This document shows positions 1 through 64,000 of a stretch of DNA of 64,000 nucleotides, piece by piece. The stretch lies in the NCBI GenBank assembly GCA_028823235.1, contig JAPKBW010000002.1:62001-126000 (forward strand), read 5' to 3'. Below the pieces are notes generated by a model. That model was given only the letters and a program-made list of their open reading frames with translations, did not search any database and had not been told where the DNA came from. Position 1 is the first letter of the stretch. Each line of letters begins with the position of its first letter. This DNA is from Longimicrobiales bacterium. Its GTDB lineage: Bacteria; Gemmatimonadota; Gemmatimonadetes; Longimicrobiales; Gaopeijiaceae. A program made the position numbers and the translations under genes.

Positions 1-62
1 TGTCCCGAATCCGCTGGCCCCCGCGGAGCGTCCGTACCACGGCAGGCATAGCACACCGCCAT
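1..62 (-). CDS. Possible N-terminus of a protein running off the left edge
   Basis: An ATG at 62-60 on the minus strand opens a frame with no stop to the window edge. The 20 visible codons begin MAVCYACRGTDAP, including a C-x-x-C pair that could be part of a zinc ribbon. Only a weak AGGG lies upstream. This is too short to identify and may be chance. The 140 bases between it and the next feature hold nothing I recognise. Confidence 0.2.
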   Translation of the reverse strand, partial: MAVCYACRGTDAPRGPADSG

Positions 63-201
63 GGTTTACCCTGAGATGTGAAGCCGAAGAGGGTCTCGTC
101 CCATCTGAAACACGGAAGGCAGATTTCCCCTAGAAGACAGCGTGGTCGGAGCCCCGGGACGGGGGACTCAGGTGGGAGAGATTCAGAACAGGGTGTGTGG
201 C

Positions 202-392
202 ATGATAGTGATGAGGTTGGGGACAGCACTGACGGCCTCCGGGATCATCGGCTTCTTTTTGCTCGAAGCCTGGGTCATGGGACTGTTCGCAGTGGCCTCA
301 AGGTTTTTCTCATCTCACTGGGTGTCGTGGGCGAGTTCGGGATTGGGTTCTTCGTTTGTCGCCGTTCACAGAAGGCGAGCGCGGAAGTCTGA
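202..392 (+). pseudogene. Small two-helix membrane protein broken by a frameshift
   Basis: Reading from ATG 202 gives a charged start and a hydrophobic helix (MRLGTALTASGIIGFFLLEA), after which the frame turns into poor, Ser/Arg-rich sequence. From about base 297 a different frame continues with a second hydrophobic helix (VFLISLGVVGEFGIGFFV), a basic end (CRRSQKAS) and a stop at 392. Joining them needs one extra base near GCCTCAAGG (295-303), for example GCCCTC, so a single-base deletion explains it. The joined product would be about 63 residues with two membrane segments. Function is unknown. It may be a true pseudogene or an assembly error; pure chance is less likely, because the two helices meet exactly at the shift. 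Confidence 0.4.
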
Positions 393-507
393 CCCTCGAC
401 GCTCAACCCTTGTCACGCTTTATTGGTTCACGCTCTGATTGACCGCGTGACACGCGGGTTGCCCGCACTCCCCGATCCCCGTCAGCCCTTTGTTTGATCT
501 GTTAAAG

Positions 508-1173
508 ATGTGCCCGCATGTGCGCGGGGTGCCGCTCGCGTGCCTCGCCCTGCTGGCGATGGCGCCATTGGCTTTTGCGCAGGAGGCAGCAGTTCCAATC
601 GAGCTGTTTGCCGGAGACTCTGTGCGGATCAACCGCGAGATGGTCGGGCGAATCCTTCGCATCGACGGACCGAACATGGTCGTTGTCAGTCGAGGGATCC
701 CCAAGTGTCGGGCTGGACAAATGCACGGCGACGCGCCCATCTGTGACCCGGCTCCGCTGATCCGTGACGAGATGCTGCTCAACGAGGTAACCGTCGAGAA
801 GCGGACCCAGAAGTCACATATCAATATGCGGACGGTCCTCGGCGGGGTCGTCGGCGTGGTCGCTTTCGGGGCTGCCGGCTACTACATCGGACCGGCGTTT
901 GGCTTTGGGAAGGTCGAGGGGTGTGTGCTCAATGACGCCTCCTCGCTTGTTCAATGCTCGCTGGAGGATACGGTTCCGGCGGACGAGTATCGGGCGCGCC
1001 AGCTGAAAGCCGACCAGCGCAGGGGCGTGCTTTTCTTCGGAGCGATAGGCGGATCAGCTGTCGCTATCCTGGCAAGGAAGCTGTCCGTGGGTTGGGTAGA
1101 GGTCGTGCCACAGATCCCGGTGAGTTCGATGGACCCGTGGGGCGTGTCAATTACGATCCCTGGCGTGCATTAG
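508..1173 (+). CDS. Hypothetical exported/membrane protein with glycine-rich helices
   Basis: This 221-residue protein is not recognised. The ATG at 508 is preferred over the TTG at 490 because it starts directly before a signal-like stretch (VPLACLALLAMAPLAFAQ) that ends in an AFA-Q type signal peptidase I site. The mature part begins with a region resembling a small beta domain (FAGDSVRINREMVGRILRID). A glycine/alanine-rich hydrophobic helix follows around residues 112-130 (VLGGVVGVVAFGAAGYYIG), then a loop with two cysteines, and a second hydrophobic stretch around 175-190. The pattern suggests an envelope protein with two membrane-associated hairpin helices. Its TAG stop overlaps the stop of the convergent methyltransferase (TTAG, 1170-1173). 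Confidence 0.7.
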   Translation: MCPHVRGVPLACLALLAMAPLAFAQEAAVPIELFAGDSVRINREMVGRILRIDGPNMVVVSRGIPKCRAGQMHGDAPICDPAPLIRDEMLLNEVTVEKRTQKSHINMRTVLGGVVGVVAFGAAGYYIGPAFGFGKVEGCVLNDASSLVQCSLEDTVPADEYRARQLKADQRRGVLFFGAIGGSAVAILARKLSVGWVEVVPQIPVSSMDPWGVSITIPGVH

Positions 1174-1856
1174 GCCTTCCGCATCAACAGGTAGTCTGCC
1201 CCAAGTCCCGTGAAGTGACCAGAGACGTCGGCTTCCGCTACGAACCCTGCGGTTTGAAGCGCATCGGACACTTCGCTTCGGGTCCAGTACCGGATCGGAA
1301 AGTGGTCCCGGTAGGCCTCTTCGCCTTTCTCTGTGTGCACCACGGTGTGCTCAGAGTAGTTGTAGTGCCCGCCGCCCGTGGGGCGGATCTGGACCGTGCG
1401 GATGATCTGGTCGTCGTCGTAGTCGACATCCACAAAAACGGACTCGTGCGGAACGTCGAGAAGGAAGAGGCCGTCGGTTTTCAGCGACCCGCTCACAGCT
1501 CCGAAAGCCGAGGAGAGGGTCTCCGGCTCGAGAAGGAACGCGATCACCGTGAAAACACAAAGCGCGAGATCGTGGCTCGGCGCGCCCCGGTAGTGCTCCA
1601 TGGAGCATTCGGCCGCCGTGACGCGGGCAGTGGTGTCAGAGGGAAGCGCCTCCAATGACCGTGTCAGTTCCGCGTGCATGCCGGCCGACGGCTCGACCGC
1701 TGTGACTCGATAGCCTGCTTGGGCGAGCGGGAGGGTCAGTCGGCCGCAGCCGGCCCCGAAGTCGATGACGTTGCTGCCCCGAGGCACGCGGCCTTCGACC
1801 TCAGCCATCGCCGATGAAGAAAGGCGGCCATAAAGCGATCCGTAGGTGCGCTCCAT
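1170..1856 (-). CDS. Class I SAM-dependent methyltransferase
   Basis: This 228-residue protein has the Rossmann-type methyltransferase signature. Motif I is VIDFGAGCGRL at about residues 30-40, an acidic residue follows at the end of strand 2 (VTAVEPS), and the motif IV region is LALCVFTVIAFLLEPE. The family moves a methyl group from S-adenosylmethionine to a small molecule, protein or nucleic acid; the substrate cannot be read from sequence. The C-terminal part (HYNYSEHTVVHTEKGEE...) resembles the beta-sheet insert of small-molecule methyltransferases. It has no signal peptide, so it is cytosolic. It is convergent with and overlaps the upstream hypothetical gene, and the 59-residue gene at 1898 lies 41 bases upstream on the same strand, so the two may share a transcript. 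Confidence 0.85.
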   Translation of the reverse strand: MERTYGSLYGRLSSSAMAEVEGRVPRGSNVIDFGAGCGRLTLPLAQAGYRVTAVEPSAGMHAELTRSLEALPSDTTARVTAAECSMEHYRGAPSHDLALCVFTVIAFLLEPETLSSAFGAVSGSLKTDGLFLLDVPHESVFVDVDYDDDQIIRTVQIRPTGGGHYNYSEHTVVHTEKGEEAYRDHFPIRYWTRSEVSDALQTAGFVAEADVSGHFTGLGADYLLMRKA

Positions 1857-1897
1857 GACCGACTCATAGTGTTGGGCCCAACTGTCGTGCGGACGTG

Positions 1898-2077
1898 TCA
1901 GTTCTCGTTCTCAGTTTTTACCGGGACTCCGGCTTTTGTGAGTTCGCGTGTCACGGCCCGTCGGATATGGCCACTGGCAGTCAGGCGCTCGCCGGTGACG
2001 GATGTCTCTTTGCCGATCGCACGATGAATCGCGCTCCAGGAATTGTACTCAATGACGATGTTTCGCTTGGTCGACAT
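1898..2077 (-). CDS. Small 59-residue hypothetical protein
   Basis: An ATG at 2077-2075 is preceded by a strong ribosome binding site (GGGGGAAC, about 5 bases away) and opens a 59-codon frame to a TGA at 1898. The product starts MSTKRNIVIEYNSWSAIHRA and ends VPVKTENEN. It is polar, predicted helical and soluble, with charge and codon use like neighbouring genes. It has no signal peptide or known motif. It is not recognised; it could be a small DNA-binding or adaptor protein, but nothing shows this. Opposite-strand reading frames here have worse codon patterns. It lies just upstream of the methyltransferase on the same strand. Confidence 0.6.
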   Translation of the reverse strand: MSTKRNIVIEYNSWSAIHRAIGKETSVTGERLTASGHIRRAVTRELTKAGVPVKTENEN

Positions 2078-2166
2078 CGTTCCCCCGCGCGTTGCTGTAA
2101 CACCATAGCATGATGGGAGGGATTTATGTCATGTGCCCCTTCGTGCATGGGAGACCGCTGGACGCT

Positions 2167-2390
2167 TCAAGCGCTCGCCTGTCGCTGTTCTTGGGCTAAT
2201 TTGTTTATCTGCTCGACCGTTTGATCTTGAGATGGCCAAGGGTCGATCCGATCTCAACCCGTCTGCGACTTTGGTGCAGCAACGCCACCTCGCCCTTCCG
2301 CAGCCATAGTTCGTGCTCACTCAGTGCGGCGCTAAGCCGTCTGCGCCTATATGCCTTTGCACAAGAGGCCGGCGTCATGATCCTTCTGAC
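2167..2390 (-). other. Intergenic stretch with a possible decayed ORF
   Basis: The roughly 310 bases between 2078 and 2391 contain no intact gene. On the minus strand one frame reads LSEHELWLRKGEVALLHQSR and stops at 2205, while an adjacent frame reads SQDQTVEQINKLAQEQRQAS and stops at 2167. Both look coding-like, and one frameshift near 2235-2250 would join them, but no family is recognised and no start stands out. It may be the remains of a small gene or chance. The promoter of the MBL gene at 2391 must also lie in this stretch. Confidence 0.25.
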
Positions 2391-3725
2391 ATGACGACAT
2401 CGCGCCTCACCAGTCACAGGTCATTCTCTCCTGTGCCCTGCCTCACGCTGCCCGGCATCCTGTTGCTTGGTTTGGCATGTGCCCCGCTGGGAGCTCAGGT
2501 CGAGACTTCGCGGGACACCGCATCCGCTTCGGTGGGCCAGGCCGAGGAGCACGAGGAGCCATACGTCCAGATTAGCTTTCTCGACGTGGGGCAGGGCGAT
2601 GCGGTCGTGATTCAGTCGCCCGAAGGGCAGGTCGCGATCATCGATGCGGGCCTAGGCGACCCGCTCCGCTTCCTCCAACAAATGCGAATCGACGAAGTCG
2701 ACCTCCTCGTCGCCTCTCACCCGCACGCGGATCACATTGGCGGCATCGATGACATCCTGACGGCACGTCCGGTTCGCTTCTACTTGGACAACGGACAGCC
2801 GCACACCACGCTGACGTACGAACGACTCATGGCCACCCTCGAGCGGATCGAGGAAGTCACGGTTCTCGCACCGACACCCCGGACGATCACGATGGGGTCG
2901 GTGTCCATCCAGGTCCTGCCCCTGCCACCAGGTGCTCTCGATCTGAACGACCAGTCCGTCGGACTCGTGCTGGAGTTCGGCGACTTTTCCGCGTTCTTCA
3001 GCGGAGACTCTGAGCGGTACGAGCTCGACTGGTGGACGACGCAGGGTCTGATTCCGGACGTGACGCTACTGAAGGCTCCCCACCACGGAAGCGTGAACGG
3101 CTTCACCAGGGGGTTTCTCGCGGCGGCCCAGCCGGAGGTGGTGGTGGTTTCTGTCGGGGGAGGAAATACGTACGGGCATCCTCGCCCGGAGGCGCTGACC
3201 GCTTTCGGCACGTTCGTGAATCAGCTACTACGGACCGATCGCGACGGACATGTGACCGTGCTCGGCTACGAGGATGGGCGGTATGAACTGGTGGTCGGTC
3301 CTGACATTATTTCCTCGACCGGAGACCACACGTCCACAGTCCCCGCCGATCCACTGCCATCGATCGACCCCTCGGCGAGTGCCTTCGCCTCATCTGTCCC
3401 GGGCCTGCGCATTGATGTGGTCGCAGACGCCCCAGGGAATGACCATGAGCATCTGAACGGTGAGTTCGCGATCATCGAAAATGGCGGAACGCGGTTGCTC
3501 AACATCGGCCAGTGGCGGTTCTGTGATCTTCGCTCGCGGTGTTTCGAATTTCCGCCGGGATCCAGCATTCCGGTCGGGGAACAGGTCCGTGTCTACACGG
3601 GGTATGGTTCCGCGGACGGCTTCTCGTTCTTCATGAACAACAGCCGGGCAGTTTGGAACAACGACGGGGACGAGGCGACACTTTATGACGAGCGCGGACG
3701 GATCGTGCTCCGGTACGTCTACTGA
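2391..3725 (+). CDS. Secreted ComEC-like metallo-beta-lactamase-fold protein with C-terminal lamin-tail domain
   Basis: This 444-residue protein has three parts. A signal peptide covers residues 1 to about 37 (LPGILLLGLACAPLGAQ). An MBL domain of the ComEC/Rec2 type runs from about 60 to 310, with DVGQGD, the metal motif SHPHADHIGG near 110, a GDS strand and APHHGS near 230. A lamin-tail-like domain follows from about 337 to 444 (EFAIIENGG, DGDEATLYDERG). The start is ATG 2391, directly before the signal; an upstream GTG at 2313 would bury it. ComEC-type MBL domains act on nucleic acid in DNA uptake, and LTD domains often sit on secreted nucleases. I infer an exported DNA- or phosphoester-processing enzyme, not a membrane channel, because the ComEC membrane part is missing. 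It heads an operon with the DUF3006 and DUF5916 genes. Confidence 0.85.
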   Translation: MTTSRLTSHRSFSPVPCLTLPGILLLGLACAPLGAQVETSRDTASASVGQAEEHEEPYVQISFLDVGQGDAVVIQSPEGQVAIIDAGLGDPLRFLQQMRIDEVDLLVASHPHADHIGGIDDILTARPVRFYLDNGQPHTTLTYERLMATLERIEEVTVLAPTPRTITMGSVSIQVLPLPPGALDLNDQSVGLVLEFGDFSAFFSGDSERYELDWWTTQGLIPDVTLLKAPHHGSVNGFTRGFLAAAQPEVVVVSVGGGNTYGHPRPEALTAFGTFVNQLLRTDRDGHVTVLGYEDGRYELVVGPDIISSTGDHTSTVPADPLPSIDPSASAFASSVPGLRIDVVADAPGNDHEHLNGEFAIIENGGTRLLNIGQWRFCDLRSRCFEFPPGSSIPVGEQVRVYTGYGSADGFSFFMNNSRAVWNNDGDEATLYDERGRIVLRYVY

Positions 3726-3741
3726 GAAGGGATCTGAGGTC

Positions 3742-4041
3742 TTGAACGCCAACGAATCGAGCGAAGGAAACATCGAGACATGGGTCGTTGACCGGGTCGA
3801 AGGCGAACTGGCGGTCGTAGTCCAGGAGGACGACGAAATCGTCGTTCAGGTCGGAGTGGTAGAGCTCGGGGACTACGCGGTGGAGGGCGCGCTCCTCCGG
3901 GTGCCGCTCGGACCGGTGGGCGAACCGCTCTGGGCCGAGGCGACGCGTGACTTGGAGGCCGAGGCAGAACGACGAGTTGGGGCAGGAAAGCGCATCGCGG
4001 AACTGCAGGAGCGTGACCCGGGGGGAAGCATCGCTCCATGA
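3742..4041 (+). CDS. DUF3006 family protein
   Basis: This 99-residue cytosolic protein has a small beta-barrel core (WVVDRVEGELAVVVQEDD ... VEGALLRVPLG) typical of DUF3006, whose members open with a V-D-R-I/V-E-G-x-x-A-V-V-E motif. A charged helix with ERR and RIAELQERD follows. No catalytic residues are evident. TTG 3742 is the best start, because the family motif should lie close to the N-terminus; AGAAGG and GAGG precede it. DUF3006 genes often lie next to ComEC-like MBL genes, as here (16 bases downstream of that stop). Its TGA overlaps the ATG of the DUF5916 gene (ATGA at 4038), so the three genes are probably cotranslated. Confidence 0.75.
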   Translation: MNANESSEGNIETWVVDRVEGELAVVVQEDDEIVVQVGVVELGDYAVEGALLRVPLGPVGEPLWAEATRDLEAEAERRVGAGKRIAELQERDPGGSIAP

Positions 4042-6305
4042 GGCTCGCTATGCCGTCGAGTGTCGGTGCGCTGGCGTTCGCACTCGCTCTTCTCTCGACG
4101 CCTGCCCACGCTCAGGAACGCTCGGGACCTGTCGGGAACGTCAACTATCCCGTCGACCCGCTCTCCATTCCGCGGCCGTCGATCACCGCGACGCGGGTTC
4201 GTGGACCGATGGTCATCGATGGACTCCTCGACGACTTGGCATGGGCCGACGCGGTCGTCTCGCGGGACCAATGGATTCAAACAGTGCCCGATCAGGGCAT
4301 GCCGGCGACCCAGCCTACGACTCTCCGTATCATCTATGACGAGAGCACGCTTTATATCGGCGCAGTTCTCTATGATGAGGATCCACACAATCTGACCGTC
4401 GCCGGTATAGAGCAGGACTTCGATACCACGAATTCTGACATCTTCGGGGTTGCCCTCGACACATACCTCGATCGGCAGAATGGATTCCTGTTCGCCGTGA
4501 ACCCGGAGGGGGCGATTTGGGACGCCCAGGCGTTCAATGACCAGCGTGACATGGTGCCGGCATGGGAAGGAATCGTCGAGGTGCGCACCTCGATCAACGA
4601 TTCGGCCTGGGTCGTGGAGATGGCGATCCCCTTTGCTACCCTGCGGTTCAATCCGGTGCAGGACGAACAACTATGGGGCATCAACTTCTCGCGCCGTATT
4701 CGCCGTCGGAACGAAGACGCGATGTGGGCGCCGCTGCCGCTGCAGTACCGGGTCTACAAGTTCTCGATGGCTGGTACTCTCGAGGGCCTCGAAGACCTCC
4801 CGGACGCGCGTAATCTGTGGGTAAAGCCCTATGCTCTTGGCGATGCGCTGACCGGCTCACGGTACGATGAAAGCGTTACGAATGGTGACGTGGGTCTCGA
4901 CGTGAAGTGGGGCCTGACGCCGCGCATGACGCTGGATCTCACCGTGAACACTGACTTCAGTCAGGTCGAGGTCGACCGAGAGCAGGTGAACTTGAGTCGG
5001 TTTTCGCTGTTCTTCCCGGAGAAGCGCGACTTCTTCCTCGAGAACGAAGGGACATTCGGCTTCCAGGACATTGCGATTCGGAACTACAGAACCGGGAGCA
5101 GTGGGCGGCAATTCAGACTCTTCCACTCCCGCCAGATCGGCCTGTCCCCGACCCGTGAGCCGCTGCCCATTGGCGGCGGTGCCCGGCTGACTGGTCGCAT
5201 CGGTGATCGTCTGGAAGTCGGCTTTCTCGACATGCAGACGCGTTCCTTCGAGGGGCTGTCTGATGGTTCGAACTACGTGGCTGAGAACTTCGCTGTCGGG
5301 CGTGTGAAGGCGCGGCTCGGAAGCGGCACTACGATTGGCGGGATCTTCGTGAATCGGGAGGAGACGGGTGGAATCGATCCCTCCGGCTTCAATCGGTCGT
5401 ACGGTGTCGACGCAAATGTGCAGCTGACTCAGAATCTGCTCGTGTCGAGCTATTGGGCGCGGACCGATGACAGCGATCCTGTCGGGGATGACACGAACAT
5501 CGCCATGTTTCAGGCGGCATACAGGAACGCCTTCTGGAATATCTCTGGCCTGTACAAACAGGTCGGCGATGGATTCAGTCCAGAGACGGGGTTCATCGAT
5601 CGAACAGCCGTGCGGAGGTACTTCGCGACCGTCGGAGTCCATGCGCAGGTCTCGACTCTGGGTCTGCGAGAGATCAATCCGTACGTCGACTTCGACACGT
5701 ACACCAACCTGTCAGGGGCCGTTGAGACACGGTCCATAGAGGCCGGGACCGTATTCTCGCTCAATCAAGGCGGCCAGGTGACCCTCACTGTGGCCGACCG
5801 ACATGAGCGCCTGTTCGAAGATACGCGGATCGCAGGCGTGACCGTGCAGGAAGGCACGTACGACTGGGTCGAGTCAGCGGTTCGCATCGCTACCCCTGGT
5901 AACTATGCGGTGTCCGTCAGTGGGTCCGTTCGCTGGGGTGATTTCTACGACGGCACACGAAAGACGATCTCCGGGGATCTCACGTTTCGACCGAACGCAC
6001 ACCTTTCGTTCGATGTGGGGGCGCAGCACAACGACCTGAATCTCGGCGGGTCTACTTTCACCGCCGACCTTTTTAGTGGACGCGTCCGGTATGCCCACAA
6101 CACGCGCACGTTCTTCATGGCGTTCGTTCAGTACAACGAAGCAGCTGAGGAACTCATCGCCAATGCGCGTTTCAACCTCGTTCACTCGCCGCTCTCGGAC
6201 GTGTTCCTGGTCTACACGGAACGACGCAGCCTGGCGGATGGGGTGACGGATACGGTTCTTGAACGCGGAATCACGCTCAAGATCACGAAGCTGCTGGCTT
6301 TCTGA
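4038..6305 (+). CDS. CBM9-like / DUF5916 outer-membrane protein
   Basis: This 755-residue protein has a signal peptide (residues 1 to about 25, ending AHAQE). A CBM9-like beta-sandwich follows at about 45-245 (VIDGLLDDLAWADA, LYIGAVLYDED, DVFGVALDTYLD-type strands). The C-terminal DUF5916 region runs from about 255 to the end, with the hallmark FSLFFPEKRDFFLENEG. The last 300 residues alternate polar and aromatic residues like beta-barrel strands, and the chain ends in an aromatic residue (LLAF), as outer-membrane barrels do. The family is abundant in Gemmatimonadota and Bacteroidota. Its ligand is unknown; carbohydrate binding is inferred only from the CBM9 fold. It is translationally coupled to the DUF3006 gene. 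A paralogue lies at 14896. Confidence 0.88.
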   Translation: MRLAMPSSVGALAFALALLSTPAHAQERSGPVGNVNYPVDPLSIPRPSITATRVRGPMVIDGLLDDLAWADAVVSRDQWIQTVPDQGMPATQPTTLRIIYDESTLYIGAVLYDEDPHNLTVAGIEQDFDTTNSDIFGVALDTYLDRQNGFLFAVNPEGAIWDAQAFNDQRDMVPAWEGIVEVRTSINDSAWVVEMAIPFATLRFNPVQDEQLWGINFSRRIRRRNEDAMWAPLPLQYRVYKFSMAGTLEGLEDLPDARNLWVKPYALGDALTGSRYDESVTNGDVGLDVKWGLTPRMTLDLTVNTDFSQVEVDREQVNLSRFSLFFPEKRDFFLENEGTFGFQDIAIRNYRTGSSGRQFRLFHSRQIGLSPTREPLPIGGGARLTGRIGDRLEVGFLDMQTRSFEGLSDGSNYVAENFAVGRVKARLGSGTTIGGIFVNREETGGIDPSGFNRSYGVDANVQLTQNLLVSSYWARTDDSDPVGDDTNIAMFQAAYRNAFWNISGLYKQVGDGFSPETGFIDRTAVRRYFATVGVHAQVSTLGLREINPYVDFDTYTNLSGAVETRSIEAGTVFSLNQGGQVTLTVADRHERLFEDTRIAGVTVQEGTYDWVESAVRIATPGNYAVSVSGSVRWGDFYDGTRKTISGDLTFRPNAHLSFDVGAQHNDLNLGGSTFTADLFSGRVRYAHNTRTFFMAFVQYNEAAEELIANARFNLVHSPLSDVFLVYTERRSLADGVTDTVLERGITLKITKLLAF

Positions 6306-6344
6306 GCGAGTAACTGCTCGCCCGGCCCAGACCGGTGATGCGAC

Positions 6345-7772
6345 CTAGACCAGCGCGGCGATCTCCGGCGAAAGACCGGGCCAGCTCGCGTACATCCCGT
6401 CGACCAGGGTGACGTCGTACCCATTTCGCTCGAGAAGGGCTGCCACGAATGACGCCCGGTTTCCGGATCGACAATGGACGAAGACTGGTTTGTCCGTCGG
6501 CACTTCGCTCAATCGCGGTTCGACTCGTGTGTGGGCGATGTGGATCGCGCCGGGGATATGACTTCCCGCGTACTCGGCGGACCCGCGCACATCCAGCACC
6601 GTGACCTGATCGCTGTCGATCTCCGTGGCCATGTTAGAGAAGTCGATCGTCGGTGTCTTGGTGGAGGCCACGGCCGAGCCGGTCAGGCTGCTCACTGGTG
6701 CAAATCCCGCGATCCGGTCGTAACCGATGCGCACGAGCGTGCGTACCGAAGCCTCGACGTCTGCGGCGTCAGCGATGAGGTAGATATTCGTCGACGGGTC
6801 GACATAGGAGCCCACCACCATCGCGAAGTTGATGCCGGCCGGGGCAAAGAGGGCTCCGAGGATGTGCGCCTTCATGAAGGCATCTCGGTCCCTGCGGGTG
6901 TCGACGATGACGGAGTCCTCAGTAGACCCCAGCGCCGCCAGCTCCTCGATCGTGTAGAGCTTCGGCGCCGGGAGAGATCCGAGGACTGGAATGCCGTTGC
7001 GGTTCATGTCCTTCATGCGCGCAAAGTAGGTGGGCGGCTCAGGCTGACCATCGAGGATAGAGTCAACAAAACCCTGCTCGTCCGCCTCGAAACCTAGCCC
7101 CGCGTTGAAACGGCGCTCGTACCCGACGGTGGACTGTGGAACGGCACCGAGCGCCTTTCCGCAGGCGCTACCGGCTCCGTGGCCGGGCCACACCTGCATA
7201 TGGTCCTCGAGCTCCAGGAACCGCTTCGTAGACGCGAAGAGGCGTCGGGCGGAGGGCTCGCGAGCGCCGGCTACCCCCGCAGCGGTTTCGAGAAGGTCGG
7301 GGCGCCCGAGGGCACCAACGAATACGAAGTCACCGGATGCGATCCCGATCGGCTCACTGGCGCCTCCACCAAGGTCGGTCACCACGAAGCTCATGTGCTC
7401 GGGCGTGTGTCCGGGCGTATGCAACAGGTCGAACCGGATGTTTCCGACCTTGAAGCTGTCGTTGTCCTTCAGGTAGTGGACGTCGTAGTTGCTGCTTTTC
7501 GCCCAATTGTACTTCCAGTCGGCGTCGCCCTCGTCGGACAGATACAGCTTGACCCCATGCTGCTCAGCGAGCTCGAGGGTACCGGTCAGGAAGTCGGCGT
7601 GGATGTGCGTCTCCGTGGCTGCGACGATGCGGAGCCCTTCTTCCCGCGCGATGTCGACATAGCGGTCGATATCGCGTTCGGGGTCGATCACGATCGCCTC
7701 TCCGGTGCGCTGACACCCGATGAGGTAGGCGTACTGTGCGAGATCGGGATCGAATACCTGGCGAAAGAACAT
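6345..7772 (-). CDS. MBL-fold hydrolase with two rhodanese domains (persulfide dioxygenase-like)
   Basis: This 475-residue cytosolic protein starts with an ETHE1/BLH-type metallo-beta-lactamase domain (residues 1 to about 250): ETHIHADFLTG metal motif, HTPGHTPEHMSF, and WPGHGAGSACG. Two rhodanese domains follow, at about 275-360 and 375-470. Only the second has a catalytic loop cysteine (VFVHCRSGNRA); the first appears to lack it and is probably structural. Such fusions oxidise glutathione or low-molecular-weight persulfides to sulfite and move sulfane sulfur. Sulfite made here could feed the sulfite-oxidase-type enzyme encoded at 20042, though the link is only inference. It is convergent with the DUF5916 gene, with a 39-base gap holding no clear terminator. 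Confidence 0.88.
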   Translation of the reverse strand: MFFRQVFDPDLAQYAYLIGCQRTGEAIVIDPERDIDRYVDIAREEGLRIVAATETHIHADFLTGTLELAEQHGVKLYLSDEGDADWKYNWAKSSNYDVHYLKDNDSFKVGNIRFDLLHTPGHTPEHMSFVVTDLGGGASEPIGIASGDFVFVGALGRPDLLETAAGVAGAREPSARRLFASTKRFLELEDHMQVWPGHGAGSACGKALGAVPQSTVGYERRFNAGLGFEADEQGFVDSILDGQPEPPTYFARMKDMNRNGIPVLGSLPAPKLYTIEELAALGSTEDSVIVDTRRDRDAFMKAHILGALFAPAGINFAMVVGSYVDPSTNIYLIADAADVEASVRTLVRIGYDRIAGFAPVSSLTGSAVASTKTPTIDFSNMATEIDSDQVTVLDVRGSAEYAGSHIPGAIHIAHTRVEPRLSEVPTDKPVFVHCRSGNRASFVAALLERNGYDVTLVDGMYASWPGLSPEIAALV

Positions 7773-7785
7773 TTCTCAAATTCCG

Positions 7786-8036
7786 TCAGCTGTGGGGTAG
7801 TCGGTGTCGCATCGCGCCGTAGGTCCAGGCTCCGGCGAGTGCACTGATGAATGCCGCGACCATGACCGTAACGCCGTTTCCTAGCAATACGTAGAAGGGG
7901 CACTGACAAGATCAGGGCTGTGAATGTGATCGTGGACCTGATCCTGGGCCATCCAGGGCAGGTGGATCTTGTTCGCCCAGGCTTTGCAATTTGGGTGTTT
8001 TTCTCTGTAGGTCAGGTGACGTAGGAGGGACGTCAC
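7786..8036 (-). pseudogene. Small metal-ligand-rich membrane protein, frameshifted
   Basis: On the minus strand, 13 bases upstream of the MBL-rhodanese ATG, two frames each carry convincing protein. The upstream one, open from about 8036 (a GTG), reads TSLLRHLTYREKHPNC and AWANKIHLPWMAQDQVHDH and loses sense after HIHSPDL near 7905. The next frame continues with SCQCPFYVLLGNGVTVMVAA, a membrane helix, and GAWTYGAMRHRLPHS before TGA at 7786. Joined, they would form an approximately 80-residue protein with a His/Cys-rich centre and one C-terminal membrane helix. A one- or two-base change around 7895-7910 breaks it. Placement right before the sulfur gene suggests a cotranscribed partner. It is a real pseudogene or an assembly error. 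Confidence 0.45.
8016..8036. promoter_or_regulatory. Perfect 7-bp inverted repeat, candidate operator
   Basis: GTGACGT (8016-8022) and ACGTCAC (8030-8036) form a perfect inverted repeat separated by 7 bases (AGGAGGG). The 21-base dyad lies about 100 bases upstream of the DUF5107-TPR gene and at the open end of the divergent minus-strand small frame. The spacing fits a dimeric repressor site better than a terminator, since no T run follows. The regulator is unknown. Confidence 0.35.
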
Positions 8037-8132
8037 GGTTAAGGAGGCCGTTGTGCCCAACTCCGCCGCTTCCGAAGTTGGGAGCCAGAGCGCCTCGAGG
8101 GCGCGCGGCAGTCGGGACCGAAAGGAGTCAGC

Positions 8133-11100
8133 ATGTTTATCGCGCGGAGCGTTCCGCCCATCGCATTGGCGGTCCTCGTGGCTGCTCTCCCCGGCTCATC
8201 AGTGTGGGCACAGGACGCCAACGTCGGCGACAACGCCGCGAGAGCATTGATCTCCGTCGAGACCCGCTCCATCGAGACGTACCCCTTCTCGGATCCAAAT
8301 CCTGTCCCGATCCTTGCGAGCGATACGCGACTGTACCCATACCACCGATTTGAGGGATACGCGCACGCCTCGGAAGCCCGCGACTGGACCGTGGTGCACC
8401 TGGAGAACGAGTGGATCGAGGTGTGGGTGCTGCCCGAGATCGGTGGCAAGGTGTGGGGAGCGCGGGTCAAGGAGACTGGACACGAGTTCATCTACCGGAA
8501 TGAGGTCCTGAAATTCCGGAACATTGCCCTGCGTGGGCCGTGGACCTCTGGGGGCATCGAGTTCAACTTCGGCGTCATCGGCCATACTCCGTCGACCGCA
8601 TCCCCTGTGGACTGGGTGACGGAGGAGCACGACGACGGCAGTGTTGCTGTGACCGTCGGAGCCATGGATTTGCCATCGCGAACCAACTGGCGCGTCGAAG
8701 TGCGACTTCCCGCTGATCGGGCGTACTTCGAGACGAACGTGCTCTGGCAGAACCCCACGACCCTCGAGCAGCCCTACTACAACTGGATGACGGGCGCGGC
8801 CTTCGCTCAGGACGACCTCGTCATGGCGATTCCGGGCAACGCTTTTCTAGAGCACCCTGGGGCCCGGCGCGAGTGGCCCATCGATCCAGATGGACGAGAA
8901 CTGCCGGTCTATGACCAGAACCGTTTCGGCGGAAACAAGTCGTACCACGTCGTCGGCGAGCTCAACGACTATTTCGGGGGCTACTACCTGCAGGACGACT
9001 ATGGTTTCGGCCATTGGGCACGGTACGACGAGATGCCGGGCCAGAAGCTCTGGCTGTGGGCGCTGTCGAGGCAGGGAGGGATCTGGGAGGACCTGCTCAC
9101 AGACACGGATGGGCAGTACGTGGAGTTCCAGGCTGGTCGGCTACTCGTTCAGTATTCGCCGAGCGAAGATGTGAATCCGATTTCGCAAGTCGGCTTCGAA
9201 CCGGGCGCGACGGACCGCTGGAGTGAGACGTGGTTTCCGGTCGAACAACTCGGTGGTCTCACTGATGCGTCTCGCGACGGCGCCATGTTTGCGGAGGTTG
9301 AGGGCGGGACCTTGCGCGTTCGTGCCCATGCCTTCGGCAGGATTGCGGATACCCTGCGCATTACGGTCGATGGCACGGAAGTGTTGAATGAGCCGATCAA
9401 CTTCTTGCCTCTGGAACCCGTTGTCCGTGACTTCGCTGTTGGGGCTACGTTCGGACACGCTGCTGTGATCCCGGACCACGCAGAGATCGTCGTGGAGTTG
9501 CGGCGACTTGGACTGATCTGGCACTCAGACCCACGCGTGCTGGCCTTGGACCGGCCCTTCGCGACCGATGAGGAGGCCATGCCGAATATCTCTGGCACAG
9601 ACCGAGCCGTGATGGCGGCTCGGGAGCTTGTCCAGGGCCGACGACTCGAGGCGGCCCGTGAGTTGTTCGCGGGTGTGCTCGAAGACGAGCCCTGGAATCG
9701 GGATGCCCTCCTCGGTCTGGCAGACCTTGAGTCTCGGCGCGGTCGCTATGAAGAGGGACTCGCTCATGCGCGGCGAGCACTCGAGCTCGACGCATATGAC
9801 GCCGAGGCGAACTTCGTGGCAGGCACTCTGTATCGAGCGCTGAATCAGCACATCGACGCGGTCGAGGCCTTCGGCTGGTCTGCCCGCTCGATGGCGTTCC
9901 GGTCAATTTCCTACGTTCAACTCGCCGAGCTGGCGTTGCGCGTCGACGACGTACCTGATGCAGCCCGATACGCGGAACTCGCTCTTGACTACGACCGGTA
10001 TAGCCTGTCGGCGTTGGAGGTGCTGGCGATCGTCGGACGCCTTTCGGGGGATGCCGAACTGACTGGGGTCACAAAAGACGAGATACTTCGCATCGACCCG
10101 CTCCACCACTTTGTCCGTGCCGAGACATTCCTCGATGCTGGTGGAAGTCTTCAAAGTGCGACGGGTCGGACGATGGTGGAGGCTCTCCGCGGCGAGTACC
10201 CCGGAGAAGAGCTACTAGAAGCCGGTATCCGGTATGCGAGCCGAGGGCGCACCGACGATGCCGTGGCTGTTCTCCGGGCCGCCGAGCTTGGTCATGACCA
10301 CCTGGTCGCCGGTGCGTGGGCAGCCTGGCTCATGGACGCACCCGCGACGCTCCCGCCAGAGCCCGACGTGGCATTCCACTTCCCGTATCGTCCCGAATCC
10401 ATCGCCGTGCTCCGCTGGGCCGCGGACACTTCGGATTATTGGGGGTGGGACTATCTGCTGGCGCTCAACCTGTGGGCTCGGGATCGTGCGCCGGAAGCCT
10501 TTCAGATCGTGACGTCTCTCGAGGCTGTGCCGGACTTCGGAGCGTTCTATGTGGCGCGTGCTGCTCTGGCGGGGCTCGCCGAAAATAGGAGTGTATCCAA
10601 CGGAGTTGATCGAGAAGCGGATCTGCGCCGAGCTGTTGAACTGGCTGCAGATGAGCGGGTGATCCGCGTCCCATTGATTCAGCTTCTACAGGCCGAAGGC
10701 CGATGGGAGGATGCTCTCGAGGTGTCGCGCACGGCGCGCGTGGCCTTCCCTGGAGATTTCGATCTTGACCTGCTTCATGCAGCGGCTCTCGTCGAGACCT
10801 TGAGCCACGAAGATGCGATCTCAGTTCTCGACGACATTGCTGTTCTTCCGTCCGAGCACTCGAGCACCAGCCATGGGATCTTCGCGGTGGCGCATACTCA
10901 AGCGGGTCTTTCCGCGCTCGAGCAGGGCTCTCCAGAGGAGGCTGCCGGTCACTTTGAGACAGCAATGACCTGGCCTGAGAGACTCGGCTTGGGCCGACCG
11001 TACGAGCCCGAGGAGAGACTCCAGCGCTACCTCCTCGGTGTAGCACTCGCGGCATCCGGCGACGGGACTGGCGCGACCGCGGCCTTCGAAGCTGTGGTCG

Positions 11101-11378
11101 AATCGACGCGAACGGTGGCGAGTGAGGGTGGCATGGCATCCCGCGACGACCTCCCGGCGATCCTGGCCCTCGTGGCCCTGCAAAGGCGTGACGAGGTTCT
11201 GGGCTTCGGGAACCGGCGGGAAGGCGCGATAGGGCAGATTATCGCTTCTGTGCGGCGTGCCCCAGCCCCCGACGGGGACGTCGTCGGGGCGCTCCAGAGG
11301 ACGCTGGAGGGTGCGCCTGAACTGTTTGCTGACTCGGAGGGCCGGCTTCTTTACCGTGCGCTCATGCTCGAACGGTAG
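8133..11378 (+). CDS. Secreted DUF5107 protein with C-terminal TPR region
   Basis: This 1081-residue protein has a signal peptide (VAALPGSSVWAQ, cleavage near residue 27). A DUF5107 domain at about 70-385 resembles the galactose-mutarotase-like beta-sandwich seen in sugar-processing enzymes (LPEIGGKVWGARV, GGIEFNFG, PYYNWMTGAAFA). A linker beta region follows, then TPR-like helical repeats from about 490 (AARELFAGVLEDEPWNRDAL, YEEGLAHARRALELD) to the end. The start ATG 8133 has AAGGAG 7 bases upstream. DUF5107-TPR proteins are usually periplasmic and found near glycan-degradation genes, but no catalytic role is proven. Its TAG directly abuts the stop of the convergent M28 peptidase with no gap. 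Confidence 0.85.
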   Translation: MFIARSVPPIALAVLVAALPGSSVWAQDANVGDNAARALISVETRSIETYPFSDPNPVPILASDTRLYPYHRFEGYAHASEARDWTVVHLENEWIEVWVLPEIGGKVWGARVKETGHEFIYRNEVLKFRNIALRGPWTSGGIEFNFGVIGHTPSTASPVDWVTEEHDDGSVAVTVGAMDLPSRTNWRVEVRLPADRAYFETNVLWQNPTTLEQPYYNWMTGAAFAQDDLVMAIPGNAFLEHPGARREWPIDPDGRELPVYDQNRFGGNKSYHVVGELNDYFGGYYLQDDYGFGHWARYDEMPGQKLWLWALSRQGGIWEDLLTDTDGQYVEFQAGRLLVQYSPSEDVNPISQVGFEPGATDRWSETWFPVEQLGGLTDASRDGAMFAEVEGGTLRVRAHAFGRIADTLRITVDGTEVLNEPINFLPLEPVVRDFAVGATFGHAAVIPDHAEIVVELRRLGLIWHSDPRVLALDRPFATDEEAMPNISGTDRAVMAARELVQGRRLEAARELFAGVLEDEPWNRDALLGLADLESRRGRYEEGLAHARRALELDAYDAEANFVAGTLYRALNQHIDAVEAFGWSARSMAFRSISYVQLAELALRVDDVPDAARYAELALDYDRYSLSALEVLAIVGRLSGDAELTGVTKDEILRIDPLHHFVRAETFLDAGGSLQSATGRTMVEALRGEYPGEELLEAGIRYASRGRTDDAVAVLRAAELGHDHLVAGAWAAWLMDAPATLPPEPDVAFHFPYRPESIAVLRWAADTSDYWGWDYLLALNLWARDRAPEAFQIVTSLEAVPDFGAFYVARAALAGLAENRSVSNGVDREADLRRAVELAADERVIRVPLIQLLQAEGRWEDALEVSRTARVAFPGDFDLDLLHAAALVETLSHEDAISVLDDIAVLPSEHSSTSHGIFAVAHTQAGLSALEQGSPEEAAGHFETAMTWPERLGLGRPYEPEERLQRYLLGVALAASGDGTGATAAFEAVVESTRTVASEGGMASRDDLPAILALVALQRRDEVLGFGNRREGAIGQIIASVRRAPAPDGDVVGALQRTLEGAPELFADSEGRLLYRALMLER

Positions 11379-13019
11379 TCAGCGGGATCCTCTTCTTGGA
11401 AGCACCTTGTCCGTCATCGCCGCATGGTAGACGAACACCGCCATGATCACGGCATTCTTCCTCAGGTCATCGAGTGGAATCGTGTCGAACGAATCGAGGT
11501 TGGTGTGCCCCCCGGTTCCGCCGACCCGCGCCTGCAGGAACTGAAACGCCGGTAGCCCGACGTCGTCGAATGGCACGTGGTCCGTGCTCCCCACGCCCTG
11601 TGGGGAAATCGTCGTCATCCCCATGTCTTCCAGAGGCGCCATCCAAGCGGCGAAGGGCGCCCGAACGTGCTCATTGCCCTGGAGCCAGATACCGCGGTAC
11701 TGCCCCGGGCCATAGTCTTGATTGAAGTACACCGAAAAGTTGTCGTACCCGTCGCGCTTTCCGACGGCCGCGTCGTTCGGATCACCGAAGTTTTCGCGCA
11801 CGTAGGCGCGCGACCCCCACAGTCCCTGTTCTTCGCCGGACCACAACGCGATGCGAATTGTTCGGCGCGGCTCCGCCCCAATCGCCTTGAGGATTCGCAT
11901 TGCTTCGAGCATCACAGCCACGCCAGAGGTGTTGTCCGAAGCGTTGGGTGAGGCGTGCCAAGTATCGAGATGAGCGCCCAGCATCACGACTTCGTCGGCG
12001 AGGTCCGCTCCGGCGATCTCTCCCAGCGTGTTGTGCGCCTCTGTTACCTGCTCCCCGTGCCGATTCCGTACCTCGACCTCGACCTCGACTGGGATGTCGC
12101 GGGCGAGGACCCGGTACATCCGGCTGTAGTTCTCGGGTGTGATTGCGATGACTGGAACCGAGTTCAGCGTTTCGTCACGAGCCCACTGATCGACTTTCGC
12201 GCCCGGCCGCGCAAAGCCGCGCACGGCGCCCGGCCATCCGCTGCTCGACTCCAGAACGACCGCTGCGCCCTCGGAAACGTAGAAGGCGAGCTTCTCGGCG
12301 GCCGTCAATATGTCCGGATTCGCAGGCGTGGGCGGATAAAGGCGTGAGAAGTAGGGGTCCGGGCCGGGCGGCGGCACGATCACTTCTTCCTCGAGAGCTC
12401 GCAATTCCTCCTCGGTCCGACGGGGCGTTCCTGTTGCGAACCGAGTTTGGTCGATCGTCGGCGGTGGGGACGACAGCACGGCCATCCCGCGAAGCTTCCC
12501 GCGATAGCTCTCAAGATCTTGGTGTGTCCGCACGTCTCCGATAATCGCGGTCAGGCGCTGCTTGCCGTCGGTGCCCGGCGTGTGCGCGATCGGGTAGCCC
12601 ACTAGAGGGGTGTAATCCGGCTCCAGCATATGAAGAGAGACGTACTCGTTGTCCCAGCTCACGCCGTAGTCCATGAACGGCTCTCGCGTCGTGTTCGTGA
12701 GGCCGATGCGATCCATCTCCGCGAGGACCCAGAGCTGTGCGCGCTCCATGTCGTCAGAGTTCGTGAGTCGGGCACCGAGCACGTCCGTCATGTACGAGAG
12801 CGTGTTGGGCAACTGCGAGCGCTGGAGACCTTCCTCACGGATGTTCGCAATGACCTCGAGATCGACCGGCCAGGCATCCTGCTGTGCCACCAGAGCAAGC
12901 GGAGAGGCTCCGAACCATGCCCCTGAGACGAGCACTGCTACGCGCAGCGCACGGCGTCCCCCCCATGGCACCCATGAGGAAAAAGTCGCGCGGGAGGGCA
13001 AGGCGTGATCCATCTCCAT
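11379..13019 (-). CDS. Secreted M28-family metallopeptidase (carboxypeptidase Q-like)
   Basis: This 546-residue protein has an N-terminal signal (RVAVLVSGAWFGASPLALVAQ). A protease-associated-type insert precedes a zinc peptidase domain. Metal and catalytic residues are visible in GAHLDTWHASPNASDNTSG (about 346-364), SGEEQGLWGS (about 393) and STDHVPFDDVG (about 476). Family members remove residues from small peptides using two zinc ions, here probably in the periplasm. The start at ATG 13019 puts about 25 residues before the signal; ATG 13013 is equally possible. The gene is convergent with the DUF5107 gene (0 bases) and may be cotranscribed with fhs, whose stop lies 41 bases upstream. Confidence 0.88.
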   Translation of the reverse strand: MEMDHALPSRATFSSWVPWGGRRALRVAVLVSGAWFGASPLALVAQQDAWPVDLEVIANIREEGLQRSQLPNTLSYMTDVLGARLTNSDDMERAQLWVLAEMDRIGLTNTTREPFMDYGVSWDNEYVSLHMLEPDYTPLVGYPIAHTPGTDGKQRLTAIIGDVRTHQDLESYRGKLRGMAVLSSPPPTIDQTRFATGTPRRTEEELRALEEEVIVPPPGPDPYFSRLYPPTPANPDILTAAEKLAFYVSEGAAVVLESSSGWPGAVRGFARPGAKVDQWARDETLNSVPVIAITPENYSRMYRVLARDIPVEVEVEVRNRHGEQVTEAHNTLGEIAGADLADEVVMLGAHLDTWHASPNASDNTSGVAVMLEAMRILKAIGAEPRRTIRIALWSGEEQGLWGSRAYVRENFGDPNDAAVGKRDGYDNFSVYFNQDYGPGQYRGIWLQGNEHVRAPFAAWMAPLEDMGMTTISPQGVGSTDHVPFDDVGLPAFQFLQARVGGTGGHTNLDSFDTIPLDDLRKNAVIMAVFVYHAAMTDKVLPRRGSR

Positions 13020-13060
13020 CTCCTGGTTGCTGGTCCGGTGAGCGTCGGACGGGAGCGGCC

Positions 13061-14800
13061 TTAGAAGAGTCCCGTCACTATGCCGTCGGTAACGTCCACC
13101 TTCGTCGCTGACGGCGCCACGCCAAGGCCCGGCATCGTCATGATGTTCCCCGTCTTCGCCACCACGAATCCGGCACCCGCGGACGGCGTGACTTCGCTGA
13201 CACCAATCCGGAATCCGGTCGGTCGTCCGAGAAGCGTCGGGTTATCGGAGAAGGAGTACTGCGTCTTCGCCATACAGACCGGAAAGTTGCCCATCCCTGC
13301 TTCCTCGAGTGCCGCGAGATCCTTGGCGGCTTTGGGTGTCAGATCGACGCCCTCTGCACCGTAAATCTCCGTGGCGATCGTTTCGATCTTCGTGATGAGG
13401 CTCATCTCCAGGGGATACAGAGGCTTGTAGTCAGCCTCGTCACTTTCGAGGACGTCCCAGACCGCGTCGGCCAGGTCGAGGCAGCCTTCGCCACCACCGC
13501 CCCACGGGTCTGCGATTACGGCCTTGCAGCCCATTTCGGCGCATCCATCGAGAACGACCTGGATTTCGGCTTCGCTGTCGGTCGCGAATCGATTCAGTGC
13601 GACCACGGGCGGCACGCCGAACTTCCGAACGTTCTCGATGTGACCGCGGAGGTTCGCGAAGCCTGTCTGCACTGCCTCGACGTTCTCAGGCGTGAGATCG
13701 GTCTTGGCTATGCCGCCGTTCATTTTCAAAGCGCGCACGGTGGCGACGATGACGGCTGCACCTGGACGCAGATTACCGAAGCGGCACTTGATGTCGAAGA
13801 ATTTCTCCGCACCCAAGTCGGCTCCGAAGCCGGCCTCCGTGACTACTACGTCTCCCAGCGAGAGTCCGACGCGTGTCGCGGACAGCGAATTGCAGCCGTG
13901 CGCAATGTTCGCGAATGGGCCGCCGTGAATGAGTGCGGGCGTGCCGCCGAGCGTTTGTACGAGGTTGGGATTGACCGCATCTTTGAGCAGTACGGCCAAT
14001 GCCCCAGACACGCCCAAGCCTGCAGCGCGGACAGGTTTCCCGTCTTTGCCGGTTCCGATGATGATCCGGTCGAGTCGGGCCTTGAGATCATCGATTCCGT
14101 CCGCGAGGCAGAAGATCGCCATGATTTCGGACGCCGCGGTGATCACGAAGCCGTCTTGCCGAGGGACTCCGCCGGTCCGGCCGCCGAGACCGACAATGAC
14201 GTTGCGAAGCGCGCGGTCATTCATGTCGATGGCGCGAGGCCAGGTGATCTGTGTCGGGTCGATGCCAAGCGAGTTCGGCCGATACAGGTGGTTGTCGAGG
14301 ACCGCTGACAGCAGGGCGTGGGCCGAGCTGATCGCGTGGAAGTCACCCGTGAAGTGGAGATTGATCTCCTCCATGGGCACGACCTGGCTGTGGCCGCCGC
14401 CAGCTGCGCCTCCCTTGATACCGAAGACCGGACCGAGACTCGGCTCACGCAGGCAGAGCACCGGATTGCGATTTCGCAGGTTCATCGCATCGGCGAGACC
14501 GACTGAGACCGTCGACTTTCCCTCGCCCGCCGCAGTTGGGCTGATGCCCGTTACCAACACGAGCCGACCGTCTTCTCCGCCCCGTTCCTTCGCTACGTCT
14601 AGGGGGATCTTCGCCTTGTGATGGCCGTAGGGGATGATGTCTTCGGGGCCGAGCCCGATCTTCGCAGCGATCTCCTGGATGGGACGGAGTTCAGCTTCCT
14701 GTGCGATCTCGATATCGGTTTTGACGATGGTCTCCCTGCAAACGGTGTCGGATTCGATGTACTGGACGCCAAAGTCGGCGCGGAAGTCTATGTGGCGCAA
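13061..14800 (-). CDS. fhs: Formate-tetrahydrofolate ligase
   Basis: This cytosolic enzyme joins formate to tetrahydrofolate with ATP, giving 10-formyl-THF for one-carbon metabolism. The 579-residue frame matches the roughly 555-residue family throughout. Visible parts are KTDIEIAQEAELRPI near the expected N-terminus, the P-loop-like GISPTAAGEGKSTVSVGL (about 83-100), LREPSLGPVFGIKGGAAG, and the C-terminal end VDVTDGIVTGLF. The start is odd. The homologous region begins about 25 residues in, and no ATG, GTG or TTG lies at the usual position, so translation must begin at TTG 14800 or at a non-standard codon. It is divergent from the DUF5916 gene at 14896. Confidence 0.95.
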   Translation of the reverse strand: MRHIDFRADFGVQYIESDTVCRETIVKTDIEIAQEAELRPIQEIAAKIGLGPEDIIPYGHHKAKIPLDVAKERGGEDGRLVLVTGISPTAAGEGKSTVSVGLADAMNLRNRNPVLCLREPSLGPVFGIKGGAAGGGHSQVVPMEEINLHFTGDFHAISSAHALLSAVLDNHLYRPNSLGIDPTQITWPRAIDMNDRALRNVIVGLGGRTGGVPRQDGFVITAASEIMAIFCLADGIDDLKARLDRIIIGTGKDGKPVRAAGLGVSGALAVLLKDAVNPNLVQTLGGTPALIHGGPFANIAHGCNSLSATRVGLSLGDVVVTEAGFGADLGAEKFFDIKCRFGNLRPGAAVIVATVRALKMNGGIAKTDLTPENVEAVQTGFANLRGHIENVRKFGVPPVVALNRFATDSEAEIQVVLDGCAEMGCKAVIADPWGGGGEGCLDLADAVWDVLESDEADYKPLYPLEMSLITKIETIATEIYGAEGVDLTPKAAKDLAALEEAGMGNFPVCMAKTQYSFSDNPTLLGRPTGFRIGVSEVTPSAGAGFVVAKTGNIMTMPGLGVAPSATKVDVTDGIVTGLF

Positions 14801-14895
14801 TGCTTTCGATACGCGCCCCGCATAATCAGTGTCTCGCGTGTCCTTATGGCGTAGTTACGATAGGATAGCCCCGCTCCCAAAACCCCACTCCATAA

Positions 14896-17187
14896 ATGAG
14901 GTTGATTCTCCGGAACGGCTTGGTTGTCGCAGGCCTCGTGCTCGTATCGCTCAGCGCGGTTCAGCCAGTTCTTGGCCAAGCCAGCTGGGACTCTCATCAG
15001 GTGCGCGCAACCGAGACGCAGACCCCGCCATTCCTCGACGGTTTCCTCCAGGAAGGCGAGTGGGGACGCGGTGGGCTGATCCAGGGTCTCATTCAGCAGG
15101 AGCCGAATGAGGGCGCTCCTGCGACAGAGCGCACCGAGGTCTACATGCTCTACGATGCGGAGACCCTCTACATCGGTGTCCGAGCCTGGGACTCAGAGAC
15201 GGGTGGTGTGACGGCGACGGAAATGCGCCGTGACTCGGACAGGATCCTCGATGAGGACAACTTCCAGATCATCTTCGACACCTTCAAGGATTCTCGTTCG
15301 GGCTACATGTTCGTCACCAATCCACTCGGTGCGAAGCTCGATCAGCAGGTATTTAACGAAGGTGAAGGAGCGACACGTGGGTTCGGCTTCGCGACGTCGA
15401 ACATCAACCGTGACTGGGACGGCGTATGGCACGTTGCGGCGCAGTCGCTGGAAGATGGCTGGGTCGCGGAGATCGCCATTCCGCTGGTCACTCTCCGCTT
15501 CCCGGAAGCGCAGTCGCAGAGCTGGGGCATGAATCTCATGCGCAACATCGCCCGGAAAAATGAGCAGGCATTCTGGGCACCGATTACGAAGGAGTTCACG
15601 ATCCATCGCGTGAGCATGGCCGGGAGCCTCGAGGGACTGAGCAACCTAGATCGCGGACTCGACCTGCGGGTGACGCCGTTCGTCACCGGCGGCGGCGAGA
15701 GTGTCCTCGATGAGAGCGTCGAAGCGAACGATTGGGATGGGGATGTCGGGCTCGACATGAAGTACGGAGTGACCTCCGGTCTTAATCTCGACCTCACGAT
15801 CAACACGGACTTCGCACAGGCCGAGGTCGACGACGAACAGGTAAACCTGACGCGATTCCCGCTGTTCTTCCCAGAGAAGCGAGACTTCTTCCTCGAGAAC
15901 TCGGGGCAGTTTCAGGTCACCACGGCGACCGCATTCAATCGGTACGCAGACCTCTTCTTCAGCCGTCGAGTCGGCCTCGGAGACGACGGCACCAATGTCC
16001 CGATCATGGGCGGCGCGCGGATGACCGGTAAGATCGGTCAGAACGACATCGCAATCATGGACGTTCAGACAGATCAGGCGTTCGGCAGCACGGCTGAGAA
16101 CTTTTTCGTTGCCAAGTACAGTCGAAAACTCTGGTCGCGCTCACGCATCGGGGCACTCGTGATCAACAAATCGTCCTCGAACTACTTCGGGGACATCGAG
16201 GATGCCCACTACAACCGCACCTATGCTGTCGACGCGCTTCTGACGCCGCACCCGAACTTTACGATTCAGGGATTCTTTTCAAAGACAGAAACGCCGGGGA
16301 TTACGGTCCCGGACGACGATCCGGCGACTCCGTGGCAGGAAGATGTCGGTTTTGGTGAGACCGGGAGCTATGTCAACGCGACGTGGCTCGACACGGCCTG
16401 GCGGATCTACGGTGAGTATGCAGACTTCGACAACGATTTCAACCCGGAGGTCGGGTTCCTTCCGCGAGCTGGTATCCGGACTACCAAGCTTCACCTCGAA
16501 CGGAATCCGCGACCGAATTTCTGGGGCATTCGCGTTCTGTCGCCGATGATCAACTACACCTATACGTCTGATCAGGGAGGCTTTCGTCTCGCCAATCGGT
16601 GGCACTACATGCTTGGGGCCCGCTTCGACAACGGTGCTTTTTTGAATTTGTCGTATAACAACCACTTTGACCGCGTGCAGAAGCCCTTCTCTTTGGGTGG
16701 GGTCTTCATTCCGGCAGGCGACTACAACTTTGGCGAGTACAAGGTCACGTTCGATTCTAATCCTGCTCGTCGGATCTACTACGGTGGGGTGTTCTCACCG
16801 CAGCAGTTCTACGGTGGCGAGCGGTGGGACGCGCAGGCGAAGCTCGGAGCACGAATTACGGATCAGCTCTCAACCGAGGCCTCGTACACAAGAAACGACG
16901 TGGATCTGCCTACCGGCGACTTCGAAGTTGATCTCGCCTCGATCCGGATTGACTTCGCGATGTCCCCGACGATGTCGATTCGTTCGGTTACACAGTACAA
17001 CTCACAGCGTGACCAGTTCGGCACCAGCGCACGGTTCCGTTGGACGTACCGGCCGGGTAGCGACATCTACATCGTCTATGACGAGTTACAGCGCGACCCT
17101 GCTGCACCGATGAATGACCCGCTCGCAGATCTGTACTACCGGGATCGCAGCCTGATTATCAAGGCCACGTTCCTGATGACACGTTAG
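14896..17187 (+). CDS. CBM9-like / DUF5916 outer-membrane protein (paralogue)
   Basis: This 763-residue protein has a signal peptide (GLVVAGLVLVSLSAVQPVLG). A CBM9-like sandwich follows at about 40-250 (PFLDGFLQEGEWGRG, LYIGVRAWDSETGG), then a DUF5916 domain with LFFPEKRDFFLENSG near 325 and a beta-barrel C-terminus that ends in KATFLMTR. It is clearly homologous to the protein at 4038, sharing LDLTxNTDFxQxEVDxEQVN and the FPEKRDFFLEN block, but the two have diverged strongly in the barrel. A likely role is an outer-membrane barrel handling an oligomeric ligand; the ligand is unknown. It is transcribed alone from the 95-base divergent gap with fhs. Confidence 0.88.
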   Translation: MRLILRNGLVVAGLVLVSLSAVQPVLGQASWDSHQVRATETQTPPFLDGFLQEGEWGRGGLIQGLIQQEPNEGAPATERTEVYMLYDAETLYIGVRAWDSETGGVTATEMRRDSDRILDEDNFQIIFDTFKDSRSGYMFVTNPLGAKLDQQVFNEGEGATRGFGFATSNINRDWDGVWHVAAQSLEDGWVAEIAIPLVTLRFPEAQSQSWGMNLMRNIARKNEQAFWAPITKEFTIHRVSMAGSLEGLSNLDRGLDLRVTPFVTGGGESVLDESVEANDWDGDVGLDMKYGVTSGLNLDLTINTDFAQAEVDDEQVNLTRFPLFFPEKRDFFLENSGQFQVTTATAFNRYADLFFSRRVGLGDDGTNVPIMGGARMTGKIGQNDIAIMDVQTDQAFGSTAENFFVAKYSRKLWSRSRIGALVINKSSSNYFGDIEDAHYNRTYAVDALLTPHPNFTIQGFFSKTETPGITVPDDDPATPWQEDVGFGETGSYVNATWLDTAWRIYGEYADFDNDFNPEVGFLPRAGIRTTKLHLERNPRPNFWGIRVLSPMINYTYTSDQGGFRLANRWHYMLGARFDNGAFLNLSYNNHFDRVQKPFSLGGVFIPAGDYNFGEYKVTFDSNPARRIYYGGVFSPQQFYGGERWDAQAKLGARITDQLSTEASYTRNDVDLPTGDFEVDLASIRIDFAMSPTMSIRSVTQYNSQRDQFGTSARFRWTYRPGSDIYIVYDELQRDPAAPMNDPLADLYYRDRSLIIKATFLMTR

Positions 17188-17190
17188 GGC

Positions 17191-17250
17191 TCAGTTCGAG
17201 AGCCGCGCACGGACTTCGTCTAGCCAGTTCCTGACGAAAGTCCGATCCCA
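17191..17250 (-). other. Possible C-terminal gene remnant
   Basis: In the gap between the DUF5916 gene and the MATE transporter, one minus-strand frame reads DRTFVRNWLDEVRARLSN followed by TGA at 17191. It looks like the amphipathic C-terminal helix of a protein, but the frame is closed upstream by TGA after 18 codons. It could be a leftover of a deleted gene, or chance. The rest of the gap holds nothing recognised. Confidence 0.2.
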
Positions 17251-17271
17251 ACATCAGACCCCCTGATCGAT

Positions 17272-18627
17272 TCACGCGAGCGATTGGGGGGTATCAGGTT
17301 CGGTGGATGATCTGCGAAGTGCTGGGTAATGGGCTCCCAGAGCAGTAGCTCTCACGACAACGTAGAGAATGAACGTGAGCCAGAGTCCGGTATTTCCCCC
17401 GAGAGGAATCGCGAAGCTCGAGGTGGCGAGAAAGACCAAGCAAGAAGCCATGCTGGCGTTCCGCATGGCCCGGGTGCTTGTAGCACCGATGAAGACCCCG
17501 TCGAGCTGGAACGCCGCGAACGAGAGGCCAACATAGATCGATGCGTAGGGGAGGAATTTCTCTGCGCTCCCTCGCACAGCGTCCAGATCGGTGAGTAGCG
17601 CGATGAACCAGGGCCCGAGAGCAAACACCATGACGGCCAGAGTGAGTGCGCTACCCGCCGCGAGCTGTGACGCCGCCCGGACGGCTTCGTCGAAGCGAGC
17701 CCGCTCGCCGGCACCGACGGCCCGACCGACGAGGATCTCAGTCGCGTGTGCGTACCCGTCCAGGAGGTAGGCACTCAGGGCTACGAGCTGAAGTAGCACA
17801 TGATTTGCGGCGAGCACCTCGTCACCAAATCGTGCGCCCTGATTTGTGAACCAGGCGAAGCCAAGCAGCAGAAAAAGAGTGCGGACCATGATGTCGCCGT
17901 TGGCACGGACCGTTGCTCTCGCCTTGGCGGCGTCACGAATCCGAGCCATTGGCCAGAACGGTTCGTCGTCGACGTGCTCAGCCCGCAGGACGGAGACTAG
18001 CATCAACAGCGCGCAGGTCAGTGTGACCCACTCGGCGATGGCCGTCCCGAGTGCGATCCCTTCGACACCCCATCCCAAGTATCCGGCGAAGAAGAGATCG
18101 AGGCCGATATTCAACCCATTCAAAATGAGCTGTGTCCTGAGCAGGTGGCTGGTTCGACCGAGCCCGACGAAAGCCCCGAGCACGGCGAACGTCGTGAGCG
18201 TGGCCGGTGCCCCCCAGATGCGGAGATCGAAATAGGCGCGGGTTAGCCCTTCGACCTCAGTGGTGGCACCGAAAAGCATCAGCGCGCCCGAGATGATCGG
18301 CCGTTGGAGGATCACCAGACAGACTCCGATCGTGGCCCCAAGCAAGACCGACCTCCCCACGGTAGCTCGAACCTCGGCGAAGTCCCCTGCGCCTGAAGCC
18401 TGTGCCACGAAGCCAGTCGTGCCCATGCGAAGGAAGCCGAAGCTCCAGTACACGAAGCTGAAGACGATCGCACCGAGCGCGACCGCTCCCAGGGCTTCCA
18501 CCGTTCCCGTATTGCCGATGACAGCGGTGTCCACGATCCCGAGCAAGGGGACCGCGGCGTTCGCGAGGACGATTGGCCATGCGAGGTGGACGATCGTGCG
18601 ACGGGAGGTGGGCTGCGCTGTGTTCAC
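17272..18627 (-). CDS. MATE-family multidrug/organic cation efflux transporter
   Basis: This 451-residue integral membrane protein has about twelve hydrophobic segments arranged in two six-helix halves, as in MATE transporters of the DinF/NorM group. Recognisable segments are VHLAWPIVLANAAVPLLGIV near the start and ALGAIVFSFVYWSFGFLRMG. The family exports cationic drugs or metabolites in exchange for Na+ or H+; the substrate is unknown. The start ATG 18627 is immediately before a short cytosolic tail. No partner membrane-fusion protein is nearby. It lies upstream of nothing in operon, and the SDR gene follows on the same strand with a 40-base gap to its stop. Confidence 0.9.
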   Translation of the reverse strand: MNTAQPTSRRTIVHLAWPIVLANAAVPLLGIVDTAVIGNTGTVEALGAVALGAIVFSFVYWSFGFLRMGTTGFVAQASGAGDFAEVRATVGRSVLLGATIGVCLVILQRPIISGALMLFGATTEVEGLTRAYFDLRIWGAPATLTTFAVLGAFVGLGRTSHLLRTQLILNGLNIGLDLFFAGYLGWGVEGIALGTAIAEWVTLTCALLMLVSVLRAEHVDDEPFWPMARIRDAAKARATVRANGDIMVRTLFLLLGFAWFTNQGARFGDEVLAANHVLLQLVALSAYLLDGYAHATEILVGRAVGAGERARFDEAVRAASQLAAGSALTLAVMVFALGPWFIALLTDLDAVRGSAEKFLPYASIYVGLSFAAFQLDGVFIGATSTRAMRNASMASCLVFLATSSFAIPLGGNTGLWLTFILYVVVRATALGAHYPALRRSSTEPDTPQSLA

Positions 18628-18667
18628 CCGCGGAATCTAATGGGGGTGGTGACTGTCCTTGCGCCCC

Positions 18668-19567
18668 TTAGCGACTTCCGGTCAGCTCCCGACTCAGCTC
18701 ACGCAACATGCTTCGGGACTCCATGTCGTAGGCCTGATCGTGAGCCCGGGCGGGCTCGAGCTGATTGAAAAACTGACCGCCCTCCACGTCGTCCACGATG
18801 AGCTGCATGACCCCGTCGGCACCCTCGCCGATCGTCGCCCGAGGTTGCACGCCGAGGCGGGCCACCATGCCAGTCGGCATGTAGGTGGCCGGATGGAGCG
18901 CGTTTACCACGACGCCTGTCCCCTCGAGCTCTTCGTGCAGATCGAAGGTGTGTCCAACCTGAGCGAGCTTGCTCTGCCCGTACGCTCGCCCGCCGGTGAA
19001 GTTGTTCTCGATCATGACGTCGTCCCAGTCGATCGGGCTCCGGGCGATCGATGACACGTTCACGATGCGGGCGGGCGCGCTCTCCACGATGCGCTGTTTG
19101 AGCAGATTCGTGAGGAGGAACGGCGAGAGGTAGTTCACTTGGAACCGGAACTCATGGCCATCTTCGCTCACCCATCGCTCGTCGGGTGCCGAACCGAAGC
19201 CTGCATTGTTCACTAGGACGTCGAGCCGATCGTAATCGGCGAGCACAACGGCTGCGAGCGAACGGACGTTCTCAAAATCGGCGAAGTCCGCGGCGTAGAA
19301 TCGCGCAGTGCCCGGTCCTGCATTGATCTCGGCAGCAACTGCTAGGCCTCGATCACGATCACGACCATGAACGATGACATGGGCGCCACGCTGTCCCATG
19401 CGTAGCGCGACCTCACGACCGAGACCACTCGTCGAACCCGTGATCAGGACGATCTTCTGGCCCGGTGCGGGCGCGACTCCGTCCTGGGCATGGCTTGGCG
19501 TCGCAAGAACGGTCAGCCCTGCTACCAGACCGGCACATGCGAACAGCGCTTTTGCGATACGGTCCAT
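18668..19567 (-). CDS. SDR-family NAD(P)-dependent oxidoreductase with signal peptide
   Basis: This 299-residue protein has the Rossmann motif ITGSTSGLGREVAL at about 41-54, NNAG near 125 and the catalytic set SS..YGQSK (S about 176, Y about 201, K about 205), close to retinol-dehydrogenase-like SDRs. Unusually, an N-terminal signal (ALFACAGLVAGLTVLATPSHAQ) precedes the domain, which predicts export to the periplasm, where NAD(P) is scarce. It may be a real exported enzyme, or the hydrophobic segment may be a membrane anchor. A palindrome with flanking direct repeats lies upstream (19583-19616). Substrate unknown. Confidence 0.85.
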   Translation of the reverse strand: MDRIAKALFACAGLVAGLTVLATPSHAQDGVAPAPGQKIVLITGSTSGLGREVALRMGQRGAHVIVHGRDRDRGLAVAAEINAGPGTARFYAADFADFENVRSLAAVVLADYDRLDVLVNNAGFGSAPDERWVSEDGHEFRFQVNYLSPFLLTNLLKQRIVESAPARIVNVSSIARSPIDWDDVMIENNFTGGRAYGQSKLAQVGHTFDLHEELEGTGVVVNALHPATYMPTGMVARLGVQPRATIGEGADGVMQLIVDDVEGGQFFNQLEPARAHDQAYDMESRSMLRELSRELTGSR

Positions 19568-19582
19568 GGGATCCTCGGCGTG

Positions 19583-19616
19583 GCGAACGTGACTTGCTCT
19601 GGGAGCAAGCGAACGT
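19583..19616. promoter_or_regulatory. Palindrome flanked by direct repeats, candidate operator of the SDR gene
   Basis: A 7-bp perfect inverted repeat with a 3-base centre (CTTGCTC TGG GAGCAAG, 19593-19609) sits between two copies of GCGAACGT (19583-19590 and 19609-19616). It lies 16-49 bases upstream of the SDR start codon, where a promoter or operator would be. No T run follows on either strand, so a terminator is unlikely. The remaining gap up to 19828 shows no gene I trust. Confidence 0.35.
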
Positions 19617-19828
19617 AGCGGCCGAGTGTCTCGGGTAACACCAAGTAGTCAATTGGGCGGGTGGATTGGTCCGTGACGGGCGAGCGGAGGGTGTATGACC
19701 GGAGGTGGGTCGTGATATCCTTGCTTGCTTCTGAGTCACGGACCAGCATCGGCGGTATGGGTGCCTAGCAGCTGTCGGCTCGAATCTCACACGGTGACGC
19801 TCCGGAAAGCCTGATCAGAGGAGGCCCC

Positions 19829-19984
19829 TTGAACAAGCATTCTTTGGACCTCCAGTGGTATCTAAGTCGGCTCACGTTCATCCTCTTCATGACGTTCCAC
19901 AGTATCCACTCGGATCTCCCGCGCATGGGCGTCAACGGCGGCACGTGGACCGGCCTGATTCGGTCGGATATCCTCGCCAGCTAG
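19829..19984 (+). CDS. Small 51-residue hypothetical protein (TTG start)
   Basis: A TTG at 19829 is preceded by a strong ribosome binding site (AGAGGAGG, 4 bases away) and opens a 51-codon frame ending in TAG at 19984. The product begins MNKHSLDLQWYLSRLTFI and contains a short hydrophobic stretch (LTFILFMTFHSI), then a Gly/Thr-rich tail. It lies 57 bases upstream of the sulfite-oxidase-type gene on the same strand. Family unknown. It could be a membrane-associated small protein, a leader peptide or the start of a lost gene; the ribosome site is the best evidence. Confidence 0.4.
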   Translation: MNKHSLDLQWYLSRLTFILFMTFHSIHSDLPRMGVNGGTWTGLIRSDILAS

Positions 19985-20041
19985 CACCGCGTCGTCTGGG
20001 TTCCCACATTGCTTGCTGAACCCTGGACCGGAGACAGAACG

Positions 20042-21283
20042 ATGGCGGACCGAAGCTCGCGCAGGATCAAGACGCCCGAAGAACTCTACGGGCTCGTGGA
20101 ATCTGGAATGGACCCCGCTGGCCGTAGCCCGACGGTCTTCGACTCTCCGCTCACGCGACGAGAGGCCCTCCGCCGTTCCGGGGCTGTCGCAGCCGGTGCC
20201 GCGATCTTCCCGTCCGACTTCGCCAAGCGTCTGTCCACCATCGCTCCGCAGGAAGCTGTCGTTCCCTGGACCAACGCCCCGGAAGCTGGTGGGCAAGCAG
20301 GGACACTCGACTGGGAGGCACTGACATCCTGGACGACGCCTACCCCCGATCTGTTCAGCGTCGGACACTACGGAAATCCTGAGGTCGACGGCACCTCGTG
20401 GCGCCTCGAGGTGGGCGGTCTGGTGGACAACCCGAAGTCGTTCACGCTCGACGAGATCCGCGCCCGTCCTCGTGAGAGCGTGACGATGCTCCTCGAATGC
20501 GCAGGCAATCGGGGCTTCGCCACGTTCATGGGCGCAGTACACAACGCGGAGTGGACTGGCACGCCGCTCGCACCGTTGCTCGCGGAGGTGGGCGTTCAGC
20601 CGGAGGGTATCGAGATCGTCTTCTTTGGCGCGGACACTGCGACTGAGACGATTCGGGATATTGAAGTCGAGCAGCATTTCGCGCGGAGCATGTCACTCGA
20701 GGACGCGACTGCTGCGGGTGTCCTGCTCGCGTACGAGGTGAACGGCGAGCCGCTTCCGGTCGGAAATGGGTTTCCGGTCAGGCTCATTGCGCCCGGCTGG
20801 TACGGAGTCGCCAACGTGAAATGGCTGATGAAGGTCGAAGTCCGCGATACGCGCTTCATGGGGAAATTCATGGCGCGTGACTACGTGACGCTTCGCCAGG
20901 AAGGTGACGATGCCAATGCGGTCTGGGCCGAGACTTCCGTCGGTCGCACGAACATCAATTCGATTCCGGCCAAGGTTGTCCGCACTGCCGGAGGTTTTCG
21001 TATTCACGGTGCTGCGTGGGGCAAAGATGTGGGCCGAGTCGAGGTCCAGATTGACGGCGGCTCTTGGCAGTCGGCTACGATGGGCGAGGGTCAGGACGAC
21101 CCACACACCTGGACGTTCTGGCATTTGGACTGGGATGCGCCGTCGGGTGATCACACCGTGACGTCACGGGCGGTCTCTGTGGACGGAGAGGTTCAGCCGT
21201 CTCCCGAAGACGCGGTCATGGTTCAGAAGATCACGTACTGGGAAAGCTACGGAACGGTCACGCGCGAGATCACGATCGACTGA
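20042..21283 (+). CDS. Tat-exported sulfite-oxidase-type molybdopterin oxidoreductase
   Basis: This 413-residue protein starts at ATG 20042 (GGAG site upstream) with a twin-arginine signal near residues 38-60 (LTRREALRRSGAVAAGAA), so it would be exported folded with its cofactor. The catalytic domain carries the Mo-ligating cysteine in LLECAGNRGF (Cys about 153) and GWYGVANVKW. A Mo-co dimerisation domain follows from about 305 (GFRIHGAAWG, VEVQIDGG). The family oxidises sulfite to sulfate or reduces sulfoxides and passes electrons to cytochrome c. A likely cytochrome c remnant lies directly downstream. Since the sulfurtransferase/persulfide dioxygenase at 6345 produces sulfite, a sulfur-oxidation role is plausible but unproven. 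Confidence 0.9.
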   Translation: MADRSSRRIKTPEELYGLVESGMDPAGRSPTVFDSPLTRREALRRSGAVAAGAAIFPSDFAKRLSTIAPQEAVVPWTNAPEAGGQAGTLDWEALTSWTTPTPDLFSVGHYGNPEVDGTSWRLEVGGLVDNPKSFTLDEIRARPRESVTMLLECAGNRGFATFMGAVHNAEWTGTPLAPLLAEVGVQPEGIEIVFFGADTATETIRDIEVEQHFARSMSLEDATAAGVLLAYEVNGEPLPVGNGFPVRLIAPGWYGVANVKWLMKVEVRDTRFMGKFMARDYVTLRQEGDDANAVWAETSVGRTNINSIPAKVVRTAGGFRIHGAAWGKDVGRVEVQIDGGSWQSATMGEGQDDPHTWTFWHLDWDAPSGDHTVTSRAVSVDGEVQPSPEDAVMVQKITYWESYGTVTREITID

Positions 21284-21310
21284 TCAGGGCGTTATGTCAG
21301 ACGGCTTCGG

Positions 21311-21430
21311 GTGGACTTCCTCGGCACGTTCTCGGCGCGCGTAATTCTGGCCTCCGCAGTATGTGATGCAGTGCGCAGGCATGGCAGCTTCCGGTCCGGG
21401 GGGAGTCGGTGCCCTGCGATATCACATGGG
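21311..21430 (+). pseudogene. Degenerate cytochrome c fragment
   Basis: Downstream of the molybdoenzyme, the plus strand carries VDFLGTFSARVILASAV, which looks like a signal peptide, in one frame. A neighbouring frame then reads QYVMQCAG and SGPGGVGALRYHMGG. The second block resembles a class I cytochrome c haem site followed by the usual glycine-rich stretch, but the second cysteine and histidine of C-x-x-C-H are missing, and the sequence runs into the 3' end of the opposite-strand aminopeptidase gene. Sulfite dehydrogenases commonly have a cytochrome c partner encoded next door, so this could be the remnant of that subunit. The match is short. Confidence 0.35.
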
Positions 21431-22489
21431 CGGCAGCAGATCGAATGGGTCGTCGACCGTGCCGGCGCGGGCCTTGAGGTCGTCCAGTGCGGCGACGAGG
21501 TCGCCTCCGTGGGACGCGAGAAATGCGTCGAACGCAGGCAGCTTGTTGTAGTAGCGGATGCGTGACATCAGGGTCGCGTTATTCAAGGGCGTGTTTCTGA
21601 AGCCACCGAAGGTCAGGGCTTCGAACTGGGGTGAGACCTCGGCATCGAAGGTCGTGAGGGCTTCCGCGAAAATCATCTCCCGTTGGGCGACCTTCTCGTC
21701 GAATGAGAGCGAGGAATCGTCGTATACACCTTTGAGATTCTCGACAAAAGTGTCCAGATAGACGCTGAATATCTGATGGTCTCGCCAGCGAGCGAGGGCC
21801 CTGACACATTTGATGGAGTCTGGTCCACTCCCTTCCCGAGAGCAGAAAAATCGAGCTGCGCCGACCCGCCCGACGAAGGTCGCGAAGCTCTCGTTGAAAC
21901 TCACGTGGCCGGGCACGAAAAGATGCTGATGAGACAGCTCGTGGATGACGGTTGCCACCACCTCGACGTCATCGGTCCGGAGTGAGGTCGACAGAACCGG
22001 GTCGTTGAACCAGCCCAGCGTGCTGAAGGCCGCCGTGGGCCGAACCCATGTGTCGTAGCCTTCCGCATCGAGCCCCGCCTGTTCGTCGAGCGCGCCTTGA
22101 AGCGAGAAGTGCCCTTTGTAGGGCACGTGCCCTACGATGGGGAACCACCAGGTTTTCGGGACGAGCCGGTCCTTGTACGCGGCTGATACGACCATCGCGA
22201 GCGTGTCACGGTCGAGTTGGGTGAACATCGTGTAGGAGTCACCGACATCGATCCCCAGTTCTTCCGCCGCGAATCGTCGGGCCTCGACCACGTAGGCGAG
22301 CTTCCCACGCGTGCCCGCATCGACGGTCGAGTCATTCAGAATCGCATGAATCGGTTGCCTCGCCCTGAGGATTCCGACTTCGGCGATACCGGCCTTCACC
22401 ACGTAAACCGGGGAGCACGCCATGCACCCGGCCGCCATCACCAGTGCGGTGACGGCGAGCAGGGTGCGAATGGTGCGTTTTCGAGTCAT
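21422..22489 (-). CDS. Predicted aminopeptidase, lipoprotein (COG4324 type)
   Basis: This 355-residue protein has a lipoprotein signal with lipobox AAGC (Cys 22) followed by CSPVYVVKAGIAE, the usual start of this family. The zinc-peptidase motif HELSHQH is at about residues 184-190 (H-E-x-x-H), and a conserved SFNESFATFVG follows. Length fits the family (about 350). Its members are predicted membrane-attached aminopeptidases of unclear physiological role. The SPFH gene ends 33 bases upstream on the same strand, so the two are probably one transcript, and membrane proteostasis is a reasonable guess. Confidence 0.85.
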   Translation of the reverse strand: MTRKRTIRTLLAVTALVMAAGCMACSPVYVVKAGIAEVGILRARQPIHAILNDSTVDAGTRGKLAYVVEARRFAAEELGIDVGDSYTMFTQLDRDTLAMVVSAAYKDRLVPKTWWFPIVGHVPYKGHFSLQGALDEQAGLDAEGYDTWVRPTAAFSTLGWFNDPVLSTSLRTDDVEVVATVIHELSHQHLFVPGHVSFNESFATFVGRVGAARFFCSREGSGPDSIKCVRALARWRDHQIFSVYLDTFVENLKGVYDDSSLSFDEKVAQREMIFAEALTTFDAEVSPQFEALTFGGFRNTPLNNATLMSRIRYYNKLPAFDAFLASHGGDLVAALDDLKARAGTVDDPFDLLPPM

Positions 22490-22522
22490 GACGTCTCGCC
22501 GGTCAGGTCAGCGTGGCGACTG

Positions 22523-23422
22523 TCAGTTCCCGCCGCCGATCGGGCGCATGAGCGGAACGCCGCCCTCCGTCGGGACGTAGACGACAGACCCAGGTGGGAG
22601 CGTGGCCAGCCGCTCGATGTAGTGGAAGGTCAGGTACGCGGGAGTCAGGCCCTCAGAAATGATCTTCTGAGCCTCCGCCAGACCCTTTGCCTCCTCGATC
22701 GCCTGTTGCGCGCGCTCCTGAATGATCTCCGTCTGGAAGCGCTCCTGCTCGACCTCCTGCTCTCTCTCGAGCTTGGCCTCGATCGCCTCGCGGACACGGG
22801 CCGGCGCCTGCACGTCACGAACAAAGACCTCGACGACCTCGATGCGGTCACCGGCCTTGGCCTGGATCTCGTTCATCATGTCAACCGCAACCAGTCGCCG
22901 ATTTGGTGAAAAGATTTCGTTGATCGACTTCGTCGCCACTGCGTCACGGACACCGTTCCGCATGGCGTTCAGCACGATGCTCGACTTGATACTTCGCTCG
23001 CTCCCCAGCCGCGAGAAGAGATCGGGGGCGACGGCTCCATCCAGCTTGAACAGGATCGAGACTTCGAGCGTGACGTTGAGCTGCTCACTCGTCTGCGCCT
23101 CGATGACTTCGACTCCTCCGCCCTCGGGGAAGCTCTGTTCGCGAATCGACATCTTCTCGATGCTCGCCAGAGGATTCACGAAATGGACGCCCTCCTCGAG
23201 TGGTCGTTCTTCCACCGTTCCGAGGAAGTGCTCGACCCCCACTTCACCGACAGAGATCACGGTGAGTGTGTTACTGAGCGCGAGTGCTAAACCCGCTGCC
23301 ATGAAGGCATAGCCGGCAACCTTTGCGGCGCCTTCTGCGCCCGGCTGGGCGGTTGACGGCCCGACGGCCCGGATCGTTGCGCCGATGAGAATCACTAGGA
23401 TGGCAAGAAAGATCGAGCCCAT
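22523..23422 (-). CDS. SPFH/prohibitin-family membrane protein
   Basis: This 299-residue protein starts at ATG 23422, which has a GAGGAG site about 9 bases upstream; a longer frame from 23476 lacks one. Two hydrophobic segments (FLAILVILIGATIRAVG, YAFMAAGLALALSNTLTVI) anchor it. The SPFH domain follows at about 55-235 (SVGEVGVEHFLGTVEERPL, EGVHFVNPLA), then a charged coiled coil (EAKLEREQEVEQERFQTEI) and a short tail. Prohibitin/stomatin proteins form membrane rings that organise lipid domains and proteases such as FtsH. It probably forms an operon with the aminopeptidase downstream. Confidence 0.88.
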   Translation of the reverse strand: MGSIFLAILVILIGATIRAVGPSTAQPGAEGAAKVAGYAFMAAGLALALSNTLTVISVGEVGVEHFLGTVEERPLEEGVHFVNPLASIEKMSIREQSFPEGGGVEVIEAQTSEQLNVTLEVSILFKLDGAVAPDLFSRLGSERSIKSSIVLNAMRNGVRDAVATKSINEIFSPNRRLVAVDMMNEIQAKAGDRIEVVEVFVRDVQAPARVREAIEAKLEREQEVEQERFQTEIIQERAQQAIEEAKGLAEAQKIISEGLTPAYLTFHYIERLATLPPGSVVYVPTEGGVPLMRPIGGGN

Positions 23423-23528
23423 GTGAGATACTCCTCGTTTGAGGGGGATGGTGTGATTCGATTGAAATACGGGCACCGTCCCGGATTTCTTCTATGTAGG
23501 TCGGACGAGGGCGTTGGGGCTGGTTGGG

Positions 23529-23735
23529 TCACCCCGGTTCTTCTTCACCCATATAGTTTCGGCGCTCCGGGTTCACTGCGATTCGGAGTTCGACGAGGTC
23601 GACTTCCGGCGCAATTTCCGGGGGCATCTGGTCTGCGGTCATTCGAAGCGCGGTGGAGGCATCGTCCGCCTCGACGACCAGCGTGTGATAGCGCTGGTGT
23701 GCGCCCCCGTATCGTACCGTGATCTGGTAGTGCAT
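23529..23735 (-). CDS. Small conserved-looking hypothetical protein
   Basis: This 68-residue protein begins MHYQITVRYGGAHQRYHTL and continues with VVEADDASTALRMTADQMP and VDLVELRIAVNPERRNY. A beta-strand, helix, beta-strand pattern and even codon use support it being real; the opposite-strand frames are Arg/Pro-rich. No family is recognised. It is soluble with no signal. Its ATG overlaps an ATG on the opposite strand (GCATGC at 23732-23737), the most upstream possible start of the KDO-transferase gene. Confidence 0.65.
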   Translation of the reverse strand: MHYQITVRYGGAHQRYHTLVVEADDASTALRMTADQMPPEIAPEVDLVELRIAVNPERRNYMGEEEPG

Positions 23736-23802
23736 GCGGGAATCTACCGATGGCTCGTCCGAGGACCTATCCTCCGCCCATGAACTTCGCCCTCCGTCTC
23801 AC

Positions 23803-25116
23803 GTGAGCCTTCCGTACCGCCTAGCGGTCGGGTCGCTTCGGCTCGTGTCCCCGCTTCTGACCGCAGGCGATTCGAAGCTGGCCCGTGGGATGGCTGGCCG
23901 ACGCCACGCGCACGAACTGCTCGCTACCTGGGGCATGACCGTGCGTGACCGAGACCGGCCCGTCGTCTGGTTCCACGCCCCGAGTGTGGGGGAAGGGTTA
24001 CAGGCTCGAGCCGTCATCGAGGCTCTTCGTGAGCGCATTCCGGACGTCCAGATCGTCTACACATTTTTCTCGTCCTCTGCCGAAGAGTTGGCGCGGACGA
24101 TGGGTGCAGAGGTCGCGACGTACCTGCCGTGGGATCTTCAGTCTCCTTCGGCGGCCGTGCTTGATGCGGTTGAGCCCGACCTGCTGGTGTTCACGAAGAC
24201 CGAAGTCTGGCCGATTCTCACCGCTGAGGCTTCCGCCCTTGGTGTGCCGGTTGCCATTGTGGGGGCATCCGTCCCACCGGGCGCGGGAAGGATGCGCAAG
24301 CCAGTCCGGAAGTGGATGGAATCCACGTGGGCATGTCTCAGTTTGGGGTGCGCGAACACCGAAGCGGACTCCCGAGGTCTGCGGGAGCTAGGCGTCCCCG
24401 ACAAGTCTGTGACCGCGACCGGTGACCCCGGGGTGGATTCGGCTGCAAGTCGCTTCGAGGCTGCTCCTGAGGCCGCCGACTGGCTCACTCCGCTGCAGGA
24501 TGATCCGAGACCCGTGGTCGTGGCTGGCTCAACCTGGCCCGCAGACGAGGCGGTGCTCCTGCCCGCTCTGAAGATGGTCAGGACGGAGGTCGCCACACTG
24601 CGAACGATCATTGCACCGCACGAACCCACCGAGAGTCGCGTCGCGTCACTCCTGAGTGAGTTGCGCCGCGATGGGTGGCGAGCGGAGACATTGGGCCGAG
24701 TGGAGGCCGACGGGTCTGCGGAGGGCATCGACGCGGTGGTGGTCGATCGCGTCGGAGTGCTCGGACATCTCTACGCCGTGGGCGCCGTGTCGTACGTCGG
24801 AGGTGGATTCCGCGGAGATGGACTGCACTCTGTGCTCGAGCCCGCGGCGGCCGCGACGCCGATCGTCTTCGGGCCGCAGCACCACAACGCACGGGCGGCG
24901 GCGGACCTCGTCACCGTGGGCGGCGCGAAGATTGCACGGGATGCAAATGCACTCGCGCGCGAGGTCCAGAACTGGCTGACCGATGAAGCAGAATGTGATC
25001 GCACGGGACGGTTGTCCCGTCGGTATATTGATGTGCACCTCGGTGCGGCAGGCCGCATAGCTGAGCTTCTTGATGGTCTGATCGCACCCCTCTCTGACTT
25101 TGACTCGAACGCATGA
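23803..25116 (+). CDS. waaA: 3-deoxy-D-manno-octulosonic acid transferase
   Basis: This enzyme adds KDO from CMP-KDO to lipid A precursors on the inner face of the cytoplasmic membrane, an essential step of lipopolysaccharide synthesis. The 437-residue product has an N-terminal hydrophobic stretch (LPYRLAVGSLRLVSPLL), the family motif FHAPSVGEG, an acidic KTEVWP motif, and the C-terminal GGGFRGDGLHSVLEPAA and FGPQHHNARAA. GTG 23803 is chosen because the family starts near this hydrophobic segment; ATG 23734 would add 23 unmatched residues. Its stop overlaps the rhodanese start (ATGA, 25113). Confidence 0.9.
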   Translation: MSLPYRLAVGSLRLVSPLLTAGDSKLARGMAGRRHAHELLATWGMTVRDRDRPVVWFHAPSVGEGLQARAVIEALRERIPDVQIVYTFFSSSAEELARTMGAEVATYLPWDLQSPSAAVLDAVEPDLLVFTKTEVWPILTAEASALGVPVAIVGASVPPGAGRMRKPVRKWMESTWACLSLGCANTEADSRGLRELGVPDKSVTATGDPGVDSAASRFEAAPEAADWLTPLQDDPRPVVVAGSTWPADEAVLLPALKMVRTEVATLRTIIAPHEPTESRVASLLSELRRDGWRAETLGRVEADGSAEGIDAVVVDRVGVLGHLYAVGAVSYVGGGFRGDGLHSVLEPAAAATPIVFGPQHHNARAAADLVTVGGAKIARDANALAREVQNWLTDEAECDRTGRLSRRYIDVHLGAAGRIAELLDGLIAPLSDFDSNA

Positions 25117-25451
25117 ATGACTTCGCGGTAGCTGAAATCACACCCACCGAGCTCAAAGCTCGACTGGATGCCGGTGATGTCCCGGTTCTCGTGGACGTGC
25201 GCGATGCGTTCGAGGTCGAGATCACTGATCTCCCGGACCACGGACAGCTCCGGATCCCGACCGGTGAATTCTCGGCTCGGTTTGGCGAACTGTCGACGGA
25301 CAGTGAGATCGTCGTTTACTGCCGGAGCGGTGGGCGCAGCGCCTGGGCGGCAGCCATTCTGGCGCAGCAGGGATATCAGCGCGTCTTGAATCTCGCGGGC
25401 GGTGTTCTTGGATGGCGTGCCGAAGTGGATCCGACGTTGAGGGCATACTGA
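25113..25451 (+). CDS. Single-domain rhodanese-like sulfurtransferase
   Basis: This 112-residue protein is one rhodanese domain. It contains the N-terminal VPVLVDVRDAFEVEI, and the active-site loop VVYCRSGGRSAWAA with the persulfide-carrying Cys near residue 71. It ends with NLAGGVLGWRAEVDP. Such proteins move sulfane sulfur to thiol acceptors. The ATG overlaps the KDO-transferase stop, so the genes are translated together even though no functional link is obvious. The next gene begins 2 bases after its stop. Confidence 0.9.
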   Translation: MNDFAVAEITPTELKARLDAGDVPVLVDVRDAFEVEITDLPDHGQLRIPTGEFSARFGELSTDSEIVVYCRSGGRSAWAAAILAQQGYQRVLNLAGGVLGWRAEVDPTLRAY

Positions 25452-25453
25452 TC

Positions 25454-27061
25454 GTGCGTTTCCCTTCACACCCTCTGCTCCTCGCTTTCCTAGCGACCGC
25501 TCTGGCTGGAATCACCGCCTGCACTGGCTCACCGGATGAGCCAGGTGAGGAGTGGCCGATGTCGGAGATTGAGCTGCCTGAGACAGCATCGCTCGGCGGC
25601 GGTGAACCCGTCGATGGTGTTGTGGCGGTTAGTGGCCAAGTCGCAGCAACCGGTGACATGGCGGCAAGTGAGGCCGCGCTTGCCGATACGGCGGACTCAA
25701 GAGTTGATCGCAGGGAGAACGGTGAGGAAGGTGCCAGCTCCGGAGACCAGAGCGAGGCAGCTAGCACAGGCCTGTCGGGTCCGCGACCATACTCCCGGCC
25801 CCAAATGGACACCGACGCGTCGGCCCCCATGATCCACACGCGACCGCTCGTGGTGGAGGATTTCCCGGACGCCCGGTTCCCCCGCCCCCAGCATGTACGC
25901 GGACTCTACATGAATGCGTGGGCGTCCGGGTCGAACAAGCGCATGACCGAGATACTCGACGTTGCGCGCGAGACTGAGATCAACTCGCTGGTCATCGACA
26001 TAAAGGATGCGACCGGGTACATCAGCCACGAGACCACGGTGCCGCTCGCTTTGGAGATCGGCGCGGATCAAGAGCGCCGGATCCGTGACCTGCCGGCTCT
26101 GCTCGATCGTCTCGAAGCAGAGGGCATCTATCCGATTGCTCGGATCGTTGTCGTGAAGGACCCGATCCTCTCTGCTGGACGTCCTGAGTTCGCTGTGCAG
26201 GACACAGCCGGGGGTATCTGGGTGGACCGCAAAGAGACCATCTGGATGAATCCATACTCACGCGGACTCTGGGAATACAACGTGGCCCTCGCGCGTGAGG
26301 TCACCGAGATGGGGTTCCCCGAGATCCAGTGGGACTACATCCGTTTTCCCGATGCGCCCCAGTCCGACATGAATCGCGCGGTGTTCGAGGGCAGTGAGGA
26401 CATGGAGCGTGTGGACGCGATCCGGGGCTTCCTGTCCTACGCGCGTGAGGAGCTGTCCGATCTGCCAGTCCGGACCACGGCGGATGTGTTCGGCGTTACG
26501 ACGTCATTCCGTCGGGATATCGGCATTGGTCAGCTTTGGGAGACATTTATCGACGTCGTCGATGTGGCTCTCCCCATGGTGTACCCGAGCCACTACTGGG
26601 AGGACAGCTTCGGCTACGACAAGCCGAACGCGTACCCGTATGAGATCGTCTTGGCCGCTCTTCGTGATGCGCTCCGTCGTTCTGCGCGCGTCGATGGTGC
26701 GGGGATGACACGTCCATGGCTGCAGGACTTCTCGCTTGGGCAGCCGATCTATGGTGCCCCCGAGGTGCGTGCTCAGATCCAGGCGACCTATGATATCGGG
26801 ATTCAGGAATGGATCCTCTGGAATGCTTCGACTCGTTACACCATTTCGGCGCTTGAGCCGGTGACGGGGTTCGCGATCGACCCACTCGTTCGTGTGGCGG
26901 GTGTGCTGACCCCGGTCTCGCGTCGCTACGAGGTCATGGATTCCGTCGCAGCGCTCCACACCGACACCGCGACGACGGTTAGTGCCGTGGTCGATGACGT
27001 CCCAGTCGACACGATCGACGCCGTCGTCACCGACACGCTCTTCGCAAGGACGCGCCGCTAG
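25454..27061 (+). CDS. DUF4015 putative glycoside hydrolase, lipoprotein
   Basis: This 535-residue protein starts at GTG 25454, two bases after the rhodanese stop, and has a lipoprotein-like signal (ALAGITAC, Cys 23). A low-complexity acidic/Ser-rich linker covers about 24-135. A TIM-barrel DUF4015 domain runs from about 145 to 480, starting VRGLYMNAWASGS and including INSLVIDIKDATGYI, FPEIQWDYIRFPDA, TADVFGV and ALPMVYPSHY. The domain is predicted to be a glycosyl hydrolase; the acidic residues in EIQWDYIRFPD are candidates for catalysis. Substrate unknown. Its TAG overlaps the stop of the convergent ABC exporter (CTAG, 27058-27061). Confidence 0.85.
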   Translation: MRFPSHPLLLAFLATALAGITACTGSPDEPGEEWPMSEIELPETASLGGGEPVDGVVAVSGQVAATGDMAASEAALADTADSRVDRRENGEEGASSGDQSEAASTGLSGPRPYSRPQMDTDASAPMIHTRPLVVEDFPDARFPRPQHVRGLYMNAWASGSNKRMTEILDVARETEINSLVIDIKDATGYISHETTVPLALEIGADQERRIRDLPALLDRLEAEGIYPIARIVVVKDPILSAGRPEFAVQDTAGGIWVDRKETIWMNPYSRGLWEYNVALAREVTEMGFPEIQWDYIRFPDAPQSDMNRAVFEGSEDMERVDAIRGFLSYAREELSDLPVRTTADVFGVTTSFRRDIGIGQLWETFIDVVDVALPMVYPSHYWEDSFGYDKPNAYPYEIVLAALRDALRRSARVDGAGMTRPWLQDFSLGQPIYGAPEVRAQIQATYDIGIQEWILWNASTRYTISALEPVTGFAIDPLVRVAGVLTPVSRRYEVMDSVAALHTDTATTVSAVVDDVPVDTIDAVVTDTLFARTRR

Positions 27062-28866
27062 GCCGAAGCGCCCATCACGGCGAACTGGAGTTCGTGGATA
27101 CGTGCATAGAGTCCGCCCGCTTGGAGCAGGGCTCCGTGACTCCCCTCTTCATGAACCCGTCCATGATGCATCACGATGATGCGGTCGGCGTTCTGGATCG
27201 TAGAGAGTCGATGCGCGATCACGAGGGACGTGCGGCCGCCGAGAAGTTCGTCAGTCGCGATCTCGATGCGCTCCTCGAGTTCGGAGTCCACTGACGACGT
27301 TGCTTCGTCGAGCACCAGAATGTCCGGATCGAAAGCGAGCGCCCTTGCGAAGCTTACCAGCTGCCGTTCTCCAACCGAGAGCGTCGACCCTCGTTCTCCG
27401 AGTGGCTGGTCGTATCCATGCTCGAGTCGCTCGATGAAGCGCGATGCGCCGACCCGCTCTGCCGCAGCCTCGATTCGTTCCTGGTCTATGTCGGAAGATC
27501 CGAGCCGAATGTTGTAGGCGACGTCCTGACTGAACAGGAATACGTCCTGCAGGACCAGCCCGATACGCTCACGCAGGTCCTTCAACACGACCTGATCAAT
27601 CGGGATGCCGTCCAGGAGTATTCGCCCCTTCTGCACATCATAAAAGCGCATCAGCACGTTGATCAGCGTCGTCTTCCCGGCCCCGGTGTGTCCGACGATT
27701 GCCACTTTTTCACCCGGGGCGACCGTGAAGGTTACGTCTTCGAGTACCCAGTCGGGCTCGCCTTCCCCGTCGTCCCCATACGCGAACCAGACAGACTCGA
27801 AACGAATCTCTCCAGGTCCCTGCACGGGCAGGGGTGTCGGGTCGACCGGATCGATGACGGAGATGTCTCCATCGAGGAGCTGGAAGACCCGCTCTGAGGA
27901 GGCCATCGCCGCCTGGAGGAGGTTGTATTTTTCGGACAGATCCTGAATAGGTCGAAAGAAGCGACGGACGTAGAGCAGGAAGGCGGTGATGACACCGACG
28001 GTTGTGGTCTCCGCGATGACGCGACCGCCGCCATACCAGATGATCAGCGCCAGAGCGATTGCGGTGAACAGCTGGATGACGGGGAAAAAGAGTGCGTAGT
28101 ACGTGATCGACTTCAGGTGTGCCTGCAGGTGGCTGTCGTTCAACTCGGCTAGCCGCGCCGCGTCGGCCTTCTCCCGATTGAACAGCTGTACCACGCGCAT
28201 CCCCGTGATGCGTTCCTGAAGGAATGCATTGATGTGGGCGATCCGTACCCGGATGTCCCGATACGCTGAGCGGACCTTCGCGCGGAAGAGGAACGCAGCG
28301 AAGAAGACGAAGGGCAGGACGCTGAAGGTCACCAGCGACAGTCGCCAATCCATGAGTAGCATCGCGCTGAAGATGAACAGCAGCGTGAAGATGTCTCCGA
28401 AGACGGTCACGAGGCCTGAACTGAAGAGCGTATTCAAGGTCTCGACGTCGTTCGTGATGCGCGTCATGAGGCGGCCGATCGGATTTCGATCGTAAAACTT
28501 CAGGTCGAGCTGCTGCAGCTTCGCGAAGATCTCCGTGCGCAGGTCGTACATGACCGACTGGCCGAGCCATGTCGTCACCAAGGCGCGAGCGTATTCGAGA
28601 CCGAATCCGACGACGACCGTCGCGAGGTAGGCCCAGACGAGAACGGCCAGCAGCGACCGGTCCTGATTTTCGATCGCTTCGTCGATGACGAGCCGACTAA
28701 TCCACGGCCCGGCAATCGCCATGGCGGAGCCCAGAAGCAGGATTAGCAGTGCCAGACTTACATGCTTCCAGTATGGCCGCAGATACTGAATGAGGCGCCG
28801 CATGAGGCGTGAGTCGTATGCCTTACCGAGTGTCTCTTCTTCCTGAAAGCTCGCGGCGTCAGCCAT
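27058..28866 (-). CDS. ABC exporter, fused membrane and ATPase domains (MsbA-like)
   Basis: This 602-residue half-transporter has a six-helix membrane domain (about 35-330) and an ATPase domain (about 360-600). The ATPase shows Walker A VGHTGAGKTT, a variant signature LSVGERQL (the usual G is V), Walker B ILVLDEATSSVD and the switch VIAHRLST. It works as a homodimer or heterodimer to export lipids or drugs; the substrate is not readable. The gene is single in its orientation. A degenerate PadR regulator lies divergently upstream, and PadR proteins often control such exporters, so a past regulatory link is plausible. Confidence 0.9.
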   Translation of the reverse strand: MADAASFQEEETLGKAYDSRLMRRLIQYLRPYWKHVSLALLILLLGSAMAIAGPWISRLVIDEAIENQDRSLLAVLVWAYLATVVVGFGLEYARALVTTWLGQSVMYDLRTEIFAKLQQLDLKFYDRNPIGRLMTRITNDVETLNTLFSSGLVTVFGDIFTLLFIFSAMLLMDWRLSLVTFSVLPFVFFAAFLFRAKVRSAYRDIRVRIAHINAFLQERITGMRVVQLFNREKADAARLAELNDSHLQAHLKSITYYALFFPVIQLFTAIALALIIWYGGGRVIAETTTVGVITAFLLYVRRFFRPIQDLSEKYNLLQAAMASSERVFQLLDGDISVIDPVDPTPLPVQGPGEIRFESVWFAYGDDGEGEPDWVLEDVTFTVAPGEKVAIVGHTGAGKTTLINVLMRFYDVQKGRILLDGIPIDQVVLKDLRERIGLVLQDVFLFSQDVAYNIRLGSSDIDQERIEAAAERVGASRFIERLEHGYDQPLGERGSTLSVGERQLVSFARALAFDPDILVLDEATSSVDSELEERIEIATDELLGGRTSLVIAHRLSTIQNADRIIVMHHGRVHEEGSHGALLQAGGLYARIHELQFAVMGASA

Positions 28867-29006
28867 ACGGGTTGGCGGGTCCTCGGATGGTGATTTCGGT
28901 CAAAAGTATGAGCGCTGCGGTTACCCGGACGGAGATGCGCCGGTCCGGGAAGATGGAGCTGTTTGGCCCTGCGAGATACCCTCGCGCCTGTGTGTGATCA
29001 TCATGA

Positions 29007-29014
29007 GTATATAC
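29007..29014. promoter_or_regulatory. GTATATAC palindrome upstream of the PadR pseudogene
   Basis: The 8-base palindrome GTATATAC lies in the divergent gap between the ABC exporter and the PadR remnant, about 140 bases from the exporter start. The AT-rich site stands out in GC-rich surroundings and could be a PadR-type operator or a promoter core. The rest of the gap from 28867 shows no gene. Confidence 0.3.
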
Positions 29015-29039
29015 GCACAAAAATCATAGTTTCTGGTGA

Positions 29040-29447
29040 GGGCCTTTCTCTCACGATCTCCCGCACACGCCATCGAACAGGTCCGCCGAGTACCACATTC
29101 TTCTGGTTCTCACTGATGGTGACCTGCACGGGTACGGGATCGTGAAGGAGATCGAGTCGAGGAGTCGCGGCGGGATCCGGATCGAACTCGGGGATCTGTG
29201 TCGCTATATCCGGCACTTGGCGGATGAGGGCATGGCTTGAGCCGATCGACATGCGATGATGGCAGGAGGAGCTTGTGCCGTCACACGAACCGGACAGGGG
29301 GGAGTATCGGATCTATCGGGACAAGGAGACACCGAACGTCAGCGGTACTACTCCGTGTCCGGCTACGGACCCGAGGTCTTGGCCGCGGAAGCGAGTCGAA
29401 TGCGTTCGCTCTCCGCCGCAGTGGACGCTTGGCTGGTACTGCGATGA
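29040..29447 (+). pseudogene. PadR-family transcriptional regulator interrupted by an in-frame stop
   Basis: The frame starting near 29040 reads SAEYHILLVLTDGDLHGYGI and then the winged-helix continuation VKEIESRSRGGIRIELGDLC and RYIRHLADEGMA, which closely follows PadR proteins (…LHGYAI…GTLYR-x-I-x-x-L). TGA at 29238 then stops it. The same frame reopens directly afterwards and ends with DTERQRYYSVSGYGPEVLAA and EASRMRSLSAAV before TGA at 29445, matching the PadR C-terminal RRYYxLTxxG block. No start codon is found before the first block. The variant LC for the usual LYR adds to the impression of decay. An in-frame nonsense mutation, not a frameshift, separates the halves. Confidence 0.7.
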
Positions 29448-29516
29448 CCGTCAAGCCATACGCCCGAGCTGGGCGCCCTTCACACGACATCTGGCCGCAT
29501 CGTTTATCATGTCTCC

Positions 29517-32354
29517 ATGAACGAGCCGATTCGAATCCGTGGCGCCCGCCAACACAACCTGAAGGGGATCAACCTCGATCTTCCCAGGCGAAGCCTCACC
29601 GTTATCACTGGGCCCTCAGGGTCCGGCAAGAGTTCGCTCGCGCTCGACACCCTCTTCGCAGAGGGACAGAGGCGATATGTGGAGTCTCTTTCCACTTACG
29701 CCAAACAATTTTTGGAACGGATGGAGAAACCTGATGTCGACTCGGTCGAAGGGATCTCACCGGCCGTTGCCATCGAGCAGAAGAATCCGACCAAGTCGAG
29801 TCGATCAACGGTCGGAACTGCAACCGAGGTATACGACTACCTGAGACTGCTTTGGTCGAGGGTGGGGCGATCCCACTGTCCCGAGTGCGGTCGGCATGTG
29901 CAGCCGGATACCGTGACATCTGCGGTGGACCGAACGCAGGTGCTCTCCTCGGGGACCAGAGTTTCCGTGGCCTTTCCGTTGCCCCGCAGCGAGTCGATCA
30001 AGCACGAACTCGTTGTGGCGAACCTGCGCGCGATGGGATTTGTCCGACTCCTCGTCGACGGTGACTCGGTTGACTTGTCTGACCCCGAGACGGACACTCC
30101 CGAGACTCTTGGGCGAGACGTCGCCGTGTCCAATGAACTCCTCGTGGTCGTTGATCGCCTCAAGATTGATCCGAATGAGTCGGAGCGACTCGCGGACTCA
30201 CTCGGCACCTGTTTCATCGAGGGAGATGGGGAGGCGCTTGTTCTTGTCGCCGACCCGGAACCTGACATGCCCGACAGGCTTCGGTTCACCGAACACTTCC
30301 GATGCCCCGATCACCCGGACGTCGCGTTCCTGGATCCGACTCCGCAGCTCTTCTCGTTCAACAACCCGTACGGTACCTGCTCGCTGTGCACGGGCTTCGG
30401 CGCGACGCTGGATTACGACCCTGAGCTCGTGATCCCCAACGAGATGCGGTCGATATCAGATGGGGCGGTAGACCCTTGGGCCGCCCCGAGGTACAAGAAG
30501 GAGAGAGAAAAATTGCGAGCCTTCGCTACGGAGGCGGACGTATCACTACACTCTGCGTGGCAGGATCTTCCATCGAAATTTCAAGAGCAGATTCTCTACG
30601 GCACGAAAGGCTTCAAGGGCGTCATTCCCTTCCTGGTCTCGAAGGAGAACAAACGATACAAGCAGTATATTCGCGTATTTTTGCGGAAGTACCAGGCTCC
30701 CAAGATCTGTCGGGAGTGCCGCGGCGCTCGCATTTGTGCTCAAGCGCTCTATGTGCACGTGGGCGATCGTAGTATCGCCGATGTCTCCGATCTGCCGCTC
30801 GAGGACCTTCAGCCATGGCTGGCCTCGCTCGAGTTGTCCGATATGGAAGCGCAGATCGCCGCGACCATCTTGCGCGAGCTCACCGCTCGAGTTGGCTTCC
30901 TAGTAGACGTCGGACTCGGGTATCTCTCGCTCAGTCGCCAGATGCGCTCGTTGTCCGGGGGCGAGGCACAGCGCATCAACCTCGCAAACTCACTCGGCTC
31001 GGCACTGGTCGACACGTTGTACGTCCTCGATGAGCCAACCGTTGGGCTGCACCCGCGGGATACCAGCGCACTCCTCGACCTCCTCGGCCAACTTCGCGAG
31101 GCTGGAAACACGGTAGTCGTCGTAGAGCACGACGCGCTGGCAATCCGCGTGGCCGACCACGTAGTCGAATTGGGGCCGGCGTCTGGCGAGCATGGTGGAC
31201 AGATCGTCTTCGAGGGTTCTCCTGCGGAACTGGAGGGGCAGGACACCGTGACCGGCCGGTACCTGTCTGGGAAGGAGCCTATCTTGCCGGGCAAAGCTCG
31301 GGACGTCGGAGGACGAGCGCTCACGCTGCTTGGTGCGCGGCAGCACAACCTTCAGGGCGTCGATATCGAAATTCCTCTGGGCACCATGACGGTGGTCACC
31401 GGGGTGTCGGGCTCGGGAAAATCGACACTGATCCACGACGTGCTGTACCGGGCCGCGGAGCGCGAGCTGGGCTCTGGCGAGACGAGTGCGAAGGAGCATC
31501 TCGGTGAGGTGGTCGGTGCCTACGACTCGCTCCAGGGGCTGGTCCACGTCGACGAAGTCGTGCTGGTCGACCAATCGCCCATTGGTCGGACGCCAAGGTC
31601 GAATCCGGTCACGTATGTGAAGGCTTGGGATACTGTGCGGAAGCTCTTCGCTCAGACGCCCTTATCTCACGATCGCGGGTACGGGCCCGGGCACTTCAGC
31701 TTCAACGTCGAGGGTGGGCGATGCGAGGAGTGCAAAGGGGCAGGGGCTGTGGAGGTCGAAATGATCTTCATGGCCGATGTCTACGTGCCGTGCGCCGGAT
31801 GCGGCGGCCGTCGATACAAGCGCGAGGTCCTCGATGTGAAAGTGCGTGGCAAGAATGTCGCTGAGGTTCTCGAACTCACTGTCGACCAAGCGATCCGCTT
31901 TTTCATCCGTGAGCGGAAGCTAGGGAAGACGCTCTGGCAGCTTCAGCAGGTAGGACTCGGCTATCTCCGCCTCGGCCAGCCGGCGACGACGCTCTCTGGA
32001 GGAGAGTCTCAGCGACTGAAGATCGCGCGGGAATTCGCACGGGTGTCTGGGAAGAAAGGCCGGAAGCTCTACATCCTCGATGAACCGACGACGGGTTTGG
32101 CCGGAGAAGACGTCCGAAAGCTCCTCGAGGTGCTCGGACGTCTCGTCGACGCGGGCAACACGGTTCTCGTGATCGAGCACAACCTCGACGTCATCCGTCT
32201 AGCGGACTGGGTGATCGACCTAGGTCCGGGTGCCGGCGCCCGAGGAGGTCAGGTCGTCGGTATGGGTAGACCGGAGACGATTGCGAGCATTCCGGAGAGC
32301 CATACCGGGCGATATCTCGCCGAGGCGATACTTGAGGTGGCTGGGCGCCTCTAG
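29517..32354 (+). CDS. uvrA: Excinuclease ABC subunit A
   Basis: UvrA recognises damaged DNA and loads UvrB in nucleotide excision repair. The 945-residue length matches UvrA. Present are two ABC ATPase halves with Walker A GPSGSGKSS (about 32) and GVSGSGKST (about 628), signatures SGGEAQRINLA and SGGESQRLKIA, and Walker B VLDEPTVGLHP and ILDEPTTGLA. The UvrB-interaction insert is present. The first zinc site reads CPDH...CSLC, so one ligand may be His; the second reads CEEC (about 735) and CAGC (about 759). It starts at ATG 29517, 69 bases after the PadR remnant. Confidence 0.97.
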   Translation: MNEPIRIRGARQHNLKGINLDLPRRSLTVITGPSGSGKSSLALDTLFAEGQRRYVESLSTYAKQFLERMEKPDVDSVEGISPAVAIEQKNPTKSSRSTVGTATEVYDYLRLLWSRVGRSHCPECGRHVQPDTVTSAVDRTQVLSSGTRVSVAFPLPRSESIKHELVVANLRAMGFVRLLVDGDSVDLSDPETDTPETLGRDVAVSNELLVVVDRLKIDPNESERLADSLGTCFIEGDGEALVLVADPEPDMPDRLRFTEHFRCPDHPDVAFLDPTPQLFSFNNPYGTCSLCTGFGATLDYDPELVIPNEMRSISDGAVDPWAAPRYKKEREKLRAFATEADVSLHSAWQDLPSKFQEQILYGTKGFKGVIPFLVSKENKRYKQYIRVFLRKYQAPKICRECRGARICAQALYVHVGDRSIADVSDLPLEDLQPWLASLELSDMEAQIAATILRELTARVGFLVDVGLGYLSLSRQMRSLSGGEAQRINLANSLGSALVDTLYVLDEPTVGLHPRDTSALLDLLGQLREAGNTVVVVEHDALAIRVADHVVELGPASGEHGGQIVFEGSPAELEGQDTVTGRYLSGKEPILPGKARDVGGRALTLLGARQHNLQGVDIEIPLGTMTVVTGVSGSGKSTLIHDVLYRAAERELGSGETSAKEHLGEVVGAYDSLQGLVHVDEVVLVDQSPIGRTPRSNPVTYVKAWDTVRKLFAQTPLSHDRGYGPGHFSFNVEGGRCEECKGAGAVEVEMIFMADVYVPCAGCGGRRYKREVLDVKVRGKNVAEVLELTVDQAIRFFIRERKLGKTLWQLQQVGLGYLRLGQPATTLSGGESQRLKIAREFARVSGKKGRKLYILDEPTTGLAGEDVRKLLEVLGRLVDAGNTVLVIEHNLDVIRLADWVIDLGPGAGARGGQVVGMGRPETIASIPESHTGRYLAEAILEVAGRL

Positions 32355-32437
32355 GCACCCCGCTCTTTCATGTACTCACTCTCTAGGCGGTCGTCCTCGA
32401 GCTGCCTTCTCAACTTTTACCCTCCCCTTGGCAATCC

Positions 32438-33475
32438 ATGAGCCTCAGCGATCCGAGCGTGAGCGTCTTGATGCCGGTCCGGGATGAGTCAGAGCTGCTC
32501 GCGTCGGCGATGGAGTCGATGCTCGCCCAGACGCTCGATGACTTCGAGATCGTTCTGGTCGATGACGGGTCGAGCAATGAAACAAGAGATGCCATCGTGG
32601 CCTGGGGCGAACGCGACACGAGGGTCACGGTGCTGAGGCAGGCGCCGTTGGGGATCGTGGCGGCCCTCGAGCACGGCCGATCGATCGCGAGGGGACGGTA
32701 TCTGGCCCGAATGGACGCCGATGACATTGCCCACCCCGACCGCCTCGCGATCCAGTTCGACCTCATGGAGCTTTCTCCCGGACTCGCCGGCTGCGGGTGT
32801 GATGTCGAGTACTTTCCACCGGAGGTCGTCCGTGATGGCGCTCGCCGCTACGAGGCCTGGCTCAACGCCCTCGTGAGCCCGGAGCAGATCGCGGCTTCGA
32901 TTTTCGTCGAATGCCCACTCGCACATCCGACATTCTTCTTGCGATCCAATGTTGTCGAGGGTGTGGGTGGCTACGTCGATCGAGGGTGGCCCGAGGATTA
33001 CGATCTGGTGCTGAGGCTCTGGGAGGCTGGCCACAGGCTCGGAAAGGTTCCGAGCGCTCTACATTATTGGCGCGAGCGACCCGAGCGCCTTTCCAGGACA
33101 GACGGTCGGTACGCGCCGTCCGCATTTCTGCGCTGCAAGGTCCACTACCTGCGGGAGACGCTGCTCGCCAGAGGACGCCCGGTTGTGATCTGGGGAGCGG
33201 GGCCGGTAGGGAAGACGATGGCCCGGGCCCTGCAGGCGGAGGGGACCTCGGTGGAAGCCTTCGTGGAACTCGACCCAAGGAAAATCGGTCAAGAGATTCA
33301 TGGTGCCCCGGTGCTTTCACCAGACGAAACACTCAGTCGGTACGCGGATTCAGGGGCTGAAGGAATGCCCTTGCACCTCGCGGCGGTCGGCCAGGTTGGA
33401 GCCCGCGAGCGCATTCTCGAGCAGCTGCGAGGCGCGGGCCTGAGCGTCCTTCAAGACTTCGTCGCGGTGGCCTGA
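32438..33475 (+). CDS. Family 2 glycosyltransferase with C-terminal Rossmann domain
   Basis: This 345-residue protein begins with a GT-A fold: VSVLMPVRDESELLASA, the nucleotide-binding LVDDGSS (about 41-47) and the metal-binding MDADD (about 92-96). A short helical stretch holds the acceptor part (RGWPEDYDLVLRLWEAGH). The last 110 residues form a separate Rossmann-like unit (VVIWGAGPVGKTMARALQ) that resembles the dinucleotide-binding part of sugar-modifying enzymes. The fusion suggests the protein makes a sugar transfer linked to a nucleotide- or NAD-binding step, possibly in cell-envelope polysaccharide synthesis. It may be cotranscribed with uvrA (83-base gap). Confidence 0.88.
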   Translation: MSLSDPSVSVLMPVRDESELLASAMESMLAQTLDDFEIVLVDDGSSNETRDAIVAWGERDTRVTVLRQAPLGIVAALEHGRSIARGRYLARMDADDIAHPDRLAIQFDLMELSPGLAGCGCDVEYFPPEVVRDGARRYEAWLNALVSPEQIAASIFVECPLAHPTFFLRSNVVEGVGGYVDRGWPEDYDLVLRLWEAGHRLGKVPSALHYWRERPERLSRTDGRYAPSAFLRCKVHYLRETLLARGRPVVIWGAGPVGKTMARALQAEGTSVEAFVELDPRKIGQEIHGAPVLSPDETLSRYADSGAEGMPLHLAAVGQVGARERILEQLRGAGLSVLQDFVAVA

Positions 33476-33552
33476 TCCGTCGTTCTCGTTCGGTTTCGCA
33501 TGCCGCATTTCATCGAGGGTTCCGTGATGCGTCTGCGATCTGCAGAAAACCG

Positions 33553-33657
33553 TTGTGGGAAAAGGCTTTTCGCGGGTTGGTCAAGGGTGGGGACGGGGTT
33601 ATTTTTTATGGTCTTAAAAACCCTCCCGGCGCTGCGCTTTTTGCCGCCCGGGAGACC
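33553..33657 (+). promoter_or_regulatory. Structured leader upstream of gyrA
   Basis: The 214-base gap before gyrA contains a small palindrome (GAAAAGGCTTTTC near 33559-33571), an AT-rich tract (33600-33608) and a larger stem. TCCCGG (33624-33629) can pair with CCGGGA (33648-33653), and GGTC (33610-33613) with GACC (33654-33657). On the minus strand the core stem is followed by GGTTTTT, so it looks like an intrinsic terminator for antisense transcripts; on the plus strand it is a leader hairpin. Either a regulatory leader or a terminator would fit. Confidence 0.4.
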
Positions 33658-33689
33658 CTGCCGCAAGCCACGACCGGAAGTGTGTGCGT

Positions 33690-36290
33690 ATGAGTGACGA
33701 GCTCGAGCTCGGAGGTAGTGAAGGGGGGGGACAGACTGTCCTGGCCCGCCTGCTCGAAGACGAAATGAGAGAGTCGTTCATCGACTACTCGATGAGCGTA
33801 ATCGTCCAGCGAGCCCTCCCCGATGTGCGCGACGGCCTGAAGCCGGTCCACCGACGCATTCTGTATGCGATGAGCCAGGCGGGCCTGAGCCCGGGGCGCG
33901 CCTACAGGAAGTCTGCGACGGTCGTCGGTGAAGTGCTCGGTAAGTACCATCCCCATGGTGACTCCGCGGTTTACGACTCTATGGTGCGCATGGTGCAGGA
34001 CTTCTCCCTGCGCTATCCGCTGGTCGATGGACAGGGAAATTTCGGTTCTGTCGACGGAGATTCAGCAGCGGCGTATCGGTACACGGAAGCGCGCCTCAAA
34101 CCGTTGGCCACCGAACTGCTGGCAGACATCGAGAAAGAGACTGTCCGCTTCGCAGAAAATTTCGATGGCAGCCACCAGGAGCCGACGGTCCTGCCGGCCC
34201 GAGTTCCAAACCTGCTCATCAACGGCTCGTCAGGTATCGCCGTTGGAATGGCGACGAACATTCCGCCCCATAATCTCCGTGAGATCGTCAACGCCACTAC
34301 GGCGCTGATCGTGGACCCGGACCTCCCTCAGGAAGAGTTGGAGTCGATCGTTACCGGGCCAGATTTCCCGACCGGCGGGTTCATCTGCGGGACCGAAGGG
34401 ATCCGAGACGCATACCGCACGGGCCGCGGTCGGGTGGTCATGCGCGCTCGTGCAGAGATCGAACAGATCGACGCGAACTCCGAGCGGATCGTTGTGACCG
34501 AGATCCCGTTCATGGTGAACAAGTCGCGCCTCATCGAGCAGATCGCACAGCTCGTCCGCGACAAGAAACTCACCGACATTCGCGACATGCGGGACGAGTC
34601 CGATCGCGACGGTATGCGTATCGTAATCGAGCTCAAGCGTGACTCCGTGCCGGAAATCGTGCTGAATCGACTGTACAAGCACACGCAGATGCAGTCGACG
34701 TTCGGCGCCAACATGTTGGCGCTTGTCGATGGCGAGCCAAAGGTCATGGGGCTGCGGGAAATGCTCCTGCACTTCATCACCCATCGACTCGTCGTCATCG
34801 TCAAGCGGAGCGAGTTCGATCTCCGGAAAGCGCAGGATCGCGAGCACATTCTCGAAGGCCTCAAGATCGCCGTCGATAACATCGACGAGGTCATCAAGGT
34901 CATCCGAGGGTCCAAGGACACGGAAACCGCCTCCTCCGAGTTGCAGGAGAGCTTCGAGCTGTCCGAACGGCAGGCCAAGGCGATCCTGGACATGCGACTC
35001 GCGAGGCTTACCGGCCTCGAAATCGAGAAGCTCGAAGAGGAGCTGGCGGAGGTCCAGGCGGTCATCACCGAGCTTCAGAGGATCCTGGGTTCGGAGGAGG
35101 TCCGGATGGGCATCCTCAATGACGAGCTCGAAGAGGTCTCAGCGAAATACGGTGACGACCGCAGGAGCGAGATTGTCCATGCGATCGGGGCCTTCAACGT
35201 CGAAGATCTGATCGTCGAGGAAGACATGGTCGTGACCGTATCTCATCAGGGATACGTGAAGCGTCTTCCGGTCCACACCTATCGGGCCCAGCGCAGAGGT
35301 GGGCGGGGCCTCCGAGGGATGGACACCAAGGCCGAAGATTGGGTCGAGCATCTCTTCGTCGCGTCGACCCACGACTACGTGATGATCTTCACGCGTCGGG
35401 GCCAGTGCTACTGGAAGAAGGTTTGGGAGATCCCGGTCGGCAGTCGTATTTCACGTGGAAAGCCGATCGTGAACCTTCTGAACCTCGGTCCGGATGAGCG
35501 GATCGCGGCGGTCGTCCCGGTGCGTGAGTTCAGCGAGGACCGGTACCTCATTTTCGGCACTCGCCTGGGTGTGGTGAAGAAGACGGCACTGTCCGCGTAT
35601 GGGAACGTGCGCACCGTGGGGCTCAACGCGATCAACATCATGGAAGGCGATGAGTTGATTGAGGTGCGCGTCACGTCGGACGGAGACGAGATCCTCATCG
35701 CGAGTCGAAAAGGCATGGCCATCCGCTTCAACGAAGCTGACGCGCGGCCGATGGGACGTGCGACGGGCGGTGTTCGCGGACTCAGGCTCAAGGAAGGAGA
35801 TGAGGTCGTCGGGATGGTTGTCGCGCGCGAGGACTCGACTATTCTGGCCGTGTCCGAGCATGGACTCGGCAAGCGTACCGAGCTTTCCCAGTACCGCCAC
35901 CAGAAGCGCGGCGGGTCCGGAGTCATCAATCTTAAGGTCTCCGAGAAGACCGGTGAGGTGGTAGCGGTACGTGCCGTGGACGAAGGTGAACAGCTGATGA
36001 TGATCACGAAGAAGGGTGTTGTGAATCGCCAGCACGTTTCAGCGATCCGCGTAATCGGCCGAGCGACTCAAGGCGTGAAGCTGATGAATCTGGACGACGG
36101 TGACGTCGTTGTAGACGTGGCCCGCGTGGTCATCGACGACGGACACGATGAGGAGCTCGACGGCGAGGGCGGATCGATCGAAGCCGACGAGACAGTCGCC
36201 CCGGTGAATGACCAAGCTGATTCGGCCGCAGCACCCGACGATGGTGATCCTGAATCGGAGGCGAGTAACGAAGACACCGACGAGTCATGA
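33690..36290 (+). CDS. gyrA: DNA gyrase subunit A
   Basis: GyrA is the DNA-cutting subunit of the type IIA topoisomerase that adds negative supercoils. The 866-residue product from ATG 33690 (GGAAG upstream) has the quinolone-resistance region [15 protein letters not shown] with wild-type Ser and Asp, and the catalytic tyrosine in AYRYTEARL (about 130). The tower and coiled coil follow, then the C-terminal beta-pinwheel with the GyrA box QRRGGRG (about 533), which distinguishes gyrase from topoisomerase IV. An acidic tail ([17 protein letters not shown]) ends the chain. Its TGA overlaps the start of the dehydratase gene (ATGA, 36287). Confidence 0.97.
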
Positions 36291-37261
36291 GCGGCGTCGT
36301 TCAGGGCGAGGGGCTCGTTGGGCTGACCGAGATCAAGGCGGCTTCACGACGCCTTGCGGGTATCATCGTGCCGACTCCTCTGATCCCTGCCGACGTCATC
36401 TCGGAGCGCATCGGAGCTCAGGTTCGTCTCAAGTGCGAGAACCTGCAGCGTGCAGGGTCGTTCAAGATTCGTGGCGCTTTCAATTTCATCTCGCAGCTCT
36501 CCGATGATCAGGTAAGTGCTGGCATTATCACCTACTCGTCTGGAAACCATGCCCAGGCTGTGGCTCTGGCTGGAAAGCTCAGGGGACTTCGCGTGGTCGT
36601 CGTGATGCCGACCACCGCCCCGAAGGTGAAGCGTGATGGAGCGGAGCGACTCGGAGCAGAGGTGGTGTTTGAGGGGACGACTTCAGTCGAACGTCGAGCT
36701 CGGGCCGAGGAGATCGCTGAGCGCGAAGACCTGGTGGTCATTCCACCGTTCGATCACCGTCACATAATTGCCGGACAGGGCACGGTTGGCTTAGAGATCG
36801 CTCGCGACTGGGCGGACGTCGATATTGTCTTGGCGCCGATCGGAGGAGGGGGCCTCGCGAGTGGTGTCGCCGCTGCAGTGAAGCGGATGTTACCGTCGGC
36901 CAAGGTGATCGGTGTCGAGCCAGTAGGGGCGGCATCGATGCGCAATGCGCTCGACAACGGCTCTCCGACACTCCTCCACGAGATCGACACCATCGCCGAT
37001 GGTCTGGCCCCTGTGATCGCCGGGGAGCTCACCTTCGAGCATGCTCGTGACCTCATTGATGATGTCGTCCTGGTCGACGATGAGGCGATTCGAGCCGCGA
37101 CTGAAGTCCTCGTCGGACGTCACAAGCTCATAGTCGAATACAGCGGCGCAGCAACGACCGCTGCGCTCCTGTCCGGGAAGGTCGACGTGAAGGGCGGTCG
37201 CGTGGCGGCAGTGATTAGCGGTGGGAACCTAGACCCGTCCATCCTCGCCAGCCTGACCTGA
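36287..37261 (+). CDS. PLP-dependent threonine/serine dehydratase
   Basis: This 324-residue fold-type II PLP enzyme deaminates threonine to 2-oxobutanoate (or serine to pyruvate). Visible motifs are [11 protein letters not shown] with the Schiff-base lysine near residue 60, [11 protein letters not shown], the PLP-phosphate loop GGGGLASGV, and VISGGNLDP near the end. It lacks the C-terminal ACT-like regulatory domain of full-length IlvA, so it resembles the catabolic TdcB/serine-racemase group. It is translationally coupled to gyrA, an unusual neighbour. It might serve isoleucine synthesis if no other ilvA exists; this cannot be seen here. Confidence 0.9.
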
Positions 37262-37298
37262 TCGGGCTTCGGTCTCCCTCTCACACGACCGGCCGCAA

Positions 37299-37982
37299 AT
37301 GCGCCGCATCATTCTCTTCGATATCGACGGTACGCTGATCCGCGGCGGACCTGCCAAACACTCCTTCGTGGATGCCATGGTGGAGACATATGGCATGCCT
37401 GGGGACTTCGAACGCGTGAGTTTTGCGGGGAAGACCGACCCTCAGATCGCACGGGAACTCTTGGCCGGAGCCGGGATCGGCCACACACAGATCCTCGATG
37501 GACTCGACCTGTTGTTCGAGCGATACCTCGTCAATCTCGAAGCGCGCCTGCCCGCCGACCCGGTCACCGTGCTGCCTGGCGTTCCCGAGCTGCTCGATGC
37601 CCTGGACGATGTCGACGACGTTGGTGTTGGTCTGCTGACGGGAAACGTGGTCGGTGGGGCGCGGCTGAAGCTTAGCTCTGGTGGTCTATGGGAGCGGTTC
37701 ACCTTCGGCAGCTATGGATCTGACCACGCCGAGCGGGACGAGCTTCCGGCAATCGCAATTCAGCGAGCCCGCGACTTGTGGGGAGAGCGAGTGGCTGCGG
37801 AGCATGCTGTGGTCGTTGGAGACACGCCGAAGGACGTTCAGTGTGGTCGGGCGGGGGGCACCCGCACTCTCGCGGTGGCGACTGGAGGCTTCACGATTGC
37901 AGAGCTTGCAACGCACGAACCGGATCACTTACTTGAAAATATGAGTGACACGGAGCGGGTGGTCGAACTACTGATTGCTTGA
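37299..37982 (+). CDS. HAD-family phosphatase (phosphoglycolate phosphatase-like)
   Basis: This 227-residue cytosolic protein has the four HAD motifs: FDIDGTL (about 7-13, nucleophile Asp), a threonine in GLLTGN, a lysine in the middle region and the acidic GDTPKDVQCGR. The helical cap follows motif 1 (KHSFVDAMVETYG), as in phosphoglycolate or pyrophosphatase-type hydrolases. The substrate is unknown. The gene starts 37 bases after the dehydratase stop, so it belongs to the gyrA operon. Confidence 0.85.
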   Translation: MRRIILFDIDGTLIRGGPAKHSFVDAMVETYGMPGDFERVSFAGKTDPQIARELLAGAGIGHTQILDGLDLLFERYLVNLEARLPADPVTVLPGVPELLDALDDVDDVGVGLLTGNVVGGARLKLSSGGLWERFTFGSYGSDHAERDELPAIAIQRARDLWGERVAAEHAVVVGDTPKDVQCGRAGGTRTLAVATGGFTIAELATHEPDHLLENMSDTERVVELLIA

Positions 37983-37989
37983 TCGAATG

Positions 37990-38015
37990 AGGTGACGGAA
38001 ATATTTTCCTCACCT
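37990..38015 (+). promoter_or_regulatory. Strong hairpin after the HAD gene
   Basis: AGGTGA (37990-37995) pairs with TCACCT (38010-38015), and GGAAA (37997-38001) with TTTCC (38005-38009), leaving a one-base bulge and a TAT loop. This gives an 11-bp stem just after the HAD stop. No T run follows, so a classical terminator is doubtful; it may cap transcripts or be an operator. Confidence 0.35.
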
Positions 38016-38042
38016 AAACGAATGTTTGACAGCTGTATCACT

Positions 38043-38060
38043 GCCACTCTGGAGAGTGGC
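38043..38060. promoter_or_regulatory. Perfect 8-bp inverted repeat upstream of dsbA-like gene
   Basis: GCCACTCT (38043-38050) and AGAGTGGC (38053-38060) form a perfect palindrome with a two-base centre. It lies 12 bases downstream of a TTGACA-like hexamer (38026-38031), at roughly the -10 position, 55 bases before the DsbA-like gene. The placement suggests a repressor operator over a promoter. No -10 box of good quality is visible. Confidence 0.4.
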
Positions 38061-38114
38061 GTGACAAAACACTGAGGCTCGATTGCTACGAGACCTCTTA
38101 AGGGAGAACGAGAC

Positions 38115-38855
38115 GTGTCCAGAGGCGAAGATCGACGACAGGCGCGGGAAACCGAGTCCGAAATGAAGAAGTTCTACTACCTCTTCGCAGCGGTGGCCGT
38201 GATCGGCATCGGCGCCGTGGCGTACAACGTAGGGAACGGCATGTTCGGTAGCGCAGTTTCTGCGCCGATCGAGCTCGACCTTGGGAACGACGAAGCGCTC
38301 GTAGAGCTCGCGCAGGGCGTCGAGAAGGGTGACGCGGATGCCCCTGTGACGATCGTCGAGTTCGGTGACTTTCAGTGCCCTGGATGCGGATCATTCGCGC
38401 TTTCCGTGAAGCCACAGCTTGACGGTACGATCGTCGCGTCTGGTCAAGCGAAGTTCGTTTTCTATGACTTTCCCATCGTCTCGATTCACCCCAACGCTTT
38501 CCTCGCTGCCCGTGCGGCGCGCTGCGCGGAGGACCAGGACAAGTATTGGGAGTATCACGAGACGCTCTTCAGGCATCAGGCTCGATGGGCGACGGCATCC
38601 ATGCCGTCGAGTGCCTTCGAGGACTATGCGAGTGACGTAGGGCTGGACGGCGGCGATTTCTCCGCGTGCCTGAGTAGCGACAAATACGCGGACGTCGTTA
38701 CCGCGAACATGGAGCTGGGTACGCGCATGGGTGTCAGCGGTACGCCAAGCATCTTCATCAACTTCAATGGTCAGACCCGTCGACTGAGCCGGTTCGATTT
38801 CGAGAGCATTCAACAGGAAATCGCGAACATGACTGGCACGGAAGGCACGAACTGA
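38115..38855 (+). CDS. DsbA-family thiol-disulfide oxidoreductase, membrane-anchored
   Basis: This 246-residue protein starts at GTG 38115 (GGGAG site 8 bases upstream). A basic tail and one membrane helix (YYLFAAVAVIGIGAVAYNVG) anchor it, leaving a thioredoxin-fold domain outside. The active-site CPGC lies at about residues 88-91 in FGDFQCPGCGSFA, and the cis-proline loop GVSGTPSIFI follows near 210. DsbA-type proteins put disulfide bonds into exported proteins. The next gene is a VKOR, the usual re-oxidising partner in bacteria without DsbB, so the pair is a self-contained disulfide-forming module. All three genes from here are in one operon. Confidence 0.92.
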   Translation: MSRGEDRRQARETESEMKKFYYLFAAVAVIGIGAVAYNVGNGMFGSAVSAPIELDLGNDEALVELAQGVEKGDADAPVTIVEFGDFQCPGCGSFALSVKPQLDGTIVASGQAKFVFYDFPIVSIHPNAFLAARAARCAEDQDKYWEYHETLFRHQARWATASMPSSAFEDYASDVGLDGGDFSACLSSDKYADVVTANMELGTRMGVSGTPSIFINFNGQTRRLSRFDFESIQQEIANMTGTEGTN

Positions 38856-38871
38856 TCAACTGGGTTCAGGC

Positions 38872-39363
38872 GTGACAGATCTCGCGAGCGAAACGTCGCC
38901 GACTGACCCGGTCGGGGGCGTTGTGGCTCCGCCCACGAATCGAATGGTCATCGCGATTCTGGCACTCATCGGCTTGTGCGTGGCGCTCTACCTCTGGGCG
39001 CACAACGCGGGACTCACCGGCCCCATAGTTTGCGGTGTGGGTGACTGCGCGACCGTTCAGTCGTCCGAGTATGCCACCATTGGGCCGATACCCGTTTCGT
39101 CCATCGGCGTGTTCGGGTACATCGTCGTTTTGGCTCTGAGCTTCGTCGGGCTACAACCGGCCCACCGTGATTCCGCTCTGATTGGTGGGTTGCTGTTGAC
39201 TGGATCTGGAGGAGGGGTCGTCTTCTCTGGCTGGCTCACCTACCTCGAGGCGTTCGTCATCAACGCGTGGTGCCAGTACTGCGTGATCTCAGCGATTCTG
39301 ATCACGCTTATCTTCCTAGCCTCGCTTCCTGAAATACCGCGACTGCGCGGAGGCACTTCGTGA
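38872..39363 (+). CDS. Vitamin K epoxide reductase (VKOR) family protein
   Basis: This 163-residue membrane protein has four predicted helices. The loop pair is CGVGDC (about 53-58), and the quinone-side active site is WCQYC (about 131-135), with Ser after CATVQ as in VKOR proteins. Bacterial VKOR oxidises DsbA and passes electrons to quinone. Start GTG 38872, 16 bases after the DsbA-like stop. Unlike DsbA-VKOR fusions, both proteins are separate here. Its TGA overlaps the next start. Confidence 0.9.
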   Translation: MTDLASETSPTDPVGGVVAPPTNRMVIAILALIGLCVALYLWAHNAGLTGPIVCGVGDCATVQSSEYATIGPIPVSSIGVFGYIVVLALSFVGLQPAHRDSALIGGLLLTGSGGGVVFSGWLTYLEAFVINAWCQYCVISAILITLIFLASLPEIPRLRGGTS

Positions 39364-39554
39364 GTGACTGCACCGTGAAGGTTCGACTTCTCTTTGTAGA
39401 TGACGGTGAATACCACCATGAGACCGTCGAAATTCCAGCCGCATCGGCTGATCGATACGATCGGCTGATCGACTGCTTCCTCGAGGACACCGATGTCATG
39501 AAGAAGCTCTTCGTGGACGTCGGTCGACTGGTCTCCGCTCGCATCGAAGACTAG
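39360..39554 (+). CDS. Small acidic hypothetical protein
   Basis: This 64-residue protein starts at GTG 39360, which overlaps the VKOR stop (GTGA), and begins MSDCTVKVRLLFVDDGEYHH. It is acidic, with a beta-hairpin and an amphipathic helix (RYDRLIDCFLEDTDV) and two cysteines. It carries no signal or known family. Tight coupling suggests it belongs to the disulfide module or is regulated with it. Its TAG overlaps the stop of the DUF402 gene (CTAG, 39551-39554). Confidence 0.7.
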   Translation: MSDCTVKVRLLFVDDGEYHHETVEIPAASADRYDRLIDCFLEDTDVMKKLFVDVGRLVSARIED

Positions 39555-40108
39555 GGAGCAGAAAGTTCCTTAAGGACGCGCTCGAGCGTCCAATCAGCCA
39601 CGATCGGCGGTGGCCATAGCCCCCGTCGGTGCCGTCCGATGATCTGCTCGGCCTCCCAACGCGCGCGATCCGCCGTCTCCTGGTCGATGTGCTTCTGGGC
39701 AACGCCTTCCAGAAATTCGTCTTCGTCGAGCAGTTCGCTCACATCGGTTGGCGACACCCAGACGTCCAGCCAGAGATCGGTCGTGTGCCAGATGGGCCCG
39801 TCGATCACGGGCGGGGTCAGAATGTTCGCGTACACTCCGGTAAATGATCCGTCGGCACGGTGGAATCGACCGATGTCGTGCCACATATCCGGGAAGGTGA
39901 ACCACACAGCGCGGGAGCCTGTTTCAAGCACGATCTCCCCGTTCACCTGCACCGGTTGTTCCAGTTCCAGGGGTTCCGACACGGTGACAATGACGTCGTC
40001 CTGCTCGTGCACGACTTGCTGCACGTAGACACGAAGACGGTCAGGCGGACGGCGATAGTGAATCGCGATCAGGGGGTGTTCAGGCACGTTCGGTGGCGAT
40101 TCGCTCAA
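39551..40108 (-). CDS. DUF402 domain protein
   Basis: This 185-residue cytosolic protein carries the DUF402 fold from about 20 to 160. Key parts are AVWFTFPDMWHDIGRFHRAD, FTGVYANILTPPVI and WHTTDLWLDVWV, with acidic residues clustered near the presumed metal site (TTDLWLDVWVSP). Characterised relatives are nucleotide or nucleoside-diphosphate hydrolases, so a phosphohydrolase role is the best guess. Its start overlaps the 3' end of the XdhC-type gene by 29 bases, making it the last gene of the five-gene operon that begins with the fatty-acid enzyme at 44093. Confidence 0.8.
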   Translation of the reverse strand: MSESPPNVPEHPLIAIHYRRPPDRLRVYVQQVVHEQDDVIVTVSEPLELEQPVQVNGEIVLETGSRAVWFTFPDMWHDIGRFHRADGSFTGVYANILTPPVIDGPIWHTTDLWLDVWVSPTDVSELLDEDEFLEGVAQKHIDQETADRARWEAEQIIGRHRRGLWPPPIVADWTLERVLKELSAP

Positions 40109-40418
40109 CGAACACGTCCATCACGCCGCCACATACCGCGGGGCTCCACGTCGTGAAATCTTCGGTGAGGTCGACGCGCACACGTTCAGACGCCCCAGAG
40201 TCGAGCACGCGATAGGCTGACTCGATGACCTCTGCCTCACCACATCCACCGCCGACCGTTCCCGTGAGGCCGTTCTCCGGATCGACCAGCATCCGGGCGC
40301 CTACCTTCCGCGGAGTAGATCCCCGTGTGCTCACGATGGTCGCAAGCACGCACGAGCGCCCTGCAGCGCTCGCTTCTGCCAGCGCCCCCGCGAGCGTGCG
40401 ATCATCTTCGTGCGTCAT
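40080..40418 (-). CDS. XdhC/CoxI-domain protein (stand-alone)
   Basis: This 112-residue protein is essentially one XdhC_CoxI domain: VLATIVSTRGSTPRKVGARM, then TGTVGGGCGEAEVIESA with the conserved cysteine, and a C-terminal VCGGVMDVFVE. In XdhC, this region handles molybdenum cofactor and its sulfur during maturation of molybdenum hydroxylases. Here it lacks the Rossmann half, which the next gene upstream supplies in its own polypeptide. It overlaps the upstream gene by 4 bases and DUF402 by 29. Confidence 0.85.
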   Translation of the reverse strand: MTHEDDRTLAGALAEASAAGRSCVLATIVSTRGSTPRKVGARMLVDPENGLTGTVGGGCGEAEVIESAYRVLDSGASERVRVDLTEDFTTWSPAVCGGVMDVFVERIATERA

Positions 40419-41269
40419 GAATCGTCCTGTTCATCGTCATCCGTGCTCGTCGGCTCAGGCGCGTCAAAAAATCGCTCAGCGACTCGCTCGACTCCCTTTA
40501 GCGGGAGCCCCGTACCGCCACGATCGAGCATGATCAGCTCTGCCGCCACCGCGACTGCGATTTCTTCGGGTGTCTCTGCCCCGATGTCGAGACCGACCGG
40601 AGCGTGAATCCGATCGATCAGGTGGCGCTCGACGCCCTCGTCGATGAGTTGCACATAGGTAGCCCGCACTCGACGTCGACTGCCGATCATCCCAATGTAT
40701 GCCGGCGCCGGATCGGTCCGGAGCGCCCGAATCAGGCACTCGTAGTCGTATTTGTGGCCTCTGGTCACGAGCAATAGGTGAGAGCGCTCATGGAGGACGA
40801 CGTCGGCGAACGGGTCTGAGAAGTCGGCACGTACCAGACGATCCGCGTCAGGGAACCGCTCCCGCGTTGCGAAGTCCGGCCGGTCGTCGAGCACGATCAC
40901 ACGGTACCCGAGCAGTGCGCCGATGTGGGCCATCGGTTGAGCGATGTGGCCGGCCCCGACAACCAGTAGCTCCTTGATTGGTCGACGCACCTCCAGATAC
41001 AGCTCGACGATGCCGAGCCCTTCGACCTCGACGGTGCGCAAGCCATCCTGGACACGCAGATCCGACCGAGCAGCGGACATGAGTGCGCTGGCATCTTCGT
41101 TCAGCGGTGGTGTGCCAAGGTCGCCAACCTCGATGTCGCCTTGCAGTCGTCGTCGCCCGAGTAGGTGAGCATGATCACACGCGACGACGGTAACGCCGAC
41201 AGCGGTGCGCCCTTGCTCCGCAGCGGAGAGAAGAGACGCCGAGACTTCAGCTGCGGAGATCGCGCTCAT
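40415..41269 (-). CDS. XdhC-family protein with Rossmann domain
   Basis: This 284-residue protein has a divergent XdhC-like first 90 residues without the conserved cysteine, and a C-terminal Rossmann domain from about 95 (LLVVGAGHIAQPMAHIGALL, VIVLDDRPDFA, VTRGHKYDYECLIRAL, YIGMIGSRRR). XdhC binds molybdenum cofactor and hands it to xanthine-dehydrogenase-type enzymes. The split from the 112-residue partner suggests the two proteins act as a complex. It overlaps MocA and the smaller XdhC gene by 4 bases each. No Mo hydroxylase gene is visible in the window. Confidence 0.87.
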   Translation of the reverse strand: MSAISAAEVSASLLSAAEQGRTAVGVTVVACDHAHLLGRRRLQGDIEVGDLGTPPLNEDASALMSAARSDLRVQDGLRTVEVEGLGIVELYLEVRRPIKELLVVGAGHIAQPMAHIGALLGYRVIVLDDRPDFATRERFPDADRLVRADFSDPFADVVLHERSHLLLVTRGHKYDYECLIRALRTDPAPAYIGMIGSRRRVRATYVQLIDEGVERHLIDRIHAPVGLDIGAETPEEIAVAVAAELIMLDRGGTGLPLKGVERVAERFFDAPEPTSTDDDEQDDS

Positions 41270-41877
41270 GGGGCCTGATCATTTCCGTTGGATCGGAGCA
41301 GTTCGTAGTCGGCGGGTGTGTCGACATCCGTGATCACAGTGGCATCAGGCCAGTCCACGATTCGCGCCCGGTCGAGGTATCGATGAACGACGATCCGTGC
41401 TCCGCCCTCTAGTGCCGGGTCGACGAGTTCGTCGAAGAGCCTGCGTCGGAAGAGCGCAGGATGCCCCCGCTTCGCGCCATGGACGGGCAGTGTAAGAGGC
41501 GCGTCGGACTCAACGGCCGCATCGATCAGTCGTGAGACCGTCTGGGCCTCGACGAGCGGATAGTCGAGTGGCAGGTAAGCAATCCCATCGGTTTCCGGCG
41601 AAGCGGCTCTAATGGCGAGCCTGAGGGAAGTGATCGGGCCCTCGCCTGGGTCCGGATTTCTTACGACCGTGGCTCCGGTTCGTTCCGCCTCCCTCATGAC
41701 GAGGACGTCAGTCTCGTCGACGATCACATAAACGGGGTCACAGCCGCCGTCGCGAAGCGCCCGGACCGCGCGCTCCAGAAAGCTGGAGTCGCCGAGCATG
41801 AGTGCGGCCTTCGGAGATCCCATCCGGCGAGAGACCCCGGAAGCCGGCACTACACCCGCGAACCGAAGTGGATTCAC
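41266..41877 (-). CDS. MocA-like molybdenum cofactor nucleotidyltransferase
   Basis: This 203-residue protein has the MobA/MocA-type nucleotidyltransferase core. It opens VVPASGVSRRMGSPKAAL (P-loop-like, about 9-27) and has the metal-binding YLPLDYPLV near 100. MocA makes the cytosine dinucleotide form of the molybdenum cofactor from CTP and Mo-molybdopterin for Mo hydroxylases. CTP versus GTP selectivity cannot be judged. It is linked by 4-base overlaps to the XdhC genes and the fatty-acid enzyme. Confidence 0.82.
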   Translation of the reverse strand: MNPLRFAGVVPASGVSRRMGSPKAALMLGDSSFLERAVRALRDGGCDPVYVIVDETDVLVMREAERTGATVVRNPDPGEGPITSLRLAIRAASPETDGIAYLPLDYPLVEAQTVSRLIDAAVESDAPLTLPVHGAKRGHPALFRRRLFDELVDPALEGGARIVVHRYLDRARIVDWPDATVITDVDTPADYELLRSNGNDQAP

Positions 41878-44093
41878 GTGGCGCTCGCACCCGGGAACGC
41901 CTCGTAGAATGCTCTATCTTCGGCAGCGAGTCGGACCAGGACTGGGGCAGGCTCGAAGCGGGCTCCGAACTCCCGATGAAGTTCCTGCAGCTGATCGAGC
42001 ACACCCCGCGGATGCAGCGTGTCGGCGAAACGCAGGAGGCCACCGCGGAAGGGAGGGAACCCTGTTCCCATGATCATGGCCAGATCGATGTCATAGGCGG
42101 CAGTAACAATTCCGTCCTCCAGAATTCGTGCGGCTTCGTTTACCATCGACAAGACGAGCCGTCGACGGATGGCGGCATCCGCACCGCTCGTCTGTTCGGG
42201 CTCTCGGGCCGTCATTCCGAGTTCTGCGAAGACGCCATTGTCGACGCCCTTCGCGACACCATTCTCATAGGTGTAGAGGCCGGAGCCACCCTTTTTCCCC
42301 AGACGTCCGGTGTTGCCGAGAGCGATCAACATCGGCGCGGGCTCAAAACGTTCGCCGAGGCCGGCGTAAAGAGATGCTCCGGCGTGACTCGATACGTCGA
42401 TGCCAACCTCGTCGATGAGACGGAGCGGGCCCATCGGCATGCCGAACTCCAGGGCCACCCGGTCGATCGTCTCGATCGAACCTGTGTCAGCGAGCAGGTA
42501 TCCGGCTTCGTTCAGGTACGGCCCCAGAATTCGATTCACCAGGAAGCCGGGTCCATCGCCAACCACGACAGGGACCTTGCCGAGGCGAACCGCGAGTCGA
42601 TACACGAGGCGTACGGCCTCGTCCGAGGTCTTCGGACCGCGAATGACCTCGACGAGCGGCATCCTGTGCACCGGATTGAAGAAATGCATGCCACAGAAGC
42701 GCTCTGGGTGATCCAGCGCGTCGGCCATCTCGGTCACGGAAAGAGATGACGTATTGGTGGCGAGGACACACCGCTCCGAAATGTGCACCTCCATTTCTTG
42801 AAGCACCGCCTTCTTCACGGCCATCTTTTCTACGATGGCTTCGATCACCAAGCCTGCATTCGAGAGACCATGGTATTCGAGGCCCCCGGAAATGAGTTCT
42901 AGTTGTTGCGCTGCCTCTCGACGACTCAGTCGCCGCCGCTTCACGGACTTGTCGAAGAGCGACTTCGCGTGCCGAAGGCCACCTGTCACCGCGGCGTGAT
43001 CGATGTCCTTCATGAACACACGGATGCCTCTCGATGCACCAAGCTGGGCGATGCCCCCACCCATGACTCCGGCCCCGAGGACACCGATCTCGTCGACCAA
43101 CGGGGGCTCCAGACCAGGAGTCGCGCTCGTCGTTGGTGTCGAGGACGTGTCATCCCTGTGAGTTACACCGTCGCCCTTTCGGGCGGCTTCACGCATGTGA
43201 AACACGTGAACGAGGTTCTTACACACTGGAGCCACGAGGAGCTCAGCCGCGGCCTTTGCTTCGGCCAGGAGGCTGGCCTCAATCGGGCCACCCATGTGGT
43301 CTCGGAGGATATCGAGAATCCGCAGTGGGGCAGGGTAGTGGCCTCCGGTCGTCGCGAGGACCTTTTTGTGTGCCGTACGGAGCACGATTCGCCGCCCGAG
43401 AGCGGTTTCGTCGAGGAATCGGGTCAGAAGCGGTCGTTTGCCCGTCGCGCCACGATCCGGGTTCTGGACCACGCCGAGGGCGAAGGCCCTCGCTTTGTCC
43501 TCGAACAGTCCTGCCGGGAACACTTCTGATGCCAGGCCAATACGCTTCGCCTTGGAGGCGTCGATGCGCTTGCCAGTCAGCAACAAGTCGAGAGCGGCCT
43601 GGAGCCCGATCAGGCGGGGCAGGCGCGTTGTACCGCCCCACGCCGGGAGGATGCCCAGCTGGACCTCAGGCAGACCCATCTTCGTCTTCTTGGCATCCGA
43701 CAGGACCCGGTACCCGCACGCGAGCGACAGTTCGACTCCTCCACCGACGCACACGCCATGAATCGCCGCAATTGTCGGAACCGTGAGGGCTGCGAGGTCA
43801 TCGTAGATCGACTGCCCGATCCGAATGGCTCGCTCGGCCGCTTCGGGGTCTTCGACGCTACCGATGATCTCGATGTCGGCTCCGGCGATGCACGAGTCCG
43901 GTTTTCCGCTTCGCACGATCAACGCCACGAGTCGCCCTTCACGGGCCGCGCCACGCGCCTCGTCGATCAACTCTCCGAGCCGAAGCATCACTGACTCGGT
44001 CAGGACGTTCATCAAACGGTCGGGGTCGTCGAACGTGATCCAACCGACCTGGGAGGAGTCGATCTCGAAGGTTGGGGTCGCGCTGTGTGTCAT
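41874..44093 (-). CDS. Bifunctional enoyl-CoA hydratase / 3-hydroxyacyl-CoA dehydrogenase
   Basis: This 739-residue cytosolic enzyme is FadB/FadJ-like and catalyses two steps of beta-oxidation. The N-terminal crotonase domain (1 to about 200) contains CIAGADIEIIGS and HGVCVGGGVELSLACGYRV. A Rossmann dehydrogenase domain starts near 335 (IGVLGAGVMGGGIAQLGA) and is followed by CGMHFFNPVHRMPLVEV. A helical end completes it. A thiolase partner is not nearby. It is first in the operon with MocA, XdhC, XdhC and DUF402, joined by 4-base overlaps. Confidence 0.93.
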   Translation of the reverse strand: MTHSATPTFEIDSSQVGWITFDDPDRLMNVLTESVMLRLGELIDEARGAAREGRLVALIVRSGKPDSCIAGADIEIIGSVEDPEAAERAIRIGQSIYDDLAALTVPTIAAIHGVCVGGGVELSLACGYRVLSDAKKTKMGLPEVQLGILPAWGGTTRLPRLIGLQAALDLLLTGKRIDASKAKRIGLASEVFPAGLFEDKARAFALGVVQNPDRGATGKRPLLTRFLDETALGRRIVLRTAHKKVLATTGGHYPAPLRILDILRDHMGGPIEASLLAEAKAAAELLVAPVCKNLVHVFHMREAARKGDGVTHRDDTSSTPTTSATPGLEPPLVDEIGVLGAGVMGGGIAQLGASRGIRVFMKDIDHAAVTGGLRHAKSLFDKSVKRRRLSRREAAQQLELISGGLEYHGLSNAGLVIEAIVEKMAVKKAVLQEMEVHISERCVLATNTSSLSVTEMADALDHPERFCGMHFFNPVHRMPLVEVIRGPKTSDEAVRLVYRLAVRLGKVPVVVGDGPGFLVNRILGPYLNEAGYLLADTGSIETIDRVALEFGMPMGPLRLIDEVGIDVSSHAGASLYAGLGERFEPAPMLIALGNTGRLGKKGGSGLYTYENGVAKGVDNGVFAELGMTAREPEQTSGADAAIRRRLVLSMVNEAARILEDGIVTAAYDIDLAMIMGTGFPPFRGGLLRFADTLHPRGVLDQLQELHREFGARFEPAPVLVRLAAEDRAFYEAFPGASAT

Positions 44094-44153
44094 CGCGGCT
44101 CGTGTGCGAGGGGCTGCATCGTCACCACAATAGGCAACCGAGGCGCAAAAGGA

Positions 44154-44188
44154 AGCCGCCCGGGCGCACTGAAGGCGCCCGGGCGGCT
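44154..44188 (-). terminator. Rho-independent terminator of the lipoprotein gene
   Basis: A perfect 14-bp inverted repeat, AGCCGCCCGGGCGC (44154-44167) and GCGCCCGGGCGGCT (44175-44188), has a 7-base loop. On the minus strand it is followed by TTCCTTTT, a T-rich tail. It lies between the lipoprotein gene (ends 44212) and the fatty-acid gene start (44093), and would stop minus-strand transcripts, separating the two units. Confidence 0.8.
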
Positions 44189-44211
44189 GAAGCCCCTGTT
44201 TCCGGCTTGGT

Positions 44212-44991
44212 CTAAAGCTTAACGCGCTCGTCAGCGTTCGACCGATTCAGCTTGACCGTGAGCGGTTCGCCGCCTTCGACCACGATCGGCAGGTTCCAGT
44301 ACAGCTCGGTGTAAGCAGTCTCGTAACGCGCGTACACCCAGTAGGCACCGGGCTTCACGTTCAGGCCGCCGCGGGCCACACCGCTCGCATCGGTCGTGTC
44401 TACGACCCAGTCGAGCCCCGTGACCGATTGCTTAGTAGCGAAGACGGTGCCGATGTCGGCGAAGGCCTCGTCGCCCCACTGCTCCTGAATGATTCGCACA
44501 GAGTCGGAAGCTCGAATCGTTCCCTGCTGAAGCGAGTCGAAATCGTCGAAGGTCTGCTCGACCTCAGTCTCGGCTGCGCCGTACTCACTGTCCCAGTCCT
44601 GCCACTCGCGGAACAGAGCCACGTATGCGGCCTCACCGCGTGAGTAGCCTTCCATAGCTTTGTTCAACTGTTGCAGCGTGTCCCGAATCGTCGCCCAGCG
44701 GCGGTTGGCCTCATCCCACTCGGCCTGTGCTGTCTGGACTTGGCTGCGGCGCTCAAGGAGTTCCTGAGGAATCTCTGGCTCGGGCGTTCCGTACAGGGTA
44801 GCCATCTCTCCGAAGACCACATCTCGATCGAACGGGATCAGTTGCACTTCGATGTCGGGCAGGGCGCGTGCCGATGTGCCTTCTCCGTCAAGATTCGGGA
44901 GATCGAGCTCCATCGTGACCACGACCTCTGCTGGTCCGCACGCAGCGGTTGCCAGTAGCAGGCTCAGGGCGAGCGGTAGATTCCTTCTCAT
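44212..44991 (-). CDS. Hypothetical lipoprotein with coiled-coil region
   Basis: This 259-residue protein starts at ATG 44991 (GGAG site 8 bases away) with a lipoprotein signal (LLLATAAC, Cys 18). The middle (about 80-150) is rich in Gln, Glu and Trp, with heptad-like spacing (RSQVQTAQAEWDEANRRW, RDTLQQLNKAMEGYS), suggesting a helical coiled coil. The C-terminal part from about 195 looks like a beta-sandwich of the carboxypeptidase-regulatory kind (VDTTDASGVARGGLNVKPG). It has no known family. It is a single transcript ending at the strong terminator at 44154. Confidence 0.7.
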   Translation of the reverse strand: MRRNLPLALSLLLATAACGPAEVVVTMELDLPNLDGEGTSARALPDIEVQLIPFDRDVVFGEMATLYGTPEPEIPQELLERRSQVQTAQAEWDEANRRWATIRDTLQQLNKAMEGYSRGEAAYVALFREWQDWDSEYGAAETEVEQTFDDFDSLQQGTIRASDSVRIIQEQWGDEAFADIGTVFATKQSVTGLDWVVDTTDASGVARGGLNVKPGAYWVYARYETAYTELYWNLPIVVEGGEPLTVKLNRSNADERVKL

Positions 44992-45106
44992 AAACAAACT
45001 CCAACAGTTGTCAAACTTTGAACACGAAGCGCTCCAAGGTAGTAGGGCTGAAAATGGTGATCAACCTCAGACGGTACCTACTCATGGGGTACGCTATGGC
45101 GAGCCG

Positions 45107-46039
45107 TCAGTTGCGGATGTAATCCGGAAGGATAAACAGTGACGGATCCTGTGCCACGCCGTTCATCTTCACCTCGTAGTGGAGGTTTGGGGCTGTTGCC
45201 GTACCGGTGCTACCAACTTGAGCGATCACATCGCCTCGGGTCACCTCGTCTCCGACCGCCACGATCAACTTCGAGGCGTGCCCGTAGAGCGTGGTAAAGC
45301 CAAAGCCATGGTCTACTTCTACCGTGAGTCCGTACCCGACGACCCAGCCTGACTGAATGACGCGACCCTTTGCTGAGGCGAAGATCGGAGTGCCGGTCGG
45401 TGCGGATACGTCGATTCCCTGATGAGGGAGCGGACGATTGTGTACGGGGTGTATGCGCGCCTTCGAGAAGCCGCTGCTCAGCCATCCGCGTGTCGGGAGA
45501 ATCGAGGGTGTCGATTCCAGCTGGTCACGATGAGCCAGGAGGGAATCCATTGCCTCCACCAGACTTTCTGAAAGGAGCTGCGCTCGACGCTCGAGGGCGC
45601 TCAGGTCGTACGAGGTTGCGAAGATGGACTTCGTGGTGACCGAGTCCACTGTCCATAGAGGCGATGTCTCTGGGAGACCGAGTCCCGGCCCTCCTACGCC
45701 AGCTTCCAGAACATCAGGGTCGATGATTTTGAGGCCCGCGAGAATGCGAAACTGTGCGTCATTCGACGCCACTCGATCCAGTGTCGATCCCAGTGTTTGG
45801 ATGCGCTCCTGGAACTCGGCCAATTCGGTTTCCAGGGCATCATTGCGTGTCTCGAGGTTCTGTGACTTCACGCGTGTGACAGAACTCGTACCCAAAATCA
45901 ACGTGCTCGCGACAACCGCGATAGCGGCCATCCCTAACGCCCACACACCCGCTCTTAGGGTGCGTGTCGACAACGAATATTGTTGGACCGGGTCATCCTG
46001 TCCTCGCATAACGAGGAAGGTCCACCTGTCTCCGGCCAT
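45107..46039 (-). CDS. M23-family cell-wall endopeptidase, membrane-anchored
   Basis: This 310-residue protein has a short cytosolic start, one membrane helix (about 31-50), a coiled-coil stalk (NLETRNDALETELAEFQERI) and a zinc M23 peptidase domain from about 195 to 305. Metal-site segments are HQGIDVSAPTGTPIFA, and GFTTLYGHASK with LHYEV. M23 enzymes cut peptidoglycan cross-bridges or peptide stems. It stands alone 67 bases upstream of no same-strand partner; an AT-poor region of about 215 bases separates it from metG. Membrane anchoring and the stalk point to a divisome or cell-wall role. Confidence 0.9.
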   Translation of the reverse strand: MAGDRWTFLVMRGQDDPVQQYSLSTRTLRAGVWALGMAAIAVVASTLILGTSSVTRVKSQNLETRNDALETELAEFQERIQTLGSTLDRVASNDAQFRILAGLKIIDPDVLEAGVGGPGLGLPETSPLWTVDSVTTKSIFATSYDLSALERRAQLLSESLVEAMDSLLAHRDQLESTPSILPTRGWLSSGFSKARIHPVHNRPLPHQGIDVSAPTGTPIFASAKGRVIQSGWVVGYGLTVEVDHGFGFTTLYGHASKLIVAVGDEVTRGDVIAQVGSTGTATAPNLHYEVKMNGVAQDPSLFILPDYIRN

Positions 46040-46206
46040 GATTCCGCCTTTTATCCACGAACGTTTGAACTACAGACGACTGCACGCTCAGGGGGAGGTG
46101 CGAAGCCGACCCATCAAAAATGCTCAATGGACCTGCCAGATGCTTAGCAGTTAAAGCTAGGGGGCCTTCGAAAAGGAAGTCAAGCAGCCCCGGGGCGGGC
46201 TACGTG

Positions 46207-46242
46207 CAAAAAGGTGCAAGCCCTCGGTGCGCCCGCCGAGGC
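46207..46242 (-). terminator. Candidate terminator after metG
   Basis: On the minus strand, CCTCGG (46241-46236) and CCGAGG (46227-46222) pair around an 8-base loop, and TTTTT (46212-46208) follows about 10 bases later. It lies 15 bases past the metG stop, so it may end the accA-ricT-metG transcript. The stem is only 6 bp and the spacer to the T run is long. The other bases of the 46040-46256 gap show nothing else. Confidence 0.4.
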
Positions 46243-46256
46243 ACTCACGCTTACTC

Positions 46257-47807
46257 CTATGCCAGCCAAGACGGCTCCACTTTTGGGAAGAGTGGATCGC
46301 CCTTGCGGACGTTCAGCCCGGCAACCTTCAGTTCGGCGGCCTCATCAAGTCGCGGCACGCCTTTGAGGCCAAGTCGACTCGCGAGCTCTTCCATGGCCGT
46401 TGGTGTTACCGGCTGGAACAGGGCGGCAAGCACCACGAGGGCACGAGCCAGCGTAGCAAGCGTCTCGTCGAGGTCCTCGGCCTGGGCGTCATCTTTCGCC
46501 TGGCGCCATGGCTGTCGATCTTCGACGTACCCATTCGCAGCACGCCCGAGGTCCATGGCGGCGCCGAGTGCGTCGTGGATCTTGTACCGGTCCCGGGCTT
46601 CGCGCGATGCCTTCATGGCCGCCGCGATCTCGGCGGCCATGCCGCTGCCCGAGTGCTCGGGCACTGTTCCGTCCCGGTACTTGGCGATCATCGCGATCGC
46701 GCGACTCGCCAGATTCCCCAGGACGTTGGCGATCTCCTCGTAGCGGATCAGGAATCGCTCGGGTGTATACGAGGCATCTCCACCGGTCGGCATCTCACGC
46801 ATCAGATACCATCGTACAGCATCGGAGCCGAACTCGTCCCGGAGGGAAAGTGGGTCGACGACGTTGCCGAGTGACTTCGACATTTTTGTCTCACCAACCA
46901 CCCACCATCCGTGCGACAGGATGCGGGAGGGGACAGGCAGTCCGACTCCCATGAGGAGGGTAGGCCAGTACACTGAATGCGTCGTGAGAATGTCTTTTCC
47001 TATGACATGCATATCTGTCGGCCACCGTGACCCCGTGACATCTTCGAAGCCTTGTTTTCCCGGGGCAGCGGCTGGGTCGATGGCGCCTGACGCAGTCAGA
47101 TAGTTGATGAGCGCGTCGACCCAGACGTATGCAACGTGCTCAGAGTCGAACGGCAGCTCGATACCCCAGGACACGCGGGATTTTGGCCGAGAAATCGAGA
47201 GGTCCCCCAGTGGCTGGCGGAGAAACCCGAGAATCTCGTTTCGGCGAACGTCAGGGACGATCCACTCGGGGTTGTCCTCGATCTGCTTGACGAGTGCGTC
47301 CTGCCAGCTCCCCATCCGGAAGAAGTAATTCTTCTCCTCCACGTGGATCACGGGCTTCCCGCAGATCTGACAGGTGCGGTCCTCGCCGATGTCCTTCTCG
47401 GTCCAATACCGCTCATCGGAGACGCAGTACCAACCCGAATAAAGTCCCTCGTAAATCTGGTCGCGTTCCCACAGTCGGATCAAGAAGGCGCGGACGACCT
47501 CCTTGTGCTCCTCTTCCGTTGTACGGATGAACCTGTCGTGAGAAATCCCGAGCCGCCCCCACGCCGCTTCGAATCGGTCAGCCATCGTGTCGCACAGCTC
47601 GAGCGGGCTGACGCCCCGCTTCTCAGCCTCGTCTTGGATCTTCTGGCCGTGCTCGTCTGTGCCTGTCAGGAAGAACACATCGTGGCCGTCCTGCCTGGCG
47701 AAGCGAGCGAGGACGTCCGTGAGGATCGTTGTGTACGCGTGACCAAGGTGAGGTTCGCCCGAGGCGTAGTAGATCGGGGTCGTGTAGAACCGGCGTGTCG
47801 AGCTCAA
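46257..47807 (-). CDS. metG: Methionine-tRNA ligase
   Basis: The 516-residue class Ia synthetase charges tRNA-Met with methionine. It has the ATP-site HLGH variant of HIGH (YASGEPHLGHAY, about residue 20), an insert with a single zinc knuckle (TCQICGKPV) and KMSKSLGNVVDP near 310. The anticodon-binding helical domain ends the protein; the C-terminal dimerisation domain of longer forms is absent. The start is TTG 47807, overlapping the ricT stop (TTGA). The metG-ricT pairing is common in bacteria. Confidence 0.95.
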   Translation of the reverse strand: MSSTRRFYTTPIYYASGEPHLGHAYTTILTDVLARFARQDGHDVFFLTGTDEHGQKIQDEAEKRGVSPLELCDTMADRFEAAWGRLGISHDRFIRTTEEEHKEVVRAFLIRLWERDQIYEGLYSGWYCVSDERYWTEKDIGEDRTCQICGKPVIHVEEKNYFFRMGSWQDALVKQIEDNPEWIVPDVRRNEILGFLRQPLGDLSISRPKSRVSWGIELPFDSEHVAYVWVDALINYLTASGAIDPAAAPGKQGFEDVTGSRWPTDMHVIGKDILTTHSVYWPTLLMGVGLPVPSRILSHGWWVVGETKMSKSLGNVVDPLSLRDEFGSDAVRWYLMREMPTGGDASYTPERFLIRYEEIANVLGNLASRAIAMIAKYRDGTVPEHSGSGMAAEIAAAMKASREARDRYKIHDALGAAMDLGRAANGYVEDRQPWRQAKDDAQAEDLDETLATLARALVVLAALFQPVTPTAMEELASRLGLKGVPRLDEAAELKVAGLNVRKGDPLFPKVEPSWLA

Positions 47808-48691
47808 TGAATATCTCCGGCGGGCGCAGATTCCGTGTCAGGTTTCTCTTCTGGGCTGTGGCTGGCGCGCGGGCCGACTTCTTCCTTGAGGTCGTCGAGC
47901 GAAACGGTGCGTCGTGATCCGTCCTTCGCGCGGAGGGTCACCTGATCGTGCCAGATGTCCACACCAATCACCCTCTCTTCACCGGAGTCGGTCTGGACGG
48001 TCCGTCCCTCCCGCGGGAAGCGACGACGTGCTTCGACGTAGGTTCGATGCTCGTACATCAGACAGCACATGAGGCGCCCGCAGCATCCACTGATCTGGGC
48101 TGGGTTCAGTGAGAGGCCCTGGTCTTTGGCCAACTGAAGCGAGACCGGTTTCAGTTCCGGGAGCCAGGTCGAGCAGCATAGCTCTCTGCCGCAGCGGCCG
48201 ACGCCGCCGAGGAGCGCCGCCTCGTCTCGTACACCGATCTGCTTGAGCTCGATACGCGCACGGAAGGTTCTGGCCAGGTCCCGAACGAGCTGGCGGAAGT
48301 CGACCCGTTTATCCGCGGTAAAGTAGATGATCACTTTTTTACGATCGAACTGCCACTCGGCCTCCGTCACCTTCATGTTGAGGCCGTGTTCTGCGACCAA
48401 TTTCCGAGTCTCTGTGCGGACGCGCTCCTCGTCTCCGCGAAGGACCTCCCAACGAGCAATCTCATCTTTGTGGGCGTGTCGTACGATAGAGTGCTCCGGC
48501 GTCGGGGTGGTACAGCCACCCGAAGAGGAGCATTTCCGTTCCGCGATTGCGCCAACCGCGGAGACCTCGCCCAGGTCCTCACCGCGATCTGCCTGTACGA
48601 TGACGTGCTGTCCTGGCCGCAGGTCGAGCTCGACGTAGGAGAAGTATCCCTTACGAGTGCCCTTGAAGCGGATCTCCGCAAAGCCGGCCAT
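47804..48691 (-). CDS. ricT: RicT/PSP1-family iron-sulfur regulatory protein
   Basis: This 295-residue protein is a PSP1-domain protein of the YaaT/RicT type. It shows FKGTRKGYFSYVELDLRPGQ at the start, and conserved cysteines CGRELCCSTW and CCGRLMCCLMYEH that hold iron-sulfur clusters in Bacillus RicT. RicT acts with RicA and RicF in RNA processing and competence in Bacillus; its role here is unknown because the partners are not visible. It lies between accA (7-base gap) and metG (4-base overlap). Confidence 0.88.
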   Translation of the reverse strand: MAGFAEIRFKGTRKGYFSYVELDLRPGQHVIVQADRGEDLGEVSAVGAIAERKCSSSGGCTTPTPEHSIVRHAHKDEIARWEVLRGDEERVRTETRKLVAEHGLNMKVTEAEWQFDRKKVIIYFTADKRVDFRQLVRDLARTFRARIELKQIGVRDEAALLGGVGRCGRELCCSTWLPELKPVSLQLAKDQGLSLNPAQISGCCGRLMCCLMYEHRTYVEARRRFPREGRTVQTDSGEERVIGVDIWHDQVTLRAKDGSRRTVSLDDLKEEVGPRASHSPEEKPDTESAPAGDIH

Positions 48692-48698
48692 GAGGGGG

Positions 48699-49649
48699 TC
48701 AGTCCAGCCGGTAAGAACCGATGGCTTCGTACTTCTCCCATCGCTGTTCTAGAAGATTTTTGGTCGAGAGCTTCCCAAGTGCGGTCAGCGTGCGGTTCAG
48801 CGCCTCCGCGAGATTCGAGGCTGCCCCATCCCAGTCCGTGTGCGCGCCGCCGTCGGGCTCGGGCACGATCTCGTCGCAAACGCCGGCGGCCTTGAGGTCG
48901 GTCGCCGTCAGCCGCAGGGCGATCGCCGCCTTCTCTTTGTGTTCAGCGGAACGCCACAGGATCGCAGCACAGCCTTCCGGCGAGATGACCGAATAGATCG
49001 AGTGCTCGAGCATGAGGATCCTGTCCGTCACCCCGATTCCGAGCGCTCCTCCGGACATCCCTTCGCCAAGAACCGCCGACACGATCGGCACGCGCAGGCG
49101 GGACATTTCACGGAGATTGAAGGCGATCGCCTCACCGATGCCCCGTTCCTCCGAGCCTAGTCCCGGATAGGCGCCGGGCGTATCGATGAATGAGATCACC
49201 GGACGGCCAAATTTCTCCGCCTGCTGCATGAGACGGAGTGCCTTTCGATAGCCTTCAGGGTGTGGCATCCCGAAATTGCGACGGAGGTTCTGCTTCATGT
49301 CGCGGCCCTTTTGCTGACCCACGATCATGACAGACTTGCCGTTCAGGCGTGCCCAGCCTCCGACGATGGCCTCGTCGTCACGGAAATTCCGGTCACCATG
49401 CAGCTCGACCCAATCGGTGAATGCCCGCTCGATGTAGTCGAGGGCGTAAGGCCGCTGCGGATGGCGCGCGACCTGTACCTGCTCCATCGGCTTGAGGTTT
49501 GCATACGTCTTCTGCTTTAGACCCTCGAGCTTGCTTCGAAGGACCGTCACTTCGTCGGAGACGTCGATCCCCCGTCGGTCGGCGAGGTCCAGGAGTTTGT
49601 CGATCTGTTCCTTGATCTCGACGATGTCACGCTCAAAATCTAGATGCAC
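48699..49649 (-). CDS. accA: Acetyl-CoA carboxylase carboxyltransferase subunit alpha
   Basis: AccA with AccD forms the carboxyltransferase that makes malonyl-CoA, the first step of fatty acid synthesis. The 316-residue length is typical. It starts MHLDFERDIVEIKEQIDKL and shows the crotonase-fold GARPVISFIDTPGAYPGLGS region, GEGGSGGALGIGVTDRI-like glycine loop (VLGEGMSGGALGIGV) and SVISPEGCAAILWR. It is first in the accA-ricT-metG operon. No accD is in the window. Confidence 0.96.
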   Translation of the reverse strand: MHLDFERDIVEIKEQIDKLLDLADRRGIDVSDEVTVLRSKLEGLKQKTYANLKPMEQVQVARHPQRPYALDYIERAFTDWVELHGDRNFRDDEAIVGGWARLNGKSVMIVGQQKGRDMKQNLRRNFGMPHPEGYRKALRLMQQAEKFGRPVISFIDTPGAYPGLGSEERGIGEAIAFNLREMSRLRVPIVSAVLGEGMSGGALGIGVTDRILMLEHSIYSVISPEGCAAILWRSAEHKEKAAIALRLTATDLKAAGVCDEIVPEPDGGAHTDWDGAASNLAEALNRTLTALGKLSTKNLLEQRWEKYEAIGSYRLD

Positions 49650-49752
49650 GGCAATAGCCAGTATGACTTCAGGTTTGCTTCAAGCTCGTGTTGTACGAGG
49701 GCCGATAAGCTCGCCCGATCGCGGTCGGGTCCGCAAGCTGACGACGACGGAC

Positions 49753-51444
49753 TCAGTTTGCGCCCTTCAGCACCCACCCGTCCGGGTCGAGCGTGAAGGA
49801 TGTGGTCGGCTCGCCCGTCATGCCGATCCGCACTTTGGTTTCGCGCTCGAATACCTTGATGGCCTGACGCCGAGCATTTGAGCCGGTGCCGACTTCGACG
49901 TCCATCTGAACGCGAAATGTCGGCCAATGGTCCGGCTGCACCTGCCGGATCGTGAGCTCGAGGCTTCCGCCAGGTCCGGGCGAGTTCGGAATCCACTCAG
50001 AGTCGACCTCGAAGGTCGGGAAGCCGGGTTCGTAGATCCATTGCTGGAAGAACCACTCGAGGTCCTGGCCAGACACATCCTCCATCACCGCTCGAAAGTC
50101 TTCAGTGAGGACCGCCGTATGCAGGTGTCGCTCGTAGTAGGTGCGGATGCCACGGAAGAACGTCTCGTCCCCAATGATGCCGCGAAGCATGTGGAGGACC
50201 CAGCCACCTTTCGGATAGTTGTTGTCATTGAGGAGTGCGAAGAGATCGGTCTCTTCCGGGTCGTATATCGGCCGACTCGTGTCCTCAGAGCTGATGACCC
50301 GCTGACGGCTCTGCTCCATCCGTCCCTGAAAGTCCGCGATGCCGTCGGCCGCCTCGAAAAACTGCGCACCGAAGTAGGTCGCGAAGCCCTCGGACAACCA
50401 CAGGTGGTGCCAGCTGGCCTCAGTAATCGCGTCTCCGAACCATTGGTGAGCGATCTCGTGTGAGACCGTGCCTTCTATGTTGCTGCCGTCCGCGATTCCA
50501 CGTTCGGAATAGAAGATCGCGGAGGCGTTTTCCATGCCGCCGAAGCGCGTCGCCGACTGGACGTTCGCAAGCTTCTCGAAGGGAAACGGACCGATGGTCT
50601 CGGAAAAATAGTCCACCATTTCGGCAGCGCGTCGGAAGGACGGCTCGGCGTTCGCCACATCCTGCGGGTAAACCCAGGTCGTAACCTCTACGCATCCATC
50701 GTCTCGACGAGAGGCTGGCGCCCGCCCGCATGCCGCGAGTCCGACCGTAGTGATGGTTAGGTCGCCCGCTCCGATGACCATGTTGTACGAAGAGATTGGC
50801 ACACCGACTTCCCAGATCCAGCTACGACGAGGCCCCACCGGACCGATCGCATCGGATGGCGTAGCGGTGGGCTCGGAGGCGAGATGGCCGTTCGCGATGA
50901 CCTTCCAGTCAGCAGGGGCGTGGACTGTATAGCGCACCGTGGCCTTGTCGGCGGGGTGGTCGACGCTGGGCAGCCAGAAGCGTGTCCGGTTGGGCCAGTT
51001 GTCCACGAAGGCTACGGGATCTCCGTGGACGTTCTCTCGAATGATCAACCCATCGTCGGGTGTGCCCTCATAATGCACGCGCACGGTGATGGTCTCGCCT
51101 CTTCTCGTCCCTGCCAGTGGGACCCGGAGAATGCCCTCTTCGTGTGTGTAGTCGACGTCCGAGCCGTCGATCGACACGCTGTTCACACCTATGCCGGAGA
51201 AGTCGAGCGGAAGTGTGGGCGATGGTGCCGTGGTTGCGACGCGGATTTCCGTGATCCCTTCAAACCAGAGGATTCCGTAGCCCAGACCGACCTCGACTTC
51301 GTAGTGGAGCACGTCGACACCCGGCGCGTACTCGCCCGGTGGGGGTGCGACGCCCGCGGGGATCGGTTCAGGTTCTTGAGCTGCCGCGCTCTGCGCCATG
51401 ACTCCCACGAGCAACAACAGGCGTGCAATCCGGCGCCTGATCAT
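49753..51444 (-). CDS. Secreted M1-family aminopeptidase
   Basis: This 563-residue protein has a signal peptide (LLLLVGVMAQSAAAQ). The M1 N-terminal beta domain follows, then the catalytic domain with the exopeptidase motif GGMENASAI and the zinc site HEIAHQWFGD (about 331), then WLSEGFATYFGAQFFE with the third ligand Glu. Members cleave N-terminal residues from peptides. The short C-terminus lacks the large ERAP-like helical domain. It stands alone, divergent-free, 103 bases upstream-side of accA and in the same direction. The gap 51445-51601 contains no recognised gene. Confidence 0.92.
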   Translation of the reverse strand: MIRRRIARLLLLVGVMAQSAAAQEPEPIPAGVAPPPGEYAPGVDVLHYEVEVGLGYGILWFEGITEIRVATTAPSPTLPLDFSGIGVNSVSIDGSDVDYTHEEGILRVPLAGTRRGETITVRVHYEGTPDDGLIIRENVHGDPVAFVDNWPNRTRFWLPSVDHPADKATVRYTVHAPADWKVIANGHLASEPTATPSDAIGPVGPRRSWIWEVGVPISSYNMVIGAGDLTITTVGLAACGRAPASRRDDGCVEVTTWVYPQDVANAEPSFRRAAEMVDYFSETIGPFPFEKLANVQSATRFGGMENASAIFYSERGIADGSNIEGTVSHEIAHQWFGDAITEASWHHLWLSEGFATYFGAQFFEAADGIADFQGRMEQSRQRVISSEDTSRPIYDPEETDLFALLNDNNYPKGGWVLHMLRGIIGDETFFRGIRTYYERHLHTAVLTEDFRAVMEDVSGQDLEWFFQQWIYEPGFPTFEVDSEWIPNSPGPGGSLELTIRQVQPDHWPTFRVQMDVEVGTGSNARRQAIKVFERETKVRIGMTGEPTTSFTLDPDGWVLKGAN

Positions 51445-51601
51445 GTGTCCGTCTCAAGTTGTTGAAAGGCCTCGACCTCGGTGAAGTCCTTATGGTGGAC
51501 GCGGACGGTTTGTGGAGTGTCTGGGCTCAAGTCAGCGGGCGGGGTTTGGGGTGAGTCGTATCGCAATTTACGGCCGGTTCGAAGACGGGACAGGGGAACT
51601 G

Positions 51602-52828
51602 TCAGGCCGGTCTGACGGTTGGCTCAGGAACAAAGAACCAGACGATCAGCCCCATCGCTAGGATGGATCCAGCAGCCACGACCGTGTTCGACCCGTACCC
51701 GACGGTTGCGAAGAGGGGACCTGCGATGGCGCCTCCGAGTGCGAAGCCGAGTTGTCCGAGAGCCACGGTCAGGCTCATGAGTGAGCCACGGCGCTCATCG
51801 GACACGAGTGCTGTGAGCAAAGCCGAAAACGGACTGATTCGCATTGCCACGAGCACCATTGCCAAGAAAAAGAAGACGTAGGCGCTGAGGGGCCCGGTAA
51901 CCAGAAAAACGGTCGACAACAGCAACGCAGACAGTCCGACGCATGCGAAGAGAATAATTTTCTTGCGGCCGATACGGTCGGAGAGCCTTCCTGCCCGCGG
52001 TCCTGTGAGGACGTTCGCGACGCCCCCGAACAGAAACATCACCGCGATCTGGTTGCCTGAGATACCGACGTCCCGTTCGAGCCACGTGGGTAGATAGATC
52101 ACGAAGAGTGAGACACCTAAGAACATCATGAAGAAGGCCGCGGCGGCCCATGCGATCTCGGGTCGCTTGAGCATGGCTAGATAGTCGCCGGCAGCCTTTC
52201 TCACCGAGAGTTTCCCTTTAGTCCGTAAGACGTCAGGCTGGGGAATCTGGAAAATCACGAGAAATACGGTCAGGGCCATCGTCACGGCGAACATGTAGAA
52301 TGGGGATCGAAAACCCCATCGAGCAGCCATGAAGATCCCCAGTGGAATACCGAAGATCTGGCCGAAGGCCGACCCGCTCATGACCCACCCGGTCGCCCAG
52401 CCCCTGCGCTCGTAGGGGAAGTAGTCTCCGATGTAGGAGACCGCGGCTCCGCTCAGGATCCCGCCCGCCGATCCTGCGAATATCCGCACTGCGACGAATG
52501 TGAAGTAGCCGGTCACGAAGCCGTGCAGGCAAAGAGCGAGGGTCATCGTGCCGCACCCCAAAATGAGGATGCGTTTCCGACCTATCTTGTCCGATACCGG
52601 GCCGGCAAGAATCGCAATGATCCCGACCATGATCGAATACACGGATACGAGTGTGCCGAGTACCGCATCCGCGATGCTCAACTCGTCGCCGATCATGGGA
52701 AGGATCGGGGAGAGGATCATCGTCTGACTGGCAGAGGAAAAGACCAAGAGCCAGAGCGTGAAGACGACGAGGTAGGGCTCGAATCGGGAGGGCATGACCG
52801 CGACCCGCCCGGGCCCACTTTCGCTCAA
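51602..52828 (-). CDS. MFS transporter
   Basis: This 408-residue membrane protein has about twelve helices in the MFS arrangement, with a loop motif DKIGRKRILI between helices 2 and 3 and SDRIGRKKIILF in the second half (residues about 280-290). The family moves small molecules; the substrate is unclear, though resemblance is to drug-efflux type MFS proteins. The start is TTG 52828, overlapping the SDR stop (TTGA); ATG 52795 is an alternative. Coupling with the SDR suggests they act on the same compound. Confidence 0.88.
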   Translation of the reverse strand: MSESGPGRVAVMPSRFEPYLVVFTLWLLVFSSASQTMILSPILPMIGDELSIADAVLGTLVSVYSIMVGIIAILAGPVSDKIGRKRILILGCGTMTLALCLHGFVTGYFTFVAVRIFAGSAGGILSGAAVSYIGDYFPYERRGWATGWVMSGSAFGQIFGIPLGIFMAARWGFRSPFYMFAVTMALTVFLVIFQIPQPDVLRTKGKLSVRKAAGDYLAMLKRPEIAWAAAAFFMMFLGVSLFVIYLPTWLERDVGISGNQIAVMFLFGGVANVLTGPRAGRLSDRIGRKKIILFACVGLSALLLSTVFLVTGPLSAYVFFFLAMVLVAMRISPFSALLTALVSDERRGSLMSLTVALGQLGFALGGAIAGPLFATVGYGSNTVVAAGSILAMGLIVWFFVPEPTVRPA

Positions 52829-53601
52829 TCCGTGTTCCGGTCCATGTAGCCCGGATACCGCTGCACCGTCGGCATTATGACCAGATTGAAGATGTCGACG
52901 TGCTCGGGGGCGTTTGCCACATACACCACCGCATCGGCGACGTCGTCGGCCTTCAGTGGCACGGTTGCGGAGTAGACACCCTCGGCACGATCCGTATCAC
53001 CGTCGAATCTCACTTCGCTGAATTCCGTCTCCGCGAGGCCGGGGTCCACGCTGGAGACCCGGATTTTCGTGCCCAGCAGGTCGATGTTCATGGCCTCGCT
53101 CAGGGCTCGGACTGCGAACTTCGTTGCGTTGTAGACCGCACCCATCGGGTAAACCCAGTGACCGGCGATCGAACCAATGTTGATCACATGCCCGGAGTCG
53201 CGCTCGACCATGTGAGGGAGAATCGCACGGGTCACATAGAGAAGACCCTTGATGTTCGTGTCGATCATCTCATCCCAGTGGTCGAGCGACCCATCCTGGA
53301 GCTTGTCGAGACCCTTCGCCTTGCCGGCGTTGTTGATCAGCACGTCGGGTAGGAGTTCTTCCGCGACCAGTCCAAAGACGTACTCATTCACTGCGTCGCG
53401 ATTCGTGACGTCGAGGGCGTGCGCGTGGGCCTTGATGCCATGCTCTTCGGTTAGATGCGTGGCGAGTGCCTGGACCTTCTCGAGGCGCCGGGCGGATAGA
53501 AGTAGATGTGCGCCTTGGGCTGCGAAGTAGTGAGCGCAAGCGGCACCAATTCCGGCGGAGGCGCCGGTGATCAGCACACGCTTGCCTGTGAGTCTGTTCA
53601 T
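52825..53601 (-). CDS. SDR-family oxidoreductase (YdfG-like)
   Basis: This 258-residue protein starts at ATG 53601, directly before the fold (MNRLTGKRVLITGASAGIGA). It has the TGASAGIG cofactor motif, NNAGKAKG, and the catalytic S..Y...K set in INIGSIAGHWVYPMGAVYNATKFA. Close relatives oxidise serine or 3-hydroxy acids with NADP. No strong ribosome site is seen. A longer frame to 53685 adds 28 residues without homology. It overlaps the MFS gene by 4 bases and probably forms an operon with it. Confidence 0.88.
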   Translation of the reverse strand: MNRLTGKRVLITGASAGIGAACAHYFAAQGAHLLLSARRLEKVQALATHLTEEHGIKAHAHALDVTNRDAVNEYVFGLVAEELLPDVLINNAGKAKGLDKLQDGSLDHWDEMIDTNIKGLLYVTRAILPHMVERDSGHVINIGSIAGHWVYPMGAVYNATKFAVRALSEAMNIDLLGTKIRVSSVDPGLAETEFSEVRFDGDTDRAEGVYSATVPLKADDVADAVVYVANAPEHVDIFNLVIMPTVQRYPGYMDRNTD

Positions 53602-53829
53602 TGAAGCGCAGTTGAGTGAGACGCTGGAGCGGGTCGGCAGCCGCAGGAATGCGCTGAGATTGGGGGAGGTCGGGGTGTCAGGCAACGGGGTCAGCTCGAT
53701 GTCTCGAACCCAGGCGCGGGTGTTCGCGCCTGCTGCGTCATTCAGGCCCCGCTCTAGGTCATGACGATCCCTTACGTTGCGGTCGGGGGCGCACTACCGT
53801 GCCTTACGATTTTCCTCTTGAGGTGCGCG

Positions 53830-55044
53830 ATGAACAAGAAGCAGGTCGGCGCTTGGGCGATGTTCGATTTTGCTAACTCTGTCTATCCCGCGGTCATCAC
53901 GACCGCTGTGTTCTCGGCCTACTACTCGGGGTTCGTTGTCGGAGGCGATGACGGTCGGGGTACACAGCTGTGGGGTTGGGCAGTCTCGGCTTCCGCGTTG
54001 ATCGTCGCATTGACCGCGCCATTGCTGGGTGCGGTGGCCGATCGTGGCGGGGCCAGAAAGAAATTCATGCTCTTCTACACCGGTCTCTGTCTGTTCGGCG
54101 TGACCATGTTCACGACGCTCGATGCCGGGATGGCCCTCCAGGGCTTTGTCCTGTTTGTCATTGCCAACGTCGGCTTCGAAAGTGCGATCGTGTTTTACAA
54201 TTCCTTCCTGCCGGACATCGCACCGCGCGAGATGCAGGGACGGGTTTCCGGCCTGGGCTTCGGAGTCGGCTACGCGGGTTCCGCACTGGGTCTTCTTCTG
54301 GCTGCCCCGCTTGTCGACACCATCGAGCTGGTGTGGATCATGGTGGCGCTCTTCTTCTTGGTCTTCTCGATTCCGGCCTTCCTGTACCTGCCGAAGGACG
54401 AGCCTAGTGAGATGTCCGTACCCCAGGCCATGGGATGGGGGCTGACGAACTTCAGGTCCATCGTCGCCGAGGTCTGGGCACTCAAGGATCTCCGCAACTT
54501 CCTGATCGCGTTCTTCTTTTACATCGATGGTGTGCTGACCATCATCGTCATGGCCGGTCCCGTTGCCGAGGAGACGTTCGCCTTCACGCCGAGCGAGAGC
54601 ATCATGCTCTTTCTCATTGTTCAGCTTTCGGCACTCGCCGGGGCGTTTGCATTGGCGAAGCCGACTGATGTGTGGGGTCCAAAGACGGTGCTGAACGGAG
54701 TGCTCCTGCTCTGGATCATGGCCGGAGTGTCAGCCTTTTTCGTGCAAGACAAGAGTGTGTTCTTTGGCTTGGCGGTCGTGGCCGGATTCGGACTTGGCTC
54801 CGTACAGTCTGCGAGCCGCAGTTATGTGTCCCTCTTGATTCCCGATGGACGCGAATCGGAGTTGTTCGGTTTTTACGCACTGTGCGGAAAATCGTCGTCG
54901 ACGGTGGGCCCCATTCTCTTTGGTACCGCGACCGTAATGGCGGGTGGAAACCAGCGGCCCTCGTTTCTGGTTATCACGGTGATGTTCGTTATCGGACTCT
55001 TCCTGCTGCGGAAGGTCCCAAACCCCCGGGTGCTCGCCAGTTGA
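53830..55044 (+). CDS. MFS transporter, UMF1/Atg22-like
   Basis: This 404-residue membrane protein starts at ATG 53830 (GAGGTG site upstream) with the family-typical WAMFDFANSVYPAVITT. It has about twelve helices, a charged loop GAVADRGGARKKFML after helix 2, and ending helices with FGFYALCGKSSSTVGP. The Atg22-like group includes amino-acid exporters of the vacuole; the bacterial substrates are uncertain. The gene is divergent from the SDR. A pseudogene follows on the same strand. Confidence 0.88.
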   Translation: MNKKQVGAWAMFDFANSVYPAVITTAVFSAYYSGFVVGGDDGRGTQLWGWAVSASALIVALTAPLLGAVADRGGARKKFMLFYTGLCLFGVTMFTTLDAGMALQGFVLFVIANVGFESAIVFYNSFLPDIAPREMQGRVSGLGFGVGYAGSALGLLLAAPLVDTIELVWIMVALFFLVFSIPAFLYLPKDEPSEMSVPQAMGWGLTNFRSIVAEVWALKDLRNFLIAFFFYIDGVLTIIVMAGPVAEETFAFTPSESIMLFLIVQLSALAGAFALAKPTDVWGPKTVLNGVLLLWIMAGVSAFFVQDKSVFFGLAVVAGFGLGSVQSASRSYVSLLIPDGRESELFGFYALCGKSSSTVGPILFGTATVMAGGNQRPSFLVITVMFVIGLFLLRKVPNPRVLAS

Positions 55045-55079
55045 CGGATTTCTCCGCATGACCCCGCGGCTCTCCGCAC

Positions 55080-55721
55080 GCTAAGCGGTAGTCGCGATCG
55101 CCGTTCTGGCACTCGGTGCCGGCGGACTCACACGCTTGGCTTCCGTACGAATGTCCGGGACGTTCGACGGGAATTCACTCGACTCGTGTTCTACAGTGGG
55201 TCATGGCGTTCGGCGCGTTCCTCATGCGCTCCGACCCGAACACGGGGGTTCGCTATGCCCTGCCAGCCCTGCCACTACTCGCGGTGTTCGTGTCGGGCGT
55301 GTCGTGGTTCCAGTTCTGGTGGTGGCGCAGGCCATCTCCGTGCTCACTGTCTATCCGTACTTCTTGGCCTATTCGGGCGTTCTCGCCGCCGGACGTGAAG
55401 GGCATCGGCGTCTCTCCGATTCGAACGTGGAGTGGGGGCAGGGGAGGACCTTCATGCAAGACGAAGGCATCGGGCGCGTGAATCTCGCGTACTTCGAAAG
55501 CGCTCGAACGGGGGCTTATGGCATTGAGTATGTCGCGCTGCCGATTTCCTTCCGTCTGTCTGTGCCGAGAATCTGTTGCGCGGCCGAGTATCCATGGCTC
55601 ACTGTGATTTCTGCGATGACCCTGCAGGGGGCAGGGGTGGAATCCGTTCGCGCTGTACCGGGAGAGAGAGCCTTACGCTTTGATCGGGCATTCTCTCATC
55701 GTGTCCGACGAGAAAGACTGA
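55080..55721 (+). pseudogene. Frameshifted C-terminal part of a family 39-type glycosyltransferase
   Basis: Three frames together give the C-terminus of a membrane glycosyltransferase (ArnT/PMT type). Pieces in order are SDPNTGVRYALPALPLLAVF, then in another frame AISVLTVYPYFLAYSGVLAA, SDSNVEWGQG and GIGRVNLAYFESARTGAYGI, then in a third frame WNPFALYREREPYALIGHSL and a TGA at 55721. The family has such a hydrophobic end, a DSN-x-DWGQ motif and a short C-terminal LIGHSxLV block. The amino-terminal catalytic half is missing, so this is a remnant. Shifts lie near 55310 and 55630. Confidence 0.7.
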
Positions 55722-55787
55722 AGATGAGCAGCTCCCGCAGTCAGCTCAACGGCTGCTTGAACCGCTCCTGACATGCACCGCTGTGAC

Positions 55788-57650
55788 TCACGGAGCATGA
55801 GGAGCGGAGTCCTGCCCGAACTGGGCCCTGTGTAACTCCGAGAAGGTTCCTCCAGCCGCGACCAGGTCGTCCCAGCCGCCTTGTTCGACCATGCGGCCGT
55901 TGTTCATGACCAGGATCTGGTCGGCGTCACGAATAGTCGAAAGTCGATGCGCGATGATGATCAGCGTCCGACCATGCGCACGCTGCTGGATCGCCCGAGC
56001 GACGCGCTGTTCGATGACGCTGTCCAGGGCCGAGGTGGCCTCGTCCAGAATCAGGATGTCGGGATCTCGCAGAAGGGCGCGAGCGAGTGCAGCACGCTGG
56101 CGCTGCCCGCCTGAAAGCTGAACGCCACGGTCACCGACCTCCGTATCGAGCCCGTCTCGTAGCCCTTCGGCAAAGGTGCCCAACTCCACGTCATGGAGCG
56201 CCGCGAGGACTTCCTCTTCATCGATCGGACGGTCGAGGCCGAACGTCAGGTTCTCGCGCAGGGTCCGATTTAGCAGCCAGACCTCCTGACTTACGATGGC
56301 CATCCGGGCGTGGAGTGATTCCAGCGAGAAGTCGCGGATGTCGTGTCCATCGAGTGAGATGGATCCGGGTGCGCAATCGTAGAAGCGTGCGATCAGGTCG
56401 ACGAAAGTCGTTTTACCGGCTCCTGTGGGGCCTACGATCGCGGTGACTTTCCCGGCGCGCAGTGTCGTGTTGATGTCGCGCAGGGTTTCGACACCGTCTT
56501 GATACTGGAAGTCGAGATGCTTGACCGCGATTCCGTCCTTCAGGGCCTCGAAACGTCTGTTGCCCGCCGGCACCAGGTACTTTCCTTCGTCCGAAAAAAG
56601 GTCTGCGACCGCATCGAGTCTGGGAATTTCCTGTGAAACCTTCAGACTGAACTCGCTGAAATATTTGTAGTCACGCAGGGCCTGCTGGAGGATCAACAAG
56701 AACGCACCGAATGCCGCCAGGTCGCCGGGGCGGAAGGCGGCTGGCGAGACGAAGATCACGACGCTCTGGACGAGCAGCATGGTCAGCAGGATCAGGACTT
56801 CCTCGACGGGATACCGCAGACTGATGACACGTCCCCGTCGAACCGCCAGCACTTCTGCTTCGCGGAGCACGTCTGCGTACGCTCCGGCGGCCTGCTGTTC
56901 CTGTGAGTACGCCTTCACCAGTGGAATCGATCCGAGTACGTCGAGGATCCGCGTCCTCATGCGCCGGTCCACTTCAACGCCTTGTTGTGATATGCGCTGG
57001 ACCTCGCGGTTGACTGCATTCATCAGCCAGTTCACCAAGGGCAGCGACAGGATGAACGCGATCGACAGCGGGAGCGAAATTCCGAACATGACTGCGGCCT
57101 TAACGAGAAGGCCGACGCCGTTGCGCAGTAGCTCCTCGATTGCGACAAGCAGCCCCATGATCGAGCTCGACCACCCGATCTCGGCGTCCACGCGTCCGAC
57201 AGCATTTCGGTCGAAGTACTGTCGCCCGAACTGAAGGACGCGCCCGAATGTTTCCTCCCCGACCTGGACCCGGTAGCGCTCGTTGCGTCCGACGACGAAG
57301 AGTTTGCTGGCGTATTCGACGACGAGCTTGGCAATACGCCCGACGATCAGGAGCGATACGACCATGACGATGAGAAACGAGTCTCGAGCTCCGCGGTCGA
57401 CAACGGAGTCTGGTACGAGCTGCAGGATCCAGCCGAACGCTCTTGAGTCAGCCAGAAAGTCGAACGAGTTCTGAGAGATCGCTTCGGTAAGCGGGATCAA
57501 CAGGGAGAACGACGCGCCCTCCAGTACGCCGGCGATCAGAATGAGCCCGATCGGTAATGCGAGATGCCACCAACGGCCATCCACCACATGCCAGTAGTGG
57601 CGGATAATGCCTCTGGCTGGGGCTACGGCATGGTCCGGGGCGTGACTCAT
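55788..57650 (-). CDS. ABC exporter, fused membrane and ATPase domains
   Basis: This 620-residue half-transporter has a six-helix membrane domain (about 30-335) and an ATPase (about 370-600) with Walker A GPTGAGKTT, signature LSGGQRQRAALARAL, Walker B ILILDEATSALD and IAHRLST. It is probably a homodimeric lipid, lipopolysaccharide or peptide exporter; the substrate is not known. It is 137 bases from a truncated gene and 8 bases downstream of the M20 hydrolase. It resembles, but is not closely similar to, the exporter at 27058. Confidence 0.9.
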   Translation of the reverse strand: MSHAPDHAVAPARGIIRHYWHVVDGRWWHLALPIGLILIAGVLEGASFSLLIPLTEAISQNSFDFLADSRAFGWILQLVPDSVVDRGARDSFLIVMVVSLLIVGRIAKLVVEYASKLFVVGRNERYRVQVGEETFGRVLQFGRQYFDRNAVGRVDAEIGWSSSIMGLLVAIEELLRNGVGLLVKAAVMFGISLPLSIAFILSLPLVNWLMNAVNREVQRISQQGVEVDRRMRTRILDVLGSIPLVKAYSQEQQAAGAYADVLREAEVLAVRRGRVISLRYPVEEVLILLTMLLVQSVVIFVSPAAFRPGDLAAFGAFLLILQQALRDYKYFSEFSLKVSQEIPRLDAVADLFSDEGKYLVPAGNRRFEALKDGIAVKHLDFQYQDGVETLRDINTTLRAGKVTAIVGPTGAGKTTFVDLIARFYDCAPGSISLDGHDIRDFSLESLHARMAIVSQEVWLLNRTLRENLTFGLDRPIDEEEVLAALHDVELGTFAEGLRDGLDTEVGDRGVQLSGGQRQRAALARALLRDPDILILDEATSALDSVIEQRVARAIQQRAHGRTLIIIAHRLSTIRDADQILVMNNGRMVEQGGWDDLVAAGGTFSELHRAQFGQDSAPHAP

Positions 57651-57658
57651 GTAGGCGG

Positions 57659-59017
57659 CTATGGCCTCGGGAGTTGTTTTGTCACGAGGCCGGCTGCATC
57701 CAGGGCCAGTAGAGTCCGAAGCAGGACATTGCTTCCGTTCACGATGTCCTCCAGTTCGGTGTGCTCCTCAGGAGCGTGACTGACTCCGTTCACGGAGGGT
57801 ACGAAGATCATTCCGACCGGACAGAGCAAGGCCATGCTCTGCGCATCGTGTCCGGCACCCGAGGGCATCCGCGCCGGGCTAAGGCCCAGATCGTTCGCGG
57901 CTCGTTCGACCATGTCTCGAATGCGCAGGTCGGTCGGGGCGGCTCCACTCGTGTAGAAGCGCTCGAAAGAAAAGGTGACGCCGGTCTGTCGGGCGATCTC
58001 TGCAGATCGTTCCTCGATCGCAGCGTATATGTCCGCGACTCCCTCCATCGTGAGATCTCGGATCTCCAACGTCATGCGGACGTGCCCCGGAATGACGTTC
58101 GGTGCGCCTGGCTCGGCTTCGAGCCGACCGACGGTGGCCACTTGGCGACCCGGCGTGTCGTGCGCGATGCGGTACGCCGATGTGATGAAGCGGGCCGCGC
58201 CGACCATTGCATCGGCACGTCGGTCCATCGGTGTGGTTCCCGCGTGGTTGGTCATTCCATGCACCGTGACGTTCCAGCGCATGATCCCGACGATGCCCTC
58301 GACCACGCCGATATCGATGCCGTCCTGATCCATGACCGCACCCTGCTCGACATGCAGCTCAAGGAACGCCGTCAGCGAGCCCTCGTCGCGGCGGACGTCG
58401 GCCAGTCGCGCGGCGTTCCCCCCCAGCCGGTCGAGGCCTTCCCCAATGGTGAAGCCCGAGGCAGTCTCGATATCGAGTTCGAATCTCTCGACCTGACCCG
58501 CGAGGGCGCGGCTCCCGGTTTTGCCCCCTTCTTCGTTGGTGAAGAAGGCTATCTCCATGGGATGTCGCGTCTGGCGTCCGGCGTCGGCCAGCGTGGCGGC
58601 GACCTCAACCGCGCCCATGGATCCAACCTGGCCATCGAAGTTGCCACCTCCTGGCACGGAGTCGATGTGAGAGCCGAACATGATGGGAGCAAGCCCGAGC
58701 TCCGTGCCTGGCTTCTGAGCGATCAGGTTCCCTGCGAAGTCGGTGTGCGTCTCGAAGCCTGCCGCTTGTAGGAGGCCTGCGACCCAGTCGCGGGCCTCGA
58801 TGTTGGCGTCACTGAATGCGACCCGGTCGATTCCCCCGGCGGCGTTCGCTCCGAAGGTGGCGAGTTCGCGCATACGTTCGCCGAGTCGTGTCGCATCTAC
58901 TACGAAGGCCTGACCACGACCTGGACCGGAACGATGGTCGCCAAGGACAGGCGTTGCACCAGTCCATGCTCCCGCCATGGCGAGCCCACTCACGCGCGCG
59001 AAATCTCTTCTCTTCAT
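57659..59017 (-). CDS. M20-family Zn amidohydrolase (carbamoylase/allantoate amidohydrolase type)
   Basis: This 452-residue protein starts MKRRDFARVSGLAMAGAW, a Tat-like signal. The M20 domain has the metal site GSHIDSVPGGGNFDGQVG and FTNEEGGKTGSRALAG, then the dimerisation domain from about 225 (VHGMTNHAGTTPMDRRADAM) and GHDAQSMALLCPVGMIFVPS. The group hydrolyses N-carbamoyl amino acids or allantoate. A Tat signal would export it, which is unusual for this group. A truncated relative lies 4 bases upstream. Confidence 0.88.
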   Translation of the reverse strand: MKRRDFARVSGLAMAGAWTGATPVLGDHRSGPGRGQAFVVDATRLGERMRELATFGANAAGGIDRVAFSDANIEARDWVAGLLQAAGFETHTDFAGNLIAQKPGTELGLAPIMFGSHIDSVPGGGNFDGQVGSMGAVEVAATLADAGRQTRHPMEIAFFTNEEGGKTGSRALAGQVERFELDIETASGFTIGEGLDRLGGNAARLADVRRDEGSLTAFLELHVEQGAVMDQDGIDIGVVEGIVGIMRWNVTVHGMTNHAGTTPMDRRADAMVGAARFITSAYRIAHDTPGRQVATVGRLEAEPGAPNVIPGHVRMTLEIRDLTMEGVADIYAAIEERSAEIARQTGVTFSFERFYTSGAAPTDLRIRDMVERAANDLGLSPARMPSGAGHDAQSMALLCPVGMIFVPSVNGVSHAPEEHTELEDIVNGSNVLLRTLLALDAAGLVTKQLPRP

Positions 59018-59021
59018 GAGG

Positions 59022-59675
59022 TCAGTTCCTGGTCGAGCGTCGATAGTCGAGTGGTGGCTCCCGGTCGCCCACGAACGGAATGTAAGAGCCGGTCCCTCGG
59101 CGTTCCTCGAATTCGGCCCTCGCCTGAGCGACGAGATCCGGTCGGGTTATCAAATCCACAGCGGTTCTTGCCACGGTTTGTGCCGCTAGGAGCATGCCCT
59201 TCGTCCCGATCGTCGTTCCCGAGACTGCTGCGGCCTGCCAAGTGTGAAAAACCACTCCTGGCACATGGGTAGCGGTCGACAGTCCGGTCGTGGGTACGTC
59301 CCAACTCACGTCGCCGCCGGCCGACGACAGCGGCAGAACCCCCCCTGGAAGCGTCTGGTACATCAACTCGGCGAAGCGAAGCTCTTCTGCATAGTATTCG
59401 ACGCCTCCGACCTCCTCGAGATTTTCGAACATCGCCCGGGCGAGGGTGGTGTTTGGAAGGAGGTTGTAGACGCCGTTGACGATTTCATGTTCGACCGTCG
59501 TACCTGTTCCTTGTGCGGCTCCCTCGGACACATCGATCATGCGCTCGAAGAGCTCTCGTACGACGCCCGCGTCGGGGTGACGGACGTAGTAGTACACCTC
59601 GGCCTTCGCCGGGACGACGTTCGGAGCGAGCCCGCCATCCGAGATGACGTAGTGAATTCGAGTCTCCTGCGGCAC
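59022..59675 (-). pseudogene. N-terminally truncated M20D amidohydrolase (AbgB-like)
   Basis: Only the C-terminal half of an AbgB-type amidohydrolase is encoded here: RIHYVISDGGLAPNVVPAKA (dimerisation-domain start), EVYYYVRHPDAG, GTGTTVEHEIVNGVYNLLPN, and the C-terminal metal-ligand and end region DVSWDVPTTG, FHTWQAAAVSGTTIG. The metal-binding N-terminal domain of about 270 residues is gone; the frame is closed by TAA a little upstream, and the RidA lipoprotein gene region follows. The remaining 217 residues cannot bind metals as the full enzyme does. It lies 4 bases upstream of the intact M20 gene, so both once formed an operon. Confidence 0.75.
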
Positions 59676-59880
59676 ATGCTCATGGACGGTCTTCCTAGAG
59701 TGCTGCGTGAAAGTGCGTTATGGAACTCGGAGCGGCGAGCGGTCCGGGTGGCTCTACGAATTTCAGAATAGACTGATCCGGTCACGAGCGCCTCCCACAG
59801 CACCTCGTGCTGGCGCCTCGTTCCCGGGTCACCCAGGTTGTGCGCCCGCCGGATCTATTGACTGGAAGGAGTGCGAAATC

Positions 59881-60378
59881 ATGCGGATTATCCGATGGGT
59901 CACGTGTACTGGGCTTGTCTTCGTTCTCGCGACTGGGTGCACGATCGAGGACCGTCTGGATCGCATACCTGAAGCGGAGTCCACCCGGCGACAGGTCATT
60001 CAGCCGGAGGGCGTAGCGCGACTGCCCGTCTTCTCTTCGGCGATTCGAAGTGGTGACTTCATTTTCCTGTCGGGTGCGCTCGGCGCACTGCCCGGGGTTA
60101 TGCCACCCCAACTCATCGAGGGTGGCATCGAGGCCGAGACCCGACAGACCATGGACAACATCATCAGCGTCCTTGCGGCGGCTGACGTGACGCTGGAGGA
60201 TCTCATCAAATGCACGGTCTTCTTGGCCGACATTGATGACTATGCGGCGATGAATTCAGTCTACGTGGAATACTTTCCGTCGGACCCGCCCGCACGTTCG
60301 GCGCTTGCCGGGAGTGGCCTCGCGCTAGGTGCCCTGGTCGAGATCGAGTGCATTGCGGCTGCACCCGAAGGGAGCTGA
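59881..60378 (+). CDS. RidA-family protein with lipoprotein signal
   Basis: This 165-residue protein starts at ATG 59881 with GGAAGGAG 10 bases upstream. A lipobox (VLATGC, Cys 20) predicts attachment to a membrane. The RidA domain follows from about 45 to 162, with FLSGALGALPG, the ETRQTMDNIISVLAAA helix, and the conserved arginine in PPARSALAG (about 139) that contacts imine/enamine substrates. Cytosolic RidA proteins destroy reactive enamines; an exported one would act on a different substrate. It is convergent with the SDR gene with no gap (TGATCA). Confidence 0.87.
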   Translation: MRIIRWVTCTGLVFVLATGCTIEDRLDRIPEAESTRRQVIQPEGVARLPVFSSAIRSGDFIFLSGALGALPGVMPPQLIEGGIEAETRQTMDNIISVLAAADVTLEDLIKCTVFLADIDDYAAMNSVYVEYFPSDPPARSALAGSGLALGALVEIECIAAAPEGS

Positions 60379-61131
60379 TCAGGCCAGGGGTCGTCCGCCA
60401 TCGACTGAGATCACGGTACCGGTCGTGAAGGTGAGCCGTGTGGCTGCTGCGACGATGGAGTGCGCGATGTCCTCAGGCGTGCCAAGCCTCGCGAGAGGAG
60501 TCCGCTCGACGTAGCGACGTCGACGCTCAGCACTCCACTCGCGGGTGAGGTGTGTTTCGACCAGGCCCGGCGCGACAGAGATCACACGTACCGCAGGCCC
60601 GAGGGCCCGGGCCAGGCACATGGTCATGTTGTCGAGCGCGGCCTTCGATGCGGAATAGGCTACGTTGCTCCCCGCGGCTGTTCGAGCGGCTACGGACGAG
60701 ACGTTGATGACCACGCCGCCCGGTGCCTGCTCGAGGAGCGGTCGGAACGAGCGAATCGTCGCGAACGGCCCCCGCACATTCGTCCTCATGATCTGATCGA
60801 AGAACGCGTCGTCCATCCCATCGAGATCGTCGTGAGCGATCACTCGTGTGGTGGCGGCATTATTCACCAGCACGTCGAGTCGGCCCTCATTGGATGCTAC
60901 GGATTTCGCGGCCTCCTGCAGCCCAGCGGTATCCGAGGCCGACACCTGGAGAATCCGGTGCCCGGTGCCGTCCAGCGATCCCAGGACCTCCTCAGCCCCC
61001 GCCTCGGAGTCGCGATGCGTAATGATCACGCGAAAGCCTGTGTCTGCGAACGCGTGCGCCGTAGCTGCTCCAATGCCTCGGCTTCCGCCGGTGATCAAGG
61101 CGACCGGGCGGTTTTTTTCAGTCTGAATCAT
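60379..61131 (-). CDS. SDR-family oxidoreductase (FabG-like)
   Basis: This 250-residue protein starts at ATG 61131 (GGAG 6 bases away). It has ALITGGSRGIGAATA, NNAATTRV and the catalytic set in VSSVAARTAAGSNVAYSASK. FabG-like SDRs reduce 3-oxoacyl or other keto groups with NADPH. The C-terminus TTGTVISVDGGRPLA is typical. The role is unknown; it may act in secondary metabolism or fatty-acid turnover. The divergent gap to 61383 shows no gene. Confidence 0.9.
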   Translation of the reverse strand: MIQTEKNRPVALITGGSRGIGAATAHAFADTGFRVIITHRDSEAGAEEVLGSLDGTGHRILQVSASDTAGLQEAAKSVASNEGRLDVLVNNAATTRVIAHDDLDGMDDAFFDQIMRTNVRGPFATIRSFRPLLEQAPGGVVINVSSVAARTAAGSNVAYSASKAALDNMTMCLARALGPAVRVISVAPGLVETHLTREWSAERRRRYVERTPLARLGTPEDIAHSIVAAATRLTFTTGTVISVDGGRPLA

Positions 61132-61382
61132 TGGCGCTCCGAAACCTGTCACCGCTCCTCGGGTCTCGATAACCTAGAACGAGTGCACGTTCTTGGCGCG
61201 TGGGGCCACGAGCGGTTGCGTTGGGTGAAGGGAGCGGATGACGATGACGATAAGGCCGCGAGTTGCTAAAGCGGGGCGGCGCTGATTCAGCTGGCTGTTA
61301 ACGGTCATCCCTGAACCGTCGTAGCGAAACGGCCTTGGCCGCCTAGTTTGTCCCGACCTATTCTCGTACCTGGGCGGACAGT

Positions 61383-62873
61383 GTGGCAGACGAGCTCTCT
61401 CGTCGGGACTTCGTGTCAACGACTTCGAAGTTGGCTCTTGGTGGCATGATCGTGCCGAGGCATGTGATTGGTGGGCCCGGTTTCCGGGCACCCAGCGACA
61501 CTTTGAACGTGGCGATCATCGGCGCCGGCGGAATGGGCGCGAGCAACGCCCAGAAGCTCGGGTCTGAGAATATCGTGGCTGTCTGTGATCTCGATCATCG
61601 ACTCGTCGAGAACAAGGTCCGGGAGGAGATGACCGACGGAGACGGGAACCCTCGCGAGGAAGGGCATCGCTGGGCCGAGCAATACGAACGAGCCGTGAAG
61701 TACACCCGGTGGGAAGAGCTGCTCGAACAACAGGGCGATATCGACGCTGTCCTGATCGCGACGCCCGATCACACACACGCGGTGATCGCGTCAGCCGCGA
61801 TGAAGGAGGGGAAGCACATCTATGTGCAGAAGCCTCTTACGTGGTCTGTTCATGAGGCGCGAGCGCTGGCCGCACTCGCCGAAGAATCAGGTGTGGTCAC
61901 ACAGATGGGGAACCAGGGTCATTCCACCGACGAAGCGCGGCTCATCAATGAGTGGATTCAGGCAGGCGTGATCGGGAACGTGCATGAGGTGCACGTATGG
62001 ACCAATCGCCCCATCTGGGCGCAAGGCCTGCTTCGGCCGGCTGCGATGCCTGCCGACTTTGATGCTCTTTCTCCCGATCGCTCATGGTGGCCGGGTTCTG
62101 TGGGGGAGGCTCAGGCTTCGGGACTCTACGCCGACTTCCAGGTGCCCGAGCAGCTGGACTGGGATGCCTATCTGGGACCGATCACGAAGGACGTCCCCTA
62201 TCACCCGATCTATCATCCGTTCCACTGGCGCGGTTGGGTGGACTTCGGGGTTGGGGCTCTCGGCGACATGGGCGCCCATCTCATCGATCATCCGTATTGG
62301 GCGCTCGGGCTGACCTACCCGACCCACGTCGAGGCTACCTCCACTCCGTGGGGAGGGCCGACCGATGATCCGGTCTCCTACCCGATGGCGACGACGGTTC
62401 ACTATGAGTTCCCGCGCAGGGGCCTCATGCCCGCGGTTGACCTACACTGGTATGACGGCGGCCTGATGCCGAAGCGCCCAGCTGAGCTTCCCGCGGATGT
62501 GGAGCTGGAGCGTGGTGGCGGTGTGATCTTTGTTGGTGAGCGGGGCATTCTCATGCACGAAACCTATGGGGAGAATCCACAGCTGTATCCGCAGTCTCTG
62601 CACGAAGAGGCGGCTTCCGTGCCTCAGACGTATGCCCGCATCGAGGAAAGCCACGAGATGAACTGGGCCAACGCATGCATGGGAATCGGCGAGCCGACGA
62701 GCCCGTTCTCGTATGCCGCCCCGCTGACCGAGGTCATGCTCCTGGGGCTCGTAGCACTTCGGGGTGGGCAAGGCTTTCGGATGGCATACGATGCCGACAA
62801 CATGCGCGTACTAAATTCCGATGACGCCAACGCGTACCTCACGCGGGCCTATCGCGACGGGTGGTCACTATAA
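61383..62873 (+). CDS. Tat-exported Gfo/Idh/MocA-family oxidoreductase
   Basis: This 496-residue protein starts at GTG 61383 with a twin-arginine signal ([17 protein letters not shown]). The NAD-binding domain follows ([19 protein letters not shown]), with AVCDLDHRL and the catalytic lysine in [13 protein letters not shown] (about 147). The C-terminal sheet domain has [15 protein letters not shown]. Members oxidise or reduce sugars, often at C3. It is the first gene of an operon with DUF1080 and a sugar isomerase, and the next start overlaps its stop (TAATG). Confidence 0.92.
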
Positions 62874-63607
62874 TGCGCCGAACTATGCTGGCGATTGCTG
62901 CGGTCTGCCTCTCGGTCGGTTGTGCGGCTGCTCAGGACGAGGCCGGCCCTGCTATGACAGACGCGGAGCACCTGACACCGGTGAATGTCCTGACTCAGGT
63001 TGAAATGGATGCCGGCTGGCAACTCCTCTTCGACGGTCACACTCTTGACGGGTGGCACGGATACAACCGTGACGGCCTTCCCGGCGGCTGGGGTGTCGAG
63101 AACGGCATGCTGACTCGCACCGGTGAAGGCGGGGACATCGTCACCGACCGCGAGTTCGTCGATTTCGAACTTTCCGTGGAATGGAAGCTGGAGCCCGGCG
63201 GAAACAGCGGCATCTTCTACCGCGCGGCAGAGGGTGAGGAGTGGATCTATCACAGTGCGCCAGAAATGCAGATCCTAGACGATGAGCGTCACCCCGACGG
63301 CCAGAACCCGCTCACGAGCGCGGGTGCCAACTACGGGCTGAACGCTGCGCCGCGGGGTGTAGTGCGACCGGTCGGCGAATGGAACGAATCGCGTGTGGTC
63401 GTCGAGGGATCGGACGTCGAACACTGGCTCAACGGCACCCGCGTGGTCGAATACGTCCTCGGGGGCGAGGAGTGGGAGGCACTCGTCGCCGACAGCAAGT
63501 TCGTCGAATGGCCCGCGTACGGCAGAGCTGCGAAGGGCCACATCGGGCTACAGGATCATGGCGACCCTGTTTGGTACCGGAACCTCAAAGTAAGAGAGAT
63601 TCAATGA
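62873..63607 (+). CDS. DUF1080 (3-keto-disaccharide hydrolase-like) exported protein
   Basis: This 244-residue protein starts at ATG 62873, overlapping the previous stop. It has a signal peptide (MLAIAAVCLSVGCAAAQ). The DUF1080 concanavalin-like sandwich follows: WQLLFDGHTLDGWHGYN, EWKLEPGGNSGIFYRA, and the end HIGLQDHGDPVWYRNLKVRE. Some DUF1080 proteins hydrolyse 3-keto-glycosides. With a Gfo/Idh enzyme able to make 3-keto sugars next door, a shared pathway for glycoside breakdown in the periplasm is likely. Confidence 0.9.
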   Translation: MRRTMLAIAAVCLSVGCAAAQDEAGPAMTDAEHLTPVNVLTQVEMDAGWQLLFDGHTLDGWHGYNRDGLPGGWGVENGMLTRTGEGGDIVTDREFVDFELSVEWKLEPGGNSGIFYRAAEGEEWIYHSAPEMQILDDERHPDGQNPLTSAGANYGLNAAPRGVVRPVGEWNESRVVVEGSDVEHWLNGTRVVEYVLGGEEWEALVADSKFVEWPAYGRAAKGHIGLQDHGDPVWYRNLKVREIQ

Positions 63608-64000
63608 TGGATCGGCGCACTTTCCTCGGGACGGTTCCTCTCGCGTTTCTAGGCACGAACCTTGGGGCTAGGGTTTCGGTCCGCACCCCTTCACAATGGT
63701 CCCCGTCTGCGGCCATGAATGATCGACAGCCCTACGAACACCTGGGCGTGCAGCTCTACACGCTCCGTGAGGCAATGGCGGCGGATGTCGACGCCACGCT
63801 CGCCAGGGTTGCAGAGATCGGGTACGCCGAGGTCGAGTTCGCCGGCCTCCACGGAGTCAGCGCGAGTGGGATGCGAGCGAAGCTCGACCGCGAAGGACTC
63901 TCGGCGACGTCGAGTCACGTTGGAATGGATCTTGTCCGGAGTCGGTGGTCAGAGACGTTGGATGTCGCTCAGACGCTGGGACAAAAATTGATCGTGGTGC
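63604..64000 (+). CDS. Sugar phosphate isomerase/epimerase-like protein, partial
   Basis: The gene starts at ATG 63604, overlapping the DUF1080 stop (ATGA), and runs off the window edge. The visible 132 residues begin with a Tat-like signal (DRRTFLGTVPLAFLG), then the TIM-barrel start of the xylose-isomerase-like family: HLGVQLYTLREAMAADVD, VAEIGYAEVEFAGLHG. It fits the third enzyme of the 3-keto-sugar operon. The remaining strands, including metal ligands, are outside the window. Confidence 0.85.
   Translation, partial: MMDRRTFLGTVPLAFLGTNLGARVSVRTPSQWSPSAAMNDRQPYEHLGVQLYTLREAMAADVDATLARVAEIGYAEVEFAGLHGVSASGMRAKLDREGLSATSSHVGMDLVRSRWSETLDVAQTLGQKLIVV

What the first reader, a model, noticed from the sequence alone, without database searches (positions are those of the whole stretch)
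39551..44093. Mo-hydroxylase maturation genes without a hydroxylase, coupled to a fatty-acid enzyme
Seen: FadB-like, MocA, XdhC, stand-alone XdhC domain and DUF402, joined by 4-base overlaps (29 bases for DUF402). Known: MocA and XdhC serve molybdenum-hydroxylases. The target enzyme must be elsewhere, or these proteins serve another role in acyl-CoA metabolism.
Basis: partly seen in the sequence, partly recalled or inferred. Interest (0 to 1): 0.55.

Follow-up and report, generated by a model that had tools for sequence, protein, structure and literature searches.

The report
Molybdenum-enzyme maturation genes inside another operon
Three genes that load the molybdenum cofactor into enzymes sit between a fatty-acid enzyme gene and a phosphatase-like gene because a small gene block was inserted there long ago; the enzymes they serve are encoded elsewhere in the same genome, so the arrangement is mostly ordinary.

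Summary
The five genes are there, on the - strand, in one tight run: FadB-like, MocA, the Rossmann half of XdhC, the CoxI half of XdhC, and DUF402. The "missing" hydroxylases are elsewhere: the genome (97% complete, Gemmatimonadota) has four Mo-hydroxylase large-subunit genes, none near maturation genes, while this run holds its only XdhC_C and XdhC_CoxI domains above cut-off. Comparison explains the odd neighbourhood. In sister family f3 and in two families outside the order, the same chromosomal block reads ...MetG-M23-lipoprotein-FadB-DUF402 with nothing between FadB and DUF402. The MocA-XdhC-CoxI cassette most likely entered that gap once, at the base of the window's family. It was later lost several times, and FadB was lost about four times while the cassette stayed. 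FadB, DUF402 and the cassette are therefore separable; DUF402 persists in genomes with no XdhC or hydroxylase. In sister families the cassette often lies beside hydroxylase genes whose closest solved relative is 4-hydroxybenzoyl-CoA reductase. A role of MocA/XdhC in acyl-CoA metabolism is not supported. The 29-base DUF402 overlap is probably 8 bases (GTG start at 40087). Free-standing xdhC/mocA operons are already known; new are the insertion history and the FadB-DUF402 pair.

The parts
41874..44093 (-). FadB/FadJ-like two-domain enzyme (enoyl-CoA hydratase + 3-hydroxyacyl-CoA dehydrogenase), 739 aa; first gene of the run; ancestral neighbour of DUF402
   Evidence: Pfam ECH_1, 3HCDH_N, 3HCDH; NCBIfam FadJ 674 bits, cut-off 869; only full-length match of this kind in the genome
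41266..41877 (-). MocA-like molybdenum cofactor cytidylyltransferase, 203 aa; cassette gene 1
   Evidence: Pfam NTP_transf_3 124 bits; TIGR03310 118 bits, cut-off 186
40415..41269 (-). XdhC C-terminal (Rossmann) part, 284 aa; cassette gene 2
   Evidence: Pfam XdhC_C 148 bits; aligns to residues 124-367 of 2we7; only match above cut-off in the genome
40080..40418 (-). XdhC_CoxI domain protein = N-terminal part of XdhC as a separate gene, 112 aa; cassette gene 3
   Evidence: Pfam XdhC_CoxI 85.6 bits; NF045664 positions 5-103; only match in the genome
39551..40087 (-). DUF402 protein, 178 aa from GTG 40087 (8-base overlap); predicted two-metal nucleotide hydrolase; ancestral neighbour of FadB
   Evidence: Pfam DUF402; start from alignment A1; model pLDDT 96.3; Foldseek hits RNase W/FAU-1, Sa1684, SC4828, FomD
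44147..44187 (-). GC-rich hairpin (13-bp stem) followed by TTCCTTTT: likely terminator of the upstream lipoprotein gene, so FadB probably starts a new transcript
   Evidence: read by eye from the sequence; not scored by a tool

Best explanation
The locus is a composite. FadB and DUF402 are an old adjacent pair inside a conserved housekeeping block of Gemmatimonadota (AccA-PSP1-MetG-M23-lipoprotein-FadB-DUF402 facing VKOR/DsbA-HAD-IlvA-GyrA). At the base of the window's family a three-gene cassette, MocA - XdhC Rossmann half - XdhC CoxI half, became lodged between them and is now read as one overlapping run. Shown here: gene content, order, tree position, and absence from outgroups. The cassette works as ordinary Mo-hydroxylase maturation: MocA adds CMP to the cofactor, and the two XdhC halves bind it, help its sulfuration and insert it (inferred from the families). 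Its clients are the four hydroxylases encoded elsewhere in the genome, for which this is the only XdhC set found (shown by search; the service itself is inferred). FadB and DUF402 are passengers, not Mo-maturation parts. Being translated in one run with FadB may tie cassette expression to that of FadB (inferred).
For: Four PF02738 hydroxylases elsewhere, none with XdhC or MocA near it (ORFs read). Only one XdhC_C over cut-off and one XdhC_CoxI in the genome, both here. A MoaA-family match shows Moco synthesis. Across the order's 154 genomes, XdhC and hydroxylase co-occur: both 134, neither 7, hydroxylase only 8, XdhC only 5; Fisher p 1.1e-5, not corrected for kinship. Outgroups have FadB directly before DUF402 with no cassette: f3 10 of 10 loci with room on the contig, f9 7 of 7, f7 5 of 5. 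The window's family is one clade (SH-aLRT 100) and its earliest branch (g11/g23) carries the cassette; cassette-free members are nested among cassette bearers, and holding all cassette or relic loci as one clade is rejected (p-AU 4e-9). On the 87-locus tree, eight cassette losses and four FadB losses in the family. DUF402 occurs in 138 of 154 genomes, including G070, G075, G076, G122 and G152, which have neither XdhC nor a hydroxylase. XdhC of the cassette and of the f2/f3 loci groups apart from 15 paralogous XdhC (support 0.73).
Against: Two genomes keep the cassette without any detected hydroxylase: G071 (88% complete) and G080 (93%). Two cassette-free genomes have hydroxylases but no detected XdhC: G045 (89%) and G060 (81%). 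The tally of one gain plus many losses assumes that losses are easier than repeated insertion at one exact junction; parsimony alone gives the same number of changes. The insertion step itself was not caught: no mobile-element remnant was looked for. All genomes are draft or metagenome-assembled or unnamed.
Confidence: 0.87

Rival explanations
1. The linkage is functional: one client is a molybdenum enzyme acting on a CoA thioester (4-hydroxybenzoyl-CoA-reductase-like), so selection placed its maturation genes under the control of the beta-oxidation gene fadB.
For: The hydroxylase genes near the cassette in f2/f3 are orthologues of the C6 enzyme of this genome, whose large and medium subunits are closest to 4-hydroxybenzoyl-CoA reductase 1rm6 (611 and 209 bits) and whose medium subunit keeps the four-cysteine loop. 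FadB and cassette have stayed together in most of the family (39 of 47 fetched loci).
Against: The two come apart both ways: cassette kept with FadB gone in 7 loci plus one cut contig, FadB kept with cassette gone in 20 family genomes. The cassette is kept without the HCR-like enzyme in 8 B and 5 C genomes, and the HCR-like enzyme without the cassette in 6 A genomes. FadB pairs with DUF402 in outgroups without the cassette. No acyl-CoA gene was noticed beside the HCR-like genes on C6 (names judged by eye from the ORFs).
Confidence: 0.1
2. DUF402 belongs to cofactor maturation, for example hydrolysing cytidine nucleotides around MocA (its relative FomD hydrolyses a cytidylyl compound).
For: Overlapping genes in the family; fold match to FomD with CDP, 5zdn.
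Against: DUF402 sits next to FadB without the cassette in f3, f9 and f7, and persists in genomes without XdhC or hydroxylases. In f2 and f3 it lies away from XdhC.
Confidence: 0.03
3. MocA and XdhC have been recruited to a non-molybdenum role here.
For: Two genomes keep the cassette with no detected hydroxylase (G071, G080).
Against: Co-occurrence with hydroxylases, four hydroxylases in the window's own genome, intact signature segments of MocA.
Confidence: 0.02

Closest known systems
Free-standing xdhC-mocA operons, e.g. in Oligotropha carboxidovorans, and XdhC homologues outside molybdoenzyme operons (review PMC2997495, passages read)
   Same: XdhC homologue encoded with a MocA homologue and without a hydroxylase; the review suggests such XdhC may serve several molybdoenzymes
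   Different: Here XdhC is split into two genes in reversed order and the set lies inside a FadB-DUF402 pair
Bacillus subtilis pucA-pucB (PMC2997495, passages)
   Same: XdhC homologue next to MocA homologue
   Different: There the structural genes pucCDE are in the same operon; here none is near
XdhC family aldehyde oxidoreductase maturation factor NF045664 and DVU_1551-family NTP transferase NF045665 (models only)
   Same: Best NCBIfam matches of the XdhC halves and of MocA
   Different: All below the curated cut-offs; the XdhC model is one 346-aa protein
4-hydroxybenzoyl-CoA reductase (PDB 1rm6/1sb3)
   Same: Closest solved relative of the probable original client on C6, medium and large subunits
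   Different: Below the TIGR03193/4/5 cut-offs; substrate unknown
DUF402 nucleotidases and RNases: NtdP/Sa1684, SC4828, FomD, RNase W (PMC11602121, passages read)
   Same: Fold, and alignment of the conserved Asn and two Asp
   Different: No known member is described beside FadB in the papers searched (no paper holds both words)

Membership tests
XdhC maturation factor | XdhC_CoxI domain plus XdhC Rossmann domain | tested here: met
   Both domains above gathering score, on two adjacent genes; the 284-aa part aligns to 2we7 124-367
XdhC maturation factor | both domains in one polypeptide | tested here: not met
   Two ORFs, Rossmann half first; separate CoxI and XdhC hits also in relatives
XdhC maturation factor | binds Moco, takes part in sulfuration, inserts it into the apo-enzyme | not testable with these tools
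   needs biochemistry; described for R. capsulatus XdhC in PMC2997495 (passages)
MocA cytidylyltransferase | NTP_transf_3 fold with intact N-terminal nucleotide segment (the motif as a signature is recalled) | tested here: met
   sequence PASGVSRRMGSPK
MocA cytidylyltransferase | equivalog cut-off of TIGR03310 (186 bits) | tested here: not met
   118 bits, so CTP specificity is inferred, not assigned
FadB/FadJ fatty acid oxidation alpha subunit | ECH and 3HCDH domains in one chain | tested here: met
FadB/FadJ fatty acid oxidation alpha subunit | FadJ/FadB equivalog cut-offs | tested here: not met
   FadJ 674 of 869 bits, FadB 570 of 870
DUF402 nucleotide hydrolase | fold and conserved Asn + two Asp of the active site | tested here: met
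   N88, D104, D108 invariant in 27 sequences, aligned by HMMER with the 8wo8 chain; universally conserved N404, D420, D424 in RNase W (PMC11602121 passage); fold E 1e-9 to 1e-10
DUF402 nucleotide hydrolase | substrate (NDP/NTP, cytidylyl-phosphonate or RNA) | not testable with these tools
   sequence does not decide
4-hydroxybenzoyl-CoA reductase (the C6 enzyme, not in the window) | extra four-cysteine loop in the FAD subunit; that it binds [4Fe-4S] is recalled | tested here: met
   cysteines of the loop aligned with 1rm6_B
4-hydroxybenzoyl-CoA reductase (the C6 enzyme, not in the window) | TIGR03193/03194/03195 cut-offs | tested here: not met
   169 of 258, 886 of 995, 303 of 405 bits

The most novel reading that the evidence does not exclude
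FadB and this DUF402 protein form a conserved two-gene beta-oxidation unit across much of the class, in which DUF402 is a two-metal hydrolase acting on a CoA-derived nucleotide or acyl-adenylate. By slipping between them, the Mo cassette put maturation of a CoA-ester-reducing molybdenum enzyme under the same control as beta-oxidation in one family.
Probability: 0.07. Interest if true: 0.55.

Novelty: new variant of a known kind. Interest (0 to 1): 0.3.

Why it matters
It turns an apparent functional puzzle into a documented case in which tight gene overlap does not mean shared function: a three-gene cassette lodged between two older partners and was later lost several times. It warns against reading function from 4-base overlaps alone. 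It also points to a better lead: a FadB-DUF402 pair kept across several families with no known rationale, and a widespread 4-hydroxybenzoyl-CoA-reductase-like enzyme in Gemmatimonadota.

Tried and rejected
Rejected: that the hydroxylase is missing (four found); that DUF402 belongs to Mo maturation (gene order); that the cassette serves only the HCR-like enzyme (13 of 48 cassette genomes of the family lack it, 6 cassette-free ones have it; the 48 are the window plus 47 fetched loci).

Led nowhere or partly: my first ORF-based annotation missed CoxI or MocA in some loci (for example L078, L079, L153, L275) because one ORF was allowed one best hit; tblastn found them, so absences are taken where they matter. 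The XdhC tree is too weak to show congruence within the family. The fetched family loci are not a random sample: cassette loci were taken from the best XdhC hits and spread over genera, cassette-free loci from DUF402 hits without a linked XdhC; many g2 and g3 genomes were not fetched. Gene states A/B/C/R and the HCR-like list (59% identity or more over any length) were assigned by my script or by hand from the listings; the place list was truncated, but every genome's best E-value is in its table. Nine rows with too few letters were dropped from the 96 before the 87-locus tree. Literature: searches; PMC2997495 and PMC11602121 were read as passages only, all others seen only as listings.
Full report
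WHAT IS THERE. The five ORFs lie at 44093-39551 on the - strand, and every one has its Pfam domain above the gathering score. Three junctions overlap by exactly four bases. The fourth was given as 29 bases, counted from a TTG at 40108. The sequence there is GTGCCTGA, and the alignment of 27 relatives starts at that GTG (40087), so an 8-base overlap is more likely. A GC-rich hairpin with a T-run lies between the upstream lipoprotein gene and FadB (by eye), so FadB probably opens the transcript.

XdhC IS SPLIT. The 284-aa protein matches 2we7 from residue 124 on and full-length model NF045664 from position 171 on; the 112-aa protein matches positions 5-103 of the same model. Together they make one XdhC, cut at the domain border and with the halves in reversed gene order. 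Separate XdhC and CoxI hits are also seen in the related loci of three families.

THE HYDROXYLASES ARE ELSEWHERE. The genome (3.14 Mb, 90 contigs, 97.2% complete) holds four PF02738 large subunits: C6:160695, C18:29423, C17:33087 and C2:5889. Pfam confirms MoCoBD domains in all four. In 17-20 kb around each I found small subunits, and FAD subunits at three of them, but no MocA or XdhC (regions, ORFs read; genome-wide XdhC search). The only XdhC_C match above cut-off and the only XdhC_CoxI match in the genome are those of the window; six other XdhC_C matches are far below cut-off. A second MobA/MocA-like gene is at C14:9654. A MoaA-family match shows Moco synthesis.

CO-OCCURRENCE. In the order's 154 genomes, 139 have an XdhC match and 142 a PF02738 match: both 134, neither 7, hydroxylase only 8, XdhC only 5, Fisher p 1.1e-5 (species are related, so this p is too small). 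Of 49 cassette-bearing genomes of the family (the window, 47 fetched loci, and G080 in L275), 47 have a hydroxylase; G071 and G080 do not. Of 20 fetched family genomes without the cassette, 15 have a hydroxylase, and 13 of these 15 have another XdhC match (exceptions G045, 89% complete, and G060, 81%). Such XdhC sets were fetched for nine of the cassette-free genomes and seven others (the G080 region among them proved to be the cassette locus itself), and several lie beside their own hydroxylase genes.

GENE ORDER IN RELATIVES. I fetched 60 XdhC loci, then 20 regions of which 18 hold XdhC loci of the sister families, then 46 DUF402 loci. In the window's family f1 the block AccA-PSP1-MetG-M23-lipoprotein-[FadB]-[cassette]-DUF402, facing DsbA/VKOR-HAD-IlvA-GyrA, recurs over some 40 genera. 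My script scored 95 fetched loci as FadB-cassette 39, FadB-DUF402 without cassette 25 (15 in f1, 10 in f3), cassette without FadB 8 (one on a cut contig), FadB-MocA only 5, neither 18. No hydroxylase subunit occurs in any of the 47 f1 cassette loci, whereas 12 of 25 examined f2/f3 genomes have hydroxylase subunits in the same fetched stretch as XdhC. Among 80 DUF402 loci from the named genome collection (the best 80 of 114), 40 are FadB-cassette-DUF402, 21 cassette-DUF402 without FadB (3 on cut contigs), 12 FadB-DUF402 direct, 1 with a MocA only, 6 neither; these overlap with the genomes above.

WHICH ORDER IS OLD. Outside the order, FadB directly precedes DUF402 without the cassette in 7 of 7 loci of family f9 and 5 of 5 of f7; in 8 loci of f4 DUF402 stands without this FadB (the 20 loci were chosen from the class matches listed). 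In f3 the same holds for 10 of 10 loci with room on the contig, in f2 for 0 of 16. FadB stop and DUF402 start lie within about 60 bases in 23 of 25 such loci (the others 63 and 81). A tree of ten flanking proteins, 46 rows, 3587 columns, puts f1 in one clade (SH-aLRT 100) whose first branch carries the cassette; cassette-free f1 loci are nested in several places. Holding all cassette or relic loci together is rejected (p-AU 4e-9). On the 87-locus tree, one gain and eight losses in f1 fit the minimum of nine changes; FadB was lost about four times. Parsimony cannot by itself exclude repeated insertion at one exact junction; I judge loss the easier event.

RELICS. In five genomes (G067, G068, G070, G075, G076) a MocA-like ORF alone remains between FadB and DUF402. 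It has lost the RMGxxK segment that intact relatives keep, but retains the C-terminal YRRHFP..RKRFQKW stretch shared with intact MocA of its clade. Three of the five have no hydroxylase and no XdhC at all.

THE LIKELY ORIGINAL CLIENT. The hydroxylase near the cassette in f2/f3 is the orthologue of the C6 enzyme (62-75% identity). The C6 large and medium subunits have 4-hydroxybenzoyl-CoA reductase 1rm6 as closest solved relative, below the NCBIfam cut-offs. The medium subunit keeps the cysteines of the extra loop (that the loop binds [4Fe-4S] is recalled). By my count 102 of 154 genomes have a medium subunit of this type (59% identity or more; counted).

DUF402. Model pLDDT 96.3; nearest folds are RNase W/FAU-1, Sa1684, SC4828 and FomD. 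The Asn and two Asp described as universally conserved (PMC11602121 passage) correspond to N88, D104 and D108, invariant in our alignment. It is probably an active phosphoryl hydrolase of unknown substrate; the same paper leaves open what isolated bacterial DUF402 proteins do. It occurs in 138 of 154 genomes of the order and 158 of 395 genomes drawn from the phylum at E 1e-20.

KNOWN OR NEW. [quoted passage not shown] I found no paper on this arrangement in Gemmatimonadota nor on DUF402 with FadB; the library is partial.

VERDICT. An ordinary Mo-hydroxylase maturation set, the only one found in its genome, lodged between two unrelated older neighbours.

Noticed in passing
L005:5498-10457 (G000 contig C6, outside the window): 4-hydroxybenzoyl-CoA-reductase-like three-subunit Mo enzyme with the four-cysteine loop, with an AmiA-like gene between large and FAD subunits; relatives of its FAD subunit at 59% identity or more in 102 of 154 genomes of the order.
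   Followed up: partly
window 39551-40087 and 41874-44093; L231, L232, L234-L241, L277-L283, L292-L296: FadB and DUF402 are adjacent across three other families of the class without the Mo cassette: a conserved pair with no known rationale.
   Followed up: partly
L195, L196, L252, L253, L255 between FadB and DUF402: MocA relics that lost the nucleotide-binding segment but keep a conserved C-terminal YRRHFP..RKRFQKW stretch; possibly a pseudoenzyme kept for another use.
   Followed up: partly
L150, L155, L159, L165: Records titled Gammaproteobacteria carry the Gemmatimonadota block and cassette; probably misnamed metagenome bins.
   Followed up: no
L075 (G090), FadB at 5240-7388 in the flipped coordinates: FadB matches fall in two separate open frames: a frameshift or assembly error.
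   Followed up: no
L083 (G058): A GyrA-IlvA-HAD segment lies between XdhC and CoxI on the same strand as XdhC, separating the two XdhC halves by about 4.3 kb; no DUF402 match in this genome.
   Followed up: no
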